From the NCBI RefSeq assembly GCF_002094305.1, contig NZ_LWTX01000003.1:186001-250000 (forward strand): a DNA stretch of 64,000 bases. The letters run 5' to 3'. A model generated the notes under the pieces. That model was not told the DNA's origin. It worked only from the letters and a program-made list of their open reading frames with translations, and did no database searches. This document shows, in pieces, positions 1-64,000 of the stretch. A program made the position numbers and the translations under genes. Each line of letters opens with the position of its first letter. Position 1 is the first letter of the stretch. The stretch comes from Prescottella equi (GTDB taxonomy: Bacteria > Actinomycetota > Actinomycetes > Mycobacteriales > Mycobacteriaceae).

Positions 1-111
1 CCGGTTCGCCTCGCCGGGCGCGCCCAGCGAGGACAGCACCGACGGTAGGACGTCGGCGAGCGTGGGCTCGGCGTACACGTCGCGCAGAGGTAGGTCGTTC
101 GCCACCGGCAC
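1..111 (-). CDS. Alkaline phosphatase/nucleotide pyrophosphatase family protein, N-terminal fragment
   Basis: A GTG start at 111 opens a frame reading MPVANDLPLRDVYAEPTLAD and onward to the window edge without a stop (37 codons). The segment LADVLPSVLSSLGAPGE resembles the N-terminus of actinobacterial type I phosphodiesterase/nucleotide pyrophosphatase (alkaline phosphatase superfamily) proteins, as I remember that family. Only the extreme N-terminus is present, so no metal ligand or active-site residue can be checked. It is divergent from the gblA-like gene, and about 130 bp separate the two starts. The family assignment is tentative; that this is real coding sequence is more secure. Confidence 0.5.
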   Translation of the reverse strand, partial: MPVANDLPLRDVYAEPTLADVLPSVLSSLGAPGEANR

Positions 112-184
112 TCGCTATCGTCTCGAAGATCGGGTTCGCTTCGTACCCCTCCGACTCTAGGCGGATCATCCGTGGATCCAGGTA

Positions 185-195
185 CGAAAATTTCG
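185..195. promoter_or_regulatory. Candidate operator upstream of gblA
   Basis: CGAAAATTTCG is a perfect 5-1-5 inverted repeat, about 48 bp before the gblA start and the most AT-rich spot of the intergenic region. Gamma-butyrolactone receptors bind degenerate dyads (autoregulatory elements) near their target starts, so this is a reasonable candidate. The match to a known consensus is not strong. Confidence 0.3.
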
Positions 196-242
196 GCCCA
201 AATCGCTCATGCCAGGCGATTTCCCCCGCTACTGTCCGTGAG

Positions 243-1193
243 ATGGTGCAGGCGTTGAGCTTTGAATCGACGGTGCCGCGACGGTTCGTACATCGTCAAT
301 CCGTGTCCGAGGTCTACCTGACGGACGGTATCCCCGTCGGGGAGGCCGGCCGGTTTCGGCTGGGCGCCCAATGGCCGCGACAACACGCCTTCTACCGAAC
401 GTGCACCGACCGCTACGACACGATGCTGCTCGGCGAGACCGTTCGCCAGTGCGCCATCTATCTCGGACACATGCACTACGCCGTACCCCTGGGGCACCTC
501 TTCACGATGCAGACGATGCGCATCGAGGCACACCTCGACCGGTTGACCATCGGGTCGTCGGCGGCGGAGGTCGTCATGAACGCCCAGGTCACCGAGCACG
601 CGCGGCGGGGCAGCCGCTTGTCGGCGTTCAGTGTCGACGTGGACTTCCTCGTCGACGACACGCCGGCGGGACACGGCATGGCCGTTGCCGGTGTCCTCAC
701 CCCGGACGACTACGCCCGCATCCGGTGGAGCAGTGACCGGGCCCCGACGGTGGGGCGCATCCCGCAGCCGCTTCCCGTGCTGCAGTCCGCCGTATGTGTT
801 CCCGACGACCGCGCGGTCGTGCTCGGTGTCCATCCGTCGGGCGACATCGGTCGCTGGCTGCTGCGGGTGGATCCGACGCATCCGGTGCTGTTCGACCATC
901 CCTCCGACCACGTTCCGGGCGTCGTGGTGCTCGAGGCGGCCCGCCAGAGCGCGCGCCTACGGCTCGGATGGTCGTGCGCCGATGTGGAATCGCTCGAACT
1001 GCGGTTCCGTCGGTTCCTGGAGTTGGACGAACCGACAACGGTGACCACCGAACTCCGGCCCGGAGAGGACGGCTGTGTCGACGTCGAGTTCTCGCAGTGG
1101 GGCGAGATCAAGGCGTCGGGCACCATCCGCCTGGCGGTGCCTCTGCCGACCGTCGAACCGGCTCACGCGTTCGTCGGGCTCCACCGGGTATGA
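243..1193 (+). CDS. gblA: AfsA/ScbA-type gamma-butyrolactone biosynthesis protein
   Basis: 316 residues, the usual size of AfsA/ScbA/BarX proteins. These join a beta-keto acyl chain to dihydroxyacetone phosphate, the first committed step to gamma-butyrolactone autoinducers. Two hot-dog-like halves are visible, roughly residues 15-160 and 185-310, with the family-like stretches FVHRQSVSEVYLTD near the N-terminus and VLFDHPSDHVPG at about 216-227. The neighbours are a butyrolactone-receptor-type TetR (convergent, 3' ends overlapping by 31 bp) and an NAD-dependent reductase. This is the same trio described as gblA/gblR/gblE in Rhodococcus jostii RHA1. The ATG at 243 has only a weak ribosome site. 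The family call is strong; the exact lactone produced cannot be read from sequence. Confidence 0.85.
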   Translation: MVQALSFESTVPRRFVHRQSVSEVYLTDGIPVGEAGRFRLGAQWPRQHAFYRTCTDRYDTMLLGETVRQCAIYLGHMHYAVPLGHLFTMQTMRIEAHLDRLTIGSSAAEVVMNAQVTEHARRGSRLSAFSVDVDFLVDDTPAGHGMAVAGVLTPDDYARIRWSSDRAPTVGRIPQPLPVLQSAVCVPDDRAVVLGVHPSGDIGRWLLRVDPTHPVLFDHPSDHVPGVVVLEAARQSARLRLGWSCADVESLELRFRRFLELDEPTTVTTELRPGEDGCVDVEFSQWGEIKASGTIRLAVPLPTVEPAHAFVGLHRV

Positions 1194-1804
1194 ACGTACC
1201 GGTCGATCTTGTGACGCCGGCGGGGTGCGACCACCGAGGCCAGCACGAACGACACCATCTGATCGAGTCGCGCATCGAGATCCGCGCGGCCCGTGAGCAC
1301 GTTCGACACCATCTGGACGCCGGTGAAAGCCGAGACGAAGTACCGCGCGAGCTCCGCGGAATCGACGGTGTCGGCGATGTCGCCCTCTTCGATCGCGGCC
1401 TGGAACACCTCACGAAGACCGTCGATCCAGTCCAGGTACGGCGCCGTCGGTCCGGCCGCCGCGCTCATCTCCAACGTCAGGCGGATACCGGCCCGCACCA
1501 CGGGGTCCTCGACGATCTGCCGCCCCATCTCGTACGCGAGCATTACCAACTGCTCGAGCGCCGGAGCCTCGGTCGCGCGGATCGCGGCCACCGCGTTCAT
1601 CGAGATCGCATGCTGTTCCTCGATGATCGCGACGGCCAGATCGTCCTTCGATTTGAAGTGGAAGTACAACGCGCCCTTGGTGAAGCCCGTCAGTTCGACG
1701 ATCTCGGTGAGGCTGGCTCGTTCGTAACCGGTCTCGTCGAACCGAGTGGCTGCGGCCCAGATGATCTCGTTCCTCGTCTCGAAAGCCCTCTCCTGCTTGA
1801 GCAC
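1163..1804 (-). CDS. gblR: Gamma-butyrolactone receptor-type TetR regulator
   Basis: The N-terminal HTH (about residues 1-50) carries the ScbR/ArpA hallmark FDETGYERASL followed by TKGALYFHFKSKDDLA. The remainder is a TetR ligand-binding domain, 213 residues in total, normal for the family. I chose GTG 1804 (protein MLKQERAFETRNEI) because GAGGGG lies about 9 nt upstream and ScbR-like proteins start this way; an upstream GTG at 1891 would add 29 unlikely residues and overlap gblE. It is presumed to repress gbl and downstream genes until lactone binds. The 3' end runs 31 bp into gblA on the opposite strand. Confidence 0.85.
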   Translation of the reverse strand: MLKQERAFETRNEIIWAAATRFDETGYERASLTEIVELTGFTKGALYFHFKSKDDLAVAIIEEQHAISMNAVAAIRATEAPALEQLVMLAYEMGRQIVEDPVVRAGIRLTLEMSAAAGPTAPYLDWIDGLREVFQAAIEEGDIADTVDSAELARYFVSAFTGVQMVSNVLTGRADLDARLDQMVSFVLASVVAPRRRHKIDRYVHTRWSPTNA

Positions 1805-1884
1805 TGTGCCGATCCCCTCTCGCTTCGCCTCCCCATCGGACACACCACTGCTGCGCTCGCCGCTCCCTCCGGCGCCGCCCAGTG

Positions 1885-2829
1885 ATGCCACGCGACGAAA
1901 CGGGCGGACACCGTCCCCACATCGCCCTGGTCGGTGCGTCCGGTTTCATCGGCGGTGCCACTCTACGGGCACTAGCCGCGTCTGACGGCGAAGTCACCGC
2001 AGCAGTGCGGCGAATGCCGGAGTCACCGATCCCAGGTGTCCGATATGTCCTGTCCGACATAGGCGTTCCGTCCACTTTGCACTCAGCGCTCGACGGTGTC
2101 GACGCCATCGTCCACGCCGCGAGCTACACCGGTCCGGACGAGACCCTGTGCCGGCGAATCAACTACGAGGGCACCCGGAATCTGCTCGCGGCAGCCGAGG
2201 CCCGGTCGATCGATGTCGTCGTCACCCTCAGCACCATCGGCGTCTACGGAGCGGGTCCGTTTCGGGACGTCGTCGAGGACACCCGCGAGCCGAATCCGGT
2301 CACCGTGCTCAGTGCCACCCGAGCGGCAGCCGACCGGATGGTCCGCGCCCAGGGCGGCATCGTCGTCCGACCCGGATTCGTCCAAGGCGAGGGCGATCGC
2401 TGGTTCCTTCCGGGGCTTCGACACATCCTCGCCCGCATGGGGGCCTGGATCGACGACGGCGCCGCACTCCTCTCGGTCATCTCCGTCGACGAACTCGGCG
2501 AACTGATCGCCCGTCTCGCTCTCACCAGCTCGGACGCCGACCGGGGCGCACTGTTCCATGCCGCGTCACCGGAACCGATGTCGGTGTTCGACATTGCGAC
2601 TCGAACGGCCACCGACGGCCTACCCACCACCAGTTGTTCGTTCCCGACGGCGCTCGCCGGCGCCGGTGCGGCAGGCCTCACCGATCGGCACGTCGACCTC
2701 GTCGGGCGCGACCACACGATCGACGGGACGAAACTGCGGCGGCGTTGCGAGCGACCCACCCTTCGGGCCACCTCGGAGTTGCCGATTCGCCCACGCGACA
2801 CCACCCGCAGTGCCAACCTGAAGCCATGA
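1885..2829 (+). CDS. gblE: NAD(P)-dependent epimerase/reductase of the butyrolactone set
   Basis: About 314 residues with an N-terminal Rossmann motif GASGFIGG and the extended-SDR layout (STIGVYG near residue 113). Where extended SDRs normally show YxxxK, I see VLSATRAAADRM, so the canonical Tyr/Lys pair appears to be lost and the chemistry may differ from that of an epimerase. In Rhodococcus gbl loci a gene of this type is thought to reduce the lactone precursor. ATG 1885 (or GTG 1882) lies divergent to gblR, with about 80 bp between starts that must hold both promoters. Function is inferred mainly from context. Confidence 0.65.
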   Translation: MPRDETGGHRPHIALVGASGFIGGATLRALAASDGEVTAAVRRMPESPIPGVRYVLSDIGVPSTLHSALDGVDAIVHAASYTGPDETLCRRINYEGTRNLLAAAEARSIDVVVTLSTIGVYGAGPFRDVVEDTREPNPVTVLSATRAAADRMVRAQGGIVVRPGFVQGEGDRWFLPGLRHILARMGAWIDDGAALLSVISVDELGELIARLALTSSDADRGALFHAASPEPMSVFDIATRTATDGLPTTSCSFPTALAGAGAAGLTDRHVDLVGRDHTIDGTKLRRRCERPTLRATSELPIRPRDTTRSANLKP

Positions 2830-2863
2830 GTCCCCGGAACGCCCCAGTACGAGGTGATCACTG

Positions 2864-3871
2864 ATGGCCCGACCCGTCCGCGTCGTCGTTCTCGGCTCCG
2901 GATCCTGGGGCACCACGGTCGCCAAACTCGCGGCCCACAACACGCCCACGTTGCTGTGGTCGCGTAACCCCGAGACGGCCGACGAGATCAACACCGAACA
3001 CCGCAATTCGCGTTACCTCGGCGAGCACGAGCTGCCGGAGAGCCTGCGGGCGACGTCCGACATTCTCGAGGCCGCGAACGAGGCCGACGTACTGGTGGTG
3101 GGGGTGCCGTCGCACGCGATCCGCAGCACGCTGAACCTGATCTCCAACGAGGTGCGCGCGTGGGTGCCGGTGCTCTCGCTCGCGAAAGGCCTCGAACCGG
3201 GTACCCGGCAGCGGCCCACCGAGGTGATCTCCGAGTGCCTGCCCGGTCACCCCGTCGGGCTCCTCGCCGGCCCCAACATCGCCCGCGAGATCGCCGACGG
3301 GCTGGCCGCCGCGTCGGTGGTCGCCACACAGGACGAGGACGTCGCCACGGCGCTGCAACCGTTGTTCGCGTCCAAGGTGTTTCGCGTCTACCGCAACACC
3401 GACGTCCTCGGCTGCGAGCTGGGCGGCGTCCTGAAGAACATCGTGGCGATCGCGTCGGGCATGGCCGACGGTCTGGGCGTCGGCGACAACACCCGCGCGA
3501 TGGTTCTGGCCCGCGGGCTCGCCGAGATGACCCGACTCGGGGAGGCGATGGGCGCCAACCCGCGCACCTTCGCCGGACTCACCGGCGTCGGCGATCTCAT
3601 CGCCACGTGCATGAGCCCGGCGTCGCGCAACCGGCGTGTCGGCGAAGCCATCGCCCGCGGGCTCACCGTCGACGAGGCCGTGGAGAAGCTGGGGCAGGTG
3701 GCGGAGGGCGTCAAGACCGCGCCGACGGTGATGGAACTGGCCCGCGACTACCACGTCGAGATGCCGATCGCCGCCGAGGTGGAGGCCGTCGTCGCCGGAC
3801 GCAAGACCCCCGAGGACGCCTACCGTGGCCTGCGGAAAGTTCAGCCGGGCGGCGAGGACGAGGTGGCCTGA
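2864..3871 (+). CDS. gpsA: NAD(P)H-dependent glycerol-3-phosphate dehydrogenase
   Basis: 335 residues, typical of GpsA, which reduces dihydroxyacetone phosphate to sn-glycerol 3-phosphate for phospholipid synthesis in the cytosol. The N-terminal [12 protein letters not shown] is the nucleotide-binding loop; [29 protein letters not shown] (catalytic Lys in LKN) and [11 protein letters not shown] follow in the standard order. A good ribosome site (GAGGTGATC) precedes ATG 2864. It begins 34 bp after the butyrolactone reductase, so co-transcription is possible. DHAP is also the AfsA substrate, so the two pathways share a metabolite. Confidence 0.95.
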
Positions 3872-3889
3872 CCCGCTCGACCGATTTGT

Positions 3890-3906
3890 CTTGAACACTG
3901 TTCAAG
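3890..3906. promoter_or_regulatory. CTTGAAC-N3-GTTCAAG operator-like dyad
   Basis: A perfect 7-bp inverted repeat with a 3-bp spacer lies in the short gap between gpsA and the following flavin monooxygenase, 55 bp before that gene's start. Size and symmetry fit a dimeric TetR-family or similar operator. No obvious cognate regulator is adjacent. Confidence 0.5.
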
Positions 3907-3960
3907 TTGCACACTGCTGACGTCAGGCGGTGAGGGAGGCGCTGCGCGGAGACCTCACGG

Positions 3961-5496
3961 ATGGGAAGCAGCGTGTCGGAGTCGGTTCGTCACACCCGGG
4001 TGCTGATCGTGGGCGCGGGATTCGCCGGGCTCGGCATGGCCCTGCAACTCACGCGCCGCGGCCGACGCGACTTCCTGATCCTGGAGCAGGCCGACGCCGT
4101 GGGCGGCACGTGGCGGCAGAACACCTACCCGGGCTGCGAGTGCGACATCCCGTCGGTGCTGTACTCGTATTCGTTTGCCCCCAAGACGGATTGGACGTCG
4201 TCGCACGCCGGGCAACCGGAGATCCTGGACTACCTCACCGAGCTGACCGAGCGCCACGGACTGCGCGACCGTCTGCAGTTCGGTACCGAGGTCGCCGGGG
4301 CGCGGTGGGACGAGACCGACTGCCGCTGGCATGTTTTCGACAAGAGCGGACGTGAGTTCGTGGCACAGTACCTGGTGGTCGCGTCGGGCGCTCTCAACGT
4401 GCCGCGCATCCCGCGGCTGCCGGGCGCCGAGACGTTCGCGGGCGCGAGCATGCACTCGGCGGCGTGGCGCGACGACGTCGACCTCACCGGCAGGCGGGTG
4501 GCGCTGATCGGCACCGGCGCCAGCGGGATCCAGCTGGCGCCGCACCTCGCCGAACGGGCGGCCGAACTCACCGTCTTCCAACGCACCCCGGCCTGGATCC
4601 TGCCGCGCCGGAGGTTCCGTACGGCGGTCGCGGCGAGCCGACGGAGCACGCTGGCGCGCAATCTGTTTCGCGCGGCCACCTACTGGGGCGGCGAGGCGCT
4701 CGGTGTCGGCCTCGGCCGTCCCCGACTACTCGAGCGCACCCAGAACCGCGCCCTCGCACACCTGCGCAAGCAGGTGCACGACACGGTGCTGCGCGACGCC
4801 CTCACCCCCGACTACCGCATCGGCTGCAAGCGGATACTGCGCTCCAACGACTTCTATCCCACGCTGGCCCGCCCGAACACCACCCTCGTCACCGACCCGA
4901 TCACCGCGATCCAGCCGAGCGGCATCGAGACCGCCGACGGCACCCGCCACGACGTCGACGTCATCGTGTACGCCACCGGGTTCCGCGTCGCCGGCGCGCT
5001 GAACCGCATGAACCTGATCGGCCGCGGCGGCGTCAGCCTGCTCGAACGCTGGCAGCAGGACGGCGTCCGCACCCACCTGGGCGTCACGATGTCCGGGATG
5101 CCCAACGCGTTCTTCCTGTCCGGGCCCAACACCGGCCTGGGCCACAACTCGGTGATCGTGATGATCGAGGCGCAGATCGCGCACGCACTCGACGCGATGC
5201 GCCTGGCCGAGGAGAGCGGCGCGGGCACTGTCGAGGTCCGCGCCGCGGCCCAGGACGCGTTCGATTCGTCTCTGCGGGAACGGCTCTCGCGCGGCGTGTG
5301 GAGCACCGGTGGCTGCGCCAGCTGGTACCTCGACGCCCGCGGATCCAACCACGCGCTGTGGCCGGGGACGTCCTGGGACTACCGGCGGCGCACCCGCGTC
5401 GTCGATCCCGCCGACTACCAGCTACTCCGTGCCGAATCGCATCGCGGCCTGACGACGCCGAAAAACGGCTGGACGCGCTCCGACGCCCGTTGCTAG
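3961..5496 (+). CDS. Flavin-containing Baeyer-Villiger-type monooxygenase
   Basis: 511 residues. The FAD Rossmann motif GAGFAG is at 18-23, GGTWRQNTYPGCECDIPS at about 48-65, the type I BVMO fingerprint FAGASMHSAAW at 159-169, and the NADPH motif GTGASG at 184-189. Such enzymes use FAD, NADPH and O2 to insert oxygen next to a ketone. The start ATG 3961 has GGAGA 8 nt upstream. It is shorter than cyclohexanone monooxygenase but within the range of mycobacterial and rhodococcal paralogues (EtaA-like). The substrate is unknown. A TGGACG-N18-TAGCGT promoter for the next unit overlaps its 3' end. Confidence 0.85.
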   Translation: MGSSVSESVRHTRVLIVGAGFAGLGMALQLTRRGRRDFLILEQADAVGGTWRQNTYPGCECDIPSVLYSYSFAPKTDWTSSHAGQPEILDYLTELTERHGLRDRLQFGTEVAGARWDETDCRWHVFDKSGREFVAQYLVVASGALNVPRIPRLPGAETFAGASMHSAAWRDDVDLTGRRVALIGTGASGIQLAPHLAERAAELTVFQRTPAWILPRRRFRTAVAASRRSTLARNLFRAATYWGGEALGVGLGRPRLLERTQNRALAHLRKQVHDTVLRDALTPDYRIGCKRILRSNDFYPTLARPNTTLVTDPITAIQPSGIETADGTRHDVDVIVYATGFRVAGALNRMNLIGRGGVSLLERWQQDGVRTHLGVTMSGMPNAFFLSGPNTGLGHNSVIVMIEAQIAHALDAMRLAEESGAGTVEVRAAAQDAFDSSLRERLSRGVWSTGGCASWYLDARGSNHALWPGTSWDYRRRTRVVDPADYQLLRAESHRGLTTPKNGWTRSDARC

Positions 5497-5499
5497 CGT
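5470..5499 (+). promoter_or_regulatory. Predicted promoter for the small ORF/hydrolase unit
   Basis: TGGACG (5470-5475) and TAGCGT (5494-5499) are separated by 18 bp, a fair SigA-type match. It overlaps the 3' end of the upstream monooxygenase and would start transcription about 30 bp before the 19-codon ORF. Confidence 0.4.
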
Positions 5500-5536
5500 G
5501 TGCGCGACCGTGACTTCACACCAGGAGGTGAGACCC

Positions 5537-5596
5537 ATGTACGCAACGAACATGTGGGTGCTCCCACTCGTGTGCACGGTCGGGCGATTGACGTAG
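5537..5596 (+). CDS. 19-residue peptide ORF with strong ribosome site
   Basis: ATG 5537 reads MYATNMWVLPLVCTVGRLT and stops at TAG 5596. It is preceded by AGGAGGTGA at 5523-5531, the best Shine-Dalgarno sequence in this part of the window, so translation is likely. It ends 48 bp before the ATG of the alpha/beta hydrolase. It could be a regulatory leader peptide or a hydrophobic mini-protein. I recognise no family and see no codon run that would mark a classical attenuator. Confidence 0.4.
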   Translation: MYATNMWVLPLVCTVGRLT

Positions 5597-5644
5597 GTGT
5601 CGCCGGGAGCGCCGAAATTCAAGGCACTCCCGAAAGGCCACACC

Positions 5645-6406
5645 ATGCACTTCACTTCCGAGACATCGTCGAACGGTGTCGTCGAACGCACTTTCACACT
5701 GGACGAGATCACCGGCGTGCTCTGGTCGCCCCGATCCGGGGCCGGCGGCGGGCCACTGCTGCTGTCGGGTCATTCCGGCGGCATGCACAAGCGGGCGCCG
5801 GGACTGGTGGCCGGCGCACTGCACAGCGTCGCCGCCCACGGGTTCACCGTCGCCGCCATCGACGCACCCGGGCACGGCGACCGCCCGCGAAGCGCCGAGG
5901 ATCAACGGCGGGTGGACGCGATCCATCGGGCCCGGGCGGCGGGCGAACCCCTCGCCCCGATCGTCGTCGAGCACAACATGTCGGTGGCGGAGCTCGCGGT
6001 ACCCGAATGGCAGGCGACGTTGGACGCGCTGCAGGCGCTGCCCGAGATCAGCGCCGACGCGCAGATCGGCTACGGCGGAATGACGTTGGGCGTCACGACA
6101 GGACTGTTGCTCGCGGAAGCCGACCGCCGGATCGCCGCACTCAGCATCGGTGCGGTGTTCGTGAACGATGCCCTGATCGAGGTGGCCCGACGGATCACCG
6201 CGCCGGTCGAGTACCGGATTCCGTGGGACGACGACGAGATCGACCGCGCGTCCGGCCTCGCACTGTTCGACGCATTCGCCTCCACCGAGAAGACCCTGCA
6301 CGCCCACCCGGGCCGGCACTTCCAGGTGCCCGAGCACGAGCGCGACAGTTCGGCCCGCTTCTTCGCCCGCCACCTCGGCCGAACCACCGGCGAGGTTCCG
6401 GACTGA
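5645..6406 (+). CDS. Alpha/beta hydrolase (dienelactone-hydrolase-like)
   Basis: 253 residues from ATG 5645, which has GAAAGG 7 nt upstream; a longer frame from 5597 lacks a ribosome site. LLLSGHSGGMHKRAPGL near residue 39 corresponds to the oxyanion-loop strand, AIDAPGHGDRP follows, and GYGGMTLGVTTG around 143 sits where the nucleophile elbow is expected, although Gly-Gly replaces the usual Ser. A late LHAHPGRH could supply the histidine. The missing nucleophile serine makes ordinary esterase activity uncertain. A strong terminator follows 4 bp after the stop. Confidence 0.7.
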   Translation: MHFTSETSSNGVVERTFTLDEITGVLWSPRSGAGGGPLLLSGHSGGMHKRAPGLVAGALHSVAAHGFTVAAIDAPGHGDRPRSAEDQRRVDAIHRARAAGEPLAPIVVEHNMSVAELAVPEWQATLDALQALPEISADAQIGYGGMTLGVTTGLLLAEADRRIAALSIGAVFVNDALIEVARRITAPVEYRIPWDDDEIDRASGLALFDAFASTEKTLHAHPGRHFQVPEHERDSSARFFARHLGRTTGEVPD

Positions 6407-6410
6407 CCGA

Positions 6411-6449
6411 GGCGGTATCGGCGTCCATCCACCGGGCGCCGATACCGCC
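6411..6449 (+). terminator. Strong hairpin terminator
   Basis: GGCGGTATCGGCG (6411-6423) pairs perfectly with CGCCGATACCGCC (6437-6449), 13 bp around a 13-nt loop, immediately after the hydrolase stop. There is no U-tract, as is common in high-GC actinobacteria. Confidence 0.7.
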
Positions 6450-6490
6450 ACCGCACACGCCGTTGCATGCACGAATGCACATCTTCGCCT

Positions 6491-6520
6491 TTGACAATGA
6501 TTTTCATTACGCGATAGACC
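6491..6520 (+). promoter_or_regulatory. Promoter with Zur-like box
   Basis: TTGACA (6491-6496) and TAGACC (6515-6520), 18 bp apart, place the transcription start at about the ATG 6528, giving a leaderless message. Between them AATGATTTTCATT (6496-6508) is a perfect 5-3-5 dyad, very like the AT-rich Zur/Fur boxes of actinobacteria. Repressor binding there would block the promoter when zinc is sufficient. Confidence 0.65.
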
Positions 6521-6527
6521 TTGCGGC

Positions 6528-7790
6528 ATGATTCGCACCGACCCCACCTCCCGACGCCTCACCCTCGCCGCGTCCGTCGCGACGTGCGCGGCCCTGCTGG
6601 CGGGCTGCTCGGGTACCGACGACGGCACCACCACCGCGACCGCCGCAGCGGCCGCGGGCCCCGAGTCCACCACCGCCAAACCCGCGCAGGCTCGCTCCGC
6701 GACACCTCGACTGGCCGTCACCTACGACGGCGGCATCCTCGTACTCGATGCCGAATCGCTCTCGCTGGTGGGCGAAACCGAGCTGGCCGGGTTCAACCGG
6801 CTCAACCCGGCCGGCGACGAGCGGCACGTGATCGTCTCCACCGAGGACGGCTTCCGTGTGCTCGACACCGGGGCTTGGTCGGAGGCGCACGGCGACCACG
6901 CGCACCACTACACCGCCGCGCCCGCCCTCACCGACGTCACGTTCGACGCGGACAAGCCCGGCCACGTCGTGCGGCACGCGGGCCGCACCGTCCTGTTCGA
7001 CGACGGCACCGGACGCGTCGACTCGTTCGACCCGAGCACCCTCGCCGACGGCAAGCCACAGACCACGACGTTCACCACCCCGGTCGCGCACCACGGCGTC
7101 GCCGTCGAACTGGCCGACGGCGGACTCGTCACCACGCTCGGCGACGCGAAGACCCGCACCGGCATCGTCGTCTACGACGCCGCCCGCACCGAGATCGCCC
7201 GCAGCGAGCAGTGCCCGGGCGTGCACGGCGAGGCCGTCGCCGCCGACGAGACCGTGGTGTTCGGCTGCCAGGACGGCCTGCTGATCTACCGGAACGGCGC
7301 GATCACCAAGGTCACCAGCCCCCACCCGTACGGGCGGATCGGCAACCAGGCCGGCTCGGAGGAATCGACCGTCGTGCTCGGCGACTACAAGAGCGACCCG
7401 GACGCCGACCTGGAGCGTCCGACGCGGGTGTCGCTGACGAACACCGTCACCGGCGAGCTGCGCCTGGTGGACCTCGGCACCAGCTACACGTTCCGGTCGC
7501 TCGGCCGCGGCGCGTTCGGCGAGGCCCTGGTCCTCGGCACCGACGGCGCGCTGCACGTACTGGACCCGAACTCCGGTGCCACGATCCGCACGATCCCGGT
7601 ACTCGACCCGTGGACCGAGCCGGAGGAGTGGCAGACGGCCCGGCCGGCGCTGTTCGTGCAGGGCTTCACCGCGTACGTGACCGATCCGGCCACCAACCGG
7701 ATCCACGCCGTCGACTACGAGAAGGGCCAGGTCACCACTACCGCCGAGCTGCCGCACACCCCCGACGAGATCACCGGTGTGCGCGGCTGA
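6528..7790 (+). CDS. aztD: AztD-like zinc metallochaperone lipoprotein
   Basis: 420 residues. The N-terminal signal ends in the lipobox LLAGC, so the protein is membrane-anchored outside the cell. The body looks like a beta-propeller with repeated short strands (GGILVLDAESLSLVGET, DGFRVLDTG). HGDHAHHY at about 125-132 is the His-rich zinc site expected of AztD, a periplasmic chaperone that hands Zn2+ to the AztC binding protein of the AztABC importer. The Zur-like box at its promoter supports zinc regulation. No aztABC genes are in the window, so the partner transporter must be elsewhere. The alternative is an unrelated WD40-like lipoprotein. Confidence 0.75.
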   Translation: MIRTDPTSRRLTLAASVATCAALLAGCSGTDDGTTTATAAAAAGPESTTAKPAQARSATPRLAVTYDGGILVLDAESLSLVGETELAGFNRLNPAGDERHVIVSTEDGFRVLDTGAWSEAHGDHAHHYTAAPALTDVTFDADKPGHVVRHAGRTVLFDDGTGRVDSFDPSTLADGKPQTTTFTTPVAHHGVAVELADGGLVTTLGDAKTRTGIVVYDAARTEIARSEQCPGVHGEAVAADETVVFGCQDGLLIYRNGAITKVTSPHPYGRIGNQAGSEESTVVLGDYKSDPDADLERPTRVSLTNTVTGELRLVDLGTSYTFRSLGRGAFGEALVLGTDGALHVLDPNSGATIRTIPVLDPWTEPEEWQTARPALFVQGFTAYVTDPATNRIHAVDYEKGQVTTTAELPHTPDEITGVRG

Positions 7791-7805
7791 GGTTCACCCG
7801 GAGGG

Positions 7806-7835
7806 TTGCGTGTTCCCGGGAGTCGCGCTTAGACT
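7806..7835 (+). promoter_or_regulatory. Promoter of the leader-peptide transcript
   Basis: TTGCGT (7806-7811) and TAGACT (7830-7835) are 18 bp apart. The transcription start should fall at or just before the leader ATG at 7844, so the leader ORF would be translated from a leaderless 5' end. Confidence 0.55.
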
Positions 7836-7843
7836 CCTCGGTC

Positions 7844-7888
7844 ATGCAGCGCATCCAGGTAGTAGTTCACCGCCGTAGCGGGGTCTGA
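7844..7888 (+). CDS. Leader peptide MQRIQVVVHRRSGV
   Basis: A 14-codon ORF whose start lies 8 nt after a TAGACT -10 element. Codons 6-8 are GTA GTA GTT; in this DNA valine is almost always GTC or GTG, so three A/T-ending valine codons in a row look like deliberate ribosome-pausing control codons. An isoleucine codon (ATC) is also present. The last five codons and the stop lie inside the left arm and loop of hairpin 1 of the attenuator. Its role would be to sense charged tRNA-Val supply for the downstream LeuA-domain gene. Confidence 0.6.
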   Translation: MQRIQVVVHRRSGV

Positions 7889-7959
7889 TTCGGACCGACC
7901 CCTCGCTGCGGGTCGTTGAGCTATCCACCTGTCGGTCCTTCCTTCACTTCAGGAAGACC
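7873..7959 (+). promoter_or_regulatory. Translational attenuator (mutually exclusive hairpins)
   Basis: Hairpin 1 pairs CCGTAGCG-GGGTC (7873-7885) with GACCC-CT-CGCTGCGG (7897-7911). Hairpin 2 pairs GGTC-TTCCT (7934-7943, one bulge) with AGGAAGACC (7951-7959), burying the only Shine-Dalgarno (AGGAAG) of the gene at 7967. GGACCGAC (7892-7899) is exactly complementary to GTCGGTCC (7931-7938), so an alternative pairing excludes both hairpins and frees the ribosome site. A ribosome paused on the valine codons (7859-7867) would cover the left arm of hairpin 1 and favour the ON state. Confidence 0.65.
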
Positions 7960-7966
7960 CCCGAAA

Positions 7967-8440
7967 ATGCGCACCTCCCAGGCTCTCGCCACCACCACGT
8001 TCTCGAACGATCCGTTCTTCCAGCGTTTCGGCGCCCACCTGCCGCGTGACCTGCGCGCCCAGGCCCAGGGTCTGAGCTGGACCGAGTTCGCCCAGCGTTT
8101 CAGCCCCACCGGCGGCCCGGTCCGCCTGGGCAGCTGGACGTCGGAGCACCTCGGCGCCGGTCGGCACACGTTCACCGCCACCCTCGGGCTCGGCGACCGC
8201 ATCTCGTCCGCCTCGGCGACCGCCACCGGACCCATCGCGGCACTGACGTCGATGCTGTTCGACGCCGGTTTCCAGCTCGAGATCCTGTCGTTCCACCAGC
8301 AGCGCACGTCGGAGGGCACCGCGACGTTCATCCTCGCCGAGCACGACGGCGAGCGCCGCTGGGCGATGGCCATCGCCGAGGACTGCAACGCGTCGGCGCG
8401 GGACGCGATCATCGCGGCCGCCAATCTGCTGCATCGCTGA
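7967..8440 (+). CDS. Stand-alone LeuA allosteric (regulatory) domain-like protein
   Basis: 157 residues. From about residue 50, LGSWTSEHLGAGRHTFTATL, GDRISSASATATGPIAALTS and LEILSFHQQ follow the pattern of the C-terminal regulatory domain of 2-isopropylmalate synthase (LeuA dimer domain), which binds leucine. No catalytic TIM-barrel is attached. It may sense a branched-chain amino acid or modulate a full-length LeuA in trans. ATG 7967 is supported by AGGAAG at 7951-7956, which is sequestered in the upstream RNA hairpin. Regulation by a valine-rich leader peptide fits a branched-chain amino acid role. Confidence 0.7.
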   Translation: MRTSQALATTTFSNDPFFQRFGAHLPRDLRAQAQGLSWTEFAQRFSPTGGPVRLGSWTSEHLGAGRHTFTATLGLGDRISSASATATGPIAALTSMLFDAGFQLEILSFHQQRTSEGTATFILAEHDGERRWAMAIAEDCNASARDAIIAAANLLHR

Positions 8441-8525
8441 GAAAATTGATCTTCCGGACCCATCCATCGACAGGGGCGGCACCGAATACCGAGTGACCGC
8501 TCCTGTCACAACCGGAAGGACCACC

Positions 8526-9146
8526 ATGTCTGCCACCAGGAAGCTCACCGCCGGACTGTTCGCTGTCGCCGCCGCCGCGGCAGTCGCCACCGCCGCGCCC
8601 GCCGCGGCCCAGCCCACCGGTTCCGCCGATCTGTGGCAGCCGCTCGCCCCGATCCCGTCGCTGGACGTCGCCCGCTACGCCGGCACGTGGTACCAGCTGG
8701 CGGCCGTCCCGCAGCCGTTCAACCTGGACTGCGCGCGCGACACCCGCGCCACCTACGGCGTGCTCGACGCGTCGAACGTCAGCGTCAACAACTCCTGCAC
8801 CACGTGGAGCGGCGGCACCAACGGCATCGTCGGCAATGCCCGCGTCAACGATCCGGTGACCAATGCCCAACTGCACGTGAGCTTCCCGTCGGTGCCGTTC
8901 CAGAACTCCCCCGACGGCCCCACCAACTACGTCGTCACGTACCTGGCCGACGACTACTCGTGGGCCTTCGTCGGCGACCCGGCCCGCGTCTCCGGTTTCG
9001 TGCTCTCGCGCACGCCCGCGGTGAGCGCCGAGGGCTGGCAGCAGATCCGCAGCGTCGTCGAGTCGCGCGGCTACAACTCGTGCCTGGTGCTCACCTCGCC
9101 CACCACGGGAGGGCGGTCCGACATCGCCCCGCTCTGCACGGTCTGA
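8526..9146 (+). CDS. Secreted lipocalin family protein
   Basis: 206 residues. A Sec signal peptide (about 1-29, ending AAPAAAQP) precedes the lipocalin signature YAGTWYQLAAVPQPF at about residues 51-65, with ATYGVLDASNVSVNNSC and YVVTYLADDYSWAFVG further on, as in bacterial Blc-type lipocalins. These are beta-barrel binders of small hydrophobic ligands. Four cysteines could form disulfides outside the cell. ATG 8526 has GGAAGGA 5 nt upstream and is preferred over the longer frame from 8493. It is probably a single-gene unit, ending at a long hairpin. Confidence 0.85.
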   Translation: MSATRKLTAGLFAVAAAAAVATAAPAAAQPTGSADLWQPLAPIPSLDVARYAGTWYQLAAVPQPFNLDCARDTRATYGVLDASNVSVNNSCTTWSGGTNGIVGNARVNDPVTNAQLHVSFPSVPFQNSPDGPTNYVVTYLADDYSWAFVGDPARVSGFVLSRTPAVSAEGWQQIRSVVESRGYNSCLVLTSPTTGGRSDIAPLCTV

Positions 9147-9175
9147 CAGGTCGCCCGGCTCGCCCCATCGGCCTG

Positions 9176-9235
9176 AGTGCCCACTCTCTTCTCTCACACG
9201 CGGGATTCCGCGGATCGGGGCTGAGAGTGGGCGCT
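9176..9235. terminator. Long-stem bidirectional terminator between convergent genes
   Basis: AGTGCCCACTCTC (9176-9188) pairs with GAGAGTGGGCGCT (9223-9235), 13 bp with one G-U. The 34-nt loop contains a further CGCGG/CCGCG stem. It lies between the lipocalin stop and the 3' end of the convergent SDR gene. Confidence 0.6.
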
Positions 9236-9255
9236 CCGGCTAAGTGGCTCAGTCC

Positions 9256-10737
9256 CTATTCGGTCGCCGCGGCCTCACGTACCGCGGCGCCGGTGATGTT
9301 CGCGAGCATGCCCTTGAAGATGATTCCGTGGAACGGCAGGATCGAGTACCAGTAGGCCCTGCCCGCAATGCCTTTCGGAAAGAAGATCGCCCGCTGCTCG
9401 AGCCGGGACCGGTGCGGCCCCTCCGGCTCCACCCGCCATTCGAGCCAAGCGCCACCCGGGGTGCGCATTTCGGCCCGCAGCCGCAGCAGGTGGCCGCGGT
9501 CGATCTCCTCCACCCGCCAGAAGTCCAGCGGGTCACCGGTGTTGAGATGTCGCGCGTCGCGCCGCCCACGGGTGAGTCCGACGCCGCCCACCAGCCGGTC
9601 GAGCCAACCTCGGATCACCCACGCGAGAGGGAAGGAGTACCAACCGTTCTCACCGCCGATGCTCTCGAGCACCCGCCACAACGTATCGGCGTCCGCATCG
9701 CACTCGGCGCTGCGGACATCGGTGAAGACCACCTCTCCCGCCCAGTCGGGATCGGACGGCAACGGATCCGACGGCGCCCCCACCGGCGACGCGTTGGCCC
9801 AATTGGTCTCCACCTCGCCGTTCTTGATACGGCGCAGCGCCAGTTGCACCGCTCGGCGGTACGGCGTCAGCCCCTCCTCGGGCGGTGGGATGACGTCGTC
9901 GATGTCGCGGTCGGTGACGACGGCGTCGTTGTGCAGCGATTCGATGAGCGCGCGGCCCAGCGAGCTGGGGATGGGTGTCACCAGTCCGATCCACAGACCC
10001 GCCAGGCGCGGTGTGAGCACCGGCAGCACCAGCACCCGACGCCGCCGCAGACCCGCCTCCTCCGCATACACCTTCATCATGTCGCCGTACGTGAGGACGT
10101 CGGGGCCACCGATGTCGAACGTCCGGCTGCGCGGCAGCGGTGCCGTGGCCGCAGCAACCAGGTAGTACAGGACGTCGCGCACCGCGATCGGCTGGATCCG
10201 GTTGTTCACCCACTTCGGGGTCGTCATCACCGGTAGCCGGTTCGTCAGGTGCCGGATCATCTCGAACGAGGCCGACCCGGAGCCGATGACGACGCCGGCC
10301 TGCAGCACCATCGTCGGAACCCCCGACTCCATGAGTATCCGGCCCACCTGCGCGCGGGAGCGCATGTGCGGCGAGAGGTCGGTGTCCTCCGGGTGCAGCC
10401 CACCCAGGTAGACGATGCGTCCGACGCCGCTCGCCTTCGCGGCCGCCGCCATGTTGGACGCGCCGCGCCGCTCCGCTTCCACGAACTCCTCGGAGCCGCC
10501 CATGGCGTGCACCAGGAAGTACACGACGTCCATGTCGGCGGTCGCGGCGGCCAGCGACTCGGGGTCCGCGAGATCGCCGCGCACGATCTCCACCTGTTTC
10601 GCCCACGGGATGTCCCGCAACTTCTCGGGAGAACGCGCCAGCACCCGGACGTCGTGTCCGGCGGCGAGCAGACGGGGAGCCAGGCGCCCACCGATGTAGC
10701 CGGTGGCCCCGGTGACGAGCACGCGCAGTCGCGACAT
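9256..10737 (-). CDS. NAD(P)-binding SDR protein with C-terminal DUF2867
   Basis: 493 residues from ATG 10737 (MSRLRVLVTGATGYIGG). The first ~300 residues are an atypical extended SDR with the Rossmann loop GATGYIGG, IVRGDLADPESL and VYFLVHAMGG. The last ~150 match DUF2867 (RVLESIGGENGWYSFPL, FFPKGIAGRAYWYSILPFH). This two-domain layout is common in actinobacteria; the biochemical role is unknown, possibly ubiquinone or lipid related as in complex I assembly-type SDRs. The open frame continues upstream to 11205, but that part is antisense to a real hydrolase gene. It is divergent from 10762 with only 24 bp between starts. Confidence 0.8.
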   Translation of the reverse strand: MSRLRVLVTGATGYIGGRLAPRLLAAGHDVRVLARSPEKLRDIPWAKQVEIVRGDLADPESLAAATADMDVVYFLVHAMGGSEEFVEAERRGASNMAAAAKASGVGRIVYLGGLHPEDTDLSPHMRSRAQVGRILMESGVPTMVLQAGVVIGSGSASFEMIRHLTNRLPVMTTPKWVNNRIQPIAVRDVLYYLVAAATAPLPRSRTFDIGGPDVLTYGDMMKVYAEEAGLRRRRVLVLPVLTPRLAGLWIGLVTPIPSSLGRALIESLHNDAVVTDRDIDDVIPPPEEGLTPYRRAVQLALRRIKNGEVETNWANASPVGAPSDPLPSDPDWAGEVVFTDVRSAECDADADTLWRVLESIGGENGWYSFPLAWVIRGWLDRLVGGVGLTRGRRDARHLNTGDPLDFWRVEEIDRGHLLRLRAEMRTPGGAWLEWRVEPEGPHRSRLEQRAIFFPKGIAGRAYWYSILPFHGIIFKGMLANITGAAVREAAATE

Positions 10738-10761
10738 CACTCCACGGTAGCCTCGACAGTC

Positions 10762-11415
10762 ATGAGTGCGCTCGACGAAACGGTCCTCCTCGACACCGAC
10801 GACGTGTACGGATACCTGCACCGTCCGGCCGGCGACGCGGTCGGCAAACTCGTCCTCGCGCACGGCGCGGGCGGCGACCTCGACGCAAAACTCTTGCAGG
10901 CCATGGCCATCGGCTTCGCCGAACGGGGCTTCCTGGTACTGCGCTACAACCTGCGGTTCCGCCGGCGTCGGGCGTCGGGCCCGCCGAACCAGTCCCGGGC
11001 CGGAGAGGACCGCGAGGGCATCGTCGCCGCGGCCGACGCGATCCGCGACCTCGCCGACGGTCCACTGATCCTGTCCGGGCACTCGTACGGCGGACGCCAG
11101 TCGACGATGCTCGCCGCCGAGCGCCCCGACGTCGCGGACGGGCTTGTGCTGCTGTCGTATCCGCTGCACTCGCCCGGCAAACCGGAGAAGCAGCGCACCG
11201 AACACCTACCGGATCTGCGTAATCCGTCGCTGTTCGTACACGGCGACCGGGACCCGTTCGGCACCCCCGACGAGATGCAGGCGGCGCTCGAACTCATTCC
11301 TGCCCCCCATCTCCTGCTGCTCGTCGAGGGCGGGCGGCACGGGCTCGACCCCGAGCGCGCGGACGTCGTCGCGCGGACGGTCGCCGCTGCCGTGGACCTG
11401 TTCGACATCGGCTGA
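10762..11415 (+). CDS. Alpha/beta hydrolase family protein
   Basis: 217 residues. KLVLAHGAGGDLDAK (oxyanion region, about 33-47), LILSGHSYGGRQSTM (nucleophile elbow GHSYGG, about 110-115), a late acid HGDRDPFG and a final EGGRHGLD supply a complete Ser-Asp-His set. It resembles the small KANL3/Tex30-like dienelactone-hydrolase superfamily proteins of actinobacteria. The substrate is unknown. It starts 24 bp from the divergent SDR/DUF2867 gene, so the two must share a promoter region. Confidence 0.85.
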   Translation: MSALDETVLLDTDDVYGYLHRPAGDAVGKLVLAHGAGGDLDAKLLQAMAIGFAERGFLVLRYNLRFRRRRASGPPNQSRAGEDREGIVAAADAIRDLADGPLILSGHSYGGRQSTMLAAERPDVADGLVLLSYPLHSPGKPEKQRTEHLPDLRNPSLFVHGDRDPFGTPDEMQAALELIPAPHLLLLVEGGRHGLDPERADVVARTVAAAVDLFDIG

Positions 11416-11436
11416 CCGCCCGGGTCGGGGCAGCCG

Positions 11437-12270
11437 TCAGGGCATCAGTGCCGAACTGCCGGCGCTGACGTCGAGCGAGGTCCCGGTGACGTACCGCGCC
11501 TGCTCCGACACCAGGTACAGCACCGCGTGCGCGATGTCCTCCGGTGCCACCCACGGCACCCGCATCGGCGTGATCGAGGCATAGCGCGACTCCACGGTCT
11601 CCCGGGTGGGGTGCTCGACGTCCGGAGCGAACAGCCCGTAGAACGCCTCGTTGTGCACCATCGGGGTGTCCACCGATCCCGGGCACACCGCGTTGACCGT
11701 GATGCCGTGGCGGGCGAGCTCGAGCGCCAACGTCTTCACCAGGCCGATCACACCCCACTTCGCCGCGACGTAGTGCGACAGGTTCGGGATGCCGGTGTGT
11801 CCGCCCATCGACGACGTCGCGACGATACGCCCGTACCCCTGTTCGATCATGTGCGGCGTCACGGCCCGCAGCGTCTTGAACACCCCGGACAGGTTGGTGT
11901 CCACCACCGCGTCCCACATCTCGTCGGTGAGGTCCCACGTCTTCGCGAACGCGCACACCCCGGCGTTCGCGACGCAGATGTCGATCCTGCCGAATTCGGC
12001 TGCGGCGGCCGCGACCGCGGCATCCACCGCCGCCCCGTCGCGCACGTCCACGACGGCGGTGCGACACCGGACGCCGTGGGTCTCGACCAGGCGACGGGTC
12101 TCGTCGAGTTCGTCGACCGTCGCCAGCGGGTACGGCACGGTCGTGACATCGGCGCAGATGTCGATGCCGAACACGTCCGCGCCCTCGTCGGCGAGCGCGA
12201 GGGCATGTGCGCGTCCCTGCCCGCGGGCGGCACCGGTGACGAACGCGACCCGACCTTCGAGCTGTCCCAT
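11437..12270 (-). CDS. Mycofactocin-coupled SDR family oxidoreductase
   Basis: 277 residues from ATG 12270 with an excellent ribosome site (GGAGGAGAT). It has the classical SDR motifs GAARGQGR, NAGV and YVAAK. The extended N-terminal segment DICADVTTVPYPLATVDELD, between strand 2 and the next helix, is the insert that marks the mycofactocin-associated SDR subgroup. Those proteins hold NAD(H) tightly and pass electrons to the redox cofactor mycofactocin. No mycofactocin biosynthesis genes (mftA-F) are in the window. The substrate is probably a secondary alcohol or ketone. Convergent with the hydrolase at 10762. Confidence 0.8.
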   Translation of the reverse strand: MGQLEGRVAFVTGAARGQGRAHALALADEGADVFGIDICADVTTVPYPLATVDELDETRRLVETHGVRCRTAVVDVRDGAAVDAAVAAAAAEFGRIDICVANAGVCAFAKTWDLTDEMWDAVVDTNLSGVFKTLRAVTPHMIEQGYGRIVATSSMGGHTGIPNLSHYVAAKWGVIGLVKTLALELARHGITVNAVCPGSVDTPMVHNEAFYGLFAPDVEHPTRETVESRYASITPMRVPWVAPEDIAHAVLYLVSEQARYVTGTSLDVSAGSSALMP

Positions 12271-12455
12271 ATCTCCTCCAAGCATCAACTGCCCCAGATC
12301 ATTACCGGTCCGATGCCGGTGCGGTCCAGACCTTCTTCCACACAACGGGCAAAACGCGGCCGCCGGCCCTCGGCGCCGAGACCGGAGACAAACCCCTGCC
12401 GGGACGTCGCGGTCCTGGGTACGCTGAAGGCGACCAACTATCGGGAGGTCGAGGA

Positions 12456-13574
12456 ATGCTCTACAGCGATATTCCGAGTCACGCCGAGGTTCGCCGGCTC
12501 GCCGAGGTGGAGGGTCGCACCTGCATCTCGATCTACACGCCCACCGAGGACGACATCCACGATCCGGGCAAGAGCCGGCTCGAATTCACCAATCAGGTCA
12601 AGTCCGCGCTCGAACAGATCGAGGATCACAAGGAGCGACTGGCGTTCGAGCAAGCGTTCGACGACCTGATCGAGGACGAGGCGTTCTGGCGCTACCAGGC
12701 GCGCACGCTCGTCGTTCTCGCGACGGCGGACCGACTCCGCCGCTACCGGTTGCCGAACCGACTCGGTGCGTGCTGCATCGTCAGCGACCGCTTCTACATC
12801 AAGCCGCTGCTGCGGACGGTGACGTTCCCTCAGACCGCCTACGTGCTGGCCCTCGCCGAGGGGTCGGTCCGGTTGATCGAGGTCACGGCCGATCAGCCGC
12901 CGACGACGGTCGACGTCCCCGGGCTCCCCAAGGACGCTGCGAGCTACGCGGGCGTACGGTCACTCGGACGGACCCCGCCGGGACGGGTGAACGGCCGGGT
13001 GCAGGGCGACGAAGGCCGCAAACTCCGGGTTCGGGAGTATGCCCGCGCCATCGATCACGAACTGCGCAGCGTGCTGACCGGGCGGGACATCCCGCTGGTG
13101 CTCGCCGCCGCCGAACCGACCGCGTCGATCTACCGGTCCGTGAACAACTATCACAAGCTGCTCGACGACGGCATCCACGGCAATCCGGAGGAAATGAGCG
13201 ACGAGCAGATATCGCAGGCCACCCGGGCAGTCCTCGACGGTTACTACGCCCAGCAACTGGCGACCATCCGCAAGCAGTTCGACGACTTGCGGTCCAAGGG
13301 CCGGGCACAGGTGGAGATCTCCGACGTCGCGCGGTCGGCGACGTTCGGGCGGGTCGAGACACTGTTCGTCGACATCGAGGGCGTCGTGCCCGGCACGGTG
13401 GATCCGGACACCGGCACCGTCGACCTCGCCGAGCTCAACGGCAACCACGAGTACGGCGTGGTCGACGAAATCGCCCGCCGGGCCCTGCTCACCGGCGCGA
13501 AGGTGCTCGCGGTGCGGTCCGGCGACGTGCCCGACGAGGTTCCGGCCGCGGCGATCCTGCGGTTCGCCGAATAA
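12456..13574 (+). CDS. baeRF-family (bacterial eRF1-like) protein
   Basis: 372 residues, cytosolic. The overall pattern (CISIYTPTEDDIHDPGKSRLEFTNQVKSA split over the N-terminus, VLALAEGSVRLIEV in the middle, LPLVL-type strand and a C-terminal VLAVRSGDVPDEVPAAAILRF) fits the bacterial archaeo-eukaryotic release factor superfamily, probably family 11 or 3. Members are proposed to act on stalled or hibernating ribosomes, but few have been tested. No GGQ-like motif is obvious. ATG 12456 has GGAGG 10 nt upstream. The neighbour on the other strand is an HTH/Clp-N protein, also stress-related. Confidence 0.7.
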   Translation: MLYSDIPSHAEVRRLAEVEGRTCISIYTPTEDDIHDPGKSRLEFTNQVKSALEQIEDHKERLAFEQAFDDLIEDEAFWRYQARTLVVLATADRLRRYRLPNRLGACCIVSDRFYIKPLLRTVTFPQTAYVLALAEGSVRLIEVTADQPPTTVDVPGLPKDAASYAGVRSLGRTPPGRVNGRVQGDEGRKLRVREYARAIDHELRSVLTGRDIPLVLAAAEPTASIYRSVNNYHKLLDDGIHGNPEEMSDEQISQATRAVLDGYYAQQLATIRKQFDDLRSKGRAQVEISDVARSATFGRVETLFVDIEGVVPGTVDPDTGTVDLAELNGNHEYGVVDEIARRALLTGAKVLAVRSGDVPDEVPAAAILRFAE

Positions 13575-13586
13575 CCCCCGCGCGAA

Positions 13587-14330
13587 CTACGTCTCCTGCT
13601 GTCGAGACTCGAGGATCGTGGCCAGCACCGCCTCGACGTAGCTGTCGACGGCCGCCTTCTCGACGCCCAGCTCCGCGAGCACGCCCGCCCGGTCCTCGAG
13701 CTCGAGCAGCGCGAGCAGGATGTGTTCGGTGCCGATGTAGTTGTGCCCCAGCCGGAGCGCCTCCCGGAACGTGAGCTCGAGCGCCTTGCGTGCTCCGGCG
13801 TCGAAGGGAATCAGGTCGGGCACCTCGTCGGCGCGTGCGGGCAGCACCGCCGTGGCGGCCGCGCGAACCGCCTCCGCGTCGATGTCCTGCGCGGCGAGCG
13901 CCTTCACCGCAAGCGATTCGGGTTCCGAGAGGAGCCCGAGCACCACGTGCTCGGGGGTGATCTGGTCGTTGCCCGCCGCCCGCGCCTCGTTCTGTGCCGC
14001 CATCACGACGTTGCGGGCGCGCGGGGTGAATCGACTGAAGCCCTGGCTCGCATCGAGATCGGACGGCTCCTCGGGACCTTTGGGCACGAAACGTTTCTGG
14101 GCTGCCTGCTTGGTGACGCCCATGCTGCGACCGATGTCGGTCCAGGAGGCGCCGGAGCGCCGGGCCTGGTCCACGAAGTGGCCGATGAGGTGATCGGCCA
14201 CTTCGTCGAGGTGTTCCGCGGCGAGGACCGCGTCCGTCAACTGTTCGAGGGCGTCGGAGTGCACCTTCTTGATCGCCTCGATGAGGTCGTCGAGGCGCAC
14301 GGGATTCGACATACGCGTGGGATCTGTCAT
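13587..14330 (-). CDS. HTH-Clp N-terminal repeat domain protein
   Basis: 247 residues from ATG 14330 (alternative ATG 14312). Residues about 45-70 contain a helix-turn-helix (WTDIGRSMGVTKQAAQKRF). Residues about 85-240 form a duplicated Clp N domain (FTPRARNVVMAAQNEA, ITPEHVVLGLL, then YIGTEHILLALL). There is no AAA+ ATPase module, so this is not ClpC. It is probably a DNA-binding regulator that senses substrates or phospho-arginine-type signals through the Clp N fold. Two CAACC-N3-GGTTG dyads sit 5 bp upstream of the start, consistent with autoregulation. Confidence 0.75.
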   Translation of the reverse strand: MTDPTRMSNPVRLDDLIEAIKKVHSDALEQLTDAVLAAEHLDEVADHLIGHFVDQARRSGASWTDIGRSMGVTKQAAQKRFVPKGPEEPSDLDASQGFSRFTPRARNVVMAAQNEARAAGNDQITPEHVVLGLLSEPESLAVKALAAQDIDAEAVRAAATAVLPARADEVPDLIPFDAGARKALELTFREALRLGHNYIGTEHILLALLELEDRAGVLAELGVEKAAVDSYVEAVLATILESRQQET

Positions 14331-14332
14331 AC

Positions 14333-14377
14333 GACAACCGTAGGTTGACGAACCCATGTCGTCAACCTTGGGTTGTC
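14333..14377. promoter_or_regulatory. Tandem CAACC-N3-GGTTG operators
   Basis: CAACC-GTA-GGTTG (14335-14347) and CAACC-TTG-GGTTG (14363-14375) are perfect 5-3-5 dyads spaced 28 bp centre to centre. Together they form a larger imperfect palindrome of about 18-nt arms. They lie immediately upstream of the HTH/Clp-N gene and can also control the divergent LLM oxidoreductase. Confidence 0.65.
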
Positions 14378-14452
14378 GATCGGTTCGGTATCCGAGACGC
14401 CGCCCGGCACCTATCGTGAGAAGACCGATCGTCGTCGACGAAGGAGCCCGCA

Positions 14453-15307
14453 ATGCCCGACTACGGCAACGACATCCGATTCGGTTACTTCCTCGTGCCC
14501 GACGCGGATGCCGCGCAGGGCCTTCTCGACACTGCGGTAGTTCTCGACCGAGCCGGATTCGATCTCGTCGGCATCCAGGATCACCCGTACCAGCGCCGCT
14601 TCCTCGACGCCTGGACGCTGTTGTCCGTCATCGCGGCCCGCACCGAGAACCTCGCAGTGTTCCCGGACGTCGCGAGTCTGCCGCTGCGCCCACCCGCCGT
14701 GCTGGCGCAGGCGGCCGCCAGCCTCGACCTCCTCACCGGTGGCCGCGTCGAACTGGGCCTGGGTGCCGGGGCGTTCTGGGATGCGATCGCCGCGATGGGC
14801 GGGCCTCGGCGGACACCCGGCGAGTCGGTGCGCGCTCTGGAGGAAGCGGTGTCGATCATCCGGCTCATGTGGAGCGGAGAGCGGGCGATCCGCTTCGACG
14901 GCGACTTCTACTCCGTGGACGGAGTCCATCCCGGGCCCGTGCCCCTGCACCCCATCGGGATCTGGATCGGCGGCTACAAGCCGCGGATGCTGCGTCTGAT
15001 CGGTGAGATCGGCGACGGCTGGCTGCCTTCGCTCGGTTACATCGACGACGACGGAATAGCCTCGGCCAGTGCGGCGATCGACGCTGCGGCCACCGCCGCC
15101 GGCCGCGATCCCGCGCAGATCCGGCGGATTCTCAACGTCGGCGAGGAGATTCCCCGCGACGAACTGCCACGGCGGTTGACGGCCCTCGCTCTCGACCACG
15201 GCATCGACACGTTCGTTCTCGGCGGCGCCGCGAGCGAAGAACAGCTGACCTACCTCGCGCAGGACGTGTTCCCGCGGGTACGCGACGACGTCGCGGCCCG
15301 GCGCTGA
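14453..15307 (+). CDS. LLM class F420/flavin-dependent oxidoreductase
   Basis: 284 residues of the luciferase-like monooxygenase fold: IRFGYFLVPDAD strand 1, GIQDHPYQRRF, VFPDVASLPLRPPAVLAQAAASLD, VELGLGAGAFWDAI and a late GDGWLPSLGY. In actinobacteria this group usually binds F420 or FMN and oxidises alcohols or reduces activated alkenes. The specific substrate is unknown. GAAGGAG precedes ATG 14453. Divergent from the HTH/Clp-N gene, sharing the tandem dyad operator region. Confidence 0.85.
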   Translation: MPDYGNDIRFGYFLVPDADAAQGLLDTAVVLDRAGFDLVGIQDHPYQRRFLDAWTLLSVIAARTENLAVFPDVASLPLRPPAVLAQAAASLDLLTGGRVELGLGAGAFWDAIAAMGGPRRTPGESVRALEEAVSIIRLMWSGERAIRFDGDFYSVDGVHPGPVPLHPIGIWIGGYKPRMLRLIGEIGDGWLPSLGYIDDDGIASASAAIDAAATAAGRDPAQIRRILNVGEEIPRDELPRRLTALALDHGIDTFVLGGAASEEQLTYLAQDVFPRVRDDVAARR

Positions 15308-15310
15308 GGA

Positions 15311-15335
15311 CGCGGGCCCCGGATCCGGACCCGCG
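15311..15335. terminator. Hairpin between convergent genes
   Basis: CGCGGG (15311-15316) pairs with CCCGCG (15330-15335), enclosing a CCGG/CCGG stem (15319-15328). It lies between the LLM oxidoreductase stop and the end of the mau-operon membrane protein. Confidence 0.5.
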
Positions 15336-15353
15336 CCCAGAGGCGCCGAGGCG

Positions 15354-16205
15354 TCAGATGAGCGCCACCCCGGCGAAGGCCGCGAGCGCGACGAGGGCCG
15401 CGCCCGTGACCACCTGGACCCGGCGGTCGACCACACACATCGCGGAGAGGAATCCGGGCATGGATCCCCCGCGGCGGGTGTGCACGATCGCGAGCAGGCT
15501 CGGCATGCAACGCCCGAGACTGACGAGCGTGAACAGCGCGGCACCCAGGGCCGGCGATCCGGCCGCGATCACGCCGAGCACCAGCAGGTAGTAGGCGCTG
15601 GACCGGATGAAGATCACGAAGCCGGGACCGATCATCGCGCCGAACAGCAGCGAAACCTTCCACGGTGCCATCGACCGGCGCAGGTGCCGGGGCAGCTGTC
15701 GCCGCCGCATCGGCGCGGGCAGTGTCACCAGGCCCATCTCGTGCAGGCCGTACGCCAATGCCAGCACCGCCCAGACCCCCACCGCCCACGCGATCGGGAT
15801 CGCGCCCGCCGCGACGGCGCCCAACGCACCGAGCAGGGCGCCGGTGGGCGCACCCGTGGCGATCGAGCCCAGCGCGTGCCAGCCGAGCCGGCGCACCGGC
15901 GTCGACGAGCCCTTGCGTCCCGGCTGCTTCGGCGCCGCGACGACGCCCGCGACCGACATGCCGCACGTCGACCAGTTGGCGGCGAGCGCGGTGAGCGCGC
16001 CCGCCCCCACCACCGACGCGATCAGGGCCGAGCCCGCCGCCGGGGCGACGAGTGCACCGACACCGGCGCCGAGCACCGCGGCACCGGCGACGAGCGCGGC
16101 ACGGGCCGGCATCGACACCGCCTTCTGCAGCGTGGGCCGGATCTCCGGGACGTCGGTCGCGATGGGGGCGTGCGCGAGCGACTCGCGCGTGAGTGTTTCC
16201 GTCAT
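15354..16205 (-). CDS. Polytopic membrane protein at the end of the mau operon
   Basis: 283 residues from ATG 16205 (AGAGGG upstream). About seven hydrophobic segments are visible (for example AALVAGAAVLGAGVGALVAP and LLVLGVIAAGSPALGAALF). Cysteines fall in NWSTCGMS (about 80-87), LGRCMPSL and SAMCVVD, near predicted membrane borders. It is the last gene of the amine-dehydrogenase operon, 38 bp after the second cupredoxin. Proteobacterial mau clusters contain the membrane protein MauF (similar size, needed for active enzyme) and this could be its counterpart, but I cannot confirm homology by eye. Export, copper delivery or thiol redox are possible roles. Confidence 0.6.
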   Translation of the reverse strand: MTETLTRESLAHAPIATDVPEIRPTLQKAVSMPARAALVAGAAVLGAGVGALVAPAAGSALIASVVGAGALTALAANWSTCGMSVAGVVAAPKQPGRKGSSTPVRRLGWHALGSIATGAPTGALLGALGAVAAGAIPIAWAVGVWAVLALAYGLHEMGLVTLPAPMRRRQLPRHLRRSMAPWKVSLLFGAMIGPGFVIFIRSSAYYLLVLGVIAAGSPALGAALFTLVSLGRCMPSLLAIVHTRRGGSMPGFLSAMCVVDRRVQVVTGAALVALAAFAGVALI

Positions 16206-16243
16206 CGAAATCCCTCTTCCATGTGAACGAATTGCTGTGTCCG

Positions 16244-16570
16244 TCAGCCGGTCACGGTGACGGTGCCGGTCATGTAGCGATGGACCGAGCAGTGGTACTC
16301 GTATACGCCCGGGGCGTCGAAGGTGTGTTCGTAGCTCCCTTCGCTCGTGATGCCGCTGTCGAACACTCCGTCGGAGCCGACGTGGTGGAGCAGGCCGCCG
16401 TCCTCGAAGCGCCACTGCACCGTGCCCCCGACCGGCACGGTGACGTCCATCGGCCCGAAGTGGACATTGCGCACCACCACGACGGCGTCCGGGCCGGCGG
16501 CCGACGCGTCCGCGCATCCCGCGGCCAGCGAGAGCAGCACGGCGGGCGCGGCGAACCACCGCCGGTTCAT
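16244..16570 (-). CDS. Cupredoxin lipoprotein (second blue-copper protein)
   Basis: 108 residues. A signal peptide ends at the lipobox LAAGC (Cys19). The plastocyanin-like body carries type 1 copper ligands His62/63 (LLHHVG), Cys94, His97 and Met100 (YHCSVHRYM). Its ATG overlaps the stop of the preceding cupredoxin by 4 bp, implying translational coupling. It probably carries electrons outside the membrane from the amine dehydrogenase or its amicyanin toward an oxidase. It is shorter and less amicyanin-like than its upstream neighbour. Confidence 0.8.
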   Translation of the reverse strand: MNRRWFAAPAVLLSLAAGCADASAAGPDAVVVVRNVHFGPMDVTVPVGGTVQWRFEDGGLLHHVGSDGVFDSGITSEGSYEHTFDAPGVYEYHCSVHRYMTGTVTVTG

Positions 16571-16923
16571 TCCGTCACGACGACGGTGCCGACCATCATC
16601 GGGTGCGGCGTGCAGTGATAGTCGAAGGTGCCCGCGTCGTCGAAGGAGTACTCGTACGTGCCGGTGGTCATCAGTTCGCTCTTCAACTCGTCCTGCAGCG
16701 CCCCCTCACCCGCGACGTCGTGCGGCAGGCCCGCGTCGTCGAACTTCCACTGCACGGTCTGTCCCTTCTCGATGGTGACCTGGGCCGGTGTGTAGGCCAT
16801 GTTCTTCACCTCGATCACCGCGGCGGGTGCACTGCCGCCCGCGTCGGCCTCCCCACTGCTGCAACCGGTGACCAGCGCAGCCGTCGTGATCAGGCCCGCG
16901 GCGAGTGCGACGATTCTCTTCAT
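16567..16923 (-). CDS. mauC: Amicyanin-like cupredoxin lipoprotein
   Basis: 118 residues with a lipobox VTGC (Cys21). The copper site is His68 (LPHDV), Cys104, His107 and Met110 in DYHCTPHPMMVG, nearly the amicyanin signature. Amicyanin is the direct electron acceptor of methylamine dehydrogenase in Paracoccus. There it is soluble and periplasmic; here the lipobox suggests tethering to the outer face of the cytoplasmic membrane. It starts 11 bp after the multicopper oxidase stop and overlaps the next cupredoxin by 4 bp. The symbol is given by analogy. Confidence 0.8.
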   Translation of the reverse strand: MKRIVALAAGLITTAALVTGCSSGEADAGGSAPAAVIEVKNMAYTPAQVTIEKGQTVQWKFDDAGLPHDVAGEGALQDELKSELMTTGTYEYSFDDAGTFDYHCTPHPMMVGTVVVTE

Positions 16924-16934
16924 GATCGGTCCTC

Positions 16935-18533
16935 TCACCGGATGTACCGCAGGTTCGCGGTCATTCCGGCCTCGAAGTGGTAGGCGTTGTGGCAGTGGAA
17001 CATCCACTCGCCCGGGTTGTCGGCGTCGAACTCGATCGCCAGCTCCGTGCCGGGCAGCACGTTGACGGTGTCCCGGCGCAGCCCCCCGTAGGCGGGGACG
17101 GCGAAGGTGTGCCCGTGCGTGTGCATCGGATGCCACATCGACGACGAGTTCGTCATCGTGATGCGCACCCGCTCACCCTGTTTCATGACGAGCTTGCCCG
17201 CGTCGGCGCCCGCCATGCCCCACACGTAGCGGTCGCCGGCCTGGATGAGTTCGACGCGGTAGTCCCGGTCCGGGGTGCGGTCCTCCAGACGCGCCGCGTC
17301 GACGGGACGCAACTCGCTCTCGAGCACCAGCCGACCCGAGAGTTCCGGGACCAGTCCGCCCACATCGGGATTCGACAACGGAACAGCGTCGGGTGTGCGC
17401 AGCACCGTCGATGCGTAGCCGTCGCGCCCCTCGACCTTCGCCACCACCGGCCACACCCCGGACCGGACGGTGACCAGCACGTCGATGCGCTGCGCCATGC
17501 CGACGATCACGGTGTCCGCGACGGCCGGCCGGACGTCGAAGCCGTCGACGGCCACGACGGTCAGTTCGTGACCCGCCACCGCGAATCGGTACGGAGTCTC
17601 TGCCGCGGCGTTGATGATGCGCATTCTCAGCCGCTGCCCCACCGGCGCCTCGATCGCCGCCGGATCGTTCGGCGGTCGCCCGTTGATCAGGTGCATCGGG
17701 TAGGCGATGTGCTGGGTCATACCGCCCAGTGCCGTCGAATCACCGTGGCCCTGCGCCACCAACTGCTGCGCCACTCCCATCTCGCCCTCGGAGTGAGCCG
17801 TCGGCGCGGCCGCACCGCCACCGTGCCCCGCGTGCCCGCCGGCGATCGCCGGGTTGAGTGCCATCAGCACCGCGTCCGGCGTGGTTCCCAGGCCGTCGAT
17901 CCAATCGTCCAGCACCAGAACGGCGTCCGCATCGGCGCCGGTACTGTCGTCCGGATCCTCGACGATCATCGCGCCGAAGAGGCCCCGGTCGGCCTGCAGG
18001 CCGCTGTGCGAGTGGTACCAGTAGGTGCCGGGATCGGGCGCGACGAAGTCGTACTCGAACGTGCCTCCGTTCGCTCCGATCGCCGGCTGGGTCACCGGGG
18101 CCGCACCGTCCATGTCGTTACGGATCCGGATGCCGTGCCAGTGCAGCGTGGTGTCCGCGGGTAGGCCGTTGGCGACCGACACCCGTACCCGGTCGCCCTT
18201 GCCGAGCCGCAGTTCGGGGGCCACCGCGTTGCCGCCGTACGTCCACGTGTCCACCACGCGGCCACCGAGATCGACCGCGCCGACCGCGGCCGCGAGCGCG
18301 AACGACGCCGTCGCCCCGCTCGCGGCGCGGGCCGCTTCGGCCTGCGCGACTTCCGGATCGGTGGGCAGGATGTAGTCGAGGTTGCCCGACGAGGCCTGCG
18401 CGTCCGACGTTCCGGAACTACAACCCGCGGTGGCCGATCCGACTGCCGCGAGCCCGACCGCGCCGACGCCGAGCGAACTCAGCCGCAAGAATCGGCGGCG
18501 GTCGAGCACCGGGCCGCGGTCGGGCCGAATCAT
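16935..18533 (-). CDS. Multicopper oxidase of the amine dehydrogenase operon
   Basis: 532 residues. A Tat signal DRRRFLRL precedes a hydrophobic stretch and TAGC, a possible lipobox. All four copper motifs are present: HWHG (131-134), WYHSHSG (172-178), WHPMHTHGH (467-475) and HCHNAYHFEAGM (513-524) with the type 1 Cys514, His519 and Met524, so a functional laccase-type blue centre plus trinuclear site is expected. A His/Gly-rich loop (about 270-310) may bind copper. Its start overlaps the mauB stop by 4 bp. Likely roles are terminal O2 reduction of electrons from the dehydrogenase/cupredoxins, or oxidative maturation of TTQ in the absence of mauG. Confidence 0.85.
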   Translation of the reverse strand: MIRPDRGPVLDRRRFLRLSSLGVGAVGLAAVGSATAGCSSGTSDAQASSGNLDYILPTDPEVAQAEAARAASGATASFALAAAVGAVDLGGRVVDTWTYGGNAVAPELRLGKGDRVRVSVANGLPADTTLHWHGIRIRNDMDGAAPVTQPAIGANGGTFEYDFVAPDPGTYWYHSHSGLQADRGLFGAMIVEDPDDSTGADADAVLVLDDWIDGLGTTPDAVLMALNPAIAGGHAGHGGGAAAPTAHSEGEMGVAQQLVAQGHGDSTALGGMTQHIAYPMHLINGRPPNDPAAIEAPVGQRLRMRIINAAAETPYRFAVAGHELTVVAVDGFDVRPAVADTVIVGMAQRIDVLVTVRSGVWPVVAKVEGRDGYASTVLRTPDAVPLSNPDVGGLVPELSGRLVLESELRPVDAARLEDRTPDRDYRVELIQAGDRYVWGMAGADAGKLVMKQGERVRITMTNSSSMWHPMHTHGHTFAVPAYGGLRRDTVNVLPGTELAIEFDADNPGEWMFHCHNAYHFEAGMTANLRYIR

Positions 18534-19861
18534 CGGAGCACCTGGGGAGTGAGGAGCGTACCGATGTCCTCGACGGTTCCGGTCACCTTCGCGGTGCTGA
18601 CCTTGTTGCCGGTGGCGGACTCGATGCCGACGATCGCCTTCTCGGTCTCACCGTCCACCTCGGGACCGTCCCCGAGCACGTAGAGAGTGCGGCCGTCCAC
18701 CGAGTACGCCATGCTGTCGATCCCGGTCAGCCCCAGCGCAGGCAGGTCGAGTGTCTTGACCGGCGCGAACGTGGTGGCGTCGTGCAGTTCGATCTTCACG
18801 ACGTCGCCGCCGCGCGCCGAGTGCGGATGGATCTCGGTGTCGGTGTACTCGATCGCGATGCGACTGCCGGTGTTGTCGATCGCGTTCCCCGCGAAGCGGC
18901 CGCCCTCTTGACCGGCATTGCCGATCGGAGCCACCGTCGACGACGGCAGACCGTTCGCGAAATCGAACACGTACACGTCACCGTTGCCGCCGACGAGCAG
19001 CGCCTTCTTCGCGTCCGCCGCCCACGTGACCTCGCGGGCGCTGACGAAGTCGTCGGGCAACACCTTGGTGCGCGCGGTCTCGGTGGGGACGCCCGCGTCG
19101 TCGATGGAGATCCGGATCAGCTCGCGGCTCTCCTCGCACACGCTGTAGAGCTCGTGTCCGTCGAGCCACGTGAACGGCCCGCACCCGATGATCTGCAACG
19201 CGCCGCTCTCCTTCTTCGCGGCGAGGTCGACGACGCGGACACCGTAGAGCCCGTCGTCCCACGTGACGAAGTACTTGCCGTCCGACGTCACCGCACTCGA
19301 ACCGGGCCGCGAGTGGACGCGGGCGTAGTCGGGCAGCATCGCCTCCGACGGCTCGAGCAGGTTGCCGGAATAGGTGCTCACGGTGAAGTCGGCCGCCCCG
19401 CGGGACCCCCGCGGACGCCACACCTCGGCGGCGAGCACTGCCGGGTCGCTCGTCTTCTCGCCGACGAAGCCGTGGATCACCGGGTCCCAGATTCCGGGAC
19501 CCACCACGATGCGGCCCGCGGCGACGCCCGTCGCGGGATCGATCACGTTGACACCCAGCTCGAGTTTGCCGAATCCCCCGGCTACGGCGAGGAGTTCGTT
19601 CGCCTTGGCCGGCTGGACCTCGCCGACGTGCAGCGGTTCGGGGATGGTGGAACCGATCGCCTGGTCGTCGTGTCCCAACGAGATGCCCGCGCCGGGCGCG
19701 GTGAACGGGACACTCGGGTAGGTGACCTCGCCTGCTGTGGCCTGCGAGGACTCCGACTCGTTACCGGCCGCGTCGGACGAGCACGCGGCGAGCGAGAGGA
19801 CGAGCGCGACGGGGACGGCGGCCGCGGCACCACGGACGAGGCGGCGTGAGGCATCGGTCAT
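18530..19861 (-). CDS. mauB: Amine dehydrogenase large (beta-propeller) subunit
   Basis: 443 residues. The signal ends at lipobox LSLAAC, so it should be a lipoprotein. The body is a run of propeller-type strands (KYFVTWDDGLYGVRVVDLA, KALLVGGNGDVYVFDFANG, GRTLYVLGDGP) with two cysteines in IIGCGPFTWLDGHELYSVC, matching the position of the conserved disulfide in the methylamine dehydrogenase heavy chain. The start overlaps the TTQ small-subunit stop as ATGA (19858-19861), strong evidence for a stoichiometric complex. Substrate range (methylamine, aromatic or other amines) cannot be told from the sequence. Confidence 0.8.
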   Translation of the reverse strand: MTDASRRLVRGAAAAVPVALVLSLAACSSDAAGNESESSQATAGEVTYPSVPFTAPGAGISLGHDDQAIGSTIPEPLHVGEVQPAKANELLAVAGGFGKLELGVNVIDPATGVAAGRIVVGPGIWDPVIHGFVGEKTSDPAVLAAEVWRPRGSRGAADFTVSTYSGNLLEPSEAMLPDYARVHSRPGSSAVTSDGKYFVTWDDGLYGVRVVDLAAKKESGALQIIGCGPFTWLDGHELYSVCEESRELIRISIDDAGVPTETARTKVLPDDFVSAREVTWAADAKKALLVGGNGDVYVFDFANGLPSSTVAPIGNAGQEGGRFAGNAIDNTGSRIAIEYTDTEIHPHSARGGDVVKIELHDATTFAPVKTLDLPALGLTGIDSMAYSVDGRTLYVLGDGPEVDGETEKAIVGIESATGNKVSTAKVTGTVEDIGTLLTPQVLR

Positions 19862-20565
19862 GAGCCGGCTCCGACCTTGGGACGGGCGGCGGGACGGGTC
19901 TGGCAGTCCTCGCCGATGATCGGCGCCATCGTGCACGTGTACGACTGGGATTCGTCCGACACGCACCAGATGATCTCCTGGTCGTAGCTGCCGGAGACCG
20001 GGTTGTACATGATCGCCTGCATGTCCGGCTCGCCGCAGAAGGCATTGGAACACGAAGGCGCACCGCAGCAGTCGTAGTACGCGATGAGGTACGTCTTGCC
20101 GGTGTCGGGGTTGGTGCAGCACCCCACCCAGAACTCGGCGCCCGGCTTGCTGCCCGGCGCACACGTCGTGACGCCACCGCCGTTGCACGCGGCACACGAC
20201 GTGCCGTCCATGTTGCACCAGCGCCAGTACTCGCACTCGGCAGGGTCCTTGCCGTCGTACACCGGTACGAGTGGGTCCTTGTCGGGCGTCGGCGCGGGCG
20301 GCGGTGCGGCCTCCTGCGCGAACGCGCTCCTGGTAACCGGCAGCGAACTGATCAGCGCCACACCGGAAACGCCCATCGTCCATTTGCCGATCCGGCTGAT
20401 CATCGACCGGCGCGACACACGCTCGGACATCCGGCGCCCGGCACGGCTGGCGAGGGTTCCGCCGGACCCGGCCATCCACGCGGCCTGCTCCCTCACGGTG
20501 TCCTCGTCGACGGGATACCGGTTCTCGTACATCTCCGGACCGTCGTGTATCGGTTTGTCGGACAT
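19858..20565 (-). CDS. mauA: TTQ amine dehydrogenase small subunit
   Basis: 235 residues. A long leader with a twin-arginine motif (SRRSMISRIGKW, 51-62) precedes a Cys-rich domain matching the methylamine dehydrogenase light chain: CEYWRWCNMDG, FWVGCCTNP, TYLIAYYDCCG and IIWCVSD. Trp146 and Trp200 align with the two TTQ-forming tryptophans (57 and 108 of Paracoccus); Asp120 and Asp165 align with Asp32 and Asp76, with spacings 26 and 19 as against 25 and 19. Fourteen cysteines allow six or seven disulfides. It oxidises a primary amine to aldehyde plus ammonia. ATG 20565 has GGAGAG upstream. Confidence 0.92.
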   Translation of the reverse strand: MSDKPIHDGPEMYENRYPVDEDTVREQAAWMAGSGGTLASRAGRRMSERVSRRSMISRIGKWTMGVSGVALISSLPVTRSAFAQEAAPPPAPTPDKDPLVPVYDGKDPAECEYWRWCNMDGTSCAACNGGGVTTCAPGSKPGAEFWVGCCTNPDTGKTYLIAYYDCCGAPSCSNAFCGEPDMQAIMYNPVSGSYDQEIIWCVSDESQSYTCTMAPIIGEDCQTRPAARPKVGAGS

Positions 20566-20593
20566 GTGTTCTCTCCGTTCTCGATGGGGGGTT

Positions 20594-21208
20594 TCAGACG
20601 TGCGCGGCGAGGTTGGTCTTCGCCTGCTCGTGCAGGTGCTGGAGTGACGGGGTACCGGATTCGAGTGCGTTGAGCAGACTTTCGACCTGCGCCATGTGGT
20701 TGCACAGTCCCTTCGACCGGATCTTGCCGTGCTCGTCGAGGATGACGCCGTACGGCGTGGTCCCGACCTGGTAGGCGATACCGACGTCACGGCCGTCGAC
20801 GTAGCTGAGTTCGCTGCCGATCCCCGAGCCGGCCAGGAACTGCGCGTGCTCCTCCGGGGTCCCGTCGGAGACGATGACGATCTCCAGGTCCCTCTCGGCC
20901 TTCGCCATCGCCCGCAGCCCGGGCAGCAGGCTCTTGCACGTGGAACAGGTGGGCGCGGTGAACAGCAGCAGCTGCGGCTTGTCCCGGTGCCCGCCGACGC
21001 CGACGGTGCGTCCCAGGTGGTCGGTGAGGCCGCGGAACGACGGCGCGACCTGTTCCACCTTGGGGCCGGTGTCCATCATCCGGGCGCCCAGTGGGCCGAG
21101 CCGGACCTGCACACGGCCGATCTCGCGGGCGAGCGCCAGCACCATGAGGAACAGCACCGCGACGGCGACCGCCAGGACCACGACGGCGATGAGGAGGAAA
21201 GTGTTCAT
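20594..21208 (-). CDS. mauD: MauD-like thioredoxin-fold protein
   Basis: 204 residues. An N-terminal membrane anchor (about 4-28) is followed by a thioredoxin fold with the redox pair Cys88-Ser-Thr-Cys91 (LFTAPTCSTC) and the cis-Pro region GTTPYGVILDEHG. MauD is required to form the many disulfides of the TTQ small subunit, and the neighbouring mauA product has 14 cysteines. ATG 21208 follows AAGGA; mauE ends 29 bp upstream and mauA begins 28 bp downstream. Confidence 0.88.
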   Translation of the reverse strand: MNTFLLIAVVVLAVAVAVLFLMVLALAREIGRVQVRLGPLGARMMDTGPKVEQVAPSFRGLTDHLGRTVGVGGHRDKPQLLLFTAPTCSTCKSLLPGLRAMAKAERDLEIVIVSDGTPEEHAQFLAGSGIGSELSYVDGRDVGIAYQVGTTPYGVILDEHGKIRSKGLCNHMAQVESLLNALESGTPSLQHLHEQAKTNLAAHV

Positions 21209-21237
21209 TGTCGATCCTTGTCGTGAGGGAACGTCGG

Positions 21238-21822
21238 TCAGTAGCGCGAGATCGCCGATGCGACACGCAATTCGATGGATGCCTTGCTCAGGTGCGCGTC
21301 GACGGGCCGGCGTCCGAGGTGGACCACCGAGCGCAGTTGCACGGCCGCGACGATTGCGGCCAGCACCACGAGCACGCCGGCGACCGCCAGCACGTGCTCG
21401 GCCGGTGTCGGGGCCGTCGACGTCGTGGCCGCGAGCGCCCCGGCGACGACGGCCAGCGTGGCCGCCCGCACCGCGTGGAACCAGCCGATCCGCGGCGCCT
21501 CGCCCTCGTTCCCGAACGCGAAACAGCCGCAATCGAGTTCGCGGCGTCCTCGCAGCAGGTTGACGGTGAGCCCGACACAGAAGCCGGTGAACAGCACCGT
21601 AGCGACCGCCGCCGCGATCCGCGGGGCGAAGCCCGCGATCAGGGCCACGCCGAGCGCGATCTCCACCGACGGCAGCGTCGCCGCGACCAGTCGCTCCAGT
21701 GACGCCGGCAGGATCCGGTAGCCGCGGACCACCCGCAGCAGGCCCTCCCGATCTCGCACCTTCGGCACTCCGGCGAGCAGCAGCACACCCCCGACGGCTG
21801 CCGCGATCATCGTCCACAGCAT
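21238..21822 (-). CDS. mauE: MauE/DoxX-like membrane protein
   Basis: 194 residues with about five membrane helices. The cytosol- or outside-facing DCGCFAFG (near residue 100) is the MauE signature Cys pair; NLLRGRRELDCGC resembles the family consensus. MauE acts with MauD in disulfide formation or folding of the amine dehydrogenase small subunit. ATG 21822 has a full AGGAGGTGG ribosome site and is preferred over the upstream in-frame ATG 21846. It is the first gene of the eight-gene operon. Confidence 0.85.
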   Translation of the reverse strand: MLWTMIAAAVGGVLLLAGVPKVRDREGLLRVVRGYRILPASLERLVAATLPSVEIALGVALIAGFAPRIAAAVATVLFTGFCVGLTVNLLRGRRELDCGCFAFGNEGEAPRIGWFHAVRAATLAVVAGALAATTSTAPTPAEHVLAVAGVLVVLAAIVAAVQLRSVVHLGRRPVDAHLSKASIELRVASAISRY

Positions 21823-21884
21823 GGGTGGATCCACCTCCTTCTCCAACGGTGTGGACCCATCGTTGCCGTCCCGGAAGTCGCCGT

Positions 21885-21912
21885 TGCGACGGTGACGAAA
21901 CGTTCCGTCGCA
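21885..21912. promoter_or_regulatory. TGCGACGG inverted repeat upstream of mauE
   Basis: TGCGACGG (21885-21892) and CCGTCGCA (21905-21912) form a perfect 8-bp inverted repeat with a 12-bp spacer, 63 bp upstream of the mauE start in the divergent mau/permease region. Candidate operator. Confidence 0.45.
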
Positions 21913-21946
21913 TCACGAGTGGGGCCGGCGAGAAGGCGATTCCCAC

Positions 21947-21970
21947 TTGCGAATCGCACATTGTTCGCAA
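21947..21970. promoter_or_regulatory. TTGCGAA inverted repeat between mau operon and permease
   Basis: TTGCGAA (21947-21953) and TTCGCAA (21964-21970), perfect 7-bp arms with a 10-bp spacer, lie midway between the two divergent starts. A likely binding site for the IclR regulator encoded at 23578. A TAGCTT -10 for the permease lies at about 21999-22004. Confidence 0.5.
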
Positions 21971-22042
21971 AGGTAACCGGGCCGAAACACACCGGGGTTA
22001 GCTTGCGTCTGTACCACCGGGCGTACAGACGGGACGAGAGTC

Positions 22043-23578
22043 GTGACAGCTGCACTCCGGGCAGCGATTGCCCGTGCACAGGAGGCGGAAAGCCCACCGG
22101 AGCAGGTGTATTCACCGTTGCGTGCCCTCGGCCGGCGACGGCTCACGTTGGTCGACCTGATAGGCCAGTCGTTGTCGACCATCGCGCCCGCCACCGGGAT
22201 GGTGTTCATCGCGTTGTGGATCACCGCGTACCGGCCCGGCGTCGGGGGCGTGCTCGTGATCGGCGCGACGACGGCGGCGGTCGCGCTGGTGGCGCTGTGC
22301 ATCACCCAGTTCACCCGCCGCCTCGCGGCCGCCGGATCGCTGTACAGCTTCGTGTTCCAGGGCCTCGGCGCGCGGGCGGCGCTCGCTACCGGCACCGCTC
22401 TGGTCGTCGGCTACCTCGGCATCTCGATCTCCGTCATGTCGCAGGCCGCCGGGAGTCTGCTCGACATCGCGGATCTGCTCGGGCTGCGGCTGGACGGGCC
22501 CGCACCGTGGGTGCTCACCATCGCCGTGTTGGCGGCGGTGGTCGGCGCGATCGCGGTGCGGGGTGTGCGGTTCGCGACCCGGGCGATCCTGGTGGTCGAG
22601 AGCCTCTCACTGGTCCTGATCGTGGCGATCATGATCGGCACGCCCACCGGCACGGCCCCGGCCGGCGCTCATCTGCCGCCGACGCCCGTGAGCCTGCTCC
22701 CCTTCCTCGCGATGCTCACCGTGCTGTCCATGGCCGGCTTCGAGAGCGCCGCGTTCTTCGGCCCGGAAGCCAAACGCCCCCTCGTCACCGTCACCCGCAC
22801 CGTCCTCGTCTCCCCCGTCCTCGTCGGGATCCTCTTCGTGTTCGCCGCCACCGCGTCGCTCCTCGGGCACGGCTCGGTGATCGTCGGCGCCTACTTCGAC
22901 GGCACCGCCTCCGGTGCCTCGTGGGGGGTCGTGCTCGCGGTGAAGGCGGGCATGACGTGCTCGTGGTTCGCGTCCACCCTCGGCTGCGCGCAGGCCGGAT
23001 CGCGGCTGCTGTACTCGATGGGCGTCGAACGCGTACTCCCGCCGGCACTCTCGCGCGTACACCGGCGGTTCCGCACGCCGCACGTCGCGGTCGCGCTCTT
23101 CTCCTCCGCAAGTCTGACCGGCGCGGCGGTCTACGCGCTGTGGGCGCGGGCCGATTCGGCGGTGTTCGACGGCGTCGTCGAGGTCGGCCTGGTGACGGCG
23201 TACACGCTCGTCGCCTTCGCGTCGCTGCGCTTCCTGCGCCGCATCGGCGAGCACACCGCGACGACCCGTGCGGCCGCCGTGTTCGTCACGGTACTCGGCG
23301 CCGGTCTGCTCGCGTGCCTCGCCGTCGACGGCACCGTGCACGACGTGTGGATGGTGCCCGCGACGCTCACGCTGGTCGGGTCGTCCGGCGTCGTGTGGCA
23401 CGAGTTGTTGCGCCGGTCCCGGCCCGACAGTCTCGCCACGGTGGGCGCGTTCGACTCGGTCGAGACGGCCGACATCCTGCCGGGCGCAGGGGTTCTCGTC
23501 GTGGACGAGGACGGCCGACGGCGCATCGTCGCGACCGCCGGACACGGCGTGCGACAGGCCCGGGACGGCGAACGGTGA
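22043..23578 (+). CDS. APC-superfamily amino acid/amine permease
   Basis: 511 residues, about 12 membrane helices. The first helix region LVDLIGQSLSTIAPATGMVF and LVVGYLGISISVMSQAAGSL follow the APC pattern. A hydrophilic C-terminal tail of about 60 residues follows. The start is GTG 22043. Divergence from the amine dehydrogenase operon and overlap with an IclR gene suggest that it imports the amine or a related compound whose oxidation the mau products handle; the specificity itself is inference. The stop overlaps the IclR ATG. Confidence 0.8.
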   Translation: MTAALRAAIARAQEAESPPEQVYSPLRALGRRRLTLVDLIGQSLSTIAPATGMVFIALWITAYRPGVGGVLVIGATTAAVALVALCITQFTRRLAAAGSLYSFVFQGLGARAALATGTALVVGYLGISISVMSQAAGSLLDIADLLGLRLDGPAPWVLTIAVLAAVVGAIAVRGVRFATRAILVVESLSLVLIVAIMIGTPTGTAPAGAHLPPTPVSLLPFLAMLTVLSMAGFESAAFFGPEAKRPLVTVTRTVLVSPVLVGILFVFAATASLLGHGSVIVGAYFDGTASGASWGVVLAVKAGMTCSWFASTLGCAQAGSRLLYSMGVERVLPPALSRVHRRFRTPHVAVALFSSASLTGAAVYALWARADSAVFDGVVEVGLVTAYTLVAFASLRFLRRIGEHTATTRAAAVFVTVLGAGLLACLAVDGTVHDVWMVPATLTLVGSSGVVWHELLRRSRPDSLATVGAFDSVETADILPGAGVLVVDEDGRRRIVATAGHGVRQARDGER

Positions 23579-24336
23579 TGCCGTCACGTACCCAGGTCCG
23601 CACCGAGGGCACGCACTTCAGCGGGCAACAACCGCAGGCCGTGCAGCGGGCACTCGGGATGCTCGAGGCGGTGGCGCATCTGGGCCCGGGGACGACGGCC
23701 AAGGAGATCGCGCGCTTCGCGGGTGTACCTCCGGCCACCGCCTACCGGATGCTGAATCTGCTCGTCGCCGAGGGCTTCCTCGTGCGGGTGCCGGACCTGT
23801 CCGGCTTCGCGCTGGGACGCCGCACCGCGGAGCTCGCGCGGGCCGCCGCCGACACCGGCACACTGCCGTCACTGCACGAGGCCGTGGAGGAACTACGGTC
23901 GCGCACGCGGTTCGCGATCCACGTCGCGTCGTTCGCAGGCGGCCGGCTGCGCATCGTCGACCGCGACCCCGACCACGAGATCGCGGCCGTCGGCATGCTG
24001 TCGAAGCACCTGCACGCCAACGCCCTCGGCAAGCTGATGCTCGCGTATCTCCCGGACGTGCACCCCGAGCCGGACCTGCGCCGGCTGACGGAATTCACGA
24101 TCTGCGACCTCGACGAGCTGACCCGGCACCTGCGGGCGGTGGTGCTGGACGGGTTCGCTCACGAGTGCCAGGAGTCCCGGATCGGCCGGGCCGCACTCGC
24201 GGTTCCGCTGCGCGATCGGGCGGATCACGTCGTCGGCGGGCTGTATCTGCACGGCGCCGACGGACGCGTCCAGCCCGACCGAGAGCTGATCCGGTTCCTC
24301 GCCGACGGCGCCGAAGGACTCACCGGGATGGTGTGA
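23578..24336 (+). CDS. IclR family transcriptional regulator
   Basis: 252 residues from ATG 23578, whose A is the last base of the permease TGA. The N-terminal winged helix is at about 20-80 (QAVQRALGMLEAV, EIARFAGVPPATAYRML). The C-terminal effector domain carries LHANALGKLMLAYLP and a late AAVPLRDRADHVVGGL-like strand. By position it regulates the permease and probably the divergent mau operon in response to an amine or its oxidation product. Its stop is one base from the end of the convergent binding-protein gene. Confidence 0.85.
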   Translation: MPSRTQVRTEGTHFSGQQPQAVQRALGMLEAVAHLGPGTTAKEIARFAGVPPATAYRMLNLLVAEGFLVRVPDLSGFALGRRTAELARAAADTGTLPSLHEAVEELRSRTRFAIHVASFAGGRLRIVDRDPDHEIAAVGMLSKHLHANALGKLMLAYLPDVHPEPDLRRLTEFTICDLDELTRHLRAVVLDGFAHECQESRIGRAALAVPLRDRADHVVGGLYLHGADGRVQPDRELIRFLADGAEGLTGMV

Positions 24337-24337
24337 T

Positions 24338-25324
24338 TCAGCCCTCCGCTGTCACGAAACCCCGGTCGACGAGCCACTGCCTGGCCACCGTCGCGGGGTC
24401 CTCGCCTTCGACGTCCACCTGCTTGTTGAGTTCGCTGATCACGTCGTCCGTGAGCACCGCCGAGATGGGTGCCATCACCTCCGCGACCTCCGGGTACCGC
24501 TCGGCGAAGTCCTCGCGCATCGTCAACGCCGGGTTGTACTTCGGGAAGAACTGACGGTCGTCCTCGAGCACCACGAGATCGAGGGCCGCGATCCGGCCGT
24601 CGGTGGTGAACACCTCGCCGAACTTGCACTGGCTGCCGTCCGCGGTCGCCTGGTAGATGATGCCGGTCTGCAGGATCCGCCGATCGGCTCGCGCCGGGTC
24701 GAATCCGTACGCGGCCGCCATGCCGGGAAAGCCGTCCTGGCGGACGTTGAACTCGGTCTCGACGCACGTCGTCGCCGCGGCCGGATCCCGCTCCACCAGG
24801 GCGGCGTAGTCGGACAACGTCCGCACCCCGGTGCGCTCCGCGGTGGCCCGACTGGTGGCGAGCGCGTACGTGTTGTTCATCGGCGCCGGATCCGTCCACA
24901 CCATCCCGTTGCGCTCGAGATCCTCGTCCCGGACGGCTTCGAACTGTGCTCGTGAGTCGGGAATCGGCTCTTCGTGCCCGAGGTAGTTGATCCAGCCCGT
25001 GCCGGTGTACTCGTAGCTGACATCGATCTGTCCCGCCAACTGCGCGTCGCGAGTGCTGTTGGAGCCCTGGATGTTCGTCAGGTCGCGGACGTCGGCACCG
25101 GCCGCGGACAGTGCGAACTCGATGATGTAGCCGAGGATCACCTGCTCGGTGAAGTCCTTGGAGCCGACCGTGATCCGCGCACCGTCGAGCTCGGCGACGG
25201 GCGCGATGCTGCCGGGACCGACCTTCAGTGGGAGGGCACCACCCGATTCGAGGCCGCACGACGCCAGCAGCGTGGTCGCCAGCACCACCGCGGTGCCGAC
25301 CAGGACTCGTCGCATCACCTTCAT
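24338..25324 (-). CDS. Osmoprotectant ABC transporter substrate-binding lipoprotein
   Basis: 328 residues, lipobox LLASC. The sequence ITVGSKDFTEQVILGYIIEF is characteristic of OpuCC/ProX/OsmF-type glycine betaine/choline binding proteins; DVSYEYTGTGWINYLG and ADGSQCKFGEVFTTDGRI follow. It is the last of four genes, 1 bp after the second permease. It captures quaternary ammonium osmolytes outside the cell for import. It has two extra Cys (TTCVETEF and QCKFG) that may form a disulfide. Confidence 0.88.
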   Translation of the reverse strand: MKVMRRVLVGTAVVLATTLLASCGLESGGALPLKVGPGSIAPVAELDGARITVGSKDFTEQVILGYIIEFALSAAGADVRDLTNIQGSNSTRDAQLAGQIDVSYEYTGTGWINYLGHEEPIPDSRAQFEAVRDEDLERNGMVWTDPAPMNNTYALATSRATAERTGVRTLSDYAALVERDPAAATTCVETEFNVRQDGFPGMAAAYGFDPARADRRILQTGIIYQATADGSQCKFGEVFTTDGRIAALDLVVLEDDRQFFPKYNPALTMREDFAERYPEVAEVMAPISAVLTDDVISELNKQVDVEGEDPATVARQWLVDRGFVTAEG

Positions 25325-25325
25325 G

Positions 25326-26087
25326 TCAGCGCAGTCCCTTCGGGCCGAGGTACGTCTCGGCGAGCGCGCCCAGCCAGTCGACCAGCAACGCGAGCGCCAC
25401 CGCCAACACCGCGCCCACCACGAGGGTCACGTTGTCGCGCAACTTGTATCCGGTGTCGATGAGGATGCCGAGACCGCCCGCGCTCACCAGGAAGCACAGC
25501 GTCGCGGTGCCGACCGCGAGGACGAGCGACGTGCGCAGGCCCGCCAGGATGTACGGCACCGCGAGCGGAAACTCGACGCGGCGCAGCACCGTCAGCGCCG
25601 ACATGCCCTGTCCTCGACCGGCGTCGACGAGCGTCGGATCGACCGACTGGTAGCCGAGGATCGTGTTCCGCAGCACCGGGAGCAGCGAGTAGAACGCGAT
25701 CGGCAGCACCCCGATCCAGAATCCCGTGGTCCGGGTCGCGAGGTAGAACAACACCAGCAGGCCGATCGCCGGCGCGGCCGCACCGATGTTCGCGATGCCC
25801 ACGAAGATCGGCGCCAACCGCGTGAAGCCCGGCCGGGTGAGCAACGTACCCAGCGGCACCGCGAGCGCCAGCACGATGAGTACCACCACCACGGTGATCA
25901 GTACGTGCTGCCACGTGAGCGTCGCGATGTTGGCGACGTTGATGCTCGCCTTCTGCGTGGCATTGAGGTCCCGGCTGAACGCCCAGCCCAGCACGCCGCC
26001 TACCAGGATCAGCACCAGCACCGGCTGCACCAGCAGCCGCATGCGTTCGGCGCGCGCGGTCGCCTGCTGTTCGGTGGCGGTGGTCAT
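25326..26087 (-). CDS. Osmoprotectant ABC transporter permease (second)
   Basis: 253 residues with about six membrane helices and the binding-protein-dependent permease loop GYQSVDPTLVDAGRGQGMSALTVLRRVEFP (given in full length only as positions about 145-174). SLLPVLRNTI is a typical OpuCB/ProW element. The longer N-terminus (about 55 residues before the permease core) distinguishes it from the first permease. ATG 26087 overlaps the ATPase stop by 4 bp. Confidence 0.88.
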   Translation of the reverse strand: MTTATEQQATARAERMRLLVQPVLVLILVGGVLGWAFSRDLNATQKASINVANIATLTWQHVLITVVVVLIVLALAVPLGTLLTRPGFTRLAPIFVGIANIGAAAPAIGLLVLFYLATRTTGFWIGVLPIAFYSLLPVLRNTILGYQSVDPTLVDAGRGQGMSALTVLRRVEFPLAVPYILAGLRTSLVLAVGTATLCFLVSAGGLGILIDTGYKLRDNVTLVVGAVLAVALALLVDWLGALAETYLGPKGLR

Positions 26088-27274
26088 TCGGACAGTTCCC
26101 CGGTGACGTGGTCGTCGGCGTGTTCCTCGCGTACCTCCTGCAGTGCGTGGACGAGCGTGTCGATCGTCACGATGCCCGCGTACTCGCCCCGCCGGCCGGT
26201 GACGGCGGCCGACGCGCTCGCCTGCACCAGCAGTGCTTCCAGGGCGTCCTGCAACGTGGAGGTGAGCGACACGTTCTCGCCCACCGGGTTGCCGACGTCC
26301 TCGAGCGAACCCGCCGTCGCGAGTTGCTCGGGCGAGACCCACCGCAGCGGGCGATCGCGCGGGTCGAGGATCAGGCCCCACGGCGCGTCCTGCTCGGCCA
26401 GCTCCCGGCGCAGTTCGGCCACCGATCCGTTCCGGTACGCGGTGGGGCACTGGCTCAGTTCGATGTCGCGAACCCGGGCGAGCGTCAGCTGCTTGAGCGA
26501 CGCGTCGGCGCCGATGAACCCGGCGACCATGTCGTTGGCCGGGTTGGCGAGGATCGCCTCCGGGGTGTCGTACTGCATCACGTGCGACTGGCTGCCCAGC
26601 ACGGCGATCCGGTCGCCGAGTTTGACGGCCTCGTTGAAGTCGTGGGTGACGAAGACGATGGTCTTGCCCAGATCGGACTGCAGTCGCATCAACTCGTCCT
26701 GCAGCAGTCCGCGCGTGATGGGGTCGACCGCACCGAACGGCTCGTCCATCAGCAGCACCGGCGGATCCGCGGCGAGTGCGCGGGCCACGCCGACGCGCTG
26801 CTGCTGCCCGCCCGACAACTGCCGCGGGTAGCGGTCGCGGTACGTGTCCGGGTCCAGTCCCACCAGATCGAGCATCTCGTCGACACGCTCGGCGGTGCGC
26901 TTCTTGTCCCACCCGACCAGTCCGGGCACGGTGGCGACGTTCTTCGCGACCGTGAGGTGCGGGAACAGACCGGCCTGTTGGATCGAGTAGCCGATGCCCC
27001 GGCGCAGCCGGTCGGGATCGATCGAGTGGGTGTCGCGGCCGGCGATGGTGATCGTGCCCGACGTCGGCTCGATGAGCCGGTTGATCATCCGCATGGTGGT
27101 GGTCTTGCCGCATCCGGACGGTCCGACGAACACGACCGTCTCACCGGCGGGAATGGTCATCGACACATGATCGACGGCCGGGTCGTCCTGGCCCGCGTAC
27201 TGCTTGACGACGTCGTCGAGCACGATTTCGACGCCACTGCCGGTTCGTTCTTCGGCGGGTAGAAGGTCAGTCAC
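26084..27274 (-). CDS. Osmoprotectant ABC transporter ATP-binding protein with CBS domains
   Basis: 396 residues from GTG 27274 (GAGGGGG upstream). Walker A GPSGCGKTT, signature LSGGQQQR and Walker B LLMDEPFGA are intact. The C-terminal ~120 residues look like tandem CBS domains (VSPEQLATAGSLEDVG, SLTSTLQDALEALLVQ), as in OpuA/OpuCA, where they sense ionic strength or c-di-AMP. It overlaps the first permease by 8 bp and the second by 4 bp. Confidence 0.9.
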   Translation of the reverse strand: MTDLLPAEERTGSGVEIVLDDVVKQYAGQDDPAVDHVSMTIPAGETVVFVGPSGCGKTTTMRMINRLIEPTSGTITIAGRDTHSIDPDRLRRGIGYSIQQAGLFPHLTVAKNVATVPGLVGWDKKRTAERVDEMLDLVGLDPDTYRDRYPRQLSGGQQQRVGVARALAADPPVLLMDEPFGAVDPITRGLLQDELMRLQSDLGKTIVFVTHDFNEAVKLGDRIAVLGSQSHVMQYDTPEAILANPANDMVAGFIGADASLKQLTLARVRDIELSQCPTAYRNGSVAELRRELAEQDAPWGLILDPRDRPLRWVSPEQLATAGSLEDVGNPVGENVSLTSTLQDALEALLVQASASAAVTGRRGEYAGIVTIDTLVHALQEVREEHADDHVTGELSE

Positions 27275-27923
27275 GAAGCCCCCTCGAGGTGGTGAGGCGC
27301 CCGAGCAGGACGAGCAGTCCATCGAGGACGAGCGCCAGGATGACGATGAGAACGGTGCCGGTGAGCGCCTGCGGTACGGCGGTGGGACTGCCGACGCGGG
27401 ACAGGCCCGAGAAGATGAGATTGCCCAGGCCCGGGCCTTTCGCGTAGGCCGCGATCGCGAGGATGCCCATGAGCATCTGCGTACTGACCCGGATCCCGGC
27501 GAGGATCGACGGCCACGCCAACGGCATCTCGATGCGGGTGAGCACCCGGAGCCGGTTCATGCCTACGCCGCGGGCCGCGTCCGTGATCGCCGGATCCACC
27601 GAGGCCAGACCGATGATCGTGTTCCGGATGATCGGCAGCAGGCCGTACAGGACCAGGGCGGTCACGGTCGGCGCGACGCCCAGGCCCAGGATGGGGATGA
27701 GCAGACCCAACAGGGCGAACGACGGCAAGGTCAGCACGGTGCTGGCCAGACCCGTCGCGACCGCCGACCCGATCGGACTGCGGTAGACGGCGATCCCGAC
27801 GAGGACGGCGATCACACCCGCGATCACCACCGACTGGACGACCGCGCTGACATGGAGATACGAGTCCGTGAGCAGCTGTTGACGCCGCTCGGACACGAAA
27901 TCCCACAGGGTCTGGAAATCCAC
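27267..27923 (-). CDS. Osmoprotectant ABC transporter permease (first)
   Basis: 218 residues from GTG 27923, which has GGGAGG 8 nt upstream. About five to six helices; GLLPIIRNTIIGLASVDPAI and the EAA-like loop AARGVGMNRLRVLTRIEMPLA are typical of OpuCB/OpuCD permeases. First gene of the four-gene osmoprotectant operon (permease, ATPase, permease, binding protein). Confidence 0.88.
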   Translation of the reverse strand: MDFQTLWDFVSERRQQLLTDSYLHVSAVVQSVVIAGVIAVLVGIAVYRSPIGSAVATGLASTVLTLPSFALLGLLIPILGLGVAPTVTALVLYGLLPIIRNTIIGLASVDPAITDAARGVGMNRLRVLTRIEMPLAWPSILAGIRVSTQMLMGILAIAAYAKGPGLGNLIFSGLSRVGSPTAVPQALTGTVLIVILALVLDGLLVLLGRLTTSRGLRD

Positions 27924-27955
27924 TCCAGAACCTCCCTTCAGCCGCGACAAAGCCC

Positions 27956-27990
27956 GAAAAAGGCCCGTCCACTCACTGCAGACGGGCCTT
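27956..27990 (-). terminator. Rho-independent terminator of the RNHCP unit
   Basis: Read on the minus strand, AAGGCCCGTC and GACGGGCCTT form a perfect 10-bp stem around an 11-nt loop (27960-27990), followed by a run of U (complement of 27956-27961). It lies downstream of the RNHCP genes and upstream of the osmoprotectant permease start, separating the two units. Confidence 0.8.
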
Positions 27991-28105
27991 CCTCGGGCCG
28001 CGCGGCACTGCGCTTGCTGTCAACCCTGCCCCGGAATCGCGGTTTCCGCACGGCAATCGCCCGAGCGGGTCCGGGCCGACCCTTCGGTTCCGAGCCGAGA
28101 ACCGG

Positions 28106-28498
28106 CTACCGGACGCGATCGAGATGCGAGAGCGGACGCACCGCGATCCGCACGAGGGCGAGCGGGTTGTCGTCACCGGCCGTGCGGTTCACACCCATCG
28201 CACCGCACGCACCGCATCGGTGGACGATGAGCCATTCACCGCCGCCGCGCACCGAGATGGAGATCGGGTCCATCCGGCCGCCACACGACGACGCACGGTC
28301 GCCGGGGACGGTGCGGTCGACGTGCCTACTGCACAAACACGTCGGACAGTGGTTGCGGTGCGCCGTGCCGGGCGCCCACATCGGGACGTCCAATCCGCAA
28401 CCCAGGCAGCGGAAGGATGTCCCACGGCGTGCCGGGCCGTCCCGGTGGACGGGTTTGGCGCGCTGCGGACGTTCGGTTCTGTCGTTCCTGCGTGACAC
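28106..28498 (-). CDS. RNHCP domain zinc-ribbon protein (B copy)
   Basis: 130 residues from GTG 28498, which has AGGTGA upstream. The domain runs from about residue 28: FRCLGCGLDVP, then the eponymous HRNHCPTCLCSRHVD, then VHRCGACGAMGVNRTAGDDN. Cys/His pairs (CxxC, HCPxC, CxxC) should bind one or two zinc ions. RNHCP proteins are small and widespread, and no function has been shown that I know of. It is paralogous to and 20 bp downstream of the A copy, with a basic N-terminal extension. Confidence 0.8.
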   Translation of the reverse strand: MSRRNDRTERPQRAKPVHRDGPARRGTSFRCLGCGLDVPMWAPGTAHRNHCPTCLCSRHVDRTVPGDRASSCGGRMDPISISVRGGGEWLIVHRCGACGAMGVNRTAGDDNPLALVRIAVRPLSHLDRVR

Positions 28499-28518
28499 GC
28501 GAATCACCTCACGCCGCG

Positions 28519-28854
28519 TCAGAGGTGCGCGAGGTGTTCGAGCGGAAACGGCGGTTGCGCCAACGGTTTCACCGCGATGCGGATCAACAGCAGCTGGTTG
28601 TCGTCCGAGGCCACCGGCCCGGCCTCGAGACGATCGCAACCGGTGCATCGATGGATCAGCATCCAGTCGCCGTCGCGTTGCACGGCGACCGCGATCGGAT
28701 GGGTTCGGGCGTCGCACCGTCCGTGCCTGCCGGCGAGGCAGTTCGGGCAGTGCGTACGCGGGACGGCGTCCGGCGTGGTGACGCACACGGTGAGCCCGCA
28801 ACGGACACACGTGAAGGTGGACAGGCGTGAAATCGGCGTGCCGCTGTGGGACAC
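28519..28854 (-). CDS. RNHCP domain zinc-ribbon protein (A copy)
   Basis: 111 residues from GTG 28854 with GAGGAG 7 nt upstream. It shows FTCVRCGLTV, RTHCPNCLAGRHGRCD and IHRCTGCDRLEAGPVASDDN, the same layout as the neighbouring copy with RTHCP for RNHCP. The conserved Asp-Asn (DDN) after the last ribbon is shared. Function unknown; nucleic-acid binding or metal-dependent regulation are guesses. About 245 bp upstream hold no gene that I can support. Confidence 0.78.
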   Translation of the reverse strand: MSHSGTPISRLSTFTCVRCGLTVCVTTPDAVPRTHCPNCLAGRHGRCDARTHPIAVAVQRDGDWMLIHRCTGCDRLEAGPVASDDNQLLLIRIAVKPLAQPPFPLEHLAHL

Positions 28855-29099
28855 GGGAAACTCCTCTGTGAGATCGACTGGGCGGCAAAGGTTGCCGAGC
28901 GTCGTCGACCCCGCGGAAGGATCACACCGGACAGGGGATCCGATGTCTGGTTCGGATCACCGGCCGGAGCGGTTCGCGGGATCGCGAAGGAGCTCGGCGG
29001 CTGTCCGGGGCATAATTCACCACTTCCATACGGGTAGGGACCGGCCGACGTGCCGGATTCGCGAAACCCTAGGACGGGCGCACGCACCGCGCAATCGAA

Positions 29100-30053
29100 T
29101 TACCGAGTGGCGCCGTCGACCGCACCGAACTCGATCGCATCCGCCGCGGACGACGACCGGAGCTCGGCGAGGGTCGCATTGTCGTGCAACCACGTCGGCC
29201 GGGCGATCGGACGCTCCGCCAGCCGCGCAACCGCCCACGCCGTGATCGCGGCGGTCCCCTCCGACTGGCCGCGCCCGGTCGCCCACCGCGAAGCACCGTC
29301 CGCGTTCCGCGCCAGGGCGATCCACCGGTCGGAACCCCACATCCGGGTCGGCGCCAAGGACCGCAGTGCCGGAACCCACGTCAGCGTCGCCAGCCCCAGG
29401 GTCGCGATCCGCGAGTCCATCCGCAGATAGGTACGGACCGGGACCCCGAGACCGGCGGTGAGCACGTGCTGATCCGCGAAGTCCGCGCGGACGGCAGGGA
29501 AGGCGCGGTACTCCGAGGAGACTGCGGGCGGCAACGAAATCGACTGCGGACGCGTGAAGTTGCGGACCGGTGAGCCGTCGGGGTCGTCGAACCGCTCCCC
29601 CAGCAGGCGGTACGTCCACTCAGCCGCCGCCGCGCCGTGGCGCTCGCCCGCCCCGATCCCGACGAGGATCTCGACCGGACCGGCTCCCGTGGCGGCGACC
29701 TCGGAGGCGAGCAACCCGGTGAGCCCCGGCGCCAGACCGACACCGAGCAGGACCGGACCTTCGATCCGCTCCAGTTCCCGCGAGTACGACGTGGTGGCAG
29801 TGATGTCGACGAACACCGCGCCCGCCCGCACCGCGGCCCGCGCGACGTCGGCGTTCTCGCGCCCGGATGCGTTCACCACCACGTCCACCGCTCGCGCCGC
29901 CGCCTCGAGCGCACCGGTGTCGGCGAGGTCCAGCAGGACATCGGCGCGGGCCGCGTCGCGTCCGGCCGCCGAAGACTCGATACCCGCCGCCCGCAGGTGC
30001 CGCACGAGCGACGCGCCGACCGCACCGTAACCGCCCAGGACCAGTGCCCTCAT
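29100..30053 (-). CDS. Saccharopine dehydrogenase-like NAD(P)-binding protein
   Basis: 317 residues. The N-terminal GGYGAVGASLVRHL is the dinucleotide-binding loop, followed by DVVVNASGRENADVARAA and GVGLAPGLTGLLASEVA, as in the saccharopine-dehydrogenase/trans-acting enoyl reductase group. The C-terminal half is variable, with no active-site motif I can assign. Divergent from a TetR gene 61 bp away that carries a near-palindromic operator, so it is almost certainly that regulator's target. Confidence 0.75.
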   Translation of the reverse strand: MRALVLGGYGAVGASLVRHLRAAGIESSAAGRDAARADVLLDLADTGALEAAARAVDVVVNASGRENADVARAAVRAGAVFVDITATTSYSRELERIEGPVLLGVGLAPGLTGLLASEVAATGAGPVEILVGIGAGERHGAAAAEWTYRLLGERFDDPDGSPVRNFTRPQSISLPPAVSSEYRAFPAVRADFADQHVLTAGLGVPVRTYLRMDSRIATLGLATLTWVPALRSLAPTRMWGSDRWIALARNADGASRWATGRGQSEGTAAITAWAVARLAERPIARPTWLHDNATLAELRSSSAADAIEFGAVDGATR

Positions 30054-30071
30054 CCCGCCACCTCCACCACT

Positions 30072-30101
30072 AGAGTGCTGCTCTAGAGCACAACTCTAGA
30101 G
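30072..30101. promoter_or_regulatory. TetR operator with CTCTAGAG palindromes
   Basis: GCTCTAGAGC (30080-30089) is a perfect 10-bp palindrome inside a longer imperfect dyad with arms AGAGT...ACTCT (30072-30097); a second CTCTAGAG lies at 30094-30101. It fills the 61-bp gap between the divergent dehydrogenase and TetR starts. Confidence 0.65.
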
Positions 30102-30114
30102 CTAGGGTTTGGGC

Positions 30115-30738
30115 GTGGCAACCTCCAACGGACAGCGACCGGCACGCGCGAAGATCCTCGACGCCGCGTGTGCCTTGTTCACGACCACCGGGTACGCGGC
30201 CACCACGATCAAGCAGATCGCCGCCCGCGCATGCGTGTCGTCGCAGAGCGTGTACTTCGTGTTCGGCAACAAGCGCAGCGTGCTGTCGTCCCTGCTCGAC
30301 ATCACCATCGCCGGCGACGACGCGCCGGTCGCGACTCTCGACCGGGGCTGGGTCGCCGACGCCGTCGCGGCCCCCGATCCGCGCGATCAGCTGCGGATCC
30401 AGATCCACCACGCCCGCCTGATCCTGGAACGCGCCGCCGACGTGCTGCTCGCGGTGCGGGCCGGAGCGTCGGCCGACTCCGAGGTCGCGGAGTTGTGGCA
30501 GACGAATCTCGAGCAGCGTCGCACCGTTCAGCGGCACCTGATGGACGCCCTCGCCGCGAAGTCGCCTGGCGTGGACCCCCACGCCGCCACGGACGTCGCA
30601 CTGGCGCTGCTGAGCCCCGAGACCTATACACACCTCGTGCGCGAGAGCGGTTGGACGCCGGAGCGATACGAGGCGTGGGTACTCGACACCGTGGCGGTCG
30701 CCGCCGGACTACCGCCCGCGCACACTCAGGAGAGGTAA
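30115..30738 (+). CDS. TetR family regulator
   Basis: 207 residues from GTG 30115 (AGGG upstream; TTG 30109 is an alternative). The HTH is at about 12-60 (ILDAACALFTTTGYAATTI, CVSSQSVYFVFGNKRSVL). The remainder is a helical ligand-binding domain. It sits divergent from the saccharopine-dehydrogenase-like gene with a strong dyad between, so autorepression and local control are likely. Its 3' end overlaps the convergent molybdoenzyme by 13 bp. Confidence 0.85.
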   Translation: MATSNGQRPARAKILDAACALFTTTGYAATTIKQIAARACVSSQSVYFVFGNKRSVLSSLLDITIAGDDAPVATLDRGWVADAVAAPDPRDQLRIQIHHARLILERAADVLLAVRAGASADSEVAELWQTNLEQRRTVQRHLMDALAAKSPGVDPHAATDVALALLSPETYTHLVRESGWTPERYEAWVLDTVAVAAGLPPAHTQER

Positions 30739-33104
30739 CGCGGCTGCGGCTCGCTCTTGTGCGACCAGTCCCAGCCGATGTCGTGTTGCGTACGCGCGTC
30801 GATGTGCGCCTCCCGCACGGTGCCCGCCCGCTCCAGTCGCACGATGATGGATTTGGACGTGGGGCAATTACTCTTCAGCGCAGTCGAATCCAGCGGGACG
30901 AGCGGATTGGTCTCGGGATAGTAGGCCGCCGCCGTGCCTCGCGGAATGTCGTACTCGACGATCCGGAAACTTGGCGCGTACCGAGCACAGTCGTCGCCTT
31001 TCCATTCCGTCAGCAGGTCCACCCGATCGCCGTCGTCGTAGCCGAGAGCGGCGATGTCGTCGCGGTGCATGAAGATCACGCGGCGCCCGCCCTCGATACC
31101 CCGATAGCGATCGCTCAGGCCGTAGATGGTGGTGTTGAACTGGTCGTGGCTGCGCAGCGTCTGCAGGATCAGGTGCCGCGGCGGCACCTGCATCACCTCG
31201 ATCGGAGCGACGTCGAACTCGGCCTTCCCCGAAGGGGTTTCGAACGTCCTCGAGTCACGCGGCGGATGCGGGAGGATGAATCCGCCCGGACGACGCACGT
31301 TCACCTCGTAGCCCTCGCACCCCGGAACCACCTTCGAGATGTGGAGCCGGATCTTCGCGTAGTCGTCCCGCATGCCCAGCCAATCGAGGCCGTAACGGTC
31401 ACCGAGAGTCGCGTGCGCGATCTGCGTGACGATGGCCGTCTCCGACTGCAGGTGCGGACTCGCCGGATCGAGCGGGCCACGCGACGCGTGCACGGCGCAC
31501 ACCGAGTCCTCGACCGAGATGAACTGTTCCCCGCTCGCCTGGACGTCCTTCTCGGTGCGCCCCAGCGTCGGGAGTATGAGTGCGGTCTCGCCGGTGACGA
31601 GGTGTGACCGGTTGAGCTTGGTCGAGATCTGCACCGACATCCGGGTGTTGCGCATCGCGCCCGCGGTGACGCGGGTGTCCGGGGCCGCTTCGACGAAGTT
31701 GCCACCGAGCCCCATGAAGAACTTGGCCTTGTCGTCCCGCATCGCGCGGATCGAATCGACGGTGTCGTAGCCGTACTCGCGGGGCGGATCGAAACCGAAC
31801 TCCAGCTGGAGCGCATCGAGGAAGCTCTGCGGCGGGCGTTCCCAGATCCCCATGGTCCGGTCGCCCTGAACGTTGGAATGGCCGCGCAGTGGCAGCAGCC
31901 CCGCTCCGGGCCTGCCGATGTTGCCCTGCGCGAACGCGACGTTGCAGACCTCCTTGATGATCGCGACCGCGTTGCGGTGCTGGGTCAGCCCCATCGCCCA
32001 GCAGAAGACCGTGGCCTTCGACTCGCGCAGCATCTGCGCCGCCCCCGTGATCTCCGCCCGGGACAGCCCGGTGGACGCCGTGACCGCGTCCCAGTCCACC
32101 GCCCTGACATGATCGCGCCACGCCTCGAAGCCGTGCGTGTACGCCTCGATGAACTCGTGGTCGAGCGCGTCCCACTCGACGAGTAGCGAACCGATCGCCT
32201 GCATCAGGGCGAGATCGCCACCGAGCTTGATCTGCAGGTGGTAGTCGGAGAGATCCGTCCCCCGGCCGATCACCCCACTCGGGGTCTGTGGGTTCTGGAA
32301 GTGCAGCAGGCCCGCCTCCTTGAGCGGGTTGATCGACAGGATCTTCGCGCCGCGCTTCTTCGCCTCCTCGAGGTGCGTGAGCATCCGCGGGTGGTTGGTT
32401 CCGGGATTGTGCCCCTGCAGCACGATCAGATCGGCCTCGTGGATGTCCTCGAAGACCACGCTGGCCTTGCCTATTCCGATCGATTCGGCGAGCGCGATCG
32501 ACGTCGACTCGTGGCACATGTTCGAGCAGTCCGGCAGGTTGTTGGTGCCGTACGCCCGAACGAACAGTTGATAGGCGAAGGCAGCCTCGTTCGAGGCACG
32601 GCCGGATGTGTAGAAGATCGCCTCGTCGGGGTCGAGGGACTGCAGCTCGCGTCCGATCAGCGCATACGCGTCGGACCAGTCGATCGGTTCGTAGTGCGTC
32701 GCCCCTGGCCGCTTGATCATCGGGTGCGTGATCCGCCCCTGCTCGTTGAGCCAGTACTCACTGCGCGAGGCGAGTTCGGCGATCGAGTGACGCGCGAAGA
32801 ACTCGGGCGTCACCCTGCGCAGGGTCGCCTCGTTCGCGACGGCCTTGGCGCCGTTCTCGCAGAACTCCGCCGGGTGCCGGTGTCCGGGTTCGGGGTCGGG
32901 CCACGCGCAGCTCATGCAGTCGTAGCCGCCGACCTTGTTCAACTCGAGCAGCGTCTCACCGGTGCGGACGATGCCCATGTTCTCCAGCGACCGCTTCATG
33001 GAGACCGCAACGGCGGGAACACCGGCGGCCTTCGTCTTCGGCTTCCCGACCCTCAGGTGGGATTCGTCGTAGTCCGGGCGTTCTTCCTTGTCGCGCCTGC
33101 GCAT
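30726..33104 (-). CDS. FdhF/YdeP family molybdopterin oxidoreductase
   Basis: 792 residues. It follows the YdeP layout: CMSCAWPDP and CENGAKA at about 63-85 (possible Fe-S ligands), IFYTSGRASNEAAF, VVLQGHNPGTNHPRM-like pterin-binding stretches, and a C-terminal molybdopterin guanine dinucleotide domain (VFMHRDD, PRGTAAAYYPETNPL). No NADH or electron-transfer subunit is adjacent. YdeP-type proteins are linked to acid resistance in E. coli, and their reaction is unknown. There is no export signal, so it is cytoplasmic. ATG 33104. Confidence 0.85.
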   Translation of the reverse strand: MRRRDKEERPDYDESHLRVGKPKTKAAGVPAVAVSMKRSLENMGIVRTGETLLELNKVGGYDCMSCAWPDPEPGHRHPAEFCENGAKAVANEATLRRVTPEFFARHSIAELASRSEYWLNEQGRITHPMIKRPGATHYEPIDWSDAYALIGRELQSLDPDEAIFYTSGRASNEAAFAYQLFVRAYGTNNLPDCSNMCHESTSIALAESIGIGKASVVFEDIHEADLIVLQGHNPGTNHPRMLTHLEEAKKRGAKILSINPLKEAGLLHFQNPQTPSGVIGRGTDLSDYHLQIKLGGDLALMQAIGSLLVEWDALDHEFIEAYTHGFEAWRDHVRAVDWDAVTASTGLSRAEITGAAQMLRESKATVFCWAMGLTQHRNAVAIIKEVCNVAFAQGNIGRPGAGLLPLRGHSNVQGDRTMGIWERPPQSFLDALQLEFGFDPPREYGYDTVDSIRAMRDDKAKFFMGLGGNFVEAAPDTRVTAGAMRNTRMSVQISTKLNRSHLVTGETALILPTLGRTEKDVQASGEQFISVEDSVCAVHASRGPLDPASPHLQSETAIVTQIAHATLGDRYGLDWLGMRDDYAKIRLHISKVVPGCEGYEVNVRRPGGFILPHPPRDSRTFETPSGKAEFDVAPIEVMQVPPRHLILQTLRSHDQFNTTIYGLSDRYRGIEGGRRVIFMHRDDIAALGYDDGDRVDLLTEWKGDDCARYAPSFRIVEYDIPRGTAAAYYPETNPLVPLDSTALKSNCPTSKSIIVRLERAGTVREAHIDARTQHDIGWDWSHKSEPQPRYLS

Positions 33105-33194
33105 GTCGACCTCCGCTCGCTGTCGGCCTCCGGTCCACCGTAGGACACTTCGGCACGCCGGGCGCGATACCGGGAAGGTCTCCTCGTGAAGCCG

Positions 33195-33788
33195 TCAGCC
33201 GGTGCGGATCCCGTCCAGCACCAGTCGCACGAGATAGTCGACGAAATCGTCCGCTTCCCAGTCCGGCCGGGCCGAGGTCAGCGTGGTGAGCGCACCGCGC
33301 AGCGTGTCCAGCACGAGGGCGCCATCCACGTTCGGTCCGATCTCGCCGGATCGGACCGCTCGGTCGAAGACCTCGACATAGCGCGCCCGCACGGGCCCGA
33401 TGAACCGGCGTTCGGCCTGATCCTGGAGGGCGGGGTCTGCCACCATGTCTGCGATCAGTCCCGGCATCCCTCGCCGGTACTCGGGCAGCAGTTGCAGCGA
33501 CACCATGTCGTGAACCATCGCCGTGAAGGTCTCCTCGAAGGACGCGCCGGGAGTGACGGCCCGCGCCGACACCGGTTCGCGCCGGAACAGCACCTCCTGC
33601 ACCAGCGCGCCCTTCGTTCCCCACCATTGGTAGAGCAGTGGACGTCCGACACCCGCCCGCCGCGCCACCGCAGCAAAGGTGAGCGCCTCGTAGCCGTCCT
33701 CGACCAGCACCTGCGCCGCGGCGTCGAGCACCGCACGATGCCGCACGGGGTCGCGCCGCCGCCCCCTGCCGGGACCGTCCTGAGTCAC
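33195..33788 (-). CDS. TetR family regulator of the crotonase/SDR unit
   Basis: 197 residues from GTG 33788 with AAGGG upstream. HTH at about 18-60 (VLDAAAQVLVEDGYEALTF, RAGVGRPLLYQWWGTKGALV). Divergent from the crotonase gene, with the dyad CTTACA-TGG-TGTAAG between them, making that run of genes its probable regulon. The ligand is probably an acyl-CoA or a pathway intermediate (inference from the neighbours). Confidence 0.85.
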   Translation of the reverse strand: MTQDGPGRGRRRDPVRHRAVLDAAAQVLVEDGYEALTFAAVARRAGVGRPLLYQWWGTKGALVQEVLFRREPVSARAVTPGASFEETFTAMVHDMVSLQLLPEYRRGMPGLIADMVADPALQDQAERRFIGPVRARYVEVFDRAVRSGEIGPNVDGALVLDTLRGALTTLTSARPDWEADDFVDYLVRLVLDGIRTG

Positions 33789-33824
33789 TTCGGACCCTTC
33801 CTCGTGAAAGTGCTGCGTATTTAC

Positions 33825-33839
33825 CTTACATGGTGTAAG
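33825..33839. promoter_or_regulatory. CTTACA-N3-TGTAAG operator
   Basis: Perfect 6-3-6 dyad 37 bp upstream of the divergent TetR start and 38 bp upstream of the crotonase start. Placement and form fit the operator of the adjacent TetR. Confidence 0.65.
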
Positions 33840-33876
33840 CCTGATAGCCGGACGATTCGAACGAAGCGGAGCCCGA

Positions 33877-34680
33877 ATGACTTTGATCGACATCGCACGG
33901 CCCGCACCGGACGTCGCGATCCTCACACTCGACCGGCCGGAGCGTCTCAACGCGCTGAGCTTCGCCCTGGTCGAGGAACTCCACGACGCCCTGGCCGCGT
34001 TCGAGCGAGACAACTCGTGCCGCGTCGTGATCCTCACCGGCGCCGGTCGCGGCTTCTGCGCCGGTCTCGACCTCAAGGATCCGGTCCGCACAGCGCCGAC
34101 CGCCGCCGGCCTCACCGGACCGGCGGCCGGAATGCGCACACAGGAGTACATCGCCTCGCTGGTCCCGCGGATCCAACGACTCCCGCAGACCGTGATCGCC
34201 GCGATCAACGGACCCGCGTTCGGTGGCGGACTCGCGCTGGCGGCGGCGTGCGACATACGGATCGCGTCCACATCGGCCCGATTCGGCGTGCAGTTCGTCA
34301 AGATCGGGATCTCGGGCTGCGACATCGGGATCAGCTACACACTTCCCCGGATCGTCGGCGGCGGCCGCGCCGCCGAACTGATCACCACCGGTCGCGAGTT
34401 CGATGCCACCGAGGCGGAGCGGATCGGCTTCGTCACCCGCGTGGCCGAAGACGGCGAACTACTGGACACCGCAACCGAACTCGCGGCCACCCTGTGCAAC
34501 CACAGCCCGTTCGCATTGGCGATGACGAAGCAGGTTCTCGTCTCCAACGCATCCGCCGGCAGCGTGGACGCGGCCATCGCGCTCGAGAACCGCACCCAGA
34601 TCCTGGCCGGCACCGGCGGCGAGTTCGCCGAGGCCGTCACGGCGTTCGCGGAGCGCCGGGCACCGTCCTGGGTCCACTGA
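33877..34680 (+). CDS. Enoyl-CoA hydratase/isomerase family (crotonase) protein
   Basis: 267 residues of the crotonase fold: ILTLDRPERLNALS, FCAGLDLKD (oxyanion hole), AINGPAFGGGLALAAACDIR and RFGVQFVKIG. The two hydratase glutamates (in GGGCELA and in QPE of the rat enzyme) are replaced by Ala and Phe, so simple hydration of enoyl-CoA is unlikely; isomerase, lyase or thioesterase-like chemistry is possible. It is the first gene of a run with two SDRs, divergent from TetR. Confidence 0.82.
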   Translation: MTLIDIARPAPDVAILTLDRPERLNALSFALVEELHDALAAFERDNSCRVVILTGAGRGFCAGLDLKDPVRTAPTAAGLTGPAAGMRTQEYIASLVPRIQRLPQTVIAAINGPAFGGGLALAAACDIRIASTSARFGVQFVKIGISGCDIGISYTLPRIVGGGRAAELITTGREFDATEAERIGFVTRVAEDGELLDTATELAATLCNHSPFALAMTKQVLVSNASAGSVDAAIALENRTQILAGTGGEFAEAVTAFAERRAPSWVH

Positions 34681-34712
34681 CCCGCATGTCCCTCGGAAAG
34701 GAACCCCCGATC

Positions 34713-35483
34713 GTGAACCGTGAGAAGCTCGGCACCCTGTTCGATCTCACCGGCCGCACCGCGGTCGTCACCGGCGGCACCCGCGGCATCGGCCTCGCAC
34801 TCGCAGAGGCGTACGTGTCCGCGGGCGCGAACGTCGTCGTGGCCAGCCGCAAACCCGAGGCGTGCGCCAAGATCGAGCAGCACCTGCGAAATCTGGGTGG
34901 CAACGCGATCGGTGTGCCGACCCATCTCGGTGAGCTCGACGATCTGACGACACTCGTCGACCGGGCCGTTGGAGAGTTCGGCGGCATCGACATCCTCGTG
35001 AACGCCGCCGCGAATCCCTTGACACAGCCGCTGGGCCGATTCACCGCGGACGCGTGGTCCAAGTCGTACGACGTGAACCTGCGCGGCCCGGTCTTCCTCA
35101 CCCAGGCCGCCCTGCCGCATCTCGAGGCCAGCGCGCACGCTGCCGTGCTCAATGTCGTCTCCGTCGGCGCATTCATGTTCTCTCCCCGAGTCGCGATGTA
35201 CGCGGCGGGCAAGAGCGCACTGCTGTCGTTCACCCGCTCGATGGCCGCCGAATTCGCGCCGCGCGGCATCCGCGTCAACGCGCTCGCACCGGGCTCGGTC
35301 GACACCGACATGGTCCGCAACAACCCGCCCGAGGCGATCGAGGCGATGCGGGAGATGTCCCTGCAGAAGCGCATCGCCGAACCTGACGAGATGGTCGGTC
35401 CCGCACTACTGCTCACGTCCGACGCCGGCAGCTACATCACCGGCCAGGTGATCATCGCGGACGGCGGCGCCGTCGTGCACTAG
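34713..35483 (+). CDS. SDR family oxidoreductase
   Basis: 256 residues from GTG 34713, which has GGAAAGGA about 10 nt upstream; ATG 34686 would add nine residues. Classical SDR motifs GGTRGIG, NAAAN, Ser in VVSVG, YAAGK and the C-terminal GQVIIADGGAVV. About 30 bp after the crotonase stop and so likely co-transcribed. Probable 3-hydroxyacyl-CoA or alcohol dehydrogenase; NAD(P) preference not assigned. Confidence 0.85.
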   Translation: MNREKLGTLFDLTGRTAVVTGGTRGIGLALAEAYVSAGANVVVASRKPEACAKIEQHLRNLGGNAIGVPTHLGELDDLTTLVDRAVGEFGGIDILVNAAANPLTQPLGRFTADAWSKSYDVNLRGPVFLTQAALPHLEASAHAAVLNVVSVGAFMFSPRVAMYAAGKSALLSFTRSMAAEFAPRGIRVNALAPGSVDTDMVRNNPPEAIEAMREMSLQKRIAEPDEMVGPALLLTSDAGSYITGQVIIADGGAVVH

Positions 35484-35603
35484 ACGCCACCCGAGATGTG
35501 ACCCGTACCACTGAGTGAGAAACACCCTTTTCTTCACGGGGCGATCACGCCATGGTCCGTGGCAGGCCGGACCGACCGGCGCGCAACGGATTTCGGAGGA
35601 CAC

Positions 35604-36395
35604 ATGGCACGGCTCGAAGGCAAGGTCGCGATCGTCACCGGCGCGGCGCAGGGCATGGGCGCCGCCACCGCGCACTTGTTCGTCCACGAGGGCGCGCGCG
35701 TGGTGCTCGGTGACGTGCTCGAGGAGAAGGGGCGTGCACTCGCCGCCGAACTCGGCGACGCCGCCATCTTCACGCCGCTGGACGTGAGCGACGAATCTTC
35801 GTGGGAGTCGGCCGTCGCAGTGGCCGTCGACCGTTTCGGCGGCCTCGACATCCTGGTGAACAATGCCGGAGTGATGCACTGGGCGCCGATCGAGGACCTC
35901 GACGTCGCGCGGACCGAACGCCTGCTCGACATCAACGTCCTCGGAAACCTGCTGGGCGCCAAGGCTGTCGTGCCGACCATGAAGAAGGCGGGCCGCGGCG
36001 TCATCGTCAACATCTCCTCGGTGGACGGGCTGCGCGGCGTCAACGGCCTGGCCGCGTACACCGCGAGCAAGTGGGCGGTGCGCGGACTCACCAAGGCGCT
36101 GGCCTACGAGTTGGGCCCGGCGGGCATCCGCGTGTGCTCGGTGCACCCCGGCGGCGTGGACACCACGCTCGGCAATCCGGGCGGTCTGGTCGGCGACGAT
36201 CTGCAGAGCAAGTACGTGGGTGTGCCGCTGCAACGAATCGGCGAGTCCGAGGACATCGCGCGGGCCACCCTCTTCGTCGCGAGCGATGAGGCGTCGTACA
36301 TCTCGGGCGCCGAACTCGCAGTGGACGGCGGTTGGTCGGCCGGCACGTACTACCCGGGCCTGCCGGGTACGCCGCCGGCGCTCATGCCGAACTGA
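35604..36395 (+). CDS. SDR family oxidoreductase (hydroxysteroid-dehydrogenase-like)
   Basis: 263 residues from ATG 35604 with GGAGGACAC immediately upstream. Motifs GAAQGMG, NNAGV, NISSVDG, YTASK and ISGAELAVDGGWSAG. The D at the end of strand 2 (LGDVLEE) suggests NAD. Close to the 3-alpha(20-beta)-hydroxysteroid dehydrogenase group by general look. 120 bp after the previous SDR with no terminator I can see. Confidence 0.85.
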   Translation: MARLEGKVAIVTGAAQGMGAATAHLFVHEGARVVLGDVLEEKGRALAAELGDAAIFTPLDVSDESSWESAVAVAVDRFGGLDILVNNAGVMHWAPIEDLDVARTERLLDINVLGNLLGAKAVVPTMKKAGRGVIVNISSVDGLRGVNGLAAYTASKWAVRGLTKALAYELGPAGIRVCSVHPGGVDTTLGNPGGLVGDDLQSKYVGVPLQRIGESEDIARATLFVASDEASYISGAELAVDGGWSAGTYYPGLPGTPPALMPN

Positions 36396-36438
36396 GCACT
36401 CCGGGGCGAGCGGGGCGGTCCGGGCCGCGGCGGCCACA

Positions 36439-37785
36439 ATGTACGCCGTGAGTTCCGAGATCGCCCCGCTCCGCGCCACCCCGATTTCCATCCCCGGCGG
36501 GCGTGTACCGCGCATCCACCCGGCCTGGTTCGTCGCGGTCGTGGCCTTCCTCGCCCTCGTCGGAGCCGCCAGTTTCCGGGCGGCGCCGTCGATCCTGATC
36601 GACCCGCTGCACGACGACTTCGGCTGGTCCCGCGCGAGCATCTCCGCGGCGGTCTCGGTGAACCTCGTGCTGTACGGACTGACCGCACCGTTCGCCGCAG
36701 CGCTGATGGAACGCTTCGGCATGCGGCGAGTCGTGGCGGCAGCGCTGACGCTGGTCGCGCTGGGCAGCGGCCTGACGGTCTTCATGACCACGACGTGGCA
36801 GTTGATCCTGCTGTGGGGAGTCCTGGTGGGTCTGGGGACCGGGTCGATGGCGCTCGCCTTCGTCGCGACGGTGGTCGACCGCTGGTTCGTCGCCCGCCGC
36901 GGCCTGGTCACCGGCATTCTCACCGCGGGCGGTGCCGCCGGCCAGCTCGTGTTCCTGCCGGCGCTGGCGGCCCTGTCCGAACGCTACGACTGGCGGACGG
37001 TCTCGCTCACCGTCGCCGTCGCCGCACTCGCCGTGGTGCCGTTGGTACTGGTGTTCCTCCGGGACCGTCCGGAGGAGGTCGGTGTGCCGCCGCTGGGAGC
37101 GCCGGCCGACTACGTCCGGCCACAGCCGCCGTCGGCGTCCGGAGGTGCGGTCGGGCGCGCGCTCGGCGTCCTGCGCTCGGCGGCACGGACCCGGGTGTTC
37201 TGGCTCCTGGCGGGAACCTTCGCCATCTGCGGTGCCAGCACCAACGGACTGGTCGGCACGCACTTCGTCCCCGCCGCCCACGATCACGGCATGCCCGTCA
37301 CGGCAGCCGCCGGCCTGCTTGCCGTGATCGGCATCTTCGACCTGGTGGGCACCATCGCGTCGGGCTGGTTCACCGATCGGTTCGACTCCCGCAAGCTCCT
37401 CGGGATCTACTACCTGCTGCGCGGCCTGTCGCTGATGGTGCTGCCCATTCTCTTCGCGGAGACGGTGCACCCGCCGATGATCGCGTTCATCATCTTCTAC
37501 GGGCTCGATTGGGTGGCGACCGTGCCGCCGACCGTCGCACTGTGCCGCAAGCACTTCGGCGCCGACGGCCCCATCGTCTTCGGGTGGGTGCTCGCGTCGC
37601 ACCAGATCGGCGCCGGGCTCGTCGCGTTCCTGGCCGGCGTCGTCCGGGACCGGTTCGGCGGCTACGACGCGGCGTTCTTCGTCGCGGGCGGTCTGTGCGC
37701 GGTCGCGGCCGTGATGGCACTCGCGATCACGACATCATCGGACCGTGACGAGCGGGAGATGGTGAGGAACACCGTCGCCTCGTAA
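36439..37785 (+). CDS. MFS transporter
   Basis: 448 residues from ATG 36439 (GTG 36448 also possible). About 12 helices; the loop between helices 2 and 3 carries MERFGMRRVV, and DRWFVARRGLVTGI follows helix 4, typical of the oxalate/formate and monocarboxylate (MCT-like) antiporter group. It probably carries an organic acid related to the adjacent CoA/SDR enzymes. It begins 43 bp after the SDR stop. Confidence 0.85.
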   Translation: MYAVSSEIAPLRATPISIPGGRVPRIHPAWFVAVVAFLALVGAASFRAAPSILIDPLHDDFGWSRASISAAVSVNLVLYGLTAPFAAALMERFGMRRVVAAALTLVALGSGLTVFMTTTWQLILLWGVLVGLGTGSMALAFVATVVDRWFVARRGLVTGILTAGGAAGQLVFLPALAALSERYDWRTVSLTVAVAALAVVPLVLVFLRDRPEEVGVPPLGAPADYVRPQPPSASGGAVGRALGVLRSAARTRVFWLLAGTFAICGASTNGLVGTHFVPAAHDHGMPVTAAAGLLAVIGIFDLVGTIASGWFTDRFDSRKLLGIYYLLRGLSLMVLPILFAETVHPPMIAFIIFYGLDWVATVPPTVALCRKHFGADGPIVFGWVLASHQIGAGLVAFLAGVVRDRFGGYDAAFFVAGGLCAVAAVMALAITTSSDRDEREMVRNTVAS

Positions 37786-37827
37786 CGTGGGAGCGGAGCG
37801 AAACCGCCGAACACCCGAGGAGTTCAC

Positions 37828-38520
37828 ATGAGCGGCAAGCGGGTACTGATCGTCGTCACGAGCGTCGGCGAGTACGAGAGCGTCGGCTACCGCACCGGAC
37901 TGTGGTTGGGAGAGTTGACGCATTTCTGGGACTACCTGCACGAAGCGGGTGGTACCGCGACCATCGCGAGCATCGCCGGCGGCCCGGTCCCACTCGATCC
38001 GGAGAGCCTCACCCAGGACGTCCTGGAGGAGCTGGGAACCAGAAAACGTTATGCAGACCGGGCATTCATGGACCTACTGGACACCACCGTCTCCATCGCA
38101 GACGTGGCCGCCGACGACTACGACGCCATCTACCTCACGGGCGGGCACGGCGTGATGTTCGACTTCCCGGACGACCCGCACCTCTCGCGCCTGCTGCGGG
38201 AATTCCACGAGACGGGCAAGGTCGTCTCGGCCGTGTGCCACGGCCCGGCCGGCCTCCTCGGCGCGACCCTTGCGAACGGCGAGTACCTGATCGCCGGCCG
38301 CAATGTCACCGGATTCTCCTGGCCGGAGGAAGAATTCGCGCACCGTGCCGATGCGGTGCCGTTCAGTCTCCAGGCGAGGCTGGAGGAGCGGGGCGCGGTG
38401 TACTCCTTCGCGGCCGAGCCCTTCGCGCCGCACGTCGTGGAGGACGGGCGCCTGGTGACGGGGCAGAATCCGGCGAGCGCACGGCCCGTGGCCGAAGCGG
38501 TTGTGAAGCAACTCGGCTGA
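37828..38520 (+). CDS. DJ-1/PfpI family (Hsp31-like) protein
   Basis: 230 residues. The nucleophile elbow AVCHGPAGLL places Cys137-His138, with Glu30 in the LGEL region completing the family's Glu-Cys-His arrangement; IYLTGGHGVMFDF precedes. It resembles the Hsp31 subgroup (glyoxalase III/chaperone). Likely cytosolic protection against methylglyoxal or misfolding. GAGGAG lies upstream of ATG 37828. Confidence 0.85.
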   Translation: MSGKRVLIVVTSVGEYESVGYRTGLWLGELTHFWDYLHEAGGTATIASIAGGPVPLDPESLTQDVLEELGTRKRYADRAFMDLLDTTVSIADVAADDYDAIYLTGGHGVMFDFPDDPHLSRLLREFHETGKVVSAVCHGPAGLLGATLANGEYLIAGRNVTGFSWPEEEFAHRADAVPFSLQARLEERGAVYSFAAEPFAPHVVEDGRLVTGQNPASARPVAEAVVKQLG

Positions 38521-38572
38521 GCGTCACCCACATGTGACCCGATTCGCCGGGTGTCGGTGCGCTGGGCCCGGC

Positions 38573-38584
38573 TATGTTGGGGCA
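38573..38584 (+). promoter_or_regulatory. -10 element of a leaderless promoter
   Basis: TATGTT (38573-38578) ends six bases before GTG 38585 and no Shine-Dalgarno is visible, so the LCP gene is probably transcribed from its own start codon. Confidence 0.45.
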
Positions 38585-39853
38585 GTGCGCTCCGATCAGG
38601 ACGACACGATCGACGCTGCGGGTCCACGCCGCCGACGCAGGACGGTCACCGCCCTGCGCATCGCGGCGGCCACCGCGGCGACCGCCGTCCTGGTGGTGAC
38701 CGGACTCGGATGGGCGGCGCACCACGAGTTGACGAGCGGAATCCTCCGGTCAGGCGCCCTCGACGTCCTGACCGGCGGCGACCGCAATTCCCGACATGGC
38801 GACTCGAACATTCTGCTCATCGGCCTCGACAGCCGAAAGGACATGCACGGCAACGATCTACCGGCCGAGTTCGTCACCGACGAACTGCATGCCGGGGACA
38901 GCGACGCGGGTGGCTACAACACCAACACGCTCATCCTGCTGCACGTCCCGGGAGACGGCAGCCGAGCCACCGCGGCCGCGATCCCCCGCGACGACTACGT
39001 GGACGTCCCCGGGTACGGCAAGCACAAGATCAAGGAGGCGTACGGGATGGCGAAGGCGGACGCCGACGCCGACCTCGAGGAGCAGGGCGTGACCGACCCC
39101 GCCGAACGCGAACAGCGATCCCGCGACGCCGGGCGACGGTCCACGATCGAGACCGTGCAGAAGTTGCTGCGCGTCCCCATCGACCACTTCGCCGAGGTGA
39201 ACCTCGTGGGCTTCTACGACATCGCCGAGGCGCTCGGCCCGCTCGAGGTGTGCCTCAACGCACCGGTCGACGACCCGTACTCGGGCGCGAACTTCCCCGC
39301 CGGCAGGCAGATGCTCGATCCGTCGCAGGCGCTGTCGTTCGTGCGGCAACGACACGGGCTCGCCAACGGCGACCTCGACCGCACCCGCCGGCAGCAGGCG
39401 TTCCTCACCGCCGTCCTCCGCAACCTCGACGTCGGTGGCATGTTCGGCAGTGTCTCCAAGATGCGCGGGCTGTTCGACACGGTCAAGAGCGACGTCGTGG
39501 TCGACGACGACCTCGATCCGGTGTCGTTCGCCCTGCGTGCGCGCAACCTCACCCGGGGCGAACTCGACTTCCACACCCTGCCGATCGAGGGGTACCGGAC
39601 CGTCGACGGTCAGGCCGTGAACATCGTGGACCCCAACCGCCTGCGCGCCGAGGTGGCCGGCTTGTTCGCGGGCGAGAGCCCCACCACGACCACGGCCACG
39701 ACCGGTCCGTTGCCCACGTCTTCCCGGACCACCCGGTCCGGGTCGCACAGCACCACGACGACCACCGAGGACACCGGCACTCCGCTCGAAGCTCCACCAC
39801 CGGAAGAGCCCGTGGCGGCGGACGACAGCAGAGGCATCCCGTGCGTCGACTGA
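38585..39853 (+). CDS. LytR-CpsA-Psr (LCP) family protein
   Basis: 422 residues from GTG 38585. A basic N-terminus (RRRRRT) is followed by one membrane helix (about 24-46) and the extracellular LCP domain: NILLIGLDSRKD, GYNTNTLILLHV, AAIPRDDYVDVPGYG, KIKEAYGMA and LSFVRQRHGLANGDLDRTRRQQ with the conserved Asp and Arg residues. A Thr/Ser-rich tail closes the protein. LCP enzymes attach arabinogalactan or teichoic-type polymers to peptidoglycan from polyprenyl phosphate donors. Confidence 0.9.
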   Translation: MRSDQDDTIDAAGPRRRRRTVTALRIAAATAATAVLVVTGLGWAAHHELTSGILRSGALDVLTGGDRNSRHGDSNILLIGLDSRKDMHGNDLPAEFVTDELHAGDSDAGGYNTNTLILLHVPGDGSRATAAAIPRDDYVDVPGYGKHKIKEAYGMAKADADADLEEQGVTDPAEREQRSRDAGRRSTIETVQKLLRVPIDHFAEVNLVGFYDIAEALGPLEVCLNAPVDDPYSGANFPAGRQMLDPSQALSFVRQRHGLANGDLDRTRRQQAFLTAVLRNLDVGGMFGSVSKMRGLFDTVKSDVVVDDDLDPVSFALRARNLTRGELDFHTLPIEGYRTVDGQAVNIVDPNRLRAEVAGLFAGESPTTTTATTGPLPTSSRTTRSGSHSTTTTTEDTGTPLEAPPPEEPVAADDSRGIPCVD

Positions 39854-39854
39854 T

Positions 39855-39881
39855 CTGCTGCCGTCCCCGCTACGGCAGCAG
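39855..39881. terminator. Perfect 10-bp hairpin between convergent genes
   Basis: CTGCTGCCGT (39855-39864) pairs with ACGGCAGCAG (39872-39881) around a 7-nt loop. It overlaps the last codons of the convergent quinone-oxidoreductase gene. Likely bidirectional terminator. Confidence 0.6.
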
Positions 39882-40799
39882 CACGAACTTGCCCCGGGCG
39901 TGCGGTTCCTGCAGCGCTCGGTGCGCCGCCGCGGCCTCGGCCAACGGGAACCGGGTGCCGACGACCACGTCCAGCCCGCCGTGCCCGGCCATGTCCACGA
40001 GCAGCGGACGCGCCTCGCGGCGGATCCGCGCACTCTCCTCACTGATCCCGTCGACCGTGCGGAAGCCGTCGCGGACCGCCCGGCCGAACGCGACGAGACT
40101 GACGAACCGATCCCTCTCCACGCCCAGCGCGAGCGAATCGTCGACCACCTCGTCGGTACCGACGGTGTCCACGACCGCGTCGACCCCGTCCGGTGCGACC
40201 TCGTGGATCCGCGCGACCAGGCCGGGCCCCGGCGAGACCGGGACGGCGCCGAGAGTGCGCAGGAAATCGTGATGAACGGGCCAGGCGACGCCTATCGCCA
40301 CGGCGCCTCGCATCACGGCCAGTTGGACGGCCAGTTCACCGACACCGCCGGCCGCACCGTGGATGACGACGGTGTCCCCCTCGCCCACGTCTGCGACCGC
40401 GAGGGCCTCGTACGCCGTCGCGCCCGACGACAGCAGGCAGGCTGCGCCCTCCCATGTCAGCGATTCGGGTTTCGGCAGGACGTCGTCCACCGGAAGCAGT
40501 ACCCGATCGGCGTAGGCGCCCTCATCGGTGCGCACGATCACCTCGTCGCCCACCCGGACGGTGTCGGCGCCGGCACCGGTCTGTTCGACGATGCCGGCCC
40601 CCTCCATGCCCGGGCGGATCGGCAAGCGGGCGGGATCGGTACCGAAGGCACCGCTGTAGAGCTTGTAGTCCAGCGGATTGACCCCGACAGCCCGCATCGC
40701 GACGACGACCTGGCCCTGCCCCGGGGGCGGGATGTCCGCGTCGATCACCTCGAGGACCTCGGGGCCCCCGTACGCGGTTGCGACCACCGTTCTGGCCAT
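39870..40799 (-). CDS. Zinc-independent NADPH:quinone oxidoreductase (MDR family)
   Basis: 309 residues. It shows the medium-chain reductase layout without the zinc-ligand loop: GVNPLDYKLYSG, GMEGAGIVEQTG, GDEVIVRTDEGAYADRV, VIHGAAGGVGELAVQLA (NADPH loop) and a C-terminal AAHRALQEPHARGKFVL. It reduces quinones or enones with NADPH. It starts 46 bp downstream of the kshA stop, so it may be read through from kshA. Confidence 0.87.
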   Translation of the reverse strand: MARTVVATAYGGPEVLEVIDADIPPPGQGQVVVAMRAVGVNPLDYKLYSGAFGTDPARLPIRPGMEGAGIVEQTGAGADTVRVGDEVIVRTDEGAYADRVLLPVDDVLPKPESLTWEGAACLLSSGATAYEALAVADVGEGDTVVIHGAAGGVGELAVQLAVMRGAVAIGVAWPVHHDFLRTLGAVPVSPGPGLVARIHEVAPDGVDAVVDTVGTDEVVDDSLALGVERDRFVSLVAFGRAVRDGFRTVDGISEESARIRREARPLLVDMAGHGGLDVVVGTRFPLAEAAAAHRALQEPHARGKFVLLP

Positions 40800-40861
40800 G
40801 ACCGGGCAACCGCGAGGCGCGTCGGCTTATTCCGGCGCACCCCGCGGGTCGTCCGTCGGCG

Positions 40862-42016
40862 TCAGTTCGAAGCAGCGAGCTCGGCCGCCCGGCGCTCCAT
40901 GTTCTCGGCGACCTCGCGCCGCCAGGCCGCGACCGGCTTGGTGGTGTCCATCTCGAACTCGAAACGGTTGGTCATGTCCGGGCTGATGTCGGCGACGTCG
41001 ACGTAGAACTGCTCGTACCAGCGGCGCAGCTGGTAGACGGGCCCGTCTTCCTCGCACAGCAGCGGGTTCTCGATGCGGGTCTTGTTCTTCCAGATCGCGA
41101 CGTCCTGCTCGAACCCGATCGCGATGAACTTGGCCATCCCGGCGGCCAGTGCGTTCGCCTTCGCGCCACTGACCGACTCGCTCTGCTTGACCTTGATGCC
41201 GTACATGAGGACGAACTTGTTCGGCGAGATCGGGTAGTGGCAGTTGATCAGGATCGAGTCGATGTCGAAATCCGGGTAGTGGTAGGTCAACTCGTCGATC
41301 ATGAAGGACGGGCCGTAGTACGCCGCGACCGAGCTGTTGCCCGTGGAGGCCGCCTGTCCGTCCTTTGTGGGCCGGGCCATGTCCTCGCGTCCGACGCCCT
41401 CGTAGTACTGGGTGGCGATGTGGCCCTCGAAGATGTTCTTGAACTTGATCGGGAAGCCGTAGTGCACGTAGAAGAAGTGGGCCATGTCGACGACGTTGTC
41501 GATGATCTCGCGGCAGTTGGTGTCGATGGTGATCTGCTTCCACACCCAGTCGGTCCACTCCTCACCGGGGGCGGTCATCTCCGGGATGGTGACCTCGGCC
41601 GGCGGCTGGTTGCCCTCGGGGTCGTGCCAGACGAACAGCAGTCCGTCCTTTTCCATCGTGGTCCACGCGCGGGTCTTGGCGAGCGGCGGCACGCGGCGGG
41701 CGTAGGGGATGTCGGTGCAGCGGCCCTTGCCGTTCCAGCGCCAGTCGTGGAACGGACACGCCACCGAGTCGCCCTTGATCTCGCCCTGGCTCAGGTCGCC
41801 ACCCATGTGCCGGCAGTACGCGTCGAGAACCTTCAGATCGCCCTCGCTGTCCGCGAACACCACCAGCTTGGTGCCGAAGGCGTGGATCGGATGCGGCTTG
41901 CCGTCACGCAGGTCGCGCGTCAGACCGACGCAGTGCCACCCGCGCGCGAAACGCTCCGGGGCCTCGCCGGCATCGATCATCCGGACTTCTTCGTTCTCCG
42001 TATCCATCGTCGTCAT
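40862..42016 (-). CDS. kshA: 3-ketosteroid 9-alpha-hydroxylase oxygenase component
   Basis: 384 residues from ATG 42016 (GGGGAG upstream). The Rieske centre is Cys68, His70, Cys87, His90 (CRHMGG and CPFHDW). The mononuclear iron region DNVVDMAHFFYVHYG follows at about residue 170. The sequence closely follows rhodococcal and mycobacterial KshA, which hydroxylates C9 of 3-ketosteroids and so opens ring B together with the KstD dehydrogenation. The reductase KshB is not in the window. Two small dyads upstream may bind a regulator. Confidence 0.92.
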   Translation of the reverse strand: MTTMDTENEEVRMIDAGEAPERFARGWHCVGLTRDLRDGKPHPIHAFGTKLVVFADSEGDLKVLDAYCRHMGGDLSQGEIKGDSVACPFHDWRWNGKGRCTDIPYARRVPPLAKTRAWTTMEKDGLLFVWHDPEGNQPPAEVTIPEMTAPGEEWTDWVWKQITIDTNCREIIDNVVDMAHFFYVHYGFPIKFKNIFEGHIATQYYEGVGREDMARPTKDGQAASTGNSSVAAYYGPSFMIDELTYHYPDFDIDSILINCHYPISPNKFVLMYGIKVKQSESVSGAKANALAAGMAKFIAIGFEQDVAIWKNKTRIENPLLCEEDGPVYQLRRWYEQFYVDVADISPDMTNRFEFEMDTTKPVAAWRREVAENMERRAAELAASN

Positions 42017-42065
42017 GACCGCTCCCCAAGTCCCTTTCAGTGAAAACGCTCGACTACCGGTATCA

Positions 42066-42110
42066 ATCATCTGTTTGATGATGTGTCCTGCTTCACACTG
42101 AAACACGTGT
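42066..42110. promoter_or_regulatory. Dyads upstream of kshA
   Basis: ATCATC-TGTTT-GATGAT (42066-42082) is a perfect 6-5-6 dyad 50 bp upstream of kshA; ACACGTGT (42103-42110) is an 8-bp palindrome a little further up. Neither fits the KstR core AAC-N2-GTT. Candidates for local control of kshA or the divergent hydrolase. Confidence 0.4.
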
Positions 42111-42283
42111 CAGTCGAGAGTGGCACGAATCTCACTGAACGGGACCGAATCGAACTGTTTGTCCTCGATTGGTGACCAAAGTCCATACCGAAACGGCGAT
42201 AACGACTTCCGCGAGTGGTGCGGCCGAGCATCGTGATAGCCAGCACTGGGGACACATTCCACGATCTGGAAGGACCCGAGACC

Positions 42284-43126
42284 ATGCCCGACACGCCGGA
42301 CACACCGCACCTCGCCGTCGACGCCCCGCCGGTCATGTTCATCCACGGACTCTGGCTCGCCGCCTCCTCGTGGGACCCGTGGCGAACGAGATTCGGCGCC
42401 GCCGGATTCAGCACCCTGGCACCCACGTGGCCCGGAGAGGCGCCGAGCATCACCGACACCCGCGAACACGCCGACGACCAGGCCGGCTACGGGATCGACG
42501 AGGTCACCGCGCATTTCGCCGAGGCCATCGCACCGTTGGGCCGCAAACCCATCGTCGTCGGCCACTCGTTCGGCGGCCTCGTCGCGCAGAAACTGCTGGC
42601 CGCCGACGTCGCCGCGGCCGCCGTGGCGATCGACCCCGCCCAGATCCAGGGCGTGAAGGTACTGCCGCTCGCGCAACTACGGTCGACGTTCTCCGTACTT
42701 GGCAACCCGGCGAACGCCAAACGCACCGTGACACTGACGCCCGACGCCTTCGCGTACAGCTTCGGAAATGCCATCGACCGCAGCGAATCCGACGAAATCT
42801 ACGACCACTGGACCATCCCGTCCCCCGGCCGGCCGCTGTTCCAGGCGGCGTTCGCGAACCTGCTACCCGGTTCTCCCGCGCACGTCGACACGACCGCACG
42901 TCGTGGACCGCTGCTCATCCTCGGTGGTGGTCAGGACCACGCCGTCCCGGAATCGGTCAGCCGGTCCGCCCACCACCGCTACCGCAAGGCCCCCACCGAC
43001 AACGACTACATCGTGCTGGCGGACCGCGGTCACTCCCTCACCGTCGACCACGGTTGGCCGGACGTCGCCGACACCGTCCTGGACTGGCTCGCACAGAGAG
43101 GATTCGGCGCACCCGTCAGCCACTGA
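42284..43126 (+). CDS. Alpha/beta hydrolase
   Basis: 280 residues from ATG 42284 with GGAAGGA upstream; the frame is open from 42215. VMFIHGLWLAASSWDPW is the oxyanion region, VVGHSFGGLVAQKLL (about 111-125) contains the nucleophile Ser, LILGGGQDHAVPE supplies the acid and ADRGHSLTVD the histidine. A complete catalytic triad, in the family of esterases, lactonases and haloperoxidase-like hydrolases. Divergent from kshA with 268 bp between starts. Confidence 0.85.
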   Translation: MPDTPDTPHLAVDAPPVMFIHGLWLAASSWDPWRTRFGAAGFSTLAPTWPGEAPSITDTREHADDQAGYGIDEVTAHFAEAIAPLGRKPIVVGHSFGGLVAQKLLAADVAAAAVAIDPAQIQGVKVLPLAQLRSTFSVLGNPANAKRTVTLTPDAFAYSFGNAIDRSESDEIYDHWTIPSPGRPLFQAAFANLLPGSPAHVDTTARRGPLLILGGGQDHAVPESVSRSAHHRYRKAPTDNDYIVLADRGHSLTVDHGWPDVADTVLDWLAQRGFGAPVSH

Positions 43127-43134
43127 GGGTCCGG

Positions 43135-44034
43135 TCAGCCCTCGGTGGCGGTGTCCTCCTCGATCTCGTCGAGCAGGCGGGACGCCCGGGTGACGGCGTC
43201 GTGGGCCGACCGGCCCTCGCCCTGCACCGCCCCCACCACGAGACGGCCGGCGGCGCCGACCCGCGCGGCGAACAGGAACACCCCGCCCGCCTCGTCGGTC
43301 GTACCGGTCTTGAGGCCCACCACTCCCGGACGGCCGAGCAGCGAGTTGGTGTTGAAGACCACCCCCACCCCCGACAGCGTCGCGTGGTCGCGCGCGACGA
43401 TCTCGGCGATCACCGGATTTCGCACGGCCGCCGCCGCTAGCAGGGTCAGGTCCTGCACGGTGCTGGTCGTCGACGACGAGAAGCCGCTCGCGTCGGTACC
43501 CACCGTCGTCGACGTCATGCCGAGCGAACGGACCAGCTGCGTTGCCGCCGTCCGGTATTCGGCGAGCGATCCGAATGCCCACACCGCGAGGGTGTCGGCC
43601 AGGTTGTTGGCCGACGGCAACAGCATGCCGACGAGCATCTCGTACTCCGACAACTGCTGTCCGGCTCCCACCGCGACCGCCGAGCCGCCCCGGTCGGCGT
43701 AGTCGCGGTAGAGATCGGCGTCGGCCTCGGTCATGGTCAGCGTCGGCCCGTCCTCGCCCGGCGCGAGCGGCTTCCTCTCCAGCACGGCCAGCGCCGTGAT
43801 GACCTTCGCGGTGCTCGCGGTGGGCCGCGGCCGCGATTGCCGCGCCCCTCCGACACGCATCTCCGCGACCGCGTCGTCCACGAAGGTGTACGCGGTCGAG
43901 GCGCCGGGCCGCGCCAGGCCGACGGGCCCACCGGATCCCGGTCGCGACATCACGTCGACGAACCACAGCGCGGCGCCCACCAGCAGGATCACGACCGCGA
44001 TCGGGAGGGCGATACCTCTACGAAGGATGTGCAT
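43135..44034 (-). CDS. D-alanyl-D-alanine carboxypeptidase (penicillin-binding, S11)
   Basis: 299 residues from ATG 44034 (GTG 44043 alternative). An N-terminal membrane anchor (about 7-27) is followed by the serine DD-peptidase motifs STAK (active Ser), SAN and KTGTTDEAGG. It trims pentapeptide stems in peptidoglycan outside the membrane. Shorter than DacA/B, lacking the C-terminal beta domain. It is divergent from a two-component system, so cell-wall stress could link them. Convergent with the hydrolase, 8 bp apart. Confidence 0.88.
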   Translation of the reverse strand: MHILRRGIALPIAVVILLVGAALWFVDVMSRPGSGGPVGLARPGASTAYTFVDDAVAEMRVGGARQSRPRPTASTAKVITALAVLERKPLAPGEDGPTLTMTEADADLYRDYADRGGSAVAVGAGQQLSEYEMLVGMLLPSANNLADTLAVWAFGSLAEYRTAATQLVRSLGMTSTTVGTDASGFSSSTTSTVQDLTLLAAAAVRNPVIAEIVARDHATLSGVGVVFNTNSLLGRPGVVGLKTGTTDEAGGVFLFAARVGAAGRLVVGAVQGEGRSAHDAVTRASRLLDEIEEDTATEG

Positions 44035-44145
44035 GGCGTCCACCGTCGCCGCCGAGTTTCCGGATCCTGCGGGTGTTTCGTCACCGTTCTGCTACAAGGT
44101 GTGGCGACGATTGTCCCGGGGCCCAGGGTCGGGAGGATGGGCGTC

Positions 44146-44829
44146 ATGACTGCGGTGTTGCTGATCGAGGACGACGACAACCTGCGCGACGCGCTGAGCC
44201 TCGCGCTGCACCGCTACGGACACGTGGTGACGGCGGCGGCCAGCGGTGAGGCCGGACTGGCGGCGCTCGCCGACGGCGCGCCCGACATCGTCGTGCTGGA
44301 CGTGATGCTGCCGGGCGTCGACGGGTTCGAGGTGTGCCGGCGGATCCGGGCCCGCAGCGGTGTCCCCGTCATCATGCTCACCGCACGCGGTGAGGACGTC
44401 GACGTCGTCTCGGGACTCGAGACCGGCGCCGACGACTACGTCGTCAAGCCGGTGCAGCCGCGGATCCTCGACGCTCGTATCAAGGCGGTGCTGCGCCGAA
44501 CCCCGACCGCACCCACCGTGGACGGCCGCGAGGTGCACGGCGACCTCGTGATCGATCGCGACGCCCTGACCCTCACCGAGGGCGCTCGGCGGCCCGAACT
44601 CACCCGCACCGAATGGCAACTGCTGCTGGCTCTGTCGGAGCGCCCCGGCCAGGTGCTCTCCCGCGAGCAACTGCTCGAGAAGGTGTGGGGCTTCGACCAC
44701 CTCGGCGGCTCCCGTCTGGTCGACGCCTGTGTGCAGCGACTGCGCGCGAAGATCGAGAAGGAACCGTCGAATCCCCGCTACGTGCAGACGGTGCGCGGAT
44801 TCGGCTACCGGTTCGGTCCCGTCGCATGA
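44146..44829 (+). CDS. OmpR-family response regulator
   Basis: 227 residues from ATG 44146, GGGAGG 9 nt upstream. Receiver: acidic pocket IEDDD, phospho-Asp in VVLDVMLPG, Lys in VVKPVQPR. C-terminal winged helix: LTRTEWQLLLALSERPGQV and VDACVQRLRAKIEKEP. The start of the kinase gene overlaps its stop as ATGA. Its targets may include the divergent carboxypeptidase. Confidence 0.93.
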   Translation: MTAVLLIEDDDNLRDALSLALHRYGHVVTAAASGEAGLAALADGAPDIVVLDVMLPGVDGFEVCRRIRARSGVPVIMLTARGEDVDVVSGLETGADDYVVKPVQPRILDARIKAVLRRTPTAPTVDGREVHGDLVIDRDALTLTEGARRPELTRTEWQLLLALSERPGQVLSREQLLEKVWGFDHLGGSRLVDACVQRLRAKIEKEPSNPRYVQTVRGFGYRFGPVA

Positions 44830-46274
44830 GGATTCGGCGCCCGGGGCTGCAGGCCCGGCTCACGGCGCTCGTCGCGGTGATCGCGCTGGTCGCGGCGGTG
44901 GCGACCTCCGCCGCGGTGTACCTGCAGGCGCGTGCCAACATCTTCTCGACCGCGCAGGACCAGATCCTGAACAGCTTCGCCGACACCCTCGACTCCGCGG
45001 TGCCCTGGATCGGAGAGCGTCCGACCCGACGAGAGCTGTCCGAGTTCAGCGGCCTCGGGGACGGGAGCGTCGCCTGGTCCGGCACCGTCCGCACCGACAC
45101 GTGGCCCCTCGGCGTCCCTTCCCCACCACCGGAACTACTGGCCCGCCTCGAGCAGTCGGAGCTACCGGTGTTCCAGCGCGTCGACAACGACGGCGCACCA
45201 CTGTTCTACGTCGGTGGCCGCGTCGGGGATCCCGAGTTGCCCCTGGGCCGGCCGACGTTCGTCGCCGCCGTGTTCGACCTGGGAGAGGCCCAGGCGCAGA
45301 TCGATTCGCTCGAACGCCGTGCGGCGGCGGTCGCGATCGTCGTCTCGGCGCTCGCCGCGTTGACCGGGCTGTGGACCGCGCGCCGACTCGTGCTGCCCCT
45401 GCGTCGACTCAACGCCGCCGCTGCGGCGCTCGTCCCGGGACGTCCCCGCCAGGAACTCACCGCCGGCGCCAGCCACGAACTGTCCGAGCTGGTCGCGACG
45501 TTCAACCGGTCCGCGGCCGAACTCGACCGCACCGTTGCCGATCTCGCTGCGAAGGAGGCCGACGCGCGACGTTTCGTCGCCGACGTCTTCCACGAGCTCC
45601 GCACGCCGCTCGCGGCGCTGGTCGCGGTCGCCGAGGTCCTCGAAGAGGACGCCGACTCGATGGCGCCGGACACCGCGCGTGCGGCCCGCATCGTCAGTCG
45701 GGGCACCGAGCGGCTGTCCCGCCTCACCGAGGACGTCATCGAGATCTCCCGGTTCGACAACGGACGGGCCGATCTCGTCCTCGAACCGCACGACCTCGTC
45801 GAGGTCGTGCGGGAGTCGTTGGCCACCCGTGGTTTCGGATCGCGCGCCCGGCTCGGGGCGGACGGAGCCGTCCCGTGCCGAGTGGACCGGCGCCGCATCG
45901 ACATCGTCGTCGGGAACCTCGTGGCGAACGCCTTCGCGCACGGTCGGCCGCCGGTGGCGGTGGCGGTGCGAACCGACGGCGACGGCGACGACGCGGTGAT
46001 CACCGTGACCGACCACGGCGCTCCGATCCCCGCGGAGGTTCGGGCGCACCTGTTCGAACGCTTCTACAAGGCCGACGAATCCCGCGGCCGCACCGACGGC
46101 AGCGGGATCGGCCTCGCCCTCGCCGAGGAGAACGTGACGCTGCACGGCGGAACCATCTCCGTGACATCGGGTTCCACGGGAAACACGTTCACGGTGCGGC
46201 TGCCCCGGGGGAACGGACGGCAGGCGCTGGAACGACCTGCGTGCCGAGGCGGGGAGCGCACGGACACCGAATAA
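44826..46274 (+). CDS. Sensor histidine kinase
   Basis: 482 residues from ATG 44826. Two membrane helices (about 12-35 and 160-182) flank an extracellular sensor of about 125 residues; a HAMP linker, H-box FVADVFHELRTPL, N-box IVVGNLVANAFAHG and G-box GSGIGLAL follow. The H-box has Phe-His rather than the usual Ser-His. It forms a pair with the overlapping OmpR-type regulator. The signal is unknown; the neighbouring D,D-carboxypeptidase suggests the envelope. Confidence 0.92.
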   Translation: MRIRRPGLQARLTALVAVIALVAAVATSAAVYLQARANIFSTAQDQILNSFADTLDSAVPWIGERPTRRELSEFSGLGDGSVAWSGTVRTDTWPLGVPSPPPELLARLEQSELPVFQRVDNDGAPLFYVGGRVGDPELPLGRPTFVAAVFDLGEAQAQIDSLERRAAAVAIVVSALAALTGLWTARRLVLPLRRLNAAAAALVPGRPRQELTAGASHELSELVATFNRSAAELDRTVADLAAKEADARRFVADVFHELRTPLAALVAVAEVLEEDADSMAPDTARAARIVSRGTERLSRLTEDVIEISRFDNGRADLVLEPHDLVEVVRESLATRGFGSRARLGADGAVPCRVDRRRIDIVVGNLVANAFAHGRPPVAVAVRTDGDGDDAVITVTDHGAPIPAEVRAHLFERFYKADESRGRTDGSGIGLALAEENVTLHGGTISVTSGSTGNTFTVRLPRGNGRQALERPACRGGERTDTE

Positions 46275-46501
46275 GCAGACACACAACGGTTAGTTTCTCC
46301 GCTCGCAAACGTTCGCACCGTCGCCTCGCCGTAGGCTTCCCGCTTGGCCGACCGCTCGTCGTCGGACCGTCCCACCGGTCTCGATTCCCGGTAAATCCGC
46401 AGGAAGACTCGATACGGGGAGGCCCGCATCCCGGACCGCTCGCAGCTCTCCACCCGGTTGGAGAAACAGGGTGTGGCGCACGCCACAAATGTGGGCTAGG
46501 G

Positions 46502-46517
46502 TAACGGCCGTTAGCCT
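46502..46517 (+). promoter_or_regulatory. TAAC-N4-GTTA box with -10, Fe-ADH promoter
   Basis: TAAC-GGCC-GTTA (46502-46513, a perfect 12-bp palindrome) overlaps TAGCCT (46512-46517). The following GCCTGCGTCG is almost identical to the sequence after the box at 50335. The 283-bp gap between the kinase and this gene otherwise shows nothing I can name. Confidence 0.6.
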
Positions 46518-46557
46518 GCGTCGTCGGCGGGTCGAAAAGAAGAAGGATGGTATTGCC

Positions 46558-47727
46558 GTGCAGTCATCGCTCGTCTCCCTGACGCCCATGGAGAGAGTCC
46601 GCATCGGGACCCCGGTGGCCGAGGCCGCCGCCCAGGAAGCGGATCTGCTGGGCGCGAAGCGTGTGTTCGTCGTGTGCAGCGGCACACTCAACTCGCAGAC
46701 CGACGAGATCGCCCGCGTGAGAGAGGCACTGGGCGCTCGGTTCGTGGGACTGTTCGACGCGGTTCGGCCCCACGTGCCACGCGAGGACGTCATCGCCGCG
46801 ACCCTGGCCGCCTCCGAGGTCGACCCCGACATGCTGTTGTGCGTGGGCGGCGGGTCGGCGACGGACCTGGCGAAGATCCTGGCCGTGACTCTGGAACACG
46901 GCGTTCGCGAGGTCTCCCAGATGGACGCCTATCACCTGCAGGTCAATCCGGACACCTCGGTGACGGCTCCCAGCTTCACGGCGCCGAGGATTCCGGTGGT
47001 GGTGGCACCCACGACCCTCGCCGGTGGCGAGTTCAACGCACTGGCCGGGTCGACGGACGAGAAGAGCAATGTCAAGGAGGGGTACCTGCATCCGGCGATG
47101 ACCCCGAAGGCCGTGATCCTCGATCCGACGCTCGCACGGCACACGCCGGAATGGCTGTGGCTCTCGACCGGGGTGCGCGCGCTCGATCACGCCTTCGAGA
47201 CGCTCGGCTCCCTCGAGTCGAACGGGTACTACGACGGAATGGCGATGAATGCCATCCGGCTGCTCTCCGAAGGACTCGTCCGAGTGAAGGAGGACGCCGA
47301 CGACGTGGAGGCCCGCCAGATGTGCCAGGTCGGTGCGTGGTCGTCGATGGTCGCGATCGTCGCGGGACTGGACATGGGCGTGAGCCATGCCGTCGGGCAC
47401 GCCCTCGGTGGTTCGTTCGACGTGCCCCACGGCTACACCTCGTGCGTCATGGCGCCTTTCGCGCTCGAGTACAACCGTGAGGTCAACGAGCATCGCCAAG
47501 CGCTGATCAGCGCCTCGCTGGGCGCGCCGCAGACGCCCGCACACGAGTTGGCGGACACGCTCATCCGGCAACTCGGCATGCCGCGGTCGTTGGGTGAGGT
47601 GGGGTTGACCGAGAACGATCTCCACAGTCTGGCGACGTACACGTTCAAGGACATCTGGTGCGGGACCAACCCGAACCCCATCGCGGATCCGGACGCCCTG
47701 GTCCCCCTTCTACGGCGAGCACTCTGA
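46558..47727 (+). CDS. Iron-containing alcohol dehydrogenase (maleylacetate-reductase-like)
   Basis: 389 residues from GTG 46558, AGAAGGA upstream. GGGSATDLAKI is the nucleotide loop, VVVAPTTLAGGEFNALAG follows, and iron-binding histidines are likely in DHAFET, SHAVGHALGG and DVPHGYTS. This group III dehydrogenase family includes maleylacetate reductases and alcohol dehydrogenases. It shares an operator-type box with the BVMO and CoA ligase units to the right, so it probably belongs to the same catabolic pathway. Confidence 0.85.
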   Translation: MQSSLVSLTPMERVRIGTPVAEAAAQEADLLGAKRVFVVCSGTLNSQTDEIARVREALGARFVGLFDAVRPHVPREDVIAATLAASEVDPDMLLCVGGGSATDLAKILAVTLEHGVREVSQMDAYHLQVNPDTSVTAPSFTAPRIPVVVAPTTLAGGEFNALAGSTDEKSNVKEGYLHPAMTPKAVILDPTLARHTPEWLWLSTGVRALDHAFETLGSLESNGYYDGMAMNAIRLLSEGLVRVKEDADDVEARQMCQVGAWSSMVAIVAGLDMGVSHAVGHALGGSFDVPHGYTSCVMAPFALEYNREVNEHRQALISASLGAPQTPAHELADTLIRQLGMPRSLGEVGLTENDLHSLATYTFKDIWCGTNPNPIADPDALVPLLRRAL

Positions 47728-47741
47728 TCCGAGACGTGAAT

Positions 47742-47784
47742 GCAGTCGGTCTCCCTCCGCGCGATGCGAAGGGAGACCGACTGC
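47742..47784. terminator. 15-bp perfect hairpin between convergent genes
   Basis: GCAGTCGGTCTCCCT (47742-47756) is exactly complementary to AGGGAGACCGACTGC (47770-47784) across a 13-nt loop. It lies between the Fe-ADH stop and the end of the convergent TetR gene. Strong bidirectional terminator. Confidence 0.75.
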
Positions 47785-47826
47785 TTCGGAGGACATGGAC
47801 CGGGGCCGCCGACCGGCCCGACCTCT

Positions 47827-48480
47827 CTACTGTCCGGGGCGGTGGCGCAGGATTCCGCCGACGATGTAATCCACGTAGGTGGTCACCAGCGCGTCGATGT
47901 CGTGATCGTCCCGGAGCCACCAGCTCACCCCGTTCATGAGGTCCAGCACGGCAACGGCCGCGCGGGCCGGGTCGTCGTTGTCGAACTCCCCGGCGCGAAC
48001 CCCGGCGGCGATCACGTCACGCACACGTCGCTGGTAGTACTTGCGGTACTCGAGCACCCGTTCGCGGTGCTCCTCGGTGAGCGCAGACAGCTCTCGCAGG
48101 CTCACCAGGTGCTCGACCCGGTTGACCGCCAGGTGCCGCAGATGGACATCGATCAGCGCCGTGAGCCGCTCGGCCGGCGTTCCGGACTCTTCGAGGACCA
48201 GGAGATGTTCCTCGACCGGGACCTGCGTCATCTTGAGCGCGATCGCATAGAGGATCTCCTCTTTCGAGGTGAAGTGGTTGTACAGGCTCGCACCCTTGAT
48301 CCCCACCGAATCGGCGATGCCCCGCATCCCGGCGGAGTGGTACCCCTGCTCGGCGAAGTACTCGGCCGCGGCGGCCAGGATGGCGTCGCGTCGACTGGGA
48401 AGACCCACGAGTCCGGATCGACCGGATGCGGGCGTCGCACTGCCGTCGGGTTCGGTGTTCAGCGTTTCATTCCTTTGCAT
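47827..48480 (-). CDS. TetR/AcrR family regulator of the ketone catabolic cluster
   Basis: 217 residues. HTH at about 30-75 (DAILAAAAEYFAEQGYHSAGM, GIKGASLYNHFTSKEEIL). Its ATG 48480 lies inside the last codons of the CoA ligase (14-bp overlap), so the two are one operon. It is the only regulator in the cluster and the natural candidate to bind the three TAAC-N4-GTTA boxes. The ligand is probably an acyl-CoA or ketone of the pathway (inference). Confidence 0.85.
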   Translation of the reverse strand: MQRNETLNTEPDGSATPASGRSGLVGLPSRRDAILAAAAEYFAEQGYHSAGMRGIADSVGIKGASLYNHFTSKEEILYAIALKMTQVPVEEHLLVLEESGTPAERLTALIDVHLRHLAVNRVEHLVSLRELSALTEEHRERVLEYRKYYQRRVRDVIAAGVRAGEFDNDDPARAAVAVLDLMNGVSWWLRDDHDIDALVTTYVDYIVGGILRHRPGQ

Positions 48481-50077
48481 ACATCCGGCGCAGTTCTCTC
48501 TTGAGCAGCTTGCCTTGGGCGTCCGTGGGCAGCTCGTCCACGATCATGATCGCCTTGGGGACCTTATAACCGGCGAGCTCGGTCTTGCAGTGATCTCGGA
48601 GCTCCTGGACGGAGAGGTCGCTGCCGTCGACTGCGACGACGAAGCCCGTGACCGCCTCGGACCAGTAGGGATCCGGAAGTCCCACGACGGCGGCCCGCGC
48701 CACCCCGGGATGCGTCTGCAGTACGCGCTCGACCTCCTGGGAGGACACGTTGTAGCCGCCCGTCTTGATCATATCCTTGCTGCGATCGAGGAAGAACATG
48801 TTGCCGTCGGCGTCGCGGCGCACGATGTCGCCCGTGCGTACCCACCCGCCGTCGAGCACCGCGGCCGTCTTCTCGGGATCCTTGTAGTAGCCCAGCATCA
48901 CCGACGGTGTGCGGCAGAGCAGTTCGCCGCTCTCGGCCTCGTTCCCGTCGGCATCGACCACCTTGACCTCGAGGTGTCCGACCGGCTTGCCGATCCAGGT
49001 CGGATCCTGATCGGGAATGTCCTCGAGCCGCTTGAACCAGCCGACGGAACCCAGCTGCGTCAGCTCGGACTGACCCCAGTAGGTGCCCCACACCGACGCG
49101 GGTGCCGCGTCGTGCCAGGCATCCACCGTCCGCGGTGACACCTGGCCTCCGTAGGTCAGGCAGCGTTGGATGGTGCCCACGGTTGCGGGACCGAACCGTG
49201 GGTGTTCCGCGAGCGAGATGAAGAACGTCGGCGTCTGGGCCAGCACCGTGATCTGCTCCGTCTCGATCATCTGCAACGCGTCGGCCGGCGCGAGGCTCGC
49301 CGGAAGCACCAAAGTCGCACCGAGGAGCAGAAGCGATGTCAGGGAACCGATCCCGGCGATCGTGTGGAACGGCATCACGTACAGCCAGACGTCGTCGTCC
49401 AGGCACCTGAGCCCCCACGTGTAGGCGGGCGCAGTCGAGACCAGGTAATTGCGGTGGGGCAGCATGACGCCCTTCGGCGCCGCCTCGGTGCCGCTGGTGT
49501 ACACGATCATGGCGAGGTCGTGCTCGTCCACGTCGCAATTCGGCTCGGTGGCCGGCGAGGACTCGAGGAGGTGCTCGAAACGGTGGCCACCGATGTCGCG
49601 TCCGCCGTCGAGGACCACGACTTCGGGACGAGTCGTCAGGCCCGCCAGCGCCTCTTCGACGACCGGCAGGAACTCGGCGGCCACGACGACGGCCGCGGGC
49701 TCGAGATGCGCGAGCTGCTGGGACACTTCGCCGGGCCCGAAGAGGACATTGATCCCGGAGTACGCCGCCCCGATCTTGAGGGCACCGTAGTAGGCGATCA
49801 CCGACTCCACCCGGTTGCGGGCCATCACCGCAACGCGGTCACCGCGGGAGACCCCCAGCCCGAGGAACATGTGGGCGGCTCGGTTGGCCCCCCGGTCGAG
49901 CGCCGCGTAAGTGGTCACCGTGCGTCGACCGTCGGAACGGTACGACACGATCGCGGCCTTGGACGGCCGGCTCTGCGCGTGGCGGCGGAGCTGGTCGCCC
50001 AGGGTCGCCCGACCCAGAGGTGATGCCTGGATCTGCGTGAGGGTTCGACCTTCGGCCATTGCGCTCGCGGTGTTCAT
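48467..50077 (-). CDS. Acyl-CoA synthetase (AMP-binding)
   Basis: 536 residues, ANL superfamily: P-loop YTSGTEAAPKGVMLPHRN, YGGQVSPRTVDAWHD, WGTYWGQSELTQLG, GGWVRTGDIVRRDADG and the C-terminal catalytic Lys in GKLLKREL. The P-loop has EAA where TTG is usual. It activates a carboxylic acid to its CoA thioester. Divergent from the BVMO, with two TAAC-type boxes between them, and co-translated with the TetR gene. Confidence 0.9.
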   Translation of the reverse strand: MNTASAMAEGRTLTQIQASPLGRATLGDQLRRHAQSRPSKAAIVSYRSDGRRTVTTYAALDRGANRAAHMFLGLGVSRGDRVAVMARNRVESVIAYYGALKIGAAYSGINVLFGPGEVSQQLAHLEPAAVVVAAEFLPVVEEALAGLTTRPEVVVLDGGRDIGGHRFEHLLESSPATEPNCDVDEHDLAMIVYTSGTEAAPKGVMLPHRNYLVSTAPAYTWGLRCLDDDVWLYVMPFHTIAGIGSLTSLLLLGATLVLPASLAPADALQMIETEQITVLAQTPTFFISLAEHPRFGPATVGTIQRCLTYGGQVSPRTVDAWHDAAPASVWGTYWGQSELTQLGSVGWFKRLEDIPDQDPTWIGKPVGHLEVKVVDADGNEAESGELLCRTPSVMLGYYKDPEKTAAVLDGGWVRTGDIVRRDADGNMFFLDRSKDMIKTGGYNVSSQEVERVLQTHPGVARAAVVGLPDPYWSEAVTGFVVAVDGSDLSVQELRDHCKTELAGYKVPKAIMIVDELPTDAQGKLLKRELRRMYAKE

Positions 50078-50226
50078 GCGGCCTCGCAGACGTCGACACC
50101 GGCAGCAGCAGGGACAGTCCGGGGCCGCCCCGCGCCGGCCTCACGGCACAGTCTCGGCCACCGCCGCAGATCGGTCGTCCACGCTTCGACACGTACCGAC
50201 AGGTCCATGGTTCCTCACTTCCAAGA

Positions 50227-50240
50227 CTTACCATCGTTAG
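50227..50240 (-). promoter_or_regulatory. TAAC-N4-GTTA-type box upstream of the CoA ligase
   Basis: Read on the minus strand, CTAAC-GATG-GTAAG matches the box at the other two promoters with one mismatch. It is 150 bp upstream of the CoA ligase start in the 281-bp divergent region, which holds no gene. Confidence 0.5.
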
Positions 50241-50334
50241 TATGATGTGGCTCATACTCGCATCGGCGTCGCCCGTGGTCAAGCCTTGATTACGAAGGTT
50301 GTAAACGGTTCGGCCTTCAAGGTTTGCGAACAAA

Positions 50335-50351
50335 CTAACTCGTGTTAGCCT
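50335..50351 (+). promoter_or_regulatory. CTAAC-N4-GTTAG box with -10, BVMO promoter
   Basis: CTAAC-TCGT-GTTAG (50335-50348) is a perfect 5-4-5 dyad overlapping TAGCCT (50346-50351). The ATG at 50359 follows 7 bp later, so the BVMO message is probably leaderless and the box would block RNA polymerase directly. Confidence 0.65.
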
Positions 50352-50358
50352 CCGTCGC

Positions 50359-52302
50359 ATGGCTAACTTCACTGACCACGACCGCCTCCGTTCGGCGGTG
50401 CGACAGGGAAACGTTCCGACCATGCTCGCGGTGTTGCTGGAGTTGACCGCCGACGAGCGCTGGACGGGCACCCGTTACCGACCCACCCGCAGCCGCGGCA
50501 TGGACGACAACGCGACGGGAGGGCTTCCCGACGACGTCCAGTCCGAGATCCGGAGTGCACTGGTGGACGCCGTCGAACATTGGTGGGCGCTGGGCCGGCC
50601 CCCGCGGCGACGGTTGGACGACGCGGAGGTCGAGCGGATTCTCGACCTCACCTGCGGTGAGACGGTGCCGTCGGATTTCGCGCCCATGATGGCGGAGATC
50701 GTCAACGGTCCACGGCCGGAACCCGTTACGAGCACGCCGGACGACCGCCTACACGCGATCGTGATCGGAGCGGGCATCGCGGGGATGCTGGCCTCGGTCG
50801 AGCTGACCCGCGCCGGAATCCCCCACGTGATCGTGGAGAAGAACGACGAGGTGGGCGGTTCGTGGTGGGAGAACCGCTACCCGGGTGCCGGGGTCGACAC
50901 ACCGAGCCACCTGTACTCGATCTCGTCGTTCCCGCACAACTGGTCGACCCACTTCGGCAAGCGTGACGAGGTGCAGAACTATCTCGAGGACTTCGCCGCG
51001 GCGCACGACATCCGGCGGCATGTCCGTTTCCGGCACGAGGTGACGCGTGCCGAGTTCGACGAGTCGCGACAGTGCTGGCGCGTCACGGTGCGCCGGCCCG
51101 ACGAGAGCTCGGAGCTCTGGGAGGCGCCGATCCTGATCAGCGCTGTCGGCCTGCTCAACCGTCCGAAGGTCCCCAACCTGCCGGGGATGGAGAGTTTCGG
51201 TGGGCGTCTCTTCCACTCCGCGGAGTGGCCCAGCGAGCTCGACGATCCGGAGGCGCTGCTGGGTAAGAAGGTGGGCATCGTCGGATCGGGCGCCAGTGCC
51301 ATGCAGATCGGGCCGGCCATCGCCGACCGTGTCGGATCGCTGACGATCTTCCAGCGTTCGCCGCAGTGGATCGCGCCGAACGACGACTACTTCGCGACCA
51401 TCCCCGAGGACGTGCACTGGCTCATGGACCACGTGCCCGGCTATCGCGAGTGGTATCGGGCACGTCTGTCGTGGATCTTCAACGACAAGGTGTACCCGTC
51501 CCTCCAGGTGGATCCGGACTGGCCCGAGCCGAACGCCTCGATCAACGCGATCAACCACGGTCATCGCAAGTTCTACGAGCGCTACCTACGCGATCAGCTG
51601 GGTGACCGCACCGATCTGATCGCGGCCTCCCTGCCGGACTATCCCCCCTTCGGCAAGCGGATGCTGCTGGATAACGGCTGGTTCGCGATGCTGCGCAAAC
51701 CCGCCGTCACCCTCGTTCCGTTCGGTGTCGACGCCGTCACCCCCTCCGGCCTGATCGATTCGAACGGCGTCGAGCACGAACTGGACGTCATCGTGATGGC
51801 GACGGGCTTCCACAGCGTGCGTGTTCTCCACCCGATGGAGATCGTCGGTCGCGCGGGTCGGTCCACCAAGGAGATCTGGGGTGAGCACGACGCCCGCGCC
51901 TATCTCGGCATCACCGTCCCGGACTTCCCCAACTTCTTCATCATGACCGGGCCGAACACCGGCCTCGGCCACGGAGGGAGCTTCATCACGATCCTGGAAT
52001 GCCAGATCCGTTACATCATGGACGCTCTCGCGCTGATGCGGTCGGAGGGGCTCGGTGCACTCGAGTGCCGGACCGAGGTGAACGATCGCTACAACGAGGC
52101 AGTCGATCGTCGGCACGCACGCATGGTGTGGACACACCCCGCGATGGAGAACTGGTACCGCAACCCGGACGGCCGCGTCGTATCGGTACTGCCCTGGCGT
52201 ATCAACGACTACTGGGCAATGACCAACAAGGTCGACCCTGCGGACTTCCGAACCGAACCCGCCCGTGCCGCAGCGGTTCCGGCCCCGGCCGGGCAGGGAT
52301 GA
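50359..52302 (+). CDS. Baeyer-Villiger monooxygenase, 4-hydroxyacetophenone-monooxygenase-like
   Basis: 647 residues, with an N-terminal extension of about 130 residues before the FAD motif GAGIAG (137-142), as in 4-hydroxyacetophenone monooxygenase (about 640 residues). GGSWWENRYPGAGVDTPSH, the BVMO fingerprint FGGRLFHSAEWP (280-291) and the NADPH motif GSGASA follow, and VMATGFH is near the C-terminal third. It converts an aryl or cyclic ketone to an ester or lactone. Its stop overlaps the CoA transferase start, placing it first in a three-gene operon. Confidence 0.88.
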   Translation: MANFTDHDRLRSAVRQGNVPTMLAVLLELTADERWTGTRYRPTRSRGMDDNATGGLPDDVQSEIRSALVDAVEHWWALGRPPRRRLDDAEVERILDLTCGETVPSDFAPMMAEIVNGPRPEPVTSTPDDRLHAIVIGAGIAGMLASVELTRAGIPHVIVEKNDEVGGSWWENRYPGAGVDTPSHLYSISSFPHNWSTHFGKRDEVQNYLEDFAAAHDIRRHVRFRHEVTRAEFDESRQCWRVTVRRPDESSELWEAPILISAVGLLNRPKVPNLPGMESFGGRLFHSAEWPSELDDPEALLGKKVGIVGSGASAMQIGPAIADRVGSLTIFQRSPQWIAPNDDYFATIPEDVHWLMDHVPGYREWYRARLSWIFNDKVYPSLQVDPDWPEPNASINAINHGHRKFYERYLRDQLGDRTDLIAASLPDYPPFGKRMLLDNGWFAMLRKPAVTLVPFGVDAVTPSGLIDSNGVEHELDVIVMATGFHSVRVLHPMEIVGRAGRSTKEIWGEHDARAYLGITVPDFPNFFIMTGPNTGLGHGGSFITILECQIRYIMDALALMRSEGLGALECRTEVNDRYNEAVDRRHARMVWTHPAMENWYRNPDGRVVSVLPWRINDYWAMTNKVDPADFRTEPARAAAVPAPAGQG

Positions 52303-53471
52303 CGATGCCGCAGAGGACGGCCGCGCACGGTCACGGCGGGCCGCTGGCGGGTGTCCGGGTGGTCGAGATGGAGGCCATCGGCCCGCTACTGCACGCGGGG
52401 CTGATGTTGGCGGACCTGGGCGCCGACATCGTGCGCGTCGTCCGGCCGTCGTCGAAAGCCTCCGACGACGGGATCGACGACGCCGATGCGGGGATGCTCC
52501 GGGGACGGACCGTGGTCACCGCGGACCTCACCAGCGACCGCGGCCGGCGCCGAGTGCGCAGCCTGATCGGCAGCGCCGACGTCCTGATGGAGGGTTCCCG
52601 GCCCGCCACGATGGAGAAGCTGGGCCTCGGCCCGGACGTCTGCCTGCAGGACAATCCGGGACTGGTCTACGGCCGGATGACGGGCTGGGGGCAGGAGGGC
52701 CCGCTGGCCCGGGAGGCCGGCCACGACGTGAACTACCTTGCGCTGTCGGGCGCGCTCGAACCGCTCGGCCCCGCGACCGGGCCACCGTCGCCGCCACTGA
52801 ACTACGTCGCGAACTTCGGTGGGGGATCTATGTTCCTGCTCGTCGGCATCCTCGCCGCTCTGTGGGAGAGAACCCGGACCGGCCGGGGCCAGGTGGTGGA
52901 TGCGGCCATGATCGACGGTGCCAGCTCGGTGACCGCGCTCGTCCGATCGTGGCAGCATGCCGGCCGCTGGTCGGCCGACCGAGGCACCAATCTCCTCGAC
53001 GGATCGGCGCCCTTCTACCGCGCCTACGAGTGCGCCGACCACGGGTTCATGGCCGTGGGCGCCCTCGAGGATGTGTACTACGACCGGTTCGTGCGAGGCC
53101 TGGGGCTCGACCCGGCCGCACTGCCCGACCGGTGGGACCGCTCGAACTGGAACGAGCTGGCGGAACGGTTCGACGGGATCTTCGCCTCTCGGGCGCGCAG
53201 CGACTGGACGGCGGTCTTCGAAGGAGCGAACGCCTGTGTCACACCGGTACTTTCGCTACAGGAGGCCACCCTTCACAGCCACGCAACCCACCGCGCGGCA
53301 TTCACCGACACCGCCGGCTTCATGATGCCGGCGCCAGCCCCACGGCTGGGCTCGACGCGCGGCGCGGCGCCGCCACCGCGCACCGAGGATCTGGATGTGG
53401 CACTGGCCCGATGGGATGGGCACGGCACGCGTTCGAACTCACCGGACAACGAATCGACAGGAGCATCATGA
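52299..53471 (+). CDS. CaiB/BaiF CoA transferase (AMACR-like)
   Basis: 390 residues from ATG 52299 (ATGA overlap with the BVMO stop). GVRVVEMEAIGPLLHAGLML, DLGADIVRVVRP, LVYGRMTGWGQEGPLAREAGHDVNY and GRGQVVDAAMIDGAS are class III CoA transferase/alpha-methylacyl-CoA racemase motifs; the catalytic Asp is expected in AGHDVNY. The racemase subgroup fits AGHDVNYLALSG. It transfers CoA to, or epimerises, a branched acyl-CoA of the pathway. Confidence 0.87.
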   Translation: MTMPQRTAAHGHGGPLAGVRVVEMEAIGPLLHAGLMLADLGADIVRVVRPSSKASDDGIDDADAGMLRGRTVVTADLTSDRGRRRVRSLIGSADVLMEGSRPATMEKLGLGPDVCLQDNPGLVYGRMTGWGQEGPLAREAGHDVNYLALSGALEPLGPATGPPSPPLNYVANFGGGSMFLLVGILAALWERTRTGRGQVVDAAMIDGASSVTALVRSWQHAGRWSADRGTNLLDGSAPFYRAYECADHGFMAVGALEDVYYDRFVRGLGLDPAALPDRWDRSNWNELAERFDGIFASRARSDWTAVFEGANACVTPVLSLQEATLHSHATHRAAFTDTAGFMMPAPAPRLGSTRGAAPPPRTEDLDVALARWDGHGTRSNSPDNESTGAS

Positions 53472-55054
53472 GCTTTCGCAGCCCCTATCCCGCCGTCCCG
53501 ATCCCGAACCGGAGTGTCCACGACGTCCTGTTCGGTTCCATCGCGGATACCGACCTCGATCGTCCGGCTCTGATCGACGGCGCCTCCGGGACCGTCACCG
53601 ACTACCGGACCTTGATCGCGCGGATCGACGCCGTGGCCGGCGCCCTCGCGGCCCGTGGCGTGGGGGTCGGTGACGTCGTCGCCCTCCTCTCACCGAACTC
53701 GCCCGACTTCGCGGCCGTGTTCCACGGCATCCTCCGGGCCGGTGCCACCGCCACGACTGTCAACGCGCTCTACACCGCGGCGGACATCCGCGGACAACTC
53801 GCGGACTCGAAGGCGCAGTGGCTGTTCACGGTCTCGACGCTGCTTCCTCAAGCAACGGAGGCAGCCACCGCCGTCGGCCTTCCCGACGATCGTCTGGTCG
53901 TGATCGACGATGCGCCGGGACACCCATCCCTGAGCGATCTGCTCGCCGAGGACGTGCCCGCTCCCGACGTGTCGTTCGACCCCGCCACGCATCTGGCGGT
54001 GTTGCCGTATTCCTCGGGGACCACCGGCCGACCCAAGGGCGTGATGCTCACCCACCGCAACCTCGTGGCCAACGTGCTCCAGATCGAGGCGCCGATCGAG
54101 ATCACCCCGAACGACCGGATTCTCGCGGTTCTGCCGTTCTTCCACATCTACGGAATGACCGTGCTGCTCAACGCCGCCCTGTACAACCGGGCGTCACTGG
54201 TGACGATGCCCAAGTTCGAGCTACCGGAGTTCTTGCGAATCGTCGCGGAGCAGCGCTGCACCTATGTGTTCGTCGCCCCGCCGGTCGCCGTGGCACTGGC
54301 GAAACATCCGCTCGTGGAAGAGTTCGACCTCTCCAGCGTGCACACCGTGTTCTCCGGCGCGGCGCCGCTGGACCGGGCGCTCGGCGAGGCGGTGAGCGCC
54401 CGGCTCAACTGCAAGGTCCGCCAAGGTTACGGCATGTCCGAGATGAGCCCGGTCAGCCACGTGATCCCGTTCGACGGGGACGACGTTCCGCTCGACTCGG
54501 TGGGACCGACACTCGCCGGCATGGAGTGCAAGCTCGTCGACCCGAACACCGGGGAGGAAGTCGACTACCCCATCGGAGAGGGCAACTCCGAACCCGGCGA
54601 ACTGTGGTGCAAGGGACCCAACGTCATGCTCGGCTACCTCGGCAACCCGCAGGCCACCGCCGACGCGCTCGACGCGGACGGCTACCTGCACACCGGAGAC
54701 ATCGCGACCGTCGACGCAGCCGGCAACGTCACGATCGTCGACCGCTTGAAGGAACTGATCAAGTACAAGGGCTACCAGGTGCCACCCGCCGAACTCGAGG
54801 CACTCCTGCTGACCCACCCGCAGATCGCCGACGCGGCCGTCGTCGGGGTCCTCGACGCCGACGGCGAGGAGGTGCCCAAGGCGTTCGTCGTTCGCCAGCC
54901 GGGTGCCGCGCTCACCGAGGAGGCGGTGATCGACTTCGTCGCTCGACGTGTCTCGCCGCACAAGAAGGTGCGGCAGGTGGAGTTCATCGAGATCGTCCCG
55001 AAGTCGGCCTCCGGCAAGATCCTGCGCCGAAACCTGCGTGCGACCACGTCCTGA
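53468..55054 (+). CDS. 4-coumarate-CoA ligase-type AMP-binding enzyme
   Basis: 528 residues from ATG 53468 (ATGA overlap with the CoA transferase). P-loop PYSSGTTGRPKGVMLTHRN, RQGYGMSEMSPVSH, GYLHTGDIATVD and C-terminal KSASGKILRR with the adenylation Lys. Residue pattern and length resemble plant-type 4CL proteins of actinobacteria. It activates an aromatic or fatty acid. Second CoA ligase of the cluster, in the BVMO operon. Confidence 0.9.
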   Translation: MSFRSPYPAVPIPNRSVHDVLFGSIADTDLDRPALIDGASGTVTDYRTLIARIDAVAGALAARGVGVGDVVALLSPNSPDFAAVFHGILRAGATATTVNALYTAADIRGQLADSKAQWLFTVSTLLPQATEAATAVGLPDDRLVVIDDAPGHPSLSDLLAEDVPAPDVSFDPATHLAVLPYSSGTTGRPKGVMLTHRNLVANVLQIEAPIEITPNDRILAVLPFFHIYGMTVLLNAALYNRASLVTMPKFELPEFLRIVAEQRCTYVFVAPPVAVALAKHPLVEEFDLSSVHTVFSGAAPLDRALGEAVSARLNCKVRQGYGMSEMSPVSHVIPFDGDDVPLDSVGPTLAGMECKLVDPNTGEEVDYPIGEGNSEPGELWCKGPNVMLGYLGNPQATADALDADGYLHTGDIATVDAAGNVTIVDRLKELIKYKGYQVPPAELEALLLTHPQIADAAVVGVLDADGEEVPKAFVVRQPGAALTEEAVIDFVARRVSPHKKVRQVEFIEIVPKSASGKILRRNLRATTS

Positions 55055-55110
55055 CCCACCGCTGGACGTGACTCGGGCCCGCGTGTGCGGTCTCGACAGA
55101 CCTCGCGGCG

Positions 55111-55422
55111 TCAGCTGCCCACGAACGCCGCGAGCGACCCGAGGTCGAGCAGCACGGCCGATCCGCTGCAGGACAGCCCGAACGCCGCGGAGGAGACGGG
55201 CGCCGACCACTCCGAACCGAGTCCGGTGTCCAGCGACGCCGACGACGCCGATCCGGTCGCGGTGCAGTCCTGCGGCTCGGACGTCGACACATCCGTCGGT
55301 GGCGTCGCCGGTGTGTCGGCGGGCGCGCCCCATGCCGGTGCCGCGAGGGCCGTCATCGCCGCGAGGGCGCACGCAGGCGCCGCGAACCGTCCCACGACCG
55401 AAGCTCGTCTACCGATCCCCAC
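55111..55422 (-). CDS. Small secreted protein
   Basis: 103 residues from GTG 55422 with GAGGAG 5-6 nt upstream. A Sec signal peptide (ALAAMTALAAPAWGAPAD cleavage region) precedes a mature part of about 70 residues rich in Ser, Ala and Thr, with two cysteines (PQDCTAT and GLSCSGS) that could form one disulfide, and a hydrophobic C-terminus ending AFVGS. No family recognised. Rhodococci encode many such exported small proteins. It is convergent with the CoA ligase. Confidence 0.6.
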   Translation of the reverse strand: MGIGRRASVVGRFAAPACALAAMTALAAPAWGAPADTPATPPTDVSTSEPQDCTATGSASSASLDTGLGSEWSAPVSSAAFGLSCSGSAVLLDLGSLAAFVGS

Positions 55423-55554
55423 GGGCACTCCTCGTCCAACGGTCGGATGTGATGCGGCGGGACGCGGCGGGCACTGCGCCGCCGCACGCCCGCCGGCACC
55501 GGCATCATCCCGTGTCCGCCGCGCCGATGTCGGATATCGGGCGAATTCCCCGGA

Positions 55555-56532
55555 TCAGCGCGTGATGCTGCGCAGCAGGTCGTTGAGGTGCGTGCACGTG
55601 TGCGGTCCACGGAAGCCGCGGCGCACGTCCGCCTCGACGTCCGTGATCGCGGTCCCGACCAGTCGTCCGGCGCTGGCCACGGCGCCCGGACAATCGAGCC
55701 ACGGCAACACCCGAGGCGTCGCCGTCGCCTCGCGGACGACGCCCGTCGCGGCGTCGACGGCCGCCGTGAGTTCGTACTCGTGGATCACCGTCTCGACCCC
55801 GTCGGCGCGGACGTAGGTGTCTCGGAACATCGCGTCGCAACGCAGCTCGCCGTTCTCGGTCCACCGGTCGATCCTGCGACGACGTCGCATCGCGTGGATC
55901 CCCAGGGCGGGCGGTGTGCGCCCGAAGGCGTCGTCGAGGGGCGGTGCGACGGGTCCGTCCGCGACCGGACTGCGCCCGCGCACGGCGATCGTGGTGATGA
56001 GCGCGCCGCCGTCGACGTAGCCCGCGCACTGGTCGCCCACCGGAACGTAGCCGGTGCCACCCACGGCAGCGTGTGGATCCAGCGCGCGTTCGGCCGATAC
56101 GGCGTGACCCGAGATCAACGTGCCCAGTGGCACGTCGTCGAGCAACTGGGCCAGCGGTGCACGCACGTCGGCGGCACCATCCGCGACCACGGCGTCGACC
56201 CGCCCCCGGAACCCTGCGATCGCCGGTGCCCCGACGAGAGTTGCGAGTTCCGGCACAGCGGGCGACGTGCGGATGCGGGTGAGGGTGCGACCGTCGTGAT
56301 AGTCCACGACTGCCTCGAGGTCGGCCGCGTCCCGCACCGACTCCACGGCGCGCGCGTCGATCTCGAACTCCCACGCCCGCCCGCTCAATCGGAGCATGCC
56401 TCCGGCACCGTCCGGCCGCGACAGGTCGAGACGAGTGACCAGCCTTACCGAATTCGATCGAGCGACCGGCACATCGGCACGGGGCGCCCGCACGGCACCG
56501 TGCAGTGCGGGATCCGGAGCGGTCTCGGTCAT
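55555..56532 (-). CDS. DUF2889 family protein
   Basis: 325 residues from ATG 56532. The C-terminal FRGPHTCTHLNDLLRS and the central RRRRRIDRWTENGELRCDAMFRD-type stretch (split here as positions about 215-238) are features of DUF2889 proteins; a short DYHDGRTLTRIRTSP lies earlier. DUF2889 genes are often found beside aromatic/steroid catabolism genes, in keeping with the cluster to the left. The biochemical role is unknown. Divergent from the large LuxR-type regulator, 73 bp between starts. Confidence 0.75.
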   Translation of the reverse strand: MTETAPDPALHGAVRAPRADVPVARSNSVRLVTRLDLSRPDGAGGMLRLSGRAWEFEIDARAVESVRDAADLEAVVDYHDGRTLTRIRTSPAVPELATLVGAPAIAGFRGRVDAVVADGAADVRAPLAQLLDDVPLGTLISGHAVSAERALDPHAAVGGTGYVPVGDQCAGYVDGGALITTIAVRGRSPVADGPVAPPLDDAFGRTPPALGIHAMRRRRRIDRWTENGELRCDAMFRDTYVRADGVETVIHEYELTAAVDAATGVVREATATPRVLPWLDCPGAVASAGRLVGTAITDVEADVRRGFRGPHTCTHLNDLLRSITR

Positions 56533-56605
56533 GGGATCGACCGTGCCCCATGACGTACGCGGCGATCAAGTGCAGGTCTCATCGGGTGGAAGTAGAGGGT
56601 AGCCA

Positions 56606-59320
56606 ATGTCCGGTGTGGCGCAATTTGCAATGATCGTGCGGAAGAGGTTTGTGGAGAGAAGTCTCGAAGCCCGCCGCGTCGCGGGAATCGTGCGAACCGG
56701 AGCCGGGGGGTGGTTTCCAATGAGAGAGCGCCGGCAGAACGGCATTACAGGTCCGATGCCGAGCCGCAGTTCGGCATGGGCTCCGGCCCGGAAGCGACTT
56801 CTCGCGCGCCTGGACCGGAACTCGCCGATCACGGTGATCCGCGCGCCGCGGGGCTTCGGCAAGATCAACCTCCTCGTGTCGTGGCTCGAGTCCGCCAGAT
56901 CGGAATATCGTGCAGTGCTGTGGATTTCCGCCCCTGCGGAGACCACCACGTCGGAGGAGTTCTGGCGGTCCGCGATCGAGCGAATCCGTGCGGCGGGCAT
57001 CATTGCGGGAGAGACCGATCCGTCGCCGGACAACACGTCGGCAGCAGAGCAGGTCCGGGAGTATCTCGCCCACTGCGGAGCGCCGGTACTGCTCGTACTC
57101 GTTCGTATCGATCTGGTGCACGACGTCCGTATCGAGGACGAGATCCTGCATCTTCTCGACCGGTGCCACAACGTCAACATCGTCGCCACCGCGTGCGACA
57201 GATCGCTGTTCGGGGACCCCGTCGTCATGGAGCCCACGCACGAGCTGATCCTGGCGCGCGACCTGCTCTACACCCGCGAGGACGCAGAGGAGCTGTTCGC
57301 TCACGCCGAAATATCGCTCGAGCCGGGCGAACTGGACTACATCCGCACTCGGACCGGAGGACTGCCGGCCCTGATGCGCATCGCGGTCGTCGTCACGAAG
57401 AATCTCCCCGACTCCCCGGAACGCCGGGAACTCCTCGCGCACCGCCTCGACAGCACGATCGCCCGATACGTGCAATCGACTGTGCTCGAACATCCTTCGA
57501 TTGACGAAAGCCGCGACTTCGTCATCACCGTCGCCACCGCGCGCGTCATCACGGAGGAGATCGCTCGGCTGCTGACCGGCGCCGACGACACCGTGCGACG
57601 GCTCGAGATTCTCGAATCCGCCGGAATCGTCAACCATTGCGAGACAACGGTCGAGGACGCCTGGGAGTTCGCGCCGGCCGTCCGCGACTGCCTGCTCGCG
57701 GCACAGGCGCAGGTGGGCATCGACCGCGACGAGAGACTCACGGTCCTGGCGCGCCACGAGGTGCAGCGAGGGAACATCGCGTCGGGACTCGGGTACGCGG
57801 TCGAGGCGAAGGACTGGGACTTCGTGCTCGATCTGATCTCCGATCACTGGGTGAGACTGATCGACAGCCACTTCGGACTACTGCGGTCGACGCTGAGCGG
57901 CCTGCCGGAAGAACACCTCGACGCCCACCCCGCCATCAAGGCCGGACGCGACCTGTTCATCCTCCTGGGCGCCCAGCCGACCATCCCCGCCGACGCGCTG
58001 CCCAGCCGGCCCGCAGCGCTCGAGCAACTCGGCACCACCGAGAAGGCGCGCGACGCCCTCAGCGTGGGCTGCGTCCAGACCCTGATGCTCCGCCTCGGCG
58101 GTGAGCACGAACGCGCCGCGGAAATGACCCGCCGGCTCACCCATCTGGTCCGCGGCGCGCTCGACACCCGCCCGGACGACATCGCCGACCAGTTGCCGGT
58201 GATGCGCCTCCAGTGGGGAATCACGTACGAACTCGCCGGGGCATTCGCGGAATCGGCGGTGGAGCTGCGGCTCGCACACCGTGGCGCGTTGGCGCAGGGA
58301 GTCGACTTCGTGGCCCGCAACGCGGCGGGCAACTCCGCGATGAACTGGGCCGTGACCGGCGAACCGCGGCGCGCCGAGGAATGGATCGAGCTCGAGAACG
58401 CACATCCCGATCCCGACGGCTGGCTCGAGCCGATGGTCAAGGTGGGCGGACTCGTGGCCCGCACCCTGGTGGCACTCGACCGCCTCGACATCGCGGCCGC
58501 CGATCACTGGCTCGACGAACTGGGCGAGGCGTCCGAACGCGAGGAGCTGTGGCCTTTCGTCACTTTGGCCCACTGCCGGCACGCCCTCGCGACCGGACAG
58601 GCGTACGCCGGTATGGCCGTCCTGCAGCGCGCGATCGCGTCCCACGCCGCGAGGCTCCGCCCGGGATCGAAGGTCGCGTCGCTGACATCGGCGCTCGAGA
58701 TCGAACTCCGCCTGGCCCTCGGCGAGGGCAACCGCGCCCTGTCGATGCTCGCCGAACGCGAACTCACCGAGCCGATCCTGCTGATCCCCGCCGCGCGCGC
58801 TCACCTGCTCACCGGCAAGCCGGCGACCGCGCTCGCACTGTGCCGCAAATGCGACTGGTTCAGCTATCCGTTCACCCGCAGCCAGCTCGACGCCCTGCTG
58901 ATCGAGACCGCTGCGCACCACGCGCTGGGCGAGCACGCCGCGGCCGCCCGGTCGTGGGCGCAGGCGACGGCGATCGCGGACCGGACCGGGCTGCTCGGAA
59001 TGCTCGCCACGGTCCCCCGGGCGCTGCTCGCCGACCTGGATGCGGCGGCACGGACCCCGTCGAAGGCCGTGGCCGCGCTGCTCGCGACCGACGCCCGCGA
59101 GGTGTACCCCGCGGCCGTCCACCACGTGGAACTCACCGAACGTGAGCGTGCGGTCCTCGCCGAACTCGCGCGCGGCCTGTCGACACTCGAGATCGCCCGC
59201 ACGCTCTTCGTGTCGACCAACACGGTCAAGAGCCAGTTGCGGACGCTGTACCGGAAGATCGACGCGCACTCGCGCGACGAGGCCCTCGAGATCGCGTATC
59301 GGACCGGCCTGATCGACTGA
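56606..59320 (+). CDS. LuxR/MalT-type (LAL-like) large transcriptional regulator
   Basis: 904 residues from ATG 56606 (AGAGGG 6 nt upstream; ATG 56720 is an alternative). An N-terminal STAND-type ATPase-like region (about 60-330), a long helical TPR-like middle (350-830) and a C-terminal LuxR HTH (LTERERAVLAEL, LSTLEIARTLFVSTNTVKS) at about 843-903. The P-loop reads APRGFGKINLL, with Ile in place of the phosphate-binding Thr/Ser, and the expected Walker B acidic pair is not evident (LLVLVRIDLV), so ATP hydrolysis may be lost. Divergent from DUF2889; next to an exporter. Confidence 0.85.
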   Translation: MSGVAQFAMIVRKRFVERSLEARRVAGIVRTGAGGWFPMRERRQNGITGPMPSRSSAWAPARKRLLARLDRNSPITVIRAPRGFGKINLLVSWLESARSEYRAVLWISAPAETTTSEEFWRSAIERIRAAGIIAGETDPSPDNTSAAEQVREYLAHCGAPVLLVLVRIDLVHDVRIEDEILHLLDRCHNVNIVATACDRSLFGDPVVMEPTHELILARDLLYTREDAEELFAHAEISLEPGELDYIRTRTGGLPALMRIAVVVTKNLPDSPERRELLAHRLDSTIARYVQSTVLEHPSIDESRDFVITVATARVITEEIARLLTGADDTVRRLEILESAGIVNHCETTVEDAWEFAPAVRDCLLAAQAQVGIDRDERLTVLARHEVQRGNIASGLGYAVEAKDWDFVLDLISDHWVRLIDSHFGLLRSTLSGLPEEHLDAHPAIKAGRDLFILLGAQPTIPADALPSRPAALEQLGTTEKARDALSVGCVQTLMLRLGGEHERAAEMTRRLTHLVRGALDTRPDDIADQLPVMRLQWGITYELAGAFAESAVELRLAHRGALAQGVDFVARNAAGNSAMNWAVTGEPRRAEEWIELENAHPDPDGWLEPMVKVGGLVARTLVALDRLDIAAADHWLDELGEASEREELWPFVTLAHCRHALATGQAYAGMAVLQRAIASHAARLRPGSKVASLTSALEIELRLALGEGNRALSMLAERELTEPILLIPAARAHLLTGKPATALALCRKCDWFSYPFTRSQLDALLIETAAHHALGEHAAAARSWAQATAIADRTGLLGMLATVPRALLADLDAAARTPSKAVAALLATDAREVYPAAVHHVELTERERAVLAELARGLSTLEIARTLFVSTNTVKSQLRTLYRKIDAHSRDEALEIAYRTGLID

Positions 59321-59365
59321 GGCCGATCCGCCGCGCGGCGTGCCCCGGCCCTGATTCAATCGGGT

Positions 59366-60982
59366 ATGCCTGACACCATCGGGCGTCCGACCGGATCCCG
59401 GGCGACCCTGATCCTGGCGACACTGTCGGCGGGACAGTTCCTGATGACGCTCGACAGTTCGGTGATGAACGTGTCGATGGCGATGGTCGCGTCGGACCTC
59501 GGCACCACGATCACCGGGATCCAGACGGCGATCACGCTGTACACGCTCGTGATGGCGACACTGATGATCACCGGCGGGAAGATCGGCAGCATCATCGGTC
59601 GTCGGCGGGCGTTCGGCATCGGTCTCGTCGTCTACGGTGCGGGCTCGCTGACCACCGCACTGGCCCCGAACCTGGGCGTGCTCCTGCTGGGGTGGTCGGT
59701 GCTCGAGGGTCTCGGTGCCGCCCTCATCATGCCCGCGATCGTGGCCCTCGTCGCGGCCAACTTCCCGCCCGAGAAGCGTGCGAGCGCCTACGGACTGATC
59801 GCCGCCTCGGGCGCCGTCGCGGTGGCCGCCGGTCCGCTGATAGGCGGCGCGGTCACCACGTTCGCGTCGTGGCGGTACGTGTTCGCCGGTGAAGTCGTCC
59901 TCGTGATCCTGATCCTGCCGGTGCTGCGCCGGATCGAGGACGCCCCGCCGGCGCGAGCCCGGCTCGACCTGGTCGGCTCGCTGCTGTCCGTCGCGGGCCT
60001 GGGCCTGGTCGTGTACGGCGTGCTGCGGGCCGGCGAATGGGGATGGCTGCGCAGCCGACCCGGCGGTCCCGAACTGCTGGGCCTGTCCCCGGTCTGCTGG
60101 CTCGTGCTCGCGGGCCTGCTGGTGATCTACGCCTTCACCCGCTGGGAGGCGCGCCTGACGCACCGCGGTGGCGAACCGTTGCTCGACACCCGGCTGCTCG
60201 CCAACCGGCAACTGTCCGGCGGACTGACGATGTTCTTCGCACAGTTCATGATTCAGGCCGGCGTGTTCTTCACCGTCCCACTGTTCCTGTCGGTCGTTCT
60301 CGAACTGACCGCGCTACAGACGGGCGTGCGCCTGCTCCCCCTGTCGGTCGCGCTGCTCCTGACCGCGGTCGGGATACCGCGGGTGTGGCCGCGCGCGAAT
60401 CCGCGCCGCGTCGTGCGGGCGGGCCTCGCGTCGATGACCGTCGGCATCGGGATCCTGGCCGCGGGCATGGACCCCGGCGCCAACGCCGGGATCGTCGCGG
60501 TCCCGATGCTGCTGATGGGTCTCGGGCTCGGCGCGCTCGCGTCCCAACTCGGCGCGGTCACCGTCTCCGCGGTGCCCGACGCGCGCAGCGCCGAGGTGGG
60601 CGGCCTGCAGAACACCGCGACCAACCTCGGCGCTTCGCTCGGCACCGCGCTCATCGGTTCCGTGCTGATCGCGACACTGAGCGCCTCGATCGTCGCCGGA
60701 ATCCAAGACGACCCCCGCGTACCCGACACCGTCCAGGAACAGGCCACCACGGAACTCGCCAGCGGTGTCCCGTTCCTCAGCGACACCCAACTGTCCGGGG
60801 CTCTCGATGCCGCCGGAGTGGATCGGACGGTCGCGGACGCGGTGGTGTCGGCCAACACCGACGCCCGCCTGCAGGCGTTGCAGGCCGCACTCTGGGTCGC
60901 CGCACTGCTGACGGTAGCGGCGCTCTTCGCCAGCGGACGCATCCCCCGGACGTCGGTCGGCGACGACGGCCGTCAGCCCTGA
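59366..60982 (+). CDS. DHA2 family MFS exporter (EmrB/QacA type)
   Basis: 538 residues, about 14 helices. Motif D1 LDSSVMNVSM in helix 1, the loop GKIGSIIGRRRAF, motif C-like GAVAVAAGPLIGG in helix 5 and a large extracellular loop near the C-terminus are DHA2 features. A proton-driven exporter of hydrophobic drugs or metabolites. It begins 46 bp after the LuxR-type regulator, which may control it. Confidence 0.9.
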   Translation: MPDTIGRPTGSRATLILATLSAGQFLMTLDSSVMNVSMAMVASDLGTTITGIQTAITLYTLVMATLMITGGKIGSIIGRRRAFGIGLVVYGAGSLTTALAPNLGVLLLGWSVLEGLGAALIMPAIVALVAANFPPEKRASAYGLIAASGAVAVAAGPLIGGAVTTFASWRYVFAGEVVLVILILPVLRRIEDAPPARARLDLVGSLLSVAGLGLVVYGVLRAGEWGWLRSRPGGPELLGLSPVCWLVLAGLLVIYAFTRWEARLTHRGGEPLLDTRLLANRQLSGGLTMFFAQFMIQAGVFFTVPLFLSVVLELTALQTGVRLLPLSVALLLTAVGIPRVWPRANPRRVVRAGLASMTVGIGILAAGMDPGANAGIVAVPMLLMGLGLGALASQLGAVTVSAVPDARSAEVGGLQNTATNLGASLGTALIGSVLIATLSASIVAGIQDDPRVPDTVQEQATTELASGVPFLSDTQLSGALDAAGVDRTVADAVVSANTDARLQALQAALWVAALLTVAALFASGRIPRTSVGDDGRQP

Positions 60983-61017
60983 ACCCTCGTGTCCCGTCCC
61001 GTCGCCCGTCCTGCCCG

Positions 61018-61935
61018 TCAGGTTCGGCGAATGTGCGGCGCCGGAACCCCGATCAGCAGGCGCCGGGCCGCGTCCCAGGCCTGGCGGACCACTGCGGCCA
61101 CGGCCTCGGTCTCGGTGCCGAGCACCCGGAGCCACACCCCGCAGTCCTCCGGGAGGATGCTCACGCCCGCCTCGATGCCGTCCGTCGGGCCCTCGATCGC
61201 ATCGTGCAACACGTCGGCGAGGGCACGGGCGTGCGCGAGCGGAGTGATCACGTACAGCGTGCCCATCACGTCGTGGTCGCCGAACACCGCAGGCCCGGTG
61301 ACGCCGCCGTCCGACGGCTGCAGCCGGATCGTGTCGACCGCCAGTAGCACGCCGTCGGGCCGGACGACCTCGAGATCCGACGCGAACACGTCGTACTCGT
61401 GCTTCTCGTCCCGGGCCAGGCGTCCGGCGAGCACCGTCTCCCCGAGGATCACGGTGGCGGACGGATCGACGGTCACCGTGGTGCGCTGGTGCAGGCGCGC
61501 CCCACCGAACGGGATCAGCGGTTCGGGAAGATACTCGACGAAGGCGCCGGCACCCGCCCGCAACGTCACCGTCTGCGTCGCGTAGTCGGTGTCCATCCGC
61601 TGCACCTTCGTCGAGGCCTGCGTCGTCAGATGCACGGACGTGTCCGGGCCGCAGTCGATGTCGAGCCTCATACGATCGCCCTGGACCAGCCCGCCGCCGG
61701 TCGACATCAAATACACCACCGGCAGGTCGGGACGTTCCGGGTCGACGTACAAGGGCCGCATGATCTGCAGTGGCGGCTGCTGCCGGTGCTGCGACAGCTC
61801 GGTCCGGCCACCGATTCGGACGAATCCGAGCTCGAGGACGCCGTCCTTGCCGGGGCTGCCGGCAGGCAGCGTCTCGGGGGTTCCCGCGTAACCGGCCACG
61901 ATCTCCGGGACGTCGCCGTTCCCGTCCCCGGTCAC
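61018..61935 (-). CDS. ureD: Urease accessory protein UreD
   Basis: 305 residues from GTG 61935, overlapping the ureG stop by 4 bp. LMSTGGGLVQGDRMRLDI, VHLTTQASTKVQRMD, ATVILGETVLAGRLARDE and LRVLGTETEAV are typical UreD/UreH elements. It binds apo-urease and, with UreF and UreG, forms the nickel insertion complex. Last gene of the visible urease operon. Confidence 0.92.
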   Translation of the reverse strand: MTGDGNGDVPEIVAGYAGTPETLPAGSPGKDGVLELGFVRIGGRTELSQHRQQPPLQIMRPLYVDPERPDLPVVYLMSTGGGLVQGDRMRLDIDCGPDTSVHLTTQASTKVQRMDTDYATQTVTLRAGAGAFVEYLPEPLIPFGGARLHQRTTVTVDPSATVILGETVLAGRLARDEKHEYDVFASDLEVVRPDGVLLAVDTIRLQPSDGGVTGPAVFGDHDVMGTLYVITPLAHARALADVLHDAIEGPTDGIEAGVSILPEDCGVWLRVLGTETEAVAAVVRQAWDAARRLLIGVPAPHIRRT

Positions 61936-62546
61936 GGTTGCTTCCTGAACGTGTCGAGGAAGTCCGCGATGGCATCGAGCCCCTGTCCGGTCAGGCAGTT
62001 CGTCAACTGCACCGGACGACCGTCGCGGACCCGGTACGCGTCGGACTCCATGACGTCCACGTCGGTGCGGACGTACTGCGCGATGTCGATCTTGTTGATC
62101 ACCAACAGATCCGACTCGGTGATGCCCGGCCCCCGCTTGCGTGGCATCTTCTCCCCCTCGGCGGTGTCGAGCACGAACAGGAACAGATCGACCAGCACCG
62201 GACTGAACGTCAGTGTCAGATTGTCGCCGCCGGACTCGTAGAGGAGTGTGTCGACGTCCGGAAACTGTTCCAGCAGTTCGACGCCCGCGGCGAGGTTCAT
62301 CGTCGGGTCGTCCCGCACGGCGGTGTGCGGACACGCTCCCGTCTCCACGCCCACGACGCGTGCCGGATCGAGGATCCCGTCGAGCGTGCGTCGGACGTGC
62401 TCGGCGTCCTCCTGTGTGTAGATGTCGTTGGTGATCACTGCCGGACGGCGCCCCCGTGCAGTCAGCACCGGGACGAGCGCCTCGATCAGTGCGGTCTTGC
62501 CCGAGCCCACCGGGCCACCGATCCCGACCCGCAGAACGTCGGTCAT
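61932..62546 (-). CDS. ureG: Urease accessory GTPase UreG
   Basis: 204 residues from ATG 62546 (AGGAAGGAG upstream). P-loop GPVGSGKTALI, the metal motif GVETGACPHTA (Cys-Pro-His nickel site), Walker-B-type LLYESGGDNLT and guanine motif INKID. It delivers Ni2+ to urease using GTP. 20 bp after ureF, overlapping ureD. Confidence 0.96.
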   Translation of the reverse strand: MTDVLRVGIGGPVGSGKTALIEALVPVLTARGRRPAVITNDIYTQEDAEHVRRTLDGILDPARVVGVETGACPHTAVRDDPTMNLAAGVELLEQFPDVDTLLYESGGDNLTLTFSPVLVDLFLFVLDTAEGEKMPRKRGPGITESDLLVINKIDIAQYVRTDVDVMESDAYRVRDGRPVQLTNCLTGQGLDAIADFLDTFRKQP

Positions 62547-62566
62547 GTCTTCTCCTTCCTCTGGTG

Positions 62567-63256
62567 TCAGCTGACGAACAGGCGGGCGTCGGCCCGCTCG
62601 TGTCCCGCCGACATCACGTCGGCGACGGGAGTGCACCCGCCGAGGTCGTTCAGGTCGCGGCGCAGCGCGGCCGCGGTGACCTCCCCGATCACCGGGGCGG
62701 CGTCGGCGAGGATTCGTTGCGCTCGAATGTGATCGGTGAGCCGCAGCCGCAGCGCGGCACCCACCAGGCTGGCGGAGAACGCGAACAGATCACCGGCCAC
62801 CGCCTGCGCGACATCCACCCCGCACGCCGCCGCGACCACCCCGGTGACCACCGGCTGTGTGCCGGGGGAACGCTTCGCGGCGACGTCCTCGCCGAACCGC
62901 TCGATCTCGGGACGGCCGAACGTCTCGCGCGCGACCGCGAGCATCTGGTGGCCGGTCCGGATACAGGCGCGCCGCAACTCGCGGTTGAGCTTGGTGGCGT
63001 GCAGGCGTCGGTCCACTCGGTGCAGCGCCTCACGATCCCCGTCCCGAACAGCGTTGTGCGCGAGCGCCAGTGCCGTCGCGTCGGCGGGACCGACCGAATG
63101 CCGCAACAGATCCGCCAGCAGCTCAGGAAGCGTCGCCGGCGTCACCGACCCCGTCTGCGCGTACCCCTCGAGGCCGTGCGAGAGCGTGTAGAACCCGGCG
63201 GGGAACGCCGAATCGGTGAGTTGCAATGTCACGAGCAGAGCTGCCACGTCGGTCAT
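62567..63256 (-). CDS. ureF: Urease accessory protein UreF
   Basis: 229 residues from ATG 63256, 7 bp after ureC. LQLTDSAFPAGFYTLSHGLEGYAQ is the UreF signature (given as residues about 11-34), with the expected all-helical pattern afterward. It bridges UreG to the UreD-urease complex and gates nickel insertion. Confidence 0.9.
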   Translation of the reverse strand: MTDVAALLVTLQLTDSAFPAGFYTLSHGLEGYAQTGSVTPATLPELLADLLRHSVGPADATALALAHNAVRDGDREALHRVDRRLHATKLNRELRRACIRTGHQMLAVARETFGRPEIERFGEDVAAKRSPGTQPVVTGVVAAACGVDVAQAVAGDLFAFSASLVGAALRLRLTDHIRAQRILADAAPVIGEVTAAALRRDLNDLGGCTPVADVMSAGHERADARLFVS

Positions 63257-63263
63257 GCCGGCC

Positions 63264-64000
63264 TCACACGATGTAGAACAGTTGGGTGAGCGGAAGGCGT
63301 TGCGCCGGAGCGATCGTGACGGTCTCACCGTCTGCGCGGACGTGGTAGGTGTCCGGATCGACGGTGATGTGCGGCGTCCCGGTGTTGCGCACCATGTCCT
63401 TCTTGCCGACCGAACGGCAGCCGCGCACCGCGACCACCGGGCTCTGCAGACCCAACCTCTCGGGCACACCGGCGTCGAGCGCCGCCTGCGATACGAACGT
63501 CAGCCGGGTCGCGCGCATCGCCGCACCCAGCGCACCGTACATCGGGCGGTACCGCACCGGCTGCGGCGTCGAGATCGAGCCGTTGGGGTCGCCCATGACC
63601 GACCAGCAGATCAGGCCGCCCTTGAGCACGAGACTCGGCTTGGCGCCGAACGAATGGACCGGCCACAGCACGATGTCGGCTAGCTTGCCGGGCTCGAGTG
63701 AACCCACGTGGTCGGCCACACCCGCCGCGAGCGCCGGATTGATCGTGGTCTTCGCGACGTACCGCAGGATCCGGTTGTTGTCGTTGCGCGACGAACCGTC
63801 CGGCGCGGTGTCCTCGGGCAGCGAACCCCGCTGATCCTTGCAGTGATGGGCGGTCTGGATCGCGCGCGTCCACGTCTCGCCCACCCGGCCCATCGCCTGC
63901 GAATCGGACGAGAAGATCGAGATGACGCCGTCGTCGTGGAGCACCGTCTCCGCTGCGATCGTCTCCGCCCGCACCCGCGAATCCGCGAACGAGACGTCCT
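63264..64000 (-). CDS. ureC: Urease alpha subunit, C-terminal part (cut by window edge)
   Basis: About 245 residues are visible, reading on through the right edge. [60 protein letters not shown], and [22 protein letters not shown] are urease alpha landmarks (the last two given as separate stretches in order). The nickel-binding Lys/His residues lie upstream of the edge. Order ureC-F-G-D matches mycobacteria and rhodococci; ureA and ureB are expected just outside. Confidence 0.95.

Follow-up and report, generated by a model that had tools for sequence, protein, structure and literature searches.

A predicted valine-type paralogue of the actinobacterial LEU element precedes a gene encoding a LeuA-type regulatory domain on its own in Prescottella equi

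A 64,000-nucleotide stretch of Prescottella equi DNA (hereafter the window, meaning the whole stretch that was analysed) carries, in front of a gene for a detached LeuA-type regulatory domain, a region that, judged from its sequence, is homologous to the elements of leuA and represents a valine-type paralogue of the LEU element of Actinobacteria. According to the reading that we prefer, to which we give a probability of about 0.65, a ribosome stalled for want of valine or other branched-chain amino acids frees the Shine-Dalgarno (SD) sequence, and the gene for the regulatory domain is then translated. This reading builds on the homology to leuA elements, the conservation of the region, covariation in hairpin 1 (H1) and in the pairing of two short arms (B and C), the masking of the SD in the computed fold, and an exchange of leucine for valine codons in the same register. 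The features concerned, all on the forward strand, are as follows.

7806-7835, + strand: promoter-like sequence, TTGCGT (7806-7811) and TAGACT (7830-7835) with an 18 nt spacer; read from the sequence
7844-7888, + strand: leader ORF of 14 codons, MQRIQVVVHRRSGV and a stop; read from the sequence, with the stop conserved in relatives
7859-7867, + strand: Val codons GTA GTA GTT, codons -9 to -7 before the stop, in the register of LLL in leuA leaders
7862-7869 (Val codons) paired with 7917-7924, + strand: base stem H0, which extends the base of hairpin 1; MFE fold and pairing in relatives
7873-7885 paired with 7897-7911, + strand: hairpin 1 (H1), stop codon in the loop; MFE fold and covariation against leuA-type elements
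7892-7899, + strand: B arm, GGACCGAC, partly in the H1 loop; pairs with the C arm
7931-7938, + strand: C arm, GTCGGTCC; able to pair with B and, alternatively, with sequence at the SD
7934-7943 paired with 7951-7959, + strand: hairpin 2 (H2), which masks the SD GGAAG (7952-7956); -10.1 kcal/mol
7967-8440, + strand: gene for a stand-alone LeuA_dimer-type domain of 157 aa; Pfam, AlphaFold and Foldseek

This anatomy of leader ORF (ATG at 7844, stop TGA at 7886-7888), Val codons, two hairpins, SD and next ATG at 7967 had been outlined in a preliminary description of the DNA, and both the window sequence and the minimum free energy (MFE) fold bear it out. The MFE fold of 7844-7990 (z = -3.57; 0 of 200 shuffles equally stable) contains hairpins 1 and 2 plus the base stem H0 with the Val codons. 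H0, in which these codons are directly paired, was absent from that description. The Val codons themselves are indeed unusual, as had been claimed, because GTA (4) and GTT (3) together make up just 7 of the 112 Val codons in five ORFs of the window.

The -10-like TAGACT sits 8 nt upstream of the leader ATG. In 88 of the 108 distinct relatives, and likewise in 37 of 40 leuA types, a TANNNT motif lies 5-9 nt 5' of an in-frame start; the background is 1.6-2% per random position, and several starts were tried per row. A strict sigma-70 scan gave no match. We place the start of the RNA at or adjoining the leader ATG, and the leader is thus probably leaderless. Among the 108 distinct leader rows, which were derived from 133, the stop stands right behind codon -1 in 107 (TGA in 105, TAA in 2). 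At locus L066, the usual stop has changed to TGG and an in-frame TGA follows two codons further on; at this locus the script detected no stand-alone LeuA ORF downstream. Two leaders read by eye, L012 and L016, are shifted and end at a TAG within the 5' arm of hairpin 1 (MKRMKLVFRP and stop in L012), with the usual TGA retained. The peptide ends of the two classes are alike, with CGC AGC GGG GTC TGA here and CGC GAC/GGC GGG GTC/GCC TGA in leuA types.

The kinship with leuA elements is evident within the genome itself. Model R1, built from 61 window-type elements, scored 95.8 bits for the window, 41.0 bits for the leuA element and 34.4 bits for the element of a second LeuA-like gene (C6). The leaders of the three are MQRIQVVVHRRSGV (window), MQRALLLGCRGGV (leuA) and MTFRGLLLGRRGGV (C6), each followed by a stop, and VVV of the window and LLL of the other two fill identical codons, -9 to -7 before the stop. 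The C6 element, the third of the family (L058, G000:C6:261668-261753; leader MTFRGLLLGRRGGV and stop), precedes a 604-aa full-length LeuA-like ORF. Across genomes, the leuA-type triplets at these codons (n = 40) are LLL in 38, FLL in 1 and IIL in 1; this set goes back to 42 candidates, two of them from the own genome, of which L164 and L169, having no LeuA-like gene, were excluded, and it includes L173, although no long downstream frame was found for that locus. The window-type triplets (n = 108) are LVV (59), VVV (11), VVA (11), ALV (9), VLV (5), LLV (3) and ILV (3), with AVV (2), SSY (2, the frame-shifted leaders) and FLV, FVV and VVT (1 each) as the rarer forms. Codons -10 to -7 of the window-type leaders include V in 106 of 108 and L in 85 of 108, and their Val codons are GUA 170 times, GUU 34 times, GUG twice and GUC once. 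The earlier proposal of valine sensing therefore keeps its Val codons, but valine alone is too narrow a signal, as LVV occurs in 59 of the 108 leaders and L in 85.

The LEU element has been described upstream of leuA in Actinobacteria, with leucine codons, a pseudoknot and an SD base stem (Seliverstov et al., 2005; PMC1262725). R1 matches leuA-type elements, and H1 and the B:C pair occur in both classes, the pseudoknot being putative here. However, a leucine run there corresponds to Val or Leu-Val codons in window-type leaders; the base stem there joins codons and SD, whereas the Val codons here pair with the linker; and leuA lies downstream there, a stand-alone regulatory domain gene here. 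A leader codon:SD stem like that of leuA was considered and rejected, the longest helix being 4.79 in 107 window-type rows versus 5.07 after shuffling; the figure for the leuA types is 5.95 versus 5.01 (39 rows). Since three LEU features failed (codons, codon:SD stem and gene), we call the region a paralogous variant and not a strict LEU element. Searched with Rfam, including its T-box and riboswitch models, the window gave 0 matches at the gathering score, and under relaxed settings just one weak miRNA match (15.9 bits versus a gathering score of 80).

Pairing was then assessed stem by stem in the relatives. H0 has a mean of 8.85 pairs per relative versus 5.55 with shuffled linkers, and at least 5 pairs in 103 of 108. 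In a fixed register, 56.2% of its cells are paired versus 36.6-44.6% in slid registers, a value that is not higher because the register shifts between lineages. H1 is paired in 99.5% of cells over the 61 rows of alignment A1 (71 scripted core loci minus 11 duplicates and minus L069 and L073, plus L024, L026 and the window), and its covariation score within the class equals that of the shuffles. The hairpin and much of its loop (7886-7896) are near-invariant in sequence, beyond what pairing needs. Between the classes, pair 7877:7907 is A-U in 38 of 38 window-type rows and G-C in 38 of 39 leuA types, a difference that may be a single event, the counts being uncorrected for relatedness. The linker from H1 to the C arm measures 13-23 nt across the 108 rows.

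The complementarity of GGACCGAC and GTCGGTCC, pointed out in the preliminary description, is present, conserved and marked by compensatory changes in relatives. In the 61-row alignment, 94.0% of B:C cells are paired versus 88.1% after shuffling, and double-change cells number 24 versus 8.1, a count reached by 0 of 500 shuffles. With the leuA types added, 89.1% are paired and double changes number 47 versus 24.1; this alignment (A5) joins 38 of the 61 A1 rows to 39 of the 40 leuA-type rows, L173 being left out, and rows such as L140, L141, L143 and L156, which appear shifted at the C arm, were retained. Pairing is less consistent at the ends of the helix: of the 61 rows, 11 lack the pair 7892:7938 and 14 lack 7899:7931, and the outermost, 7892:7938, fails in 39 of 77 rows when leuA types are included. 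Compensatory changes include G-C to U-A at 7892:7938 in genus g9 and A-U to G-C at 7898:7932 in genus g22 and in leuA types; the counterpart of B:C in genome G045 is GGACTAAC:GTTGGTCC. Counted per sequence, 7/7 pairs are formed in 93 of 108 distinct relatives, 6 in 12 and 5 in 3, compared with 7/7 in 1.2% of the shuffled control (best of 31 positions); these pairing counts ignore the relatedness of the rows. The conserved core and the compensatory changes in the pairings identify the region as a genuine conserved RNA element.

The C arm has a further partner beside the SD. The 3' strand of H2, GACC (7956-7959), is a repeat of the B motif, and 95 of 107 relatives have a GACC in the stretch that separates the C arm from the start codon, versus 13.1% in shuffles; it mostly stands 5-8 nt upstream of the start codon (16 nt in 15 rows). 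With GACC next to the SD and B upstream, the C arm thus has two alternative partners. The contiguous helix between C arm and SD is barely longer than in shuffles (5.57 versus 5.09; 104 rows), and the GACC count is the better measure of H2. The SD-masking hairpin with an exclusive alternative partner, as proposed earlier, was accordingly recovered by the fold and by the GACC and B:C counts in relatives. We also observed that GGGGTCT of hairpin 1 (7880-7886) is complementary to AGACCCC behind the SD (7955-7961); the two are paired in one fold.

The protein encoded downstream, of 157 aa, matched Pfam PF08502 with 23.4 bits (E = 5.9e-5), slightly below the cut-off of 24.9, and 16 of 22 aligned family members (A2) matched it at E ≤ 0.001 (best, 5.6e-8). 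An AlphaFold2 model from an alignment of 21 sequences (the window protein and 20 relatives) reached a pLDDT of 90.8. With this model, the top Foldseek match was LeuA of M. tuberculosis (3fig_B; E = 8.8e-10, TMq 0.77), and 8 M. tuberculosis LeuA chains were found at E ≤ 1.3e-8 with TMq 0.75-0.77. From the model and its matches, the protein is predicted to have the C-terminal regulatory fold of isopropylmalate synthase without the catalytic domain, in agreement with the LeuA-type domain named in the preliminary description; leucine binding is putative. The same genome also encodes leuA (C11) and the 604-aa LeuA-like ORF (C6). The closest named relatives are from Rhodococcus and Prescottella.

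The searches covered genomes of the family and of the class. The core AGCGGGGTCTGATTCGGACCGACCC (≤3 mismatches) is present in 201 of 401 family genomes and 13 of 31 genera, and its reversed control pattern gave 0 among the rows listed. The stand-alone gene is found in 14 of 14 genomes of the genus, own genome included, and inspection of the first 30 loci by eye showed a LeuA_dimer-like ORF of the stand-alone kind behind the element in 29, the exception being L066. Both tools were applied to 42 family genomes: in 37, R1 matched strongly (E ≤ 1.1e-13) directly beside the gene on the same strand, 4 are without element and gene, and in G045 the gene is accompanied by a divergent element missed by R1. 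When 148 genomes sampled from the class were searched at E 1e-15, the stand-alone gene (frame <300 aa) turned up in 9, all of the own family, and the other matches listed fall in frames of at least 575 aa. R1 matches, counted on their own, occur in 50 of these 148 genomes, many outside the family. In the genomes sampled, the valine-type element together with the detached domain is confined to one family. No match was found in the plasmid records searched.

Genus g3, inferred to be Corynebacterium, has a match to the stand-alone-type gene in 70 of 121 genomes at E 1e-20. Its leaders differ, being of the ILIRVAKATNPGGG type with CGAGTAGCGAAGGCTACG (L212-L231), and end in GGGRQD or TYPAAG before the stop. 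A leader together with 8/8 B:C pairs, e.g., GGACTAAC:GTTGGTCC, is present in 16 of the best 20 loci, a count that takes the best of many positions, has no shuffled control and includes some near-identical loci. Genome G021 has a second stand-alone-sized frame (175 aa, L210) and another match inside a 263-aa frame; the upstream stretch inspected for L210 holds no matching leader.

We propose the following mechanism, which would act at the level of translation. The RNA would begin at or adjoining the leader ATG. By default, its Val-codon stretch would pair with the linker behind H1, H0 and H1 forming one long hairpin, and the C arm would pair with GACC beside the SD (H2), which would keep the gene off; because the long hairpin would hold C away from B in its loop, C would take GACC. 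When valyl-tRNA is short (in most relatives, leucyl-tRNA too), a ribosome held at the GTA/GTT codons would occupy H0, and the linker released in this way would allow B:C pairing, which would probably take the form of a pseudoknot spanning what is left of H1 and precede transcription of the SD, so that H2 would be blocked and the stand-alone regulatory domain made. A ribosome at the leader stop, on the other hand, would cover the 5' arm of H1 and B, and C would therefore go to H2. The geometry appears to allow this: with H0 in place, few nucleotides would be left to span the long hairpin, and without it the linker could reach the loop. That the response is switched on in starvation is suggested by the order of the arms and by analogy with leuA and ilvB leaders.

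In nested equilibrium folding, the full RNA forms H0, H1 and H2 with the SD masked (H2 0.79). When the RNA is free from 7866 or 7872, H0 drops to 0.24 or 0, respectively, and H1 (0.77-0.85 from 7872) and H2 remain; when it is free from 7876 or 7878, H1 is replaced by other pairings, with B:C at 0.03-0.04 and H2 at 0.85-0.86. Over the range 7872-7878 the SD hairpin stays at 0.80-0.86. With RNA free from 7880, B:C rises to 0.52 and H2 stands at 0.62; in this state AGACCCC, located 3' of the SD, is paired with the 5' arm of H1. In a transcript that ends at 7948 and so lacks the SD, B:C reaches 0.92 only with free RNA starting at 7884-7892, which corresponds to a ribosome some codons past Val. The preliminary description had held that a stall at valine opens hairpin 1 and thereby frees the SD; as nested folding leaves B:C at 0.03-0.04 and H2 at 0.80-0.86, this simple form of the switch is unsupported by the calculation. 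Since nested folding has no on-state at the Val stall, the on-state would require the pseudoknot or a kinetic trap. Because the GTA codons are at the same time part of H0, pairing and codon choice are inseparable; retention of GTA in leaders lacking a pairing partner offers little contrast, since a complement of some kind, G-U allowed, is present in 78 of 85 linkers.

Three other explanations were weighed against valine-type attenuation at the SD. The RNA could mainly be a protein-binding site, with the leader peptide secondary or merely keeping the RNA open; a helicase-domain protein has been proposed for LEU elements (PMC1262725), and H1 with much of its loop is near-invariant over 61 rows, more than a plain hairpin needs. 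Under that explanation, however, it would be hard to see why the leader stop is kept in the same place in 107 of 108 rows, even through a change from TGA to TAA, why the leader codons are class-specific (LLL versus LVV/VVV) along with the downstream gene, and why a -10-like motif is positioned at the leader start, and we regard it as unlikely. It is quite improbable, in our estimate, that the region works by transcription attenuation of the ilvB type, in which the position of the ribosome picks between terminator and anti-terminator. Actinobacterial ilvB leaders do bear LVV-type runs like those of window-type leaders (that of C. diphtheriae is MNIIRLVVITTRRLP), but a scan of 7750-8050 (loops 3-8 only) gave no intrinsic-terminator-like site, no T-run of that kind stands behind either hairpin in the window sequence, and H2 covers the SD, with GACC adjoining in 95 of 107 relatives.

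A nascent peptide (R-R-S/D/G-G-V/A-stop) that arrests the ribosome at the stop could also control the folding irrespective of amino acid supply. The similar peptide ends of window-type and leuA-type leaders speak for such an arrest, but the leaders of genus g3 end differently, and the codons concerned form part of the 5' arm of H1, whose structure accounts for them; we consider this explanation very improbable. Valine-type attenuation at the SD remains the reading that we favor.

Leaders of several known systems resemble the present one. The LeuL1 leader of Streptomyces lividans leuA (PMC8079986) and the leuA leaders of C. glutamicum (PMC4046766, PMC3890552) and C. diphtheriae (PMC5784534) likewise are short leaders before a gene, that of S. 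lividans being reported as leaderless and lacking a typical terminator, but they contain leucine runs and are followed by catalytic leuA. The ilvB1 attenuator of M. tuberculosis (LVVI with GUA as regulatory codon; PMC13236596) shares the sensing codons L-V-V, with GUA in a leader ORF, with window-type leaders; it differs in having a terminator and anti-terminator, a different RNA and the ilvB1 operon. The same paper also mentions that cysteine genes of M. smegmatis are subject to translation attenuation; these and candidate cysteine uORFs (PMC4633059) provide a mycobacterial example of a leader ORF acting at the translation level, with cysteine codons and other genes.

The preliminary description had taken a valine-sensing, SD-masking attenuator before a LeuA-type domain to be new. 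The architecture is not, because a leader peptide, pseudoknot and SD pairing are already on record for LEU elements (PMC1262725), and two relatives reside in the same genome; the new part is the valine-type leader joined to a gene for a stand-alone regulatory domain. Our literature search, in which subscription journals and preprints were thinly covered, returned no paper that describes a stand-alone LeuA domain, a valine leader of this kind or the two combined. One genome holds related elements that precede related proteins and differ at matching codons, LLL in some and VVV in another. This amounts to a natural codon-swap experiment, which bears on whether leader codons matter in LEU elements: PMC1262725 leaned against leader translation and cites experiments in which codon changes in the Streptomyces leuA leader did not behave as classical attenuation. 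Moreover, a conserved gene for a detached LeuA-type regulatory domain, on which we found no study, carries here a built-in clue to its trigger.

Valine and leucine synthesis branch at 2-ketoisovalerate. A tentative and rather doubtful extension is a valine-sensing brake on leucine synthesis: when valyl-tRNA is scarce, the switch would let the free domain be made, which would pair with LeuA and slow it, and 2-ketoisovalerate would be returned to valine. In that case the family would have copied a leucine attenuator, swapped its Leu codons for Val codons and joined the result to a free allosteric domain.

The surroundings of the element in the window are as follows. Directly upstream, at 6528-7790, lies a 420-aa ORF whose N-terminus looks secreted or lipoprotein-like by eye and for which Pfam gave no match. 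Directly downstream of the regulatory domain gene, at 8526-9146, is a gene for a Lipocalin_2 family protein (E = 9.6e-40).
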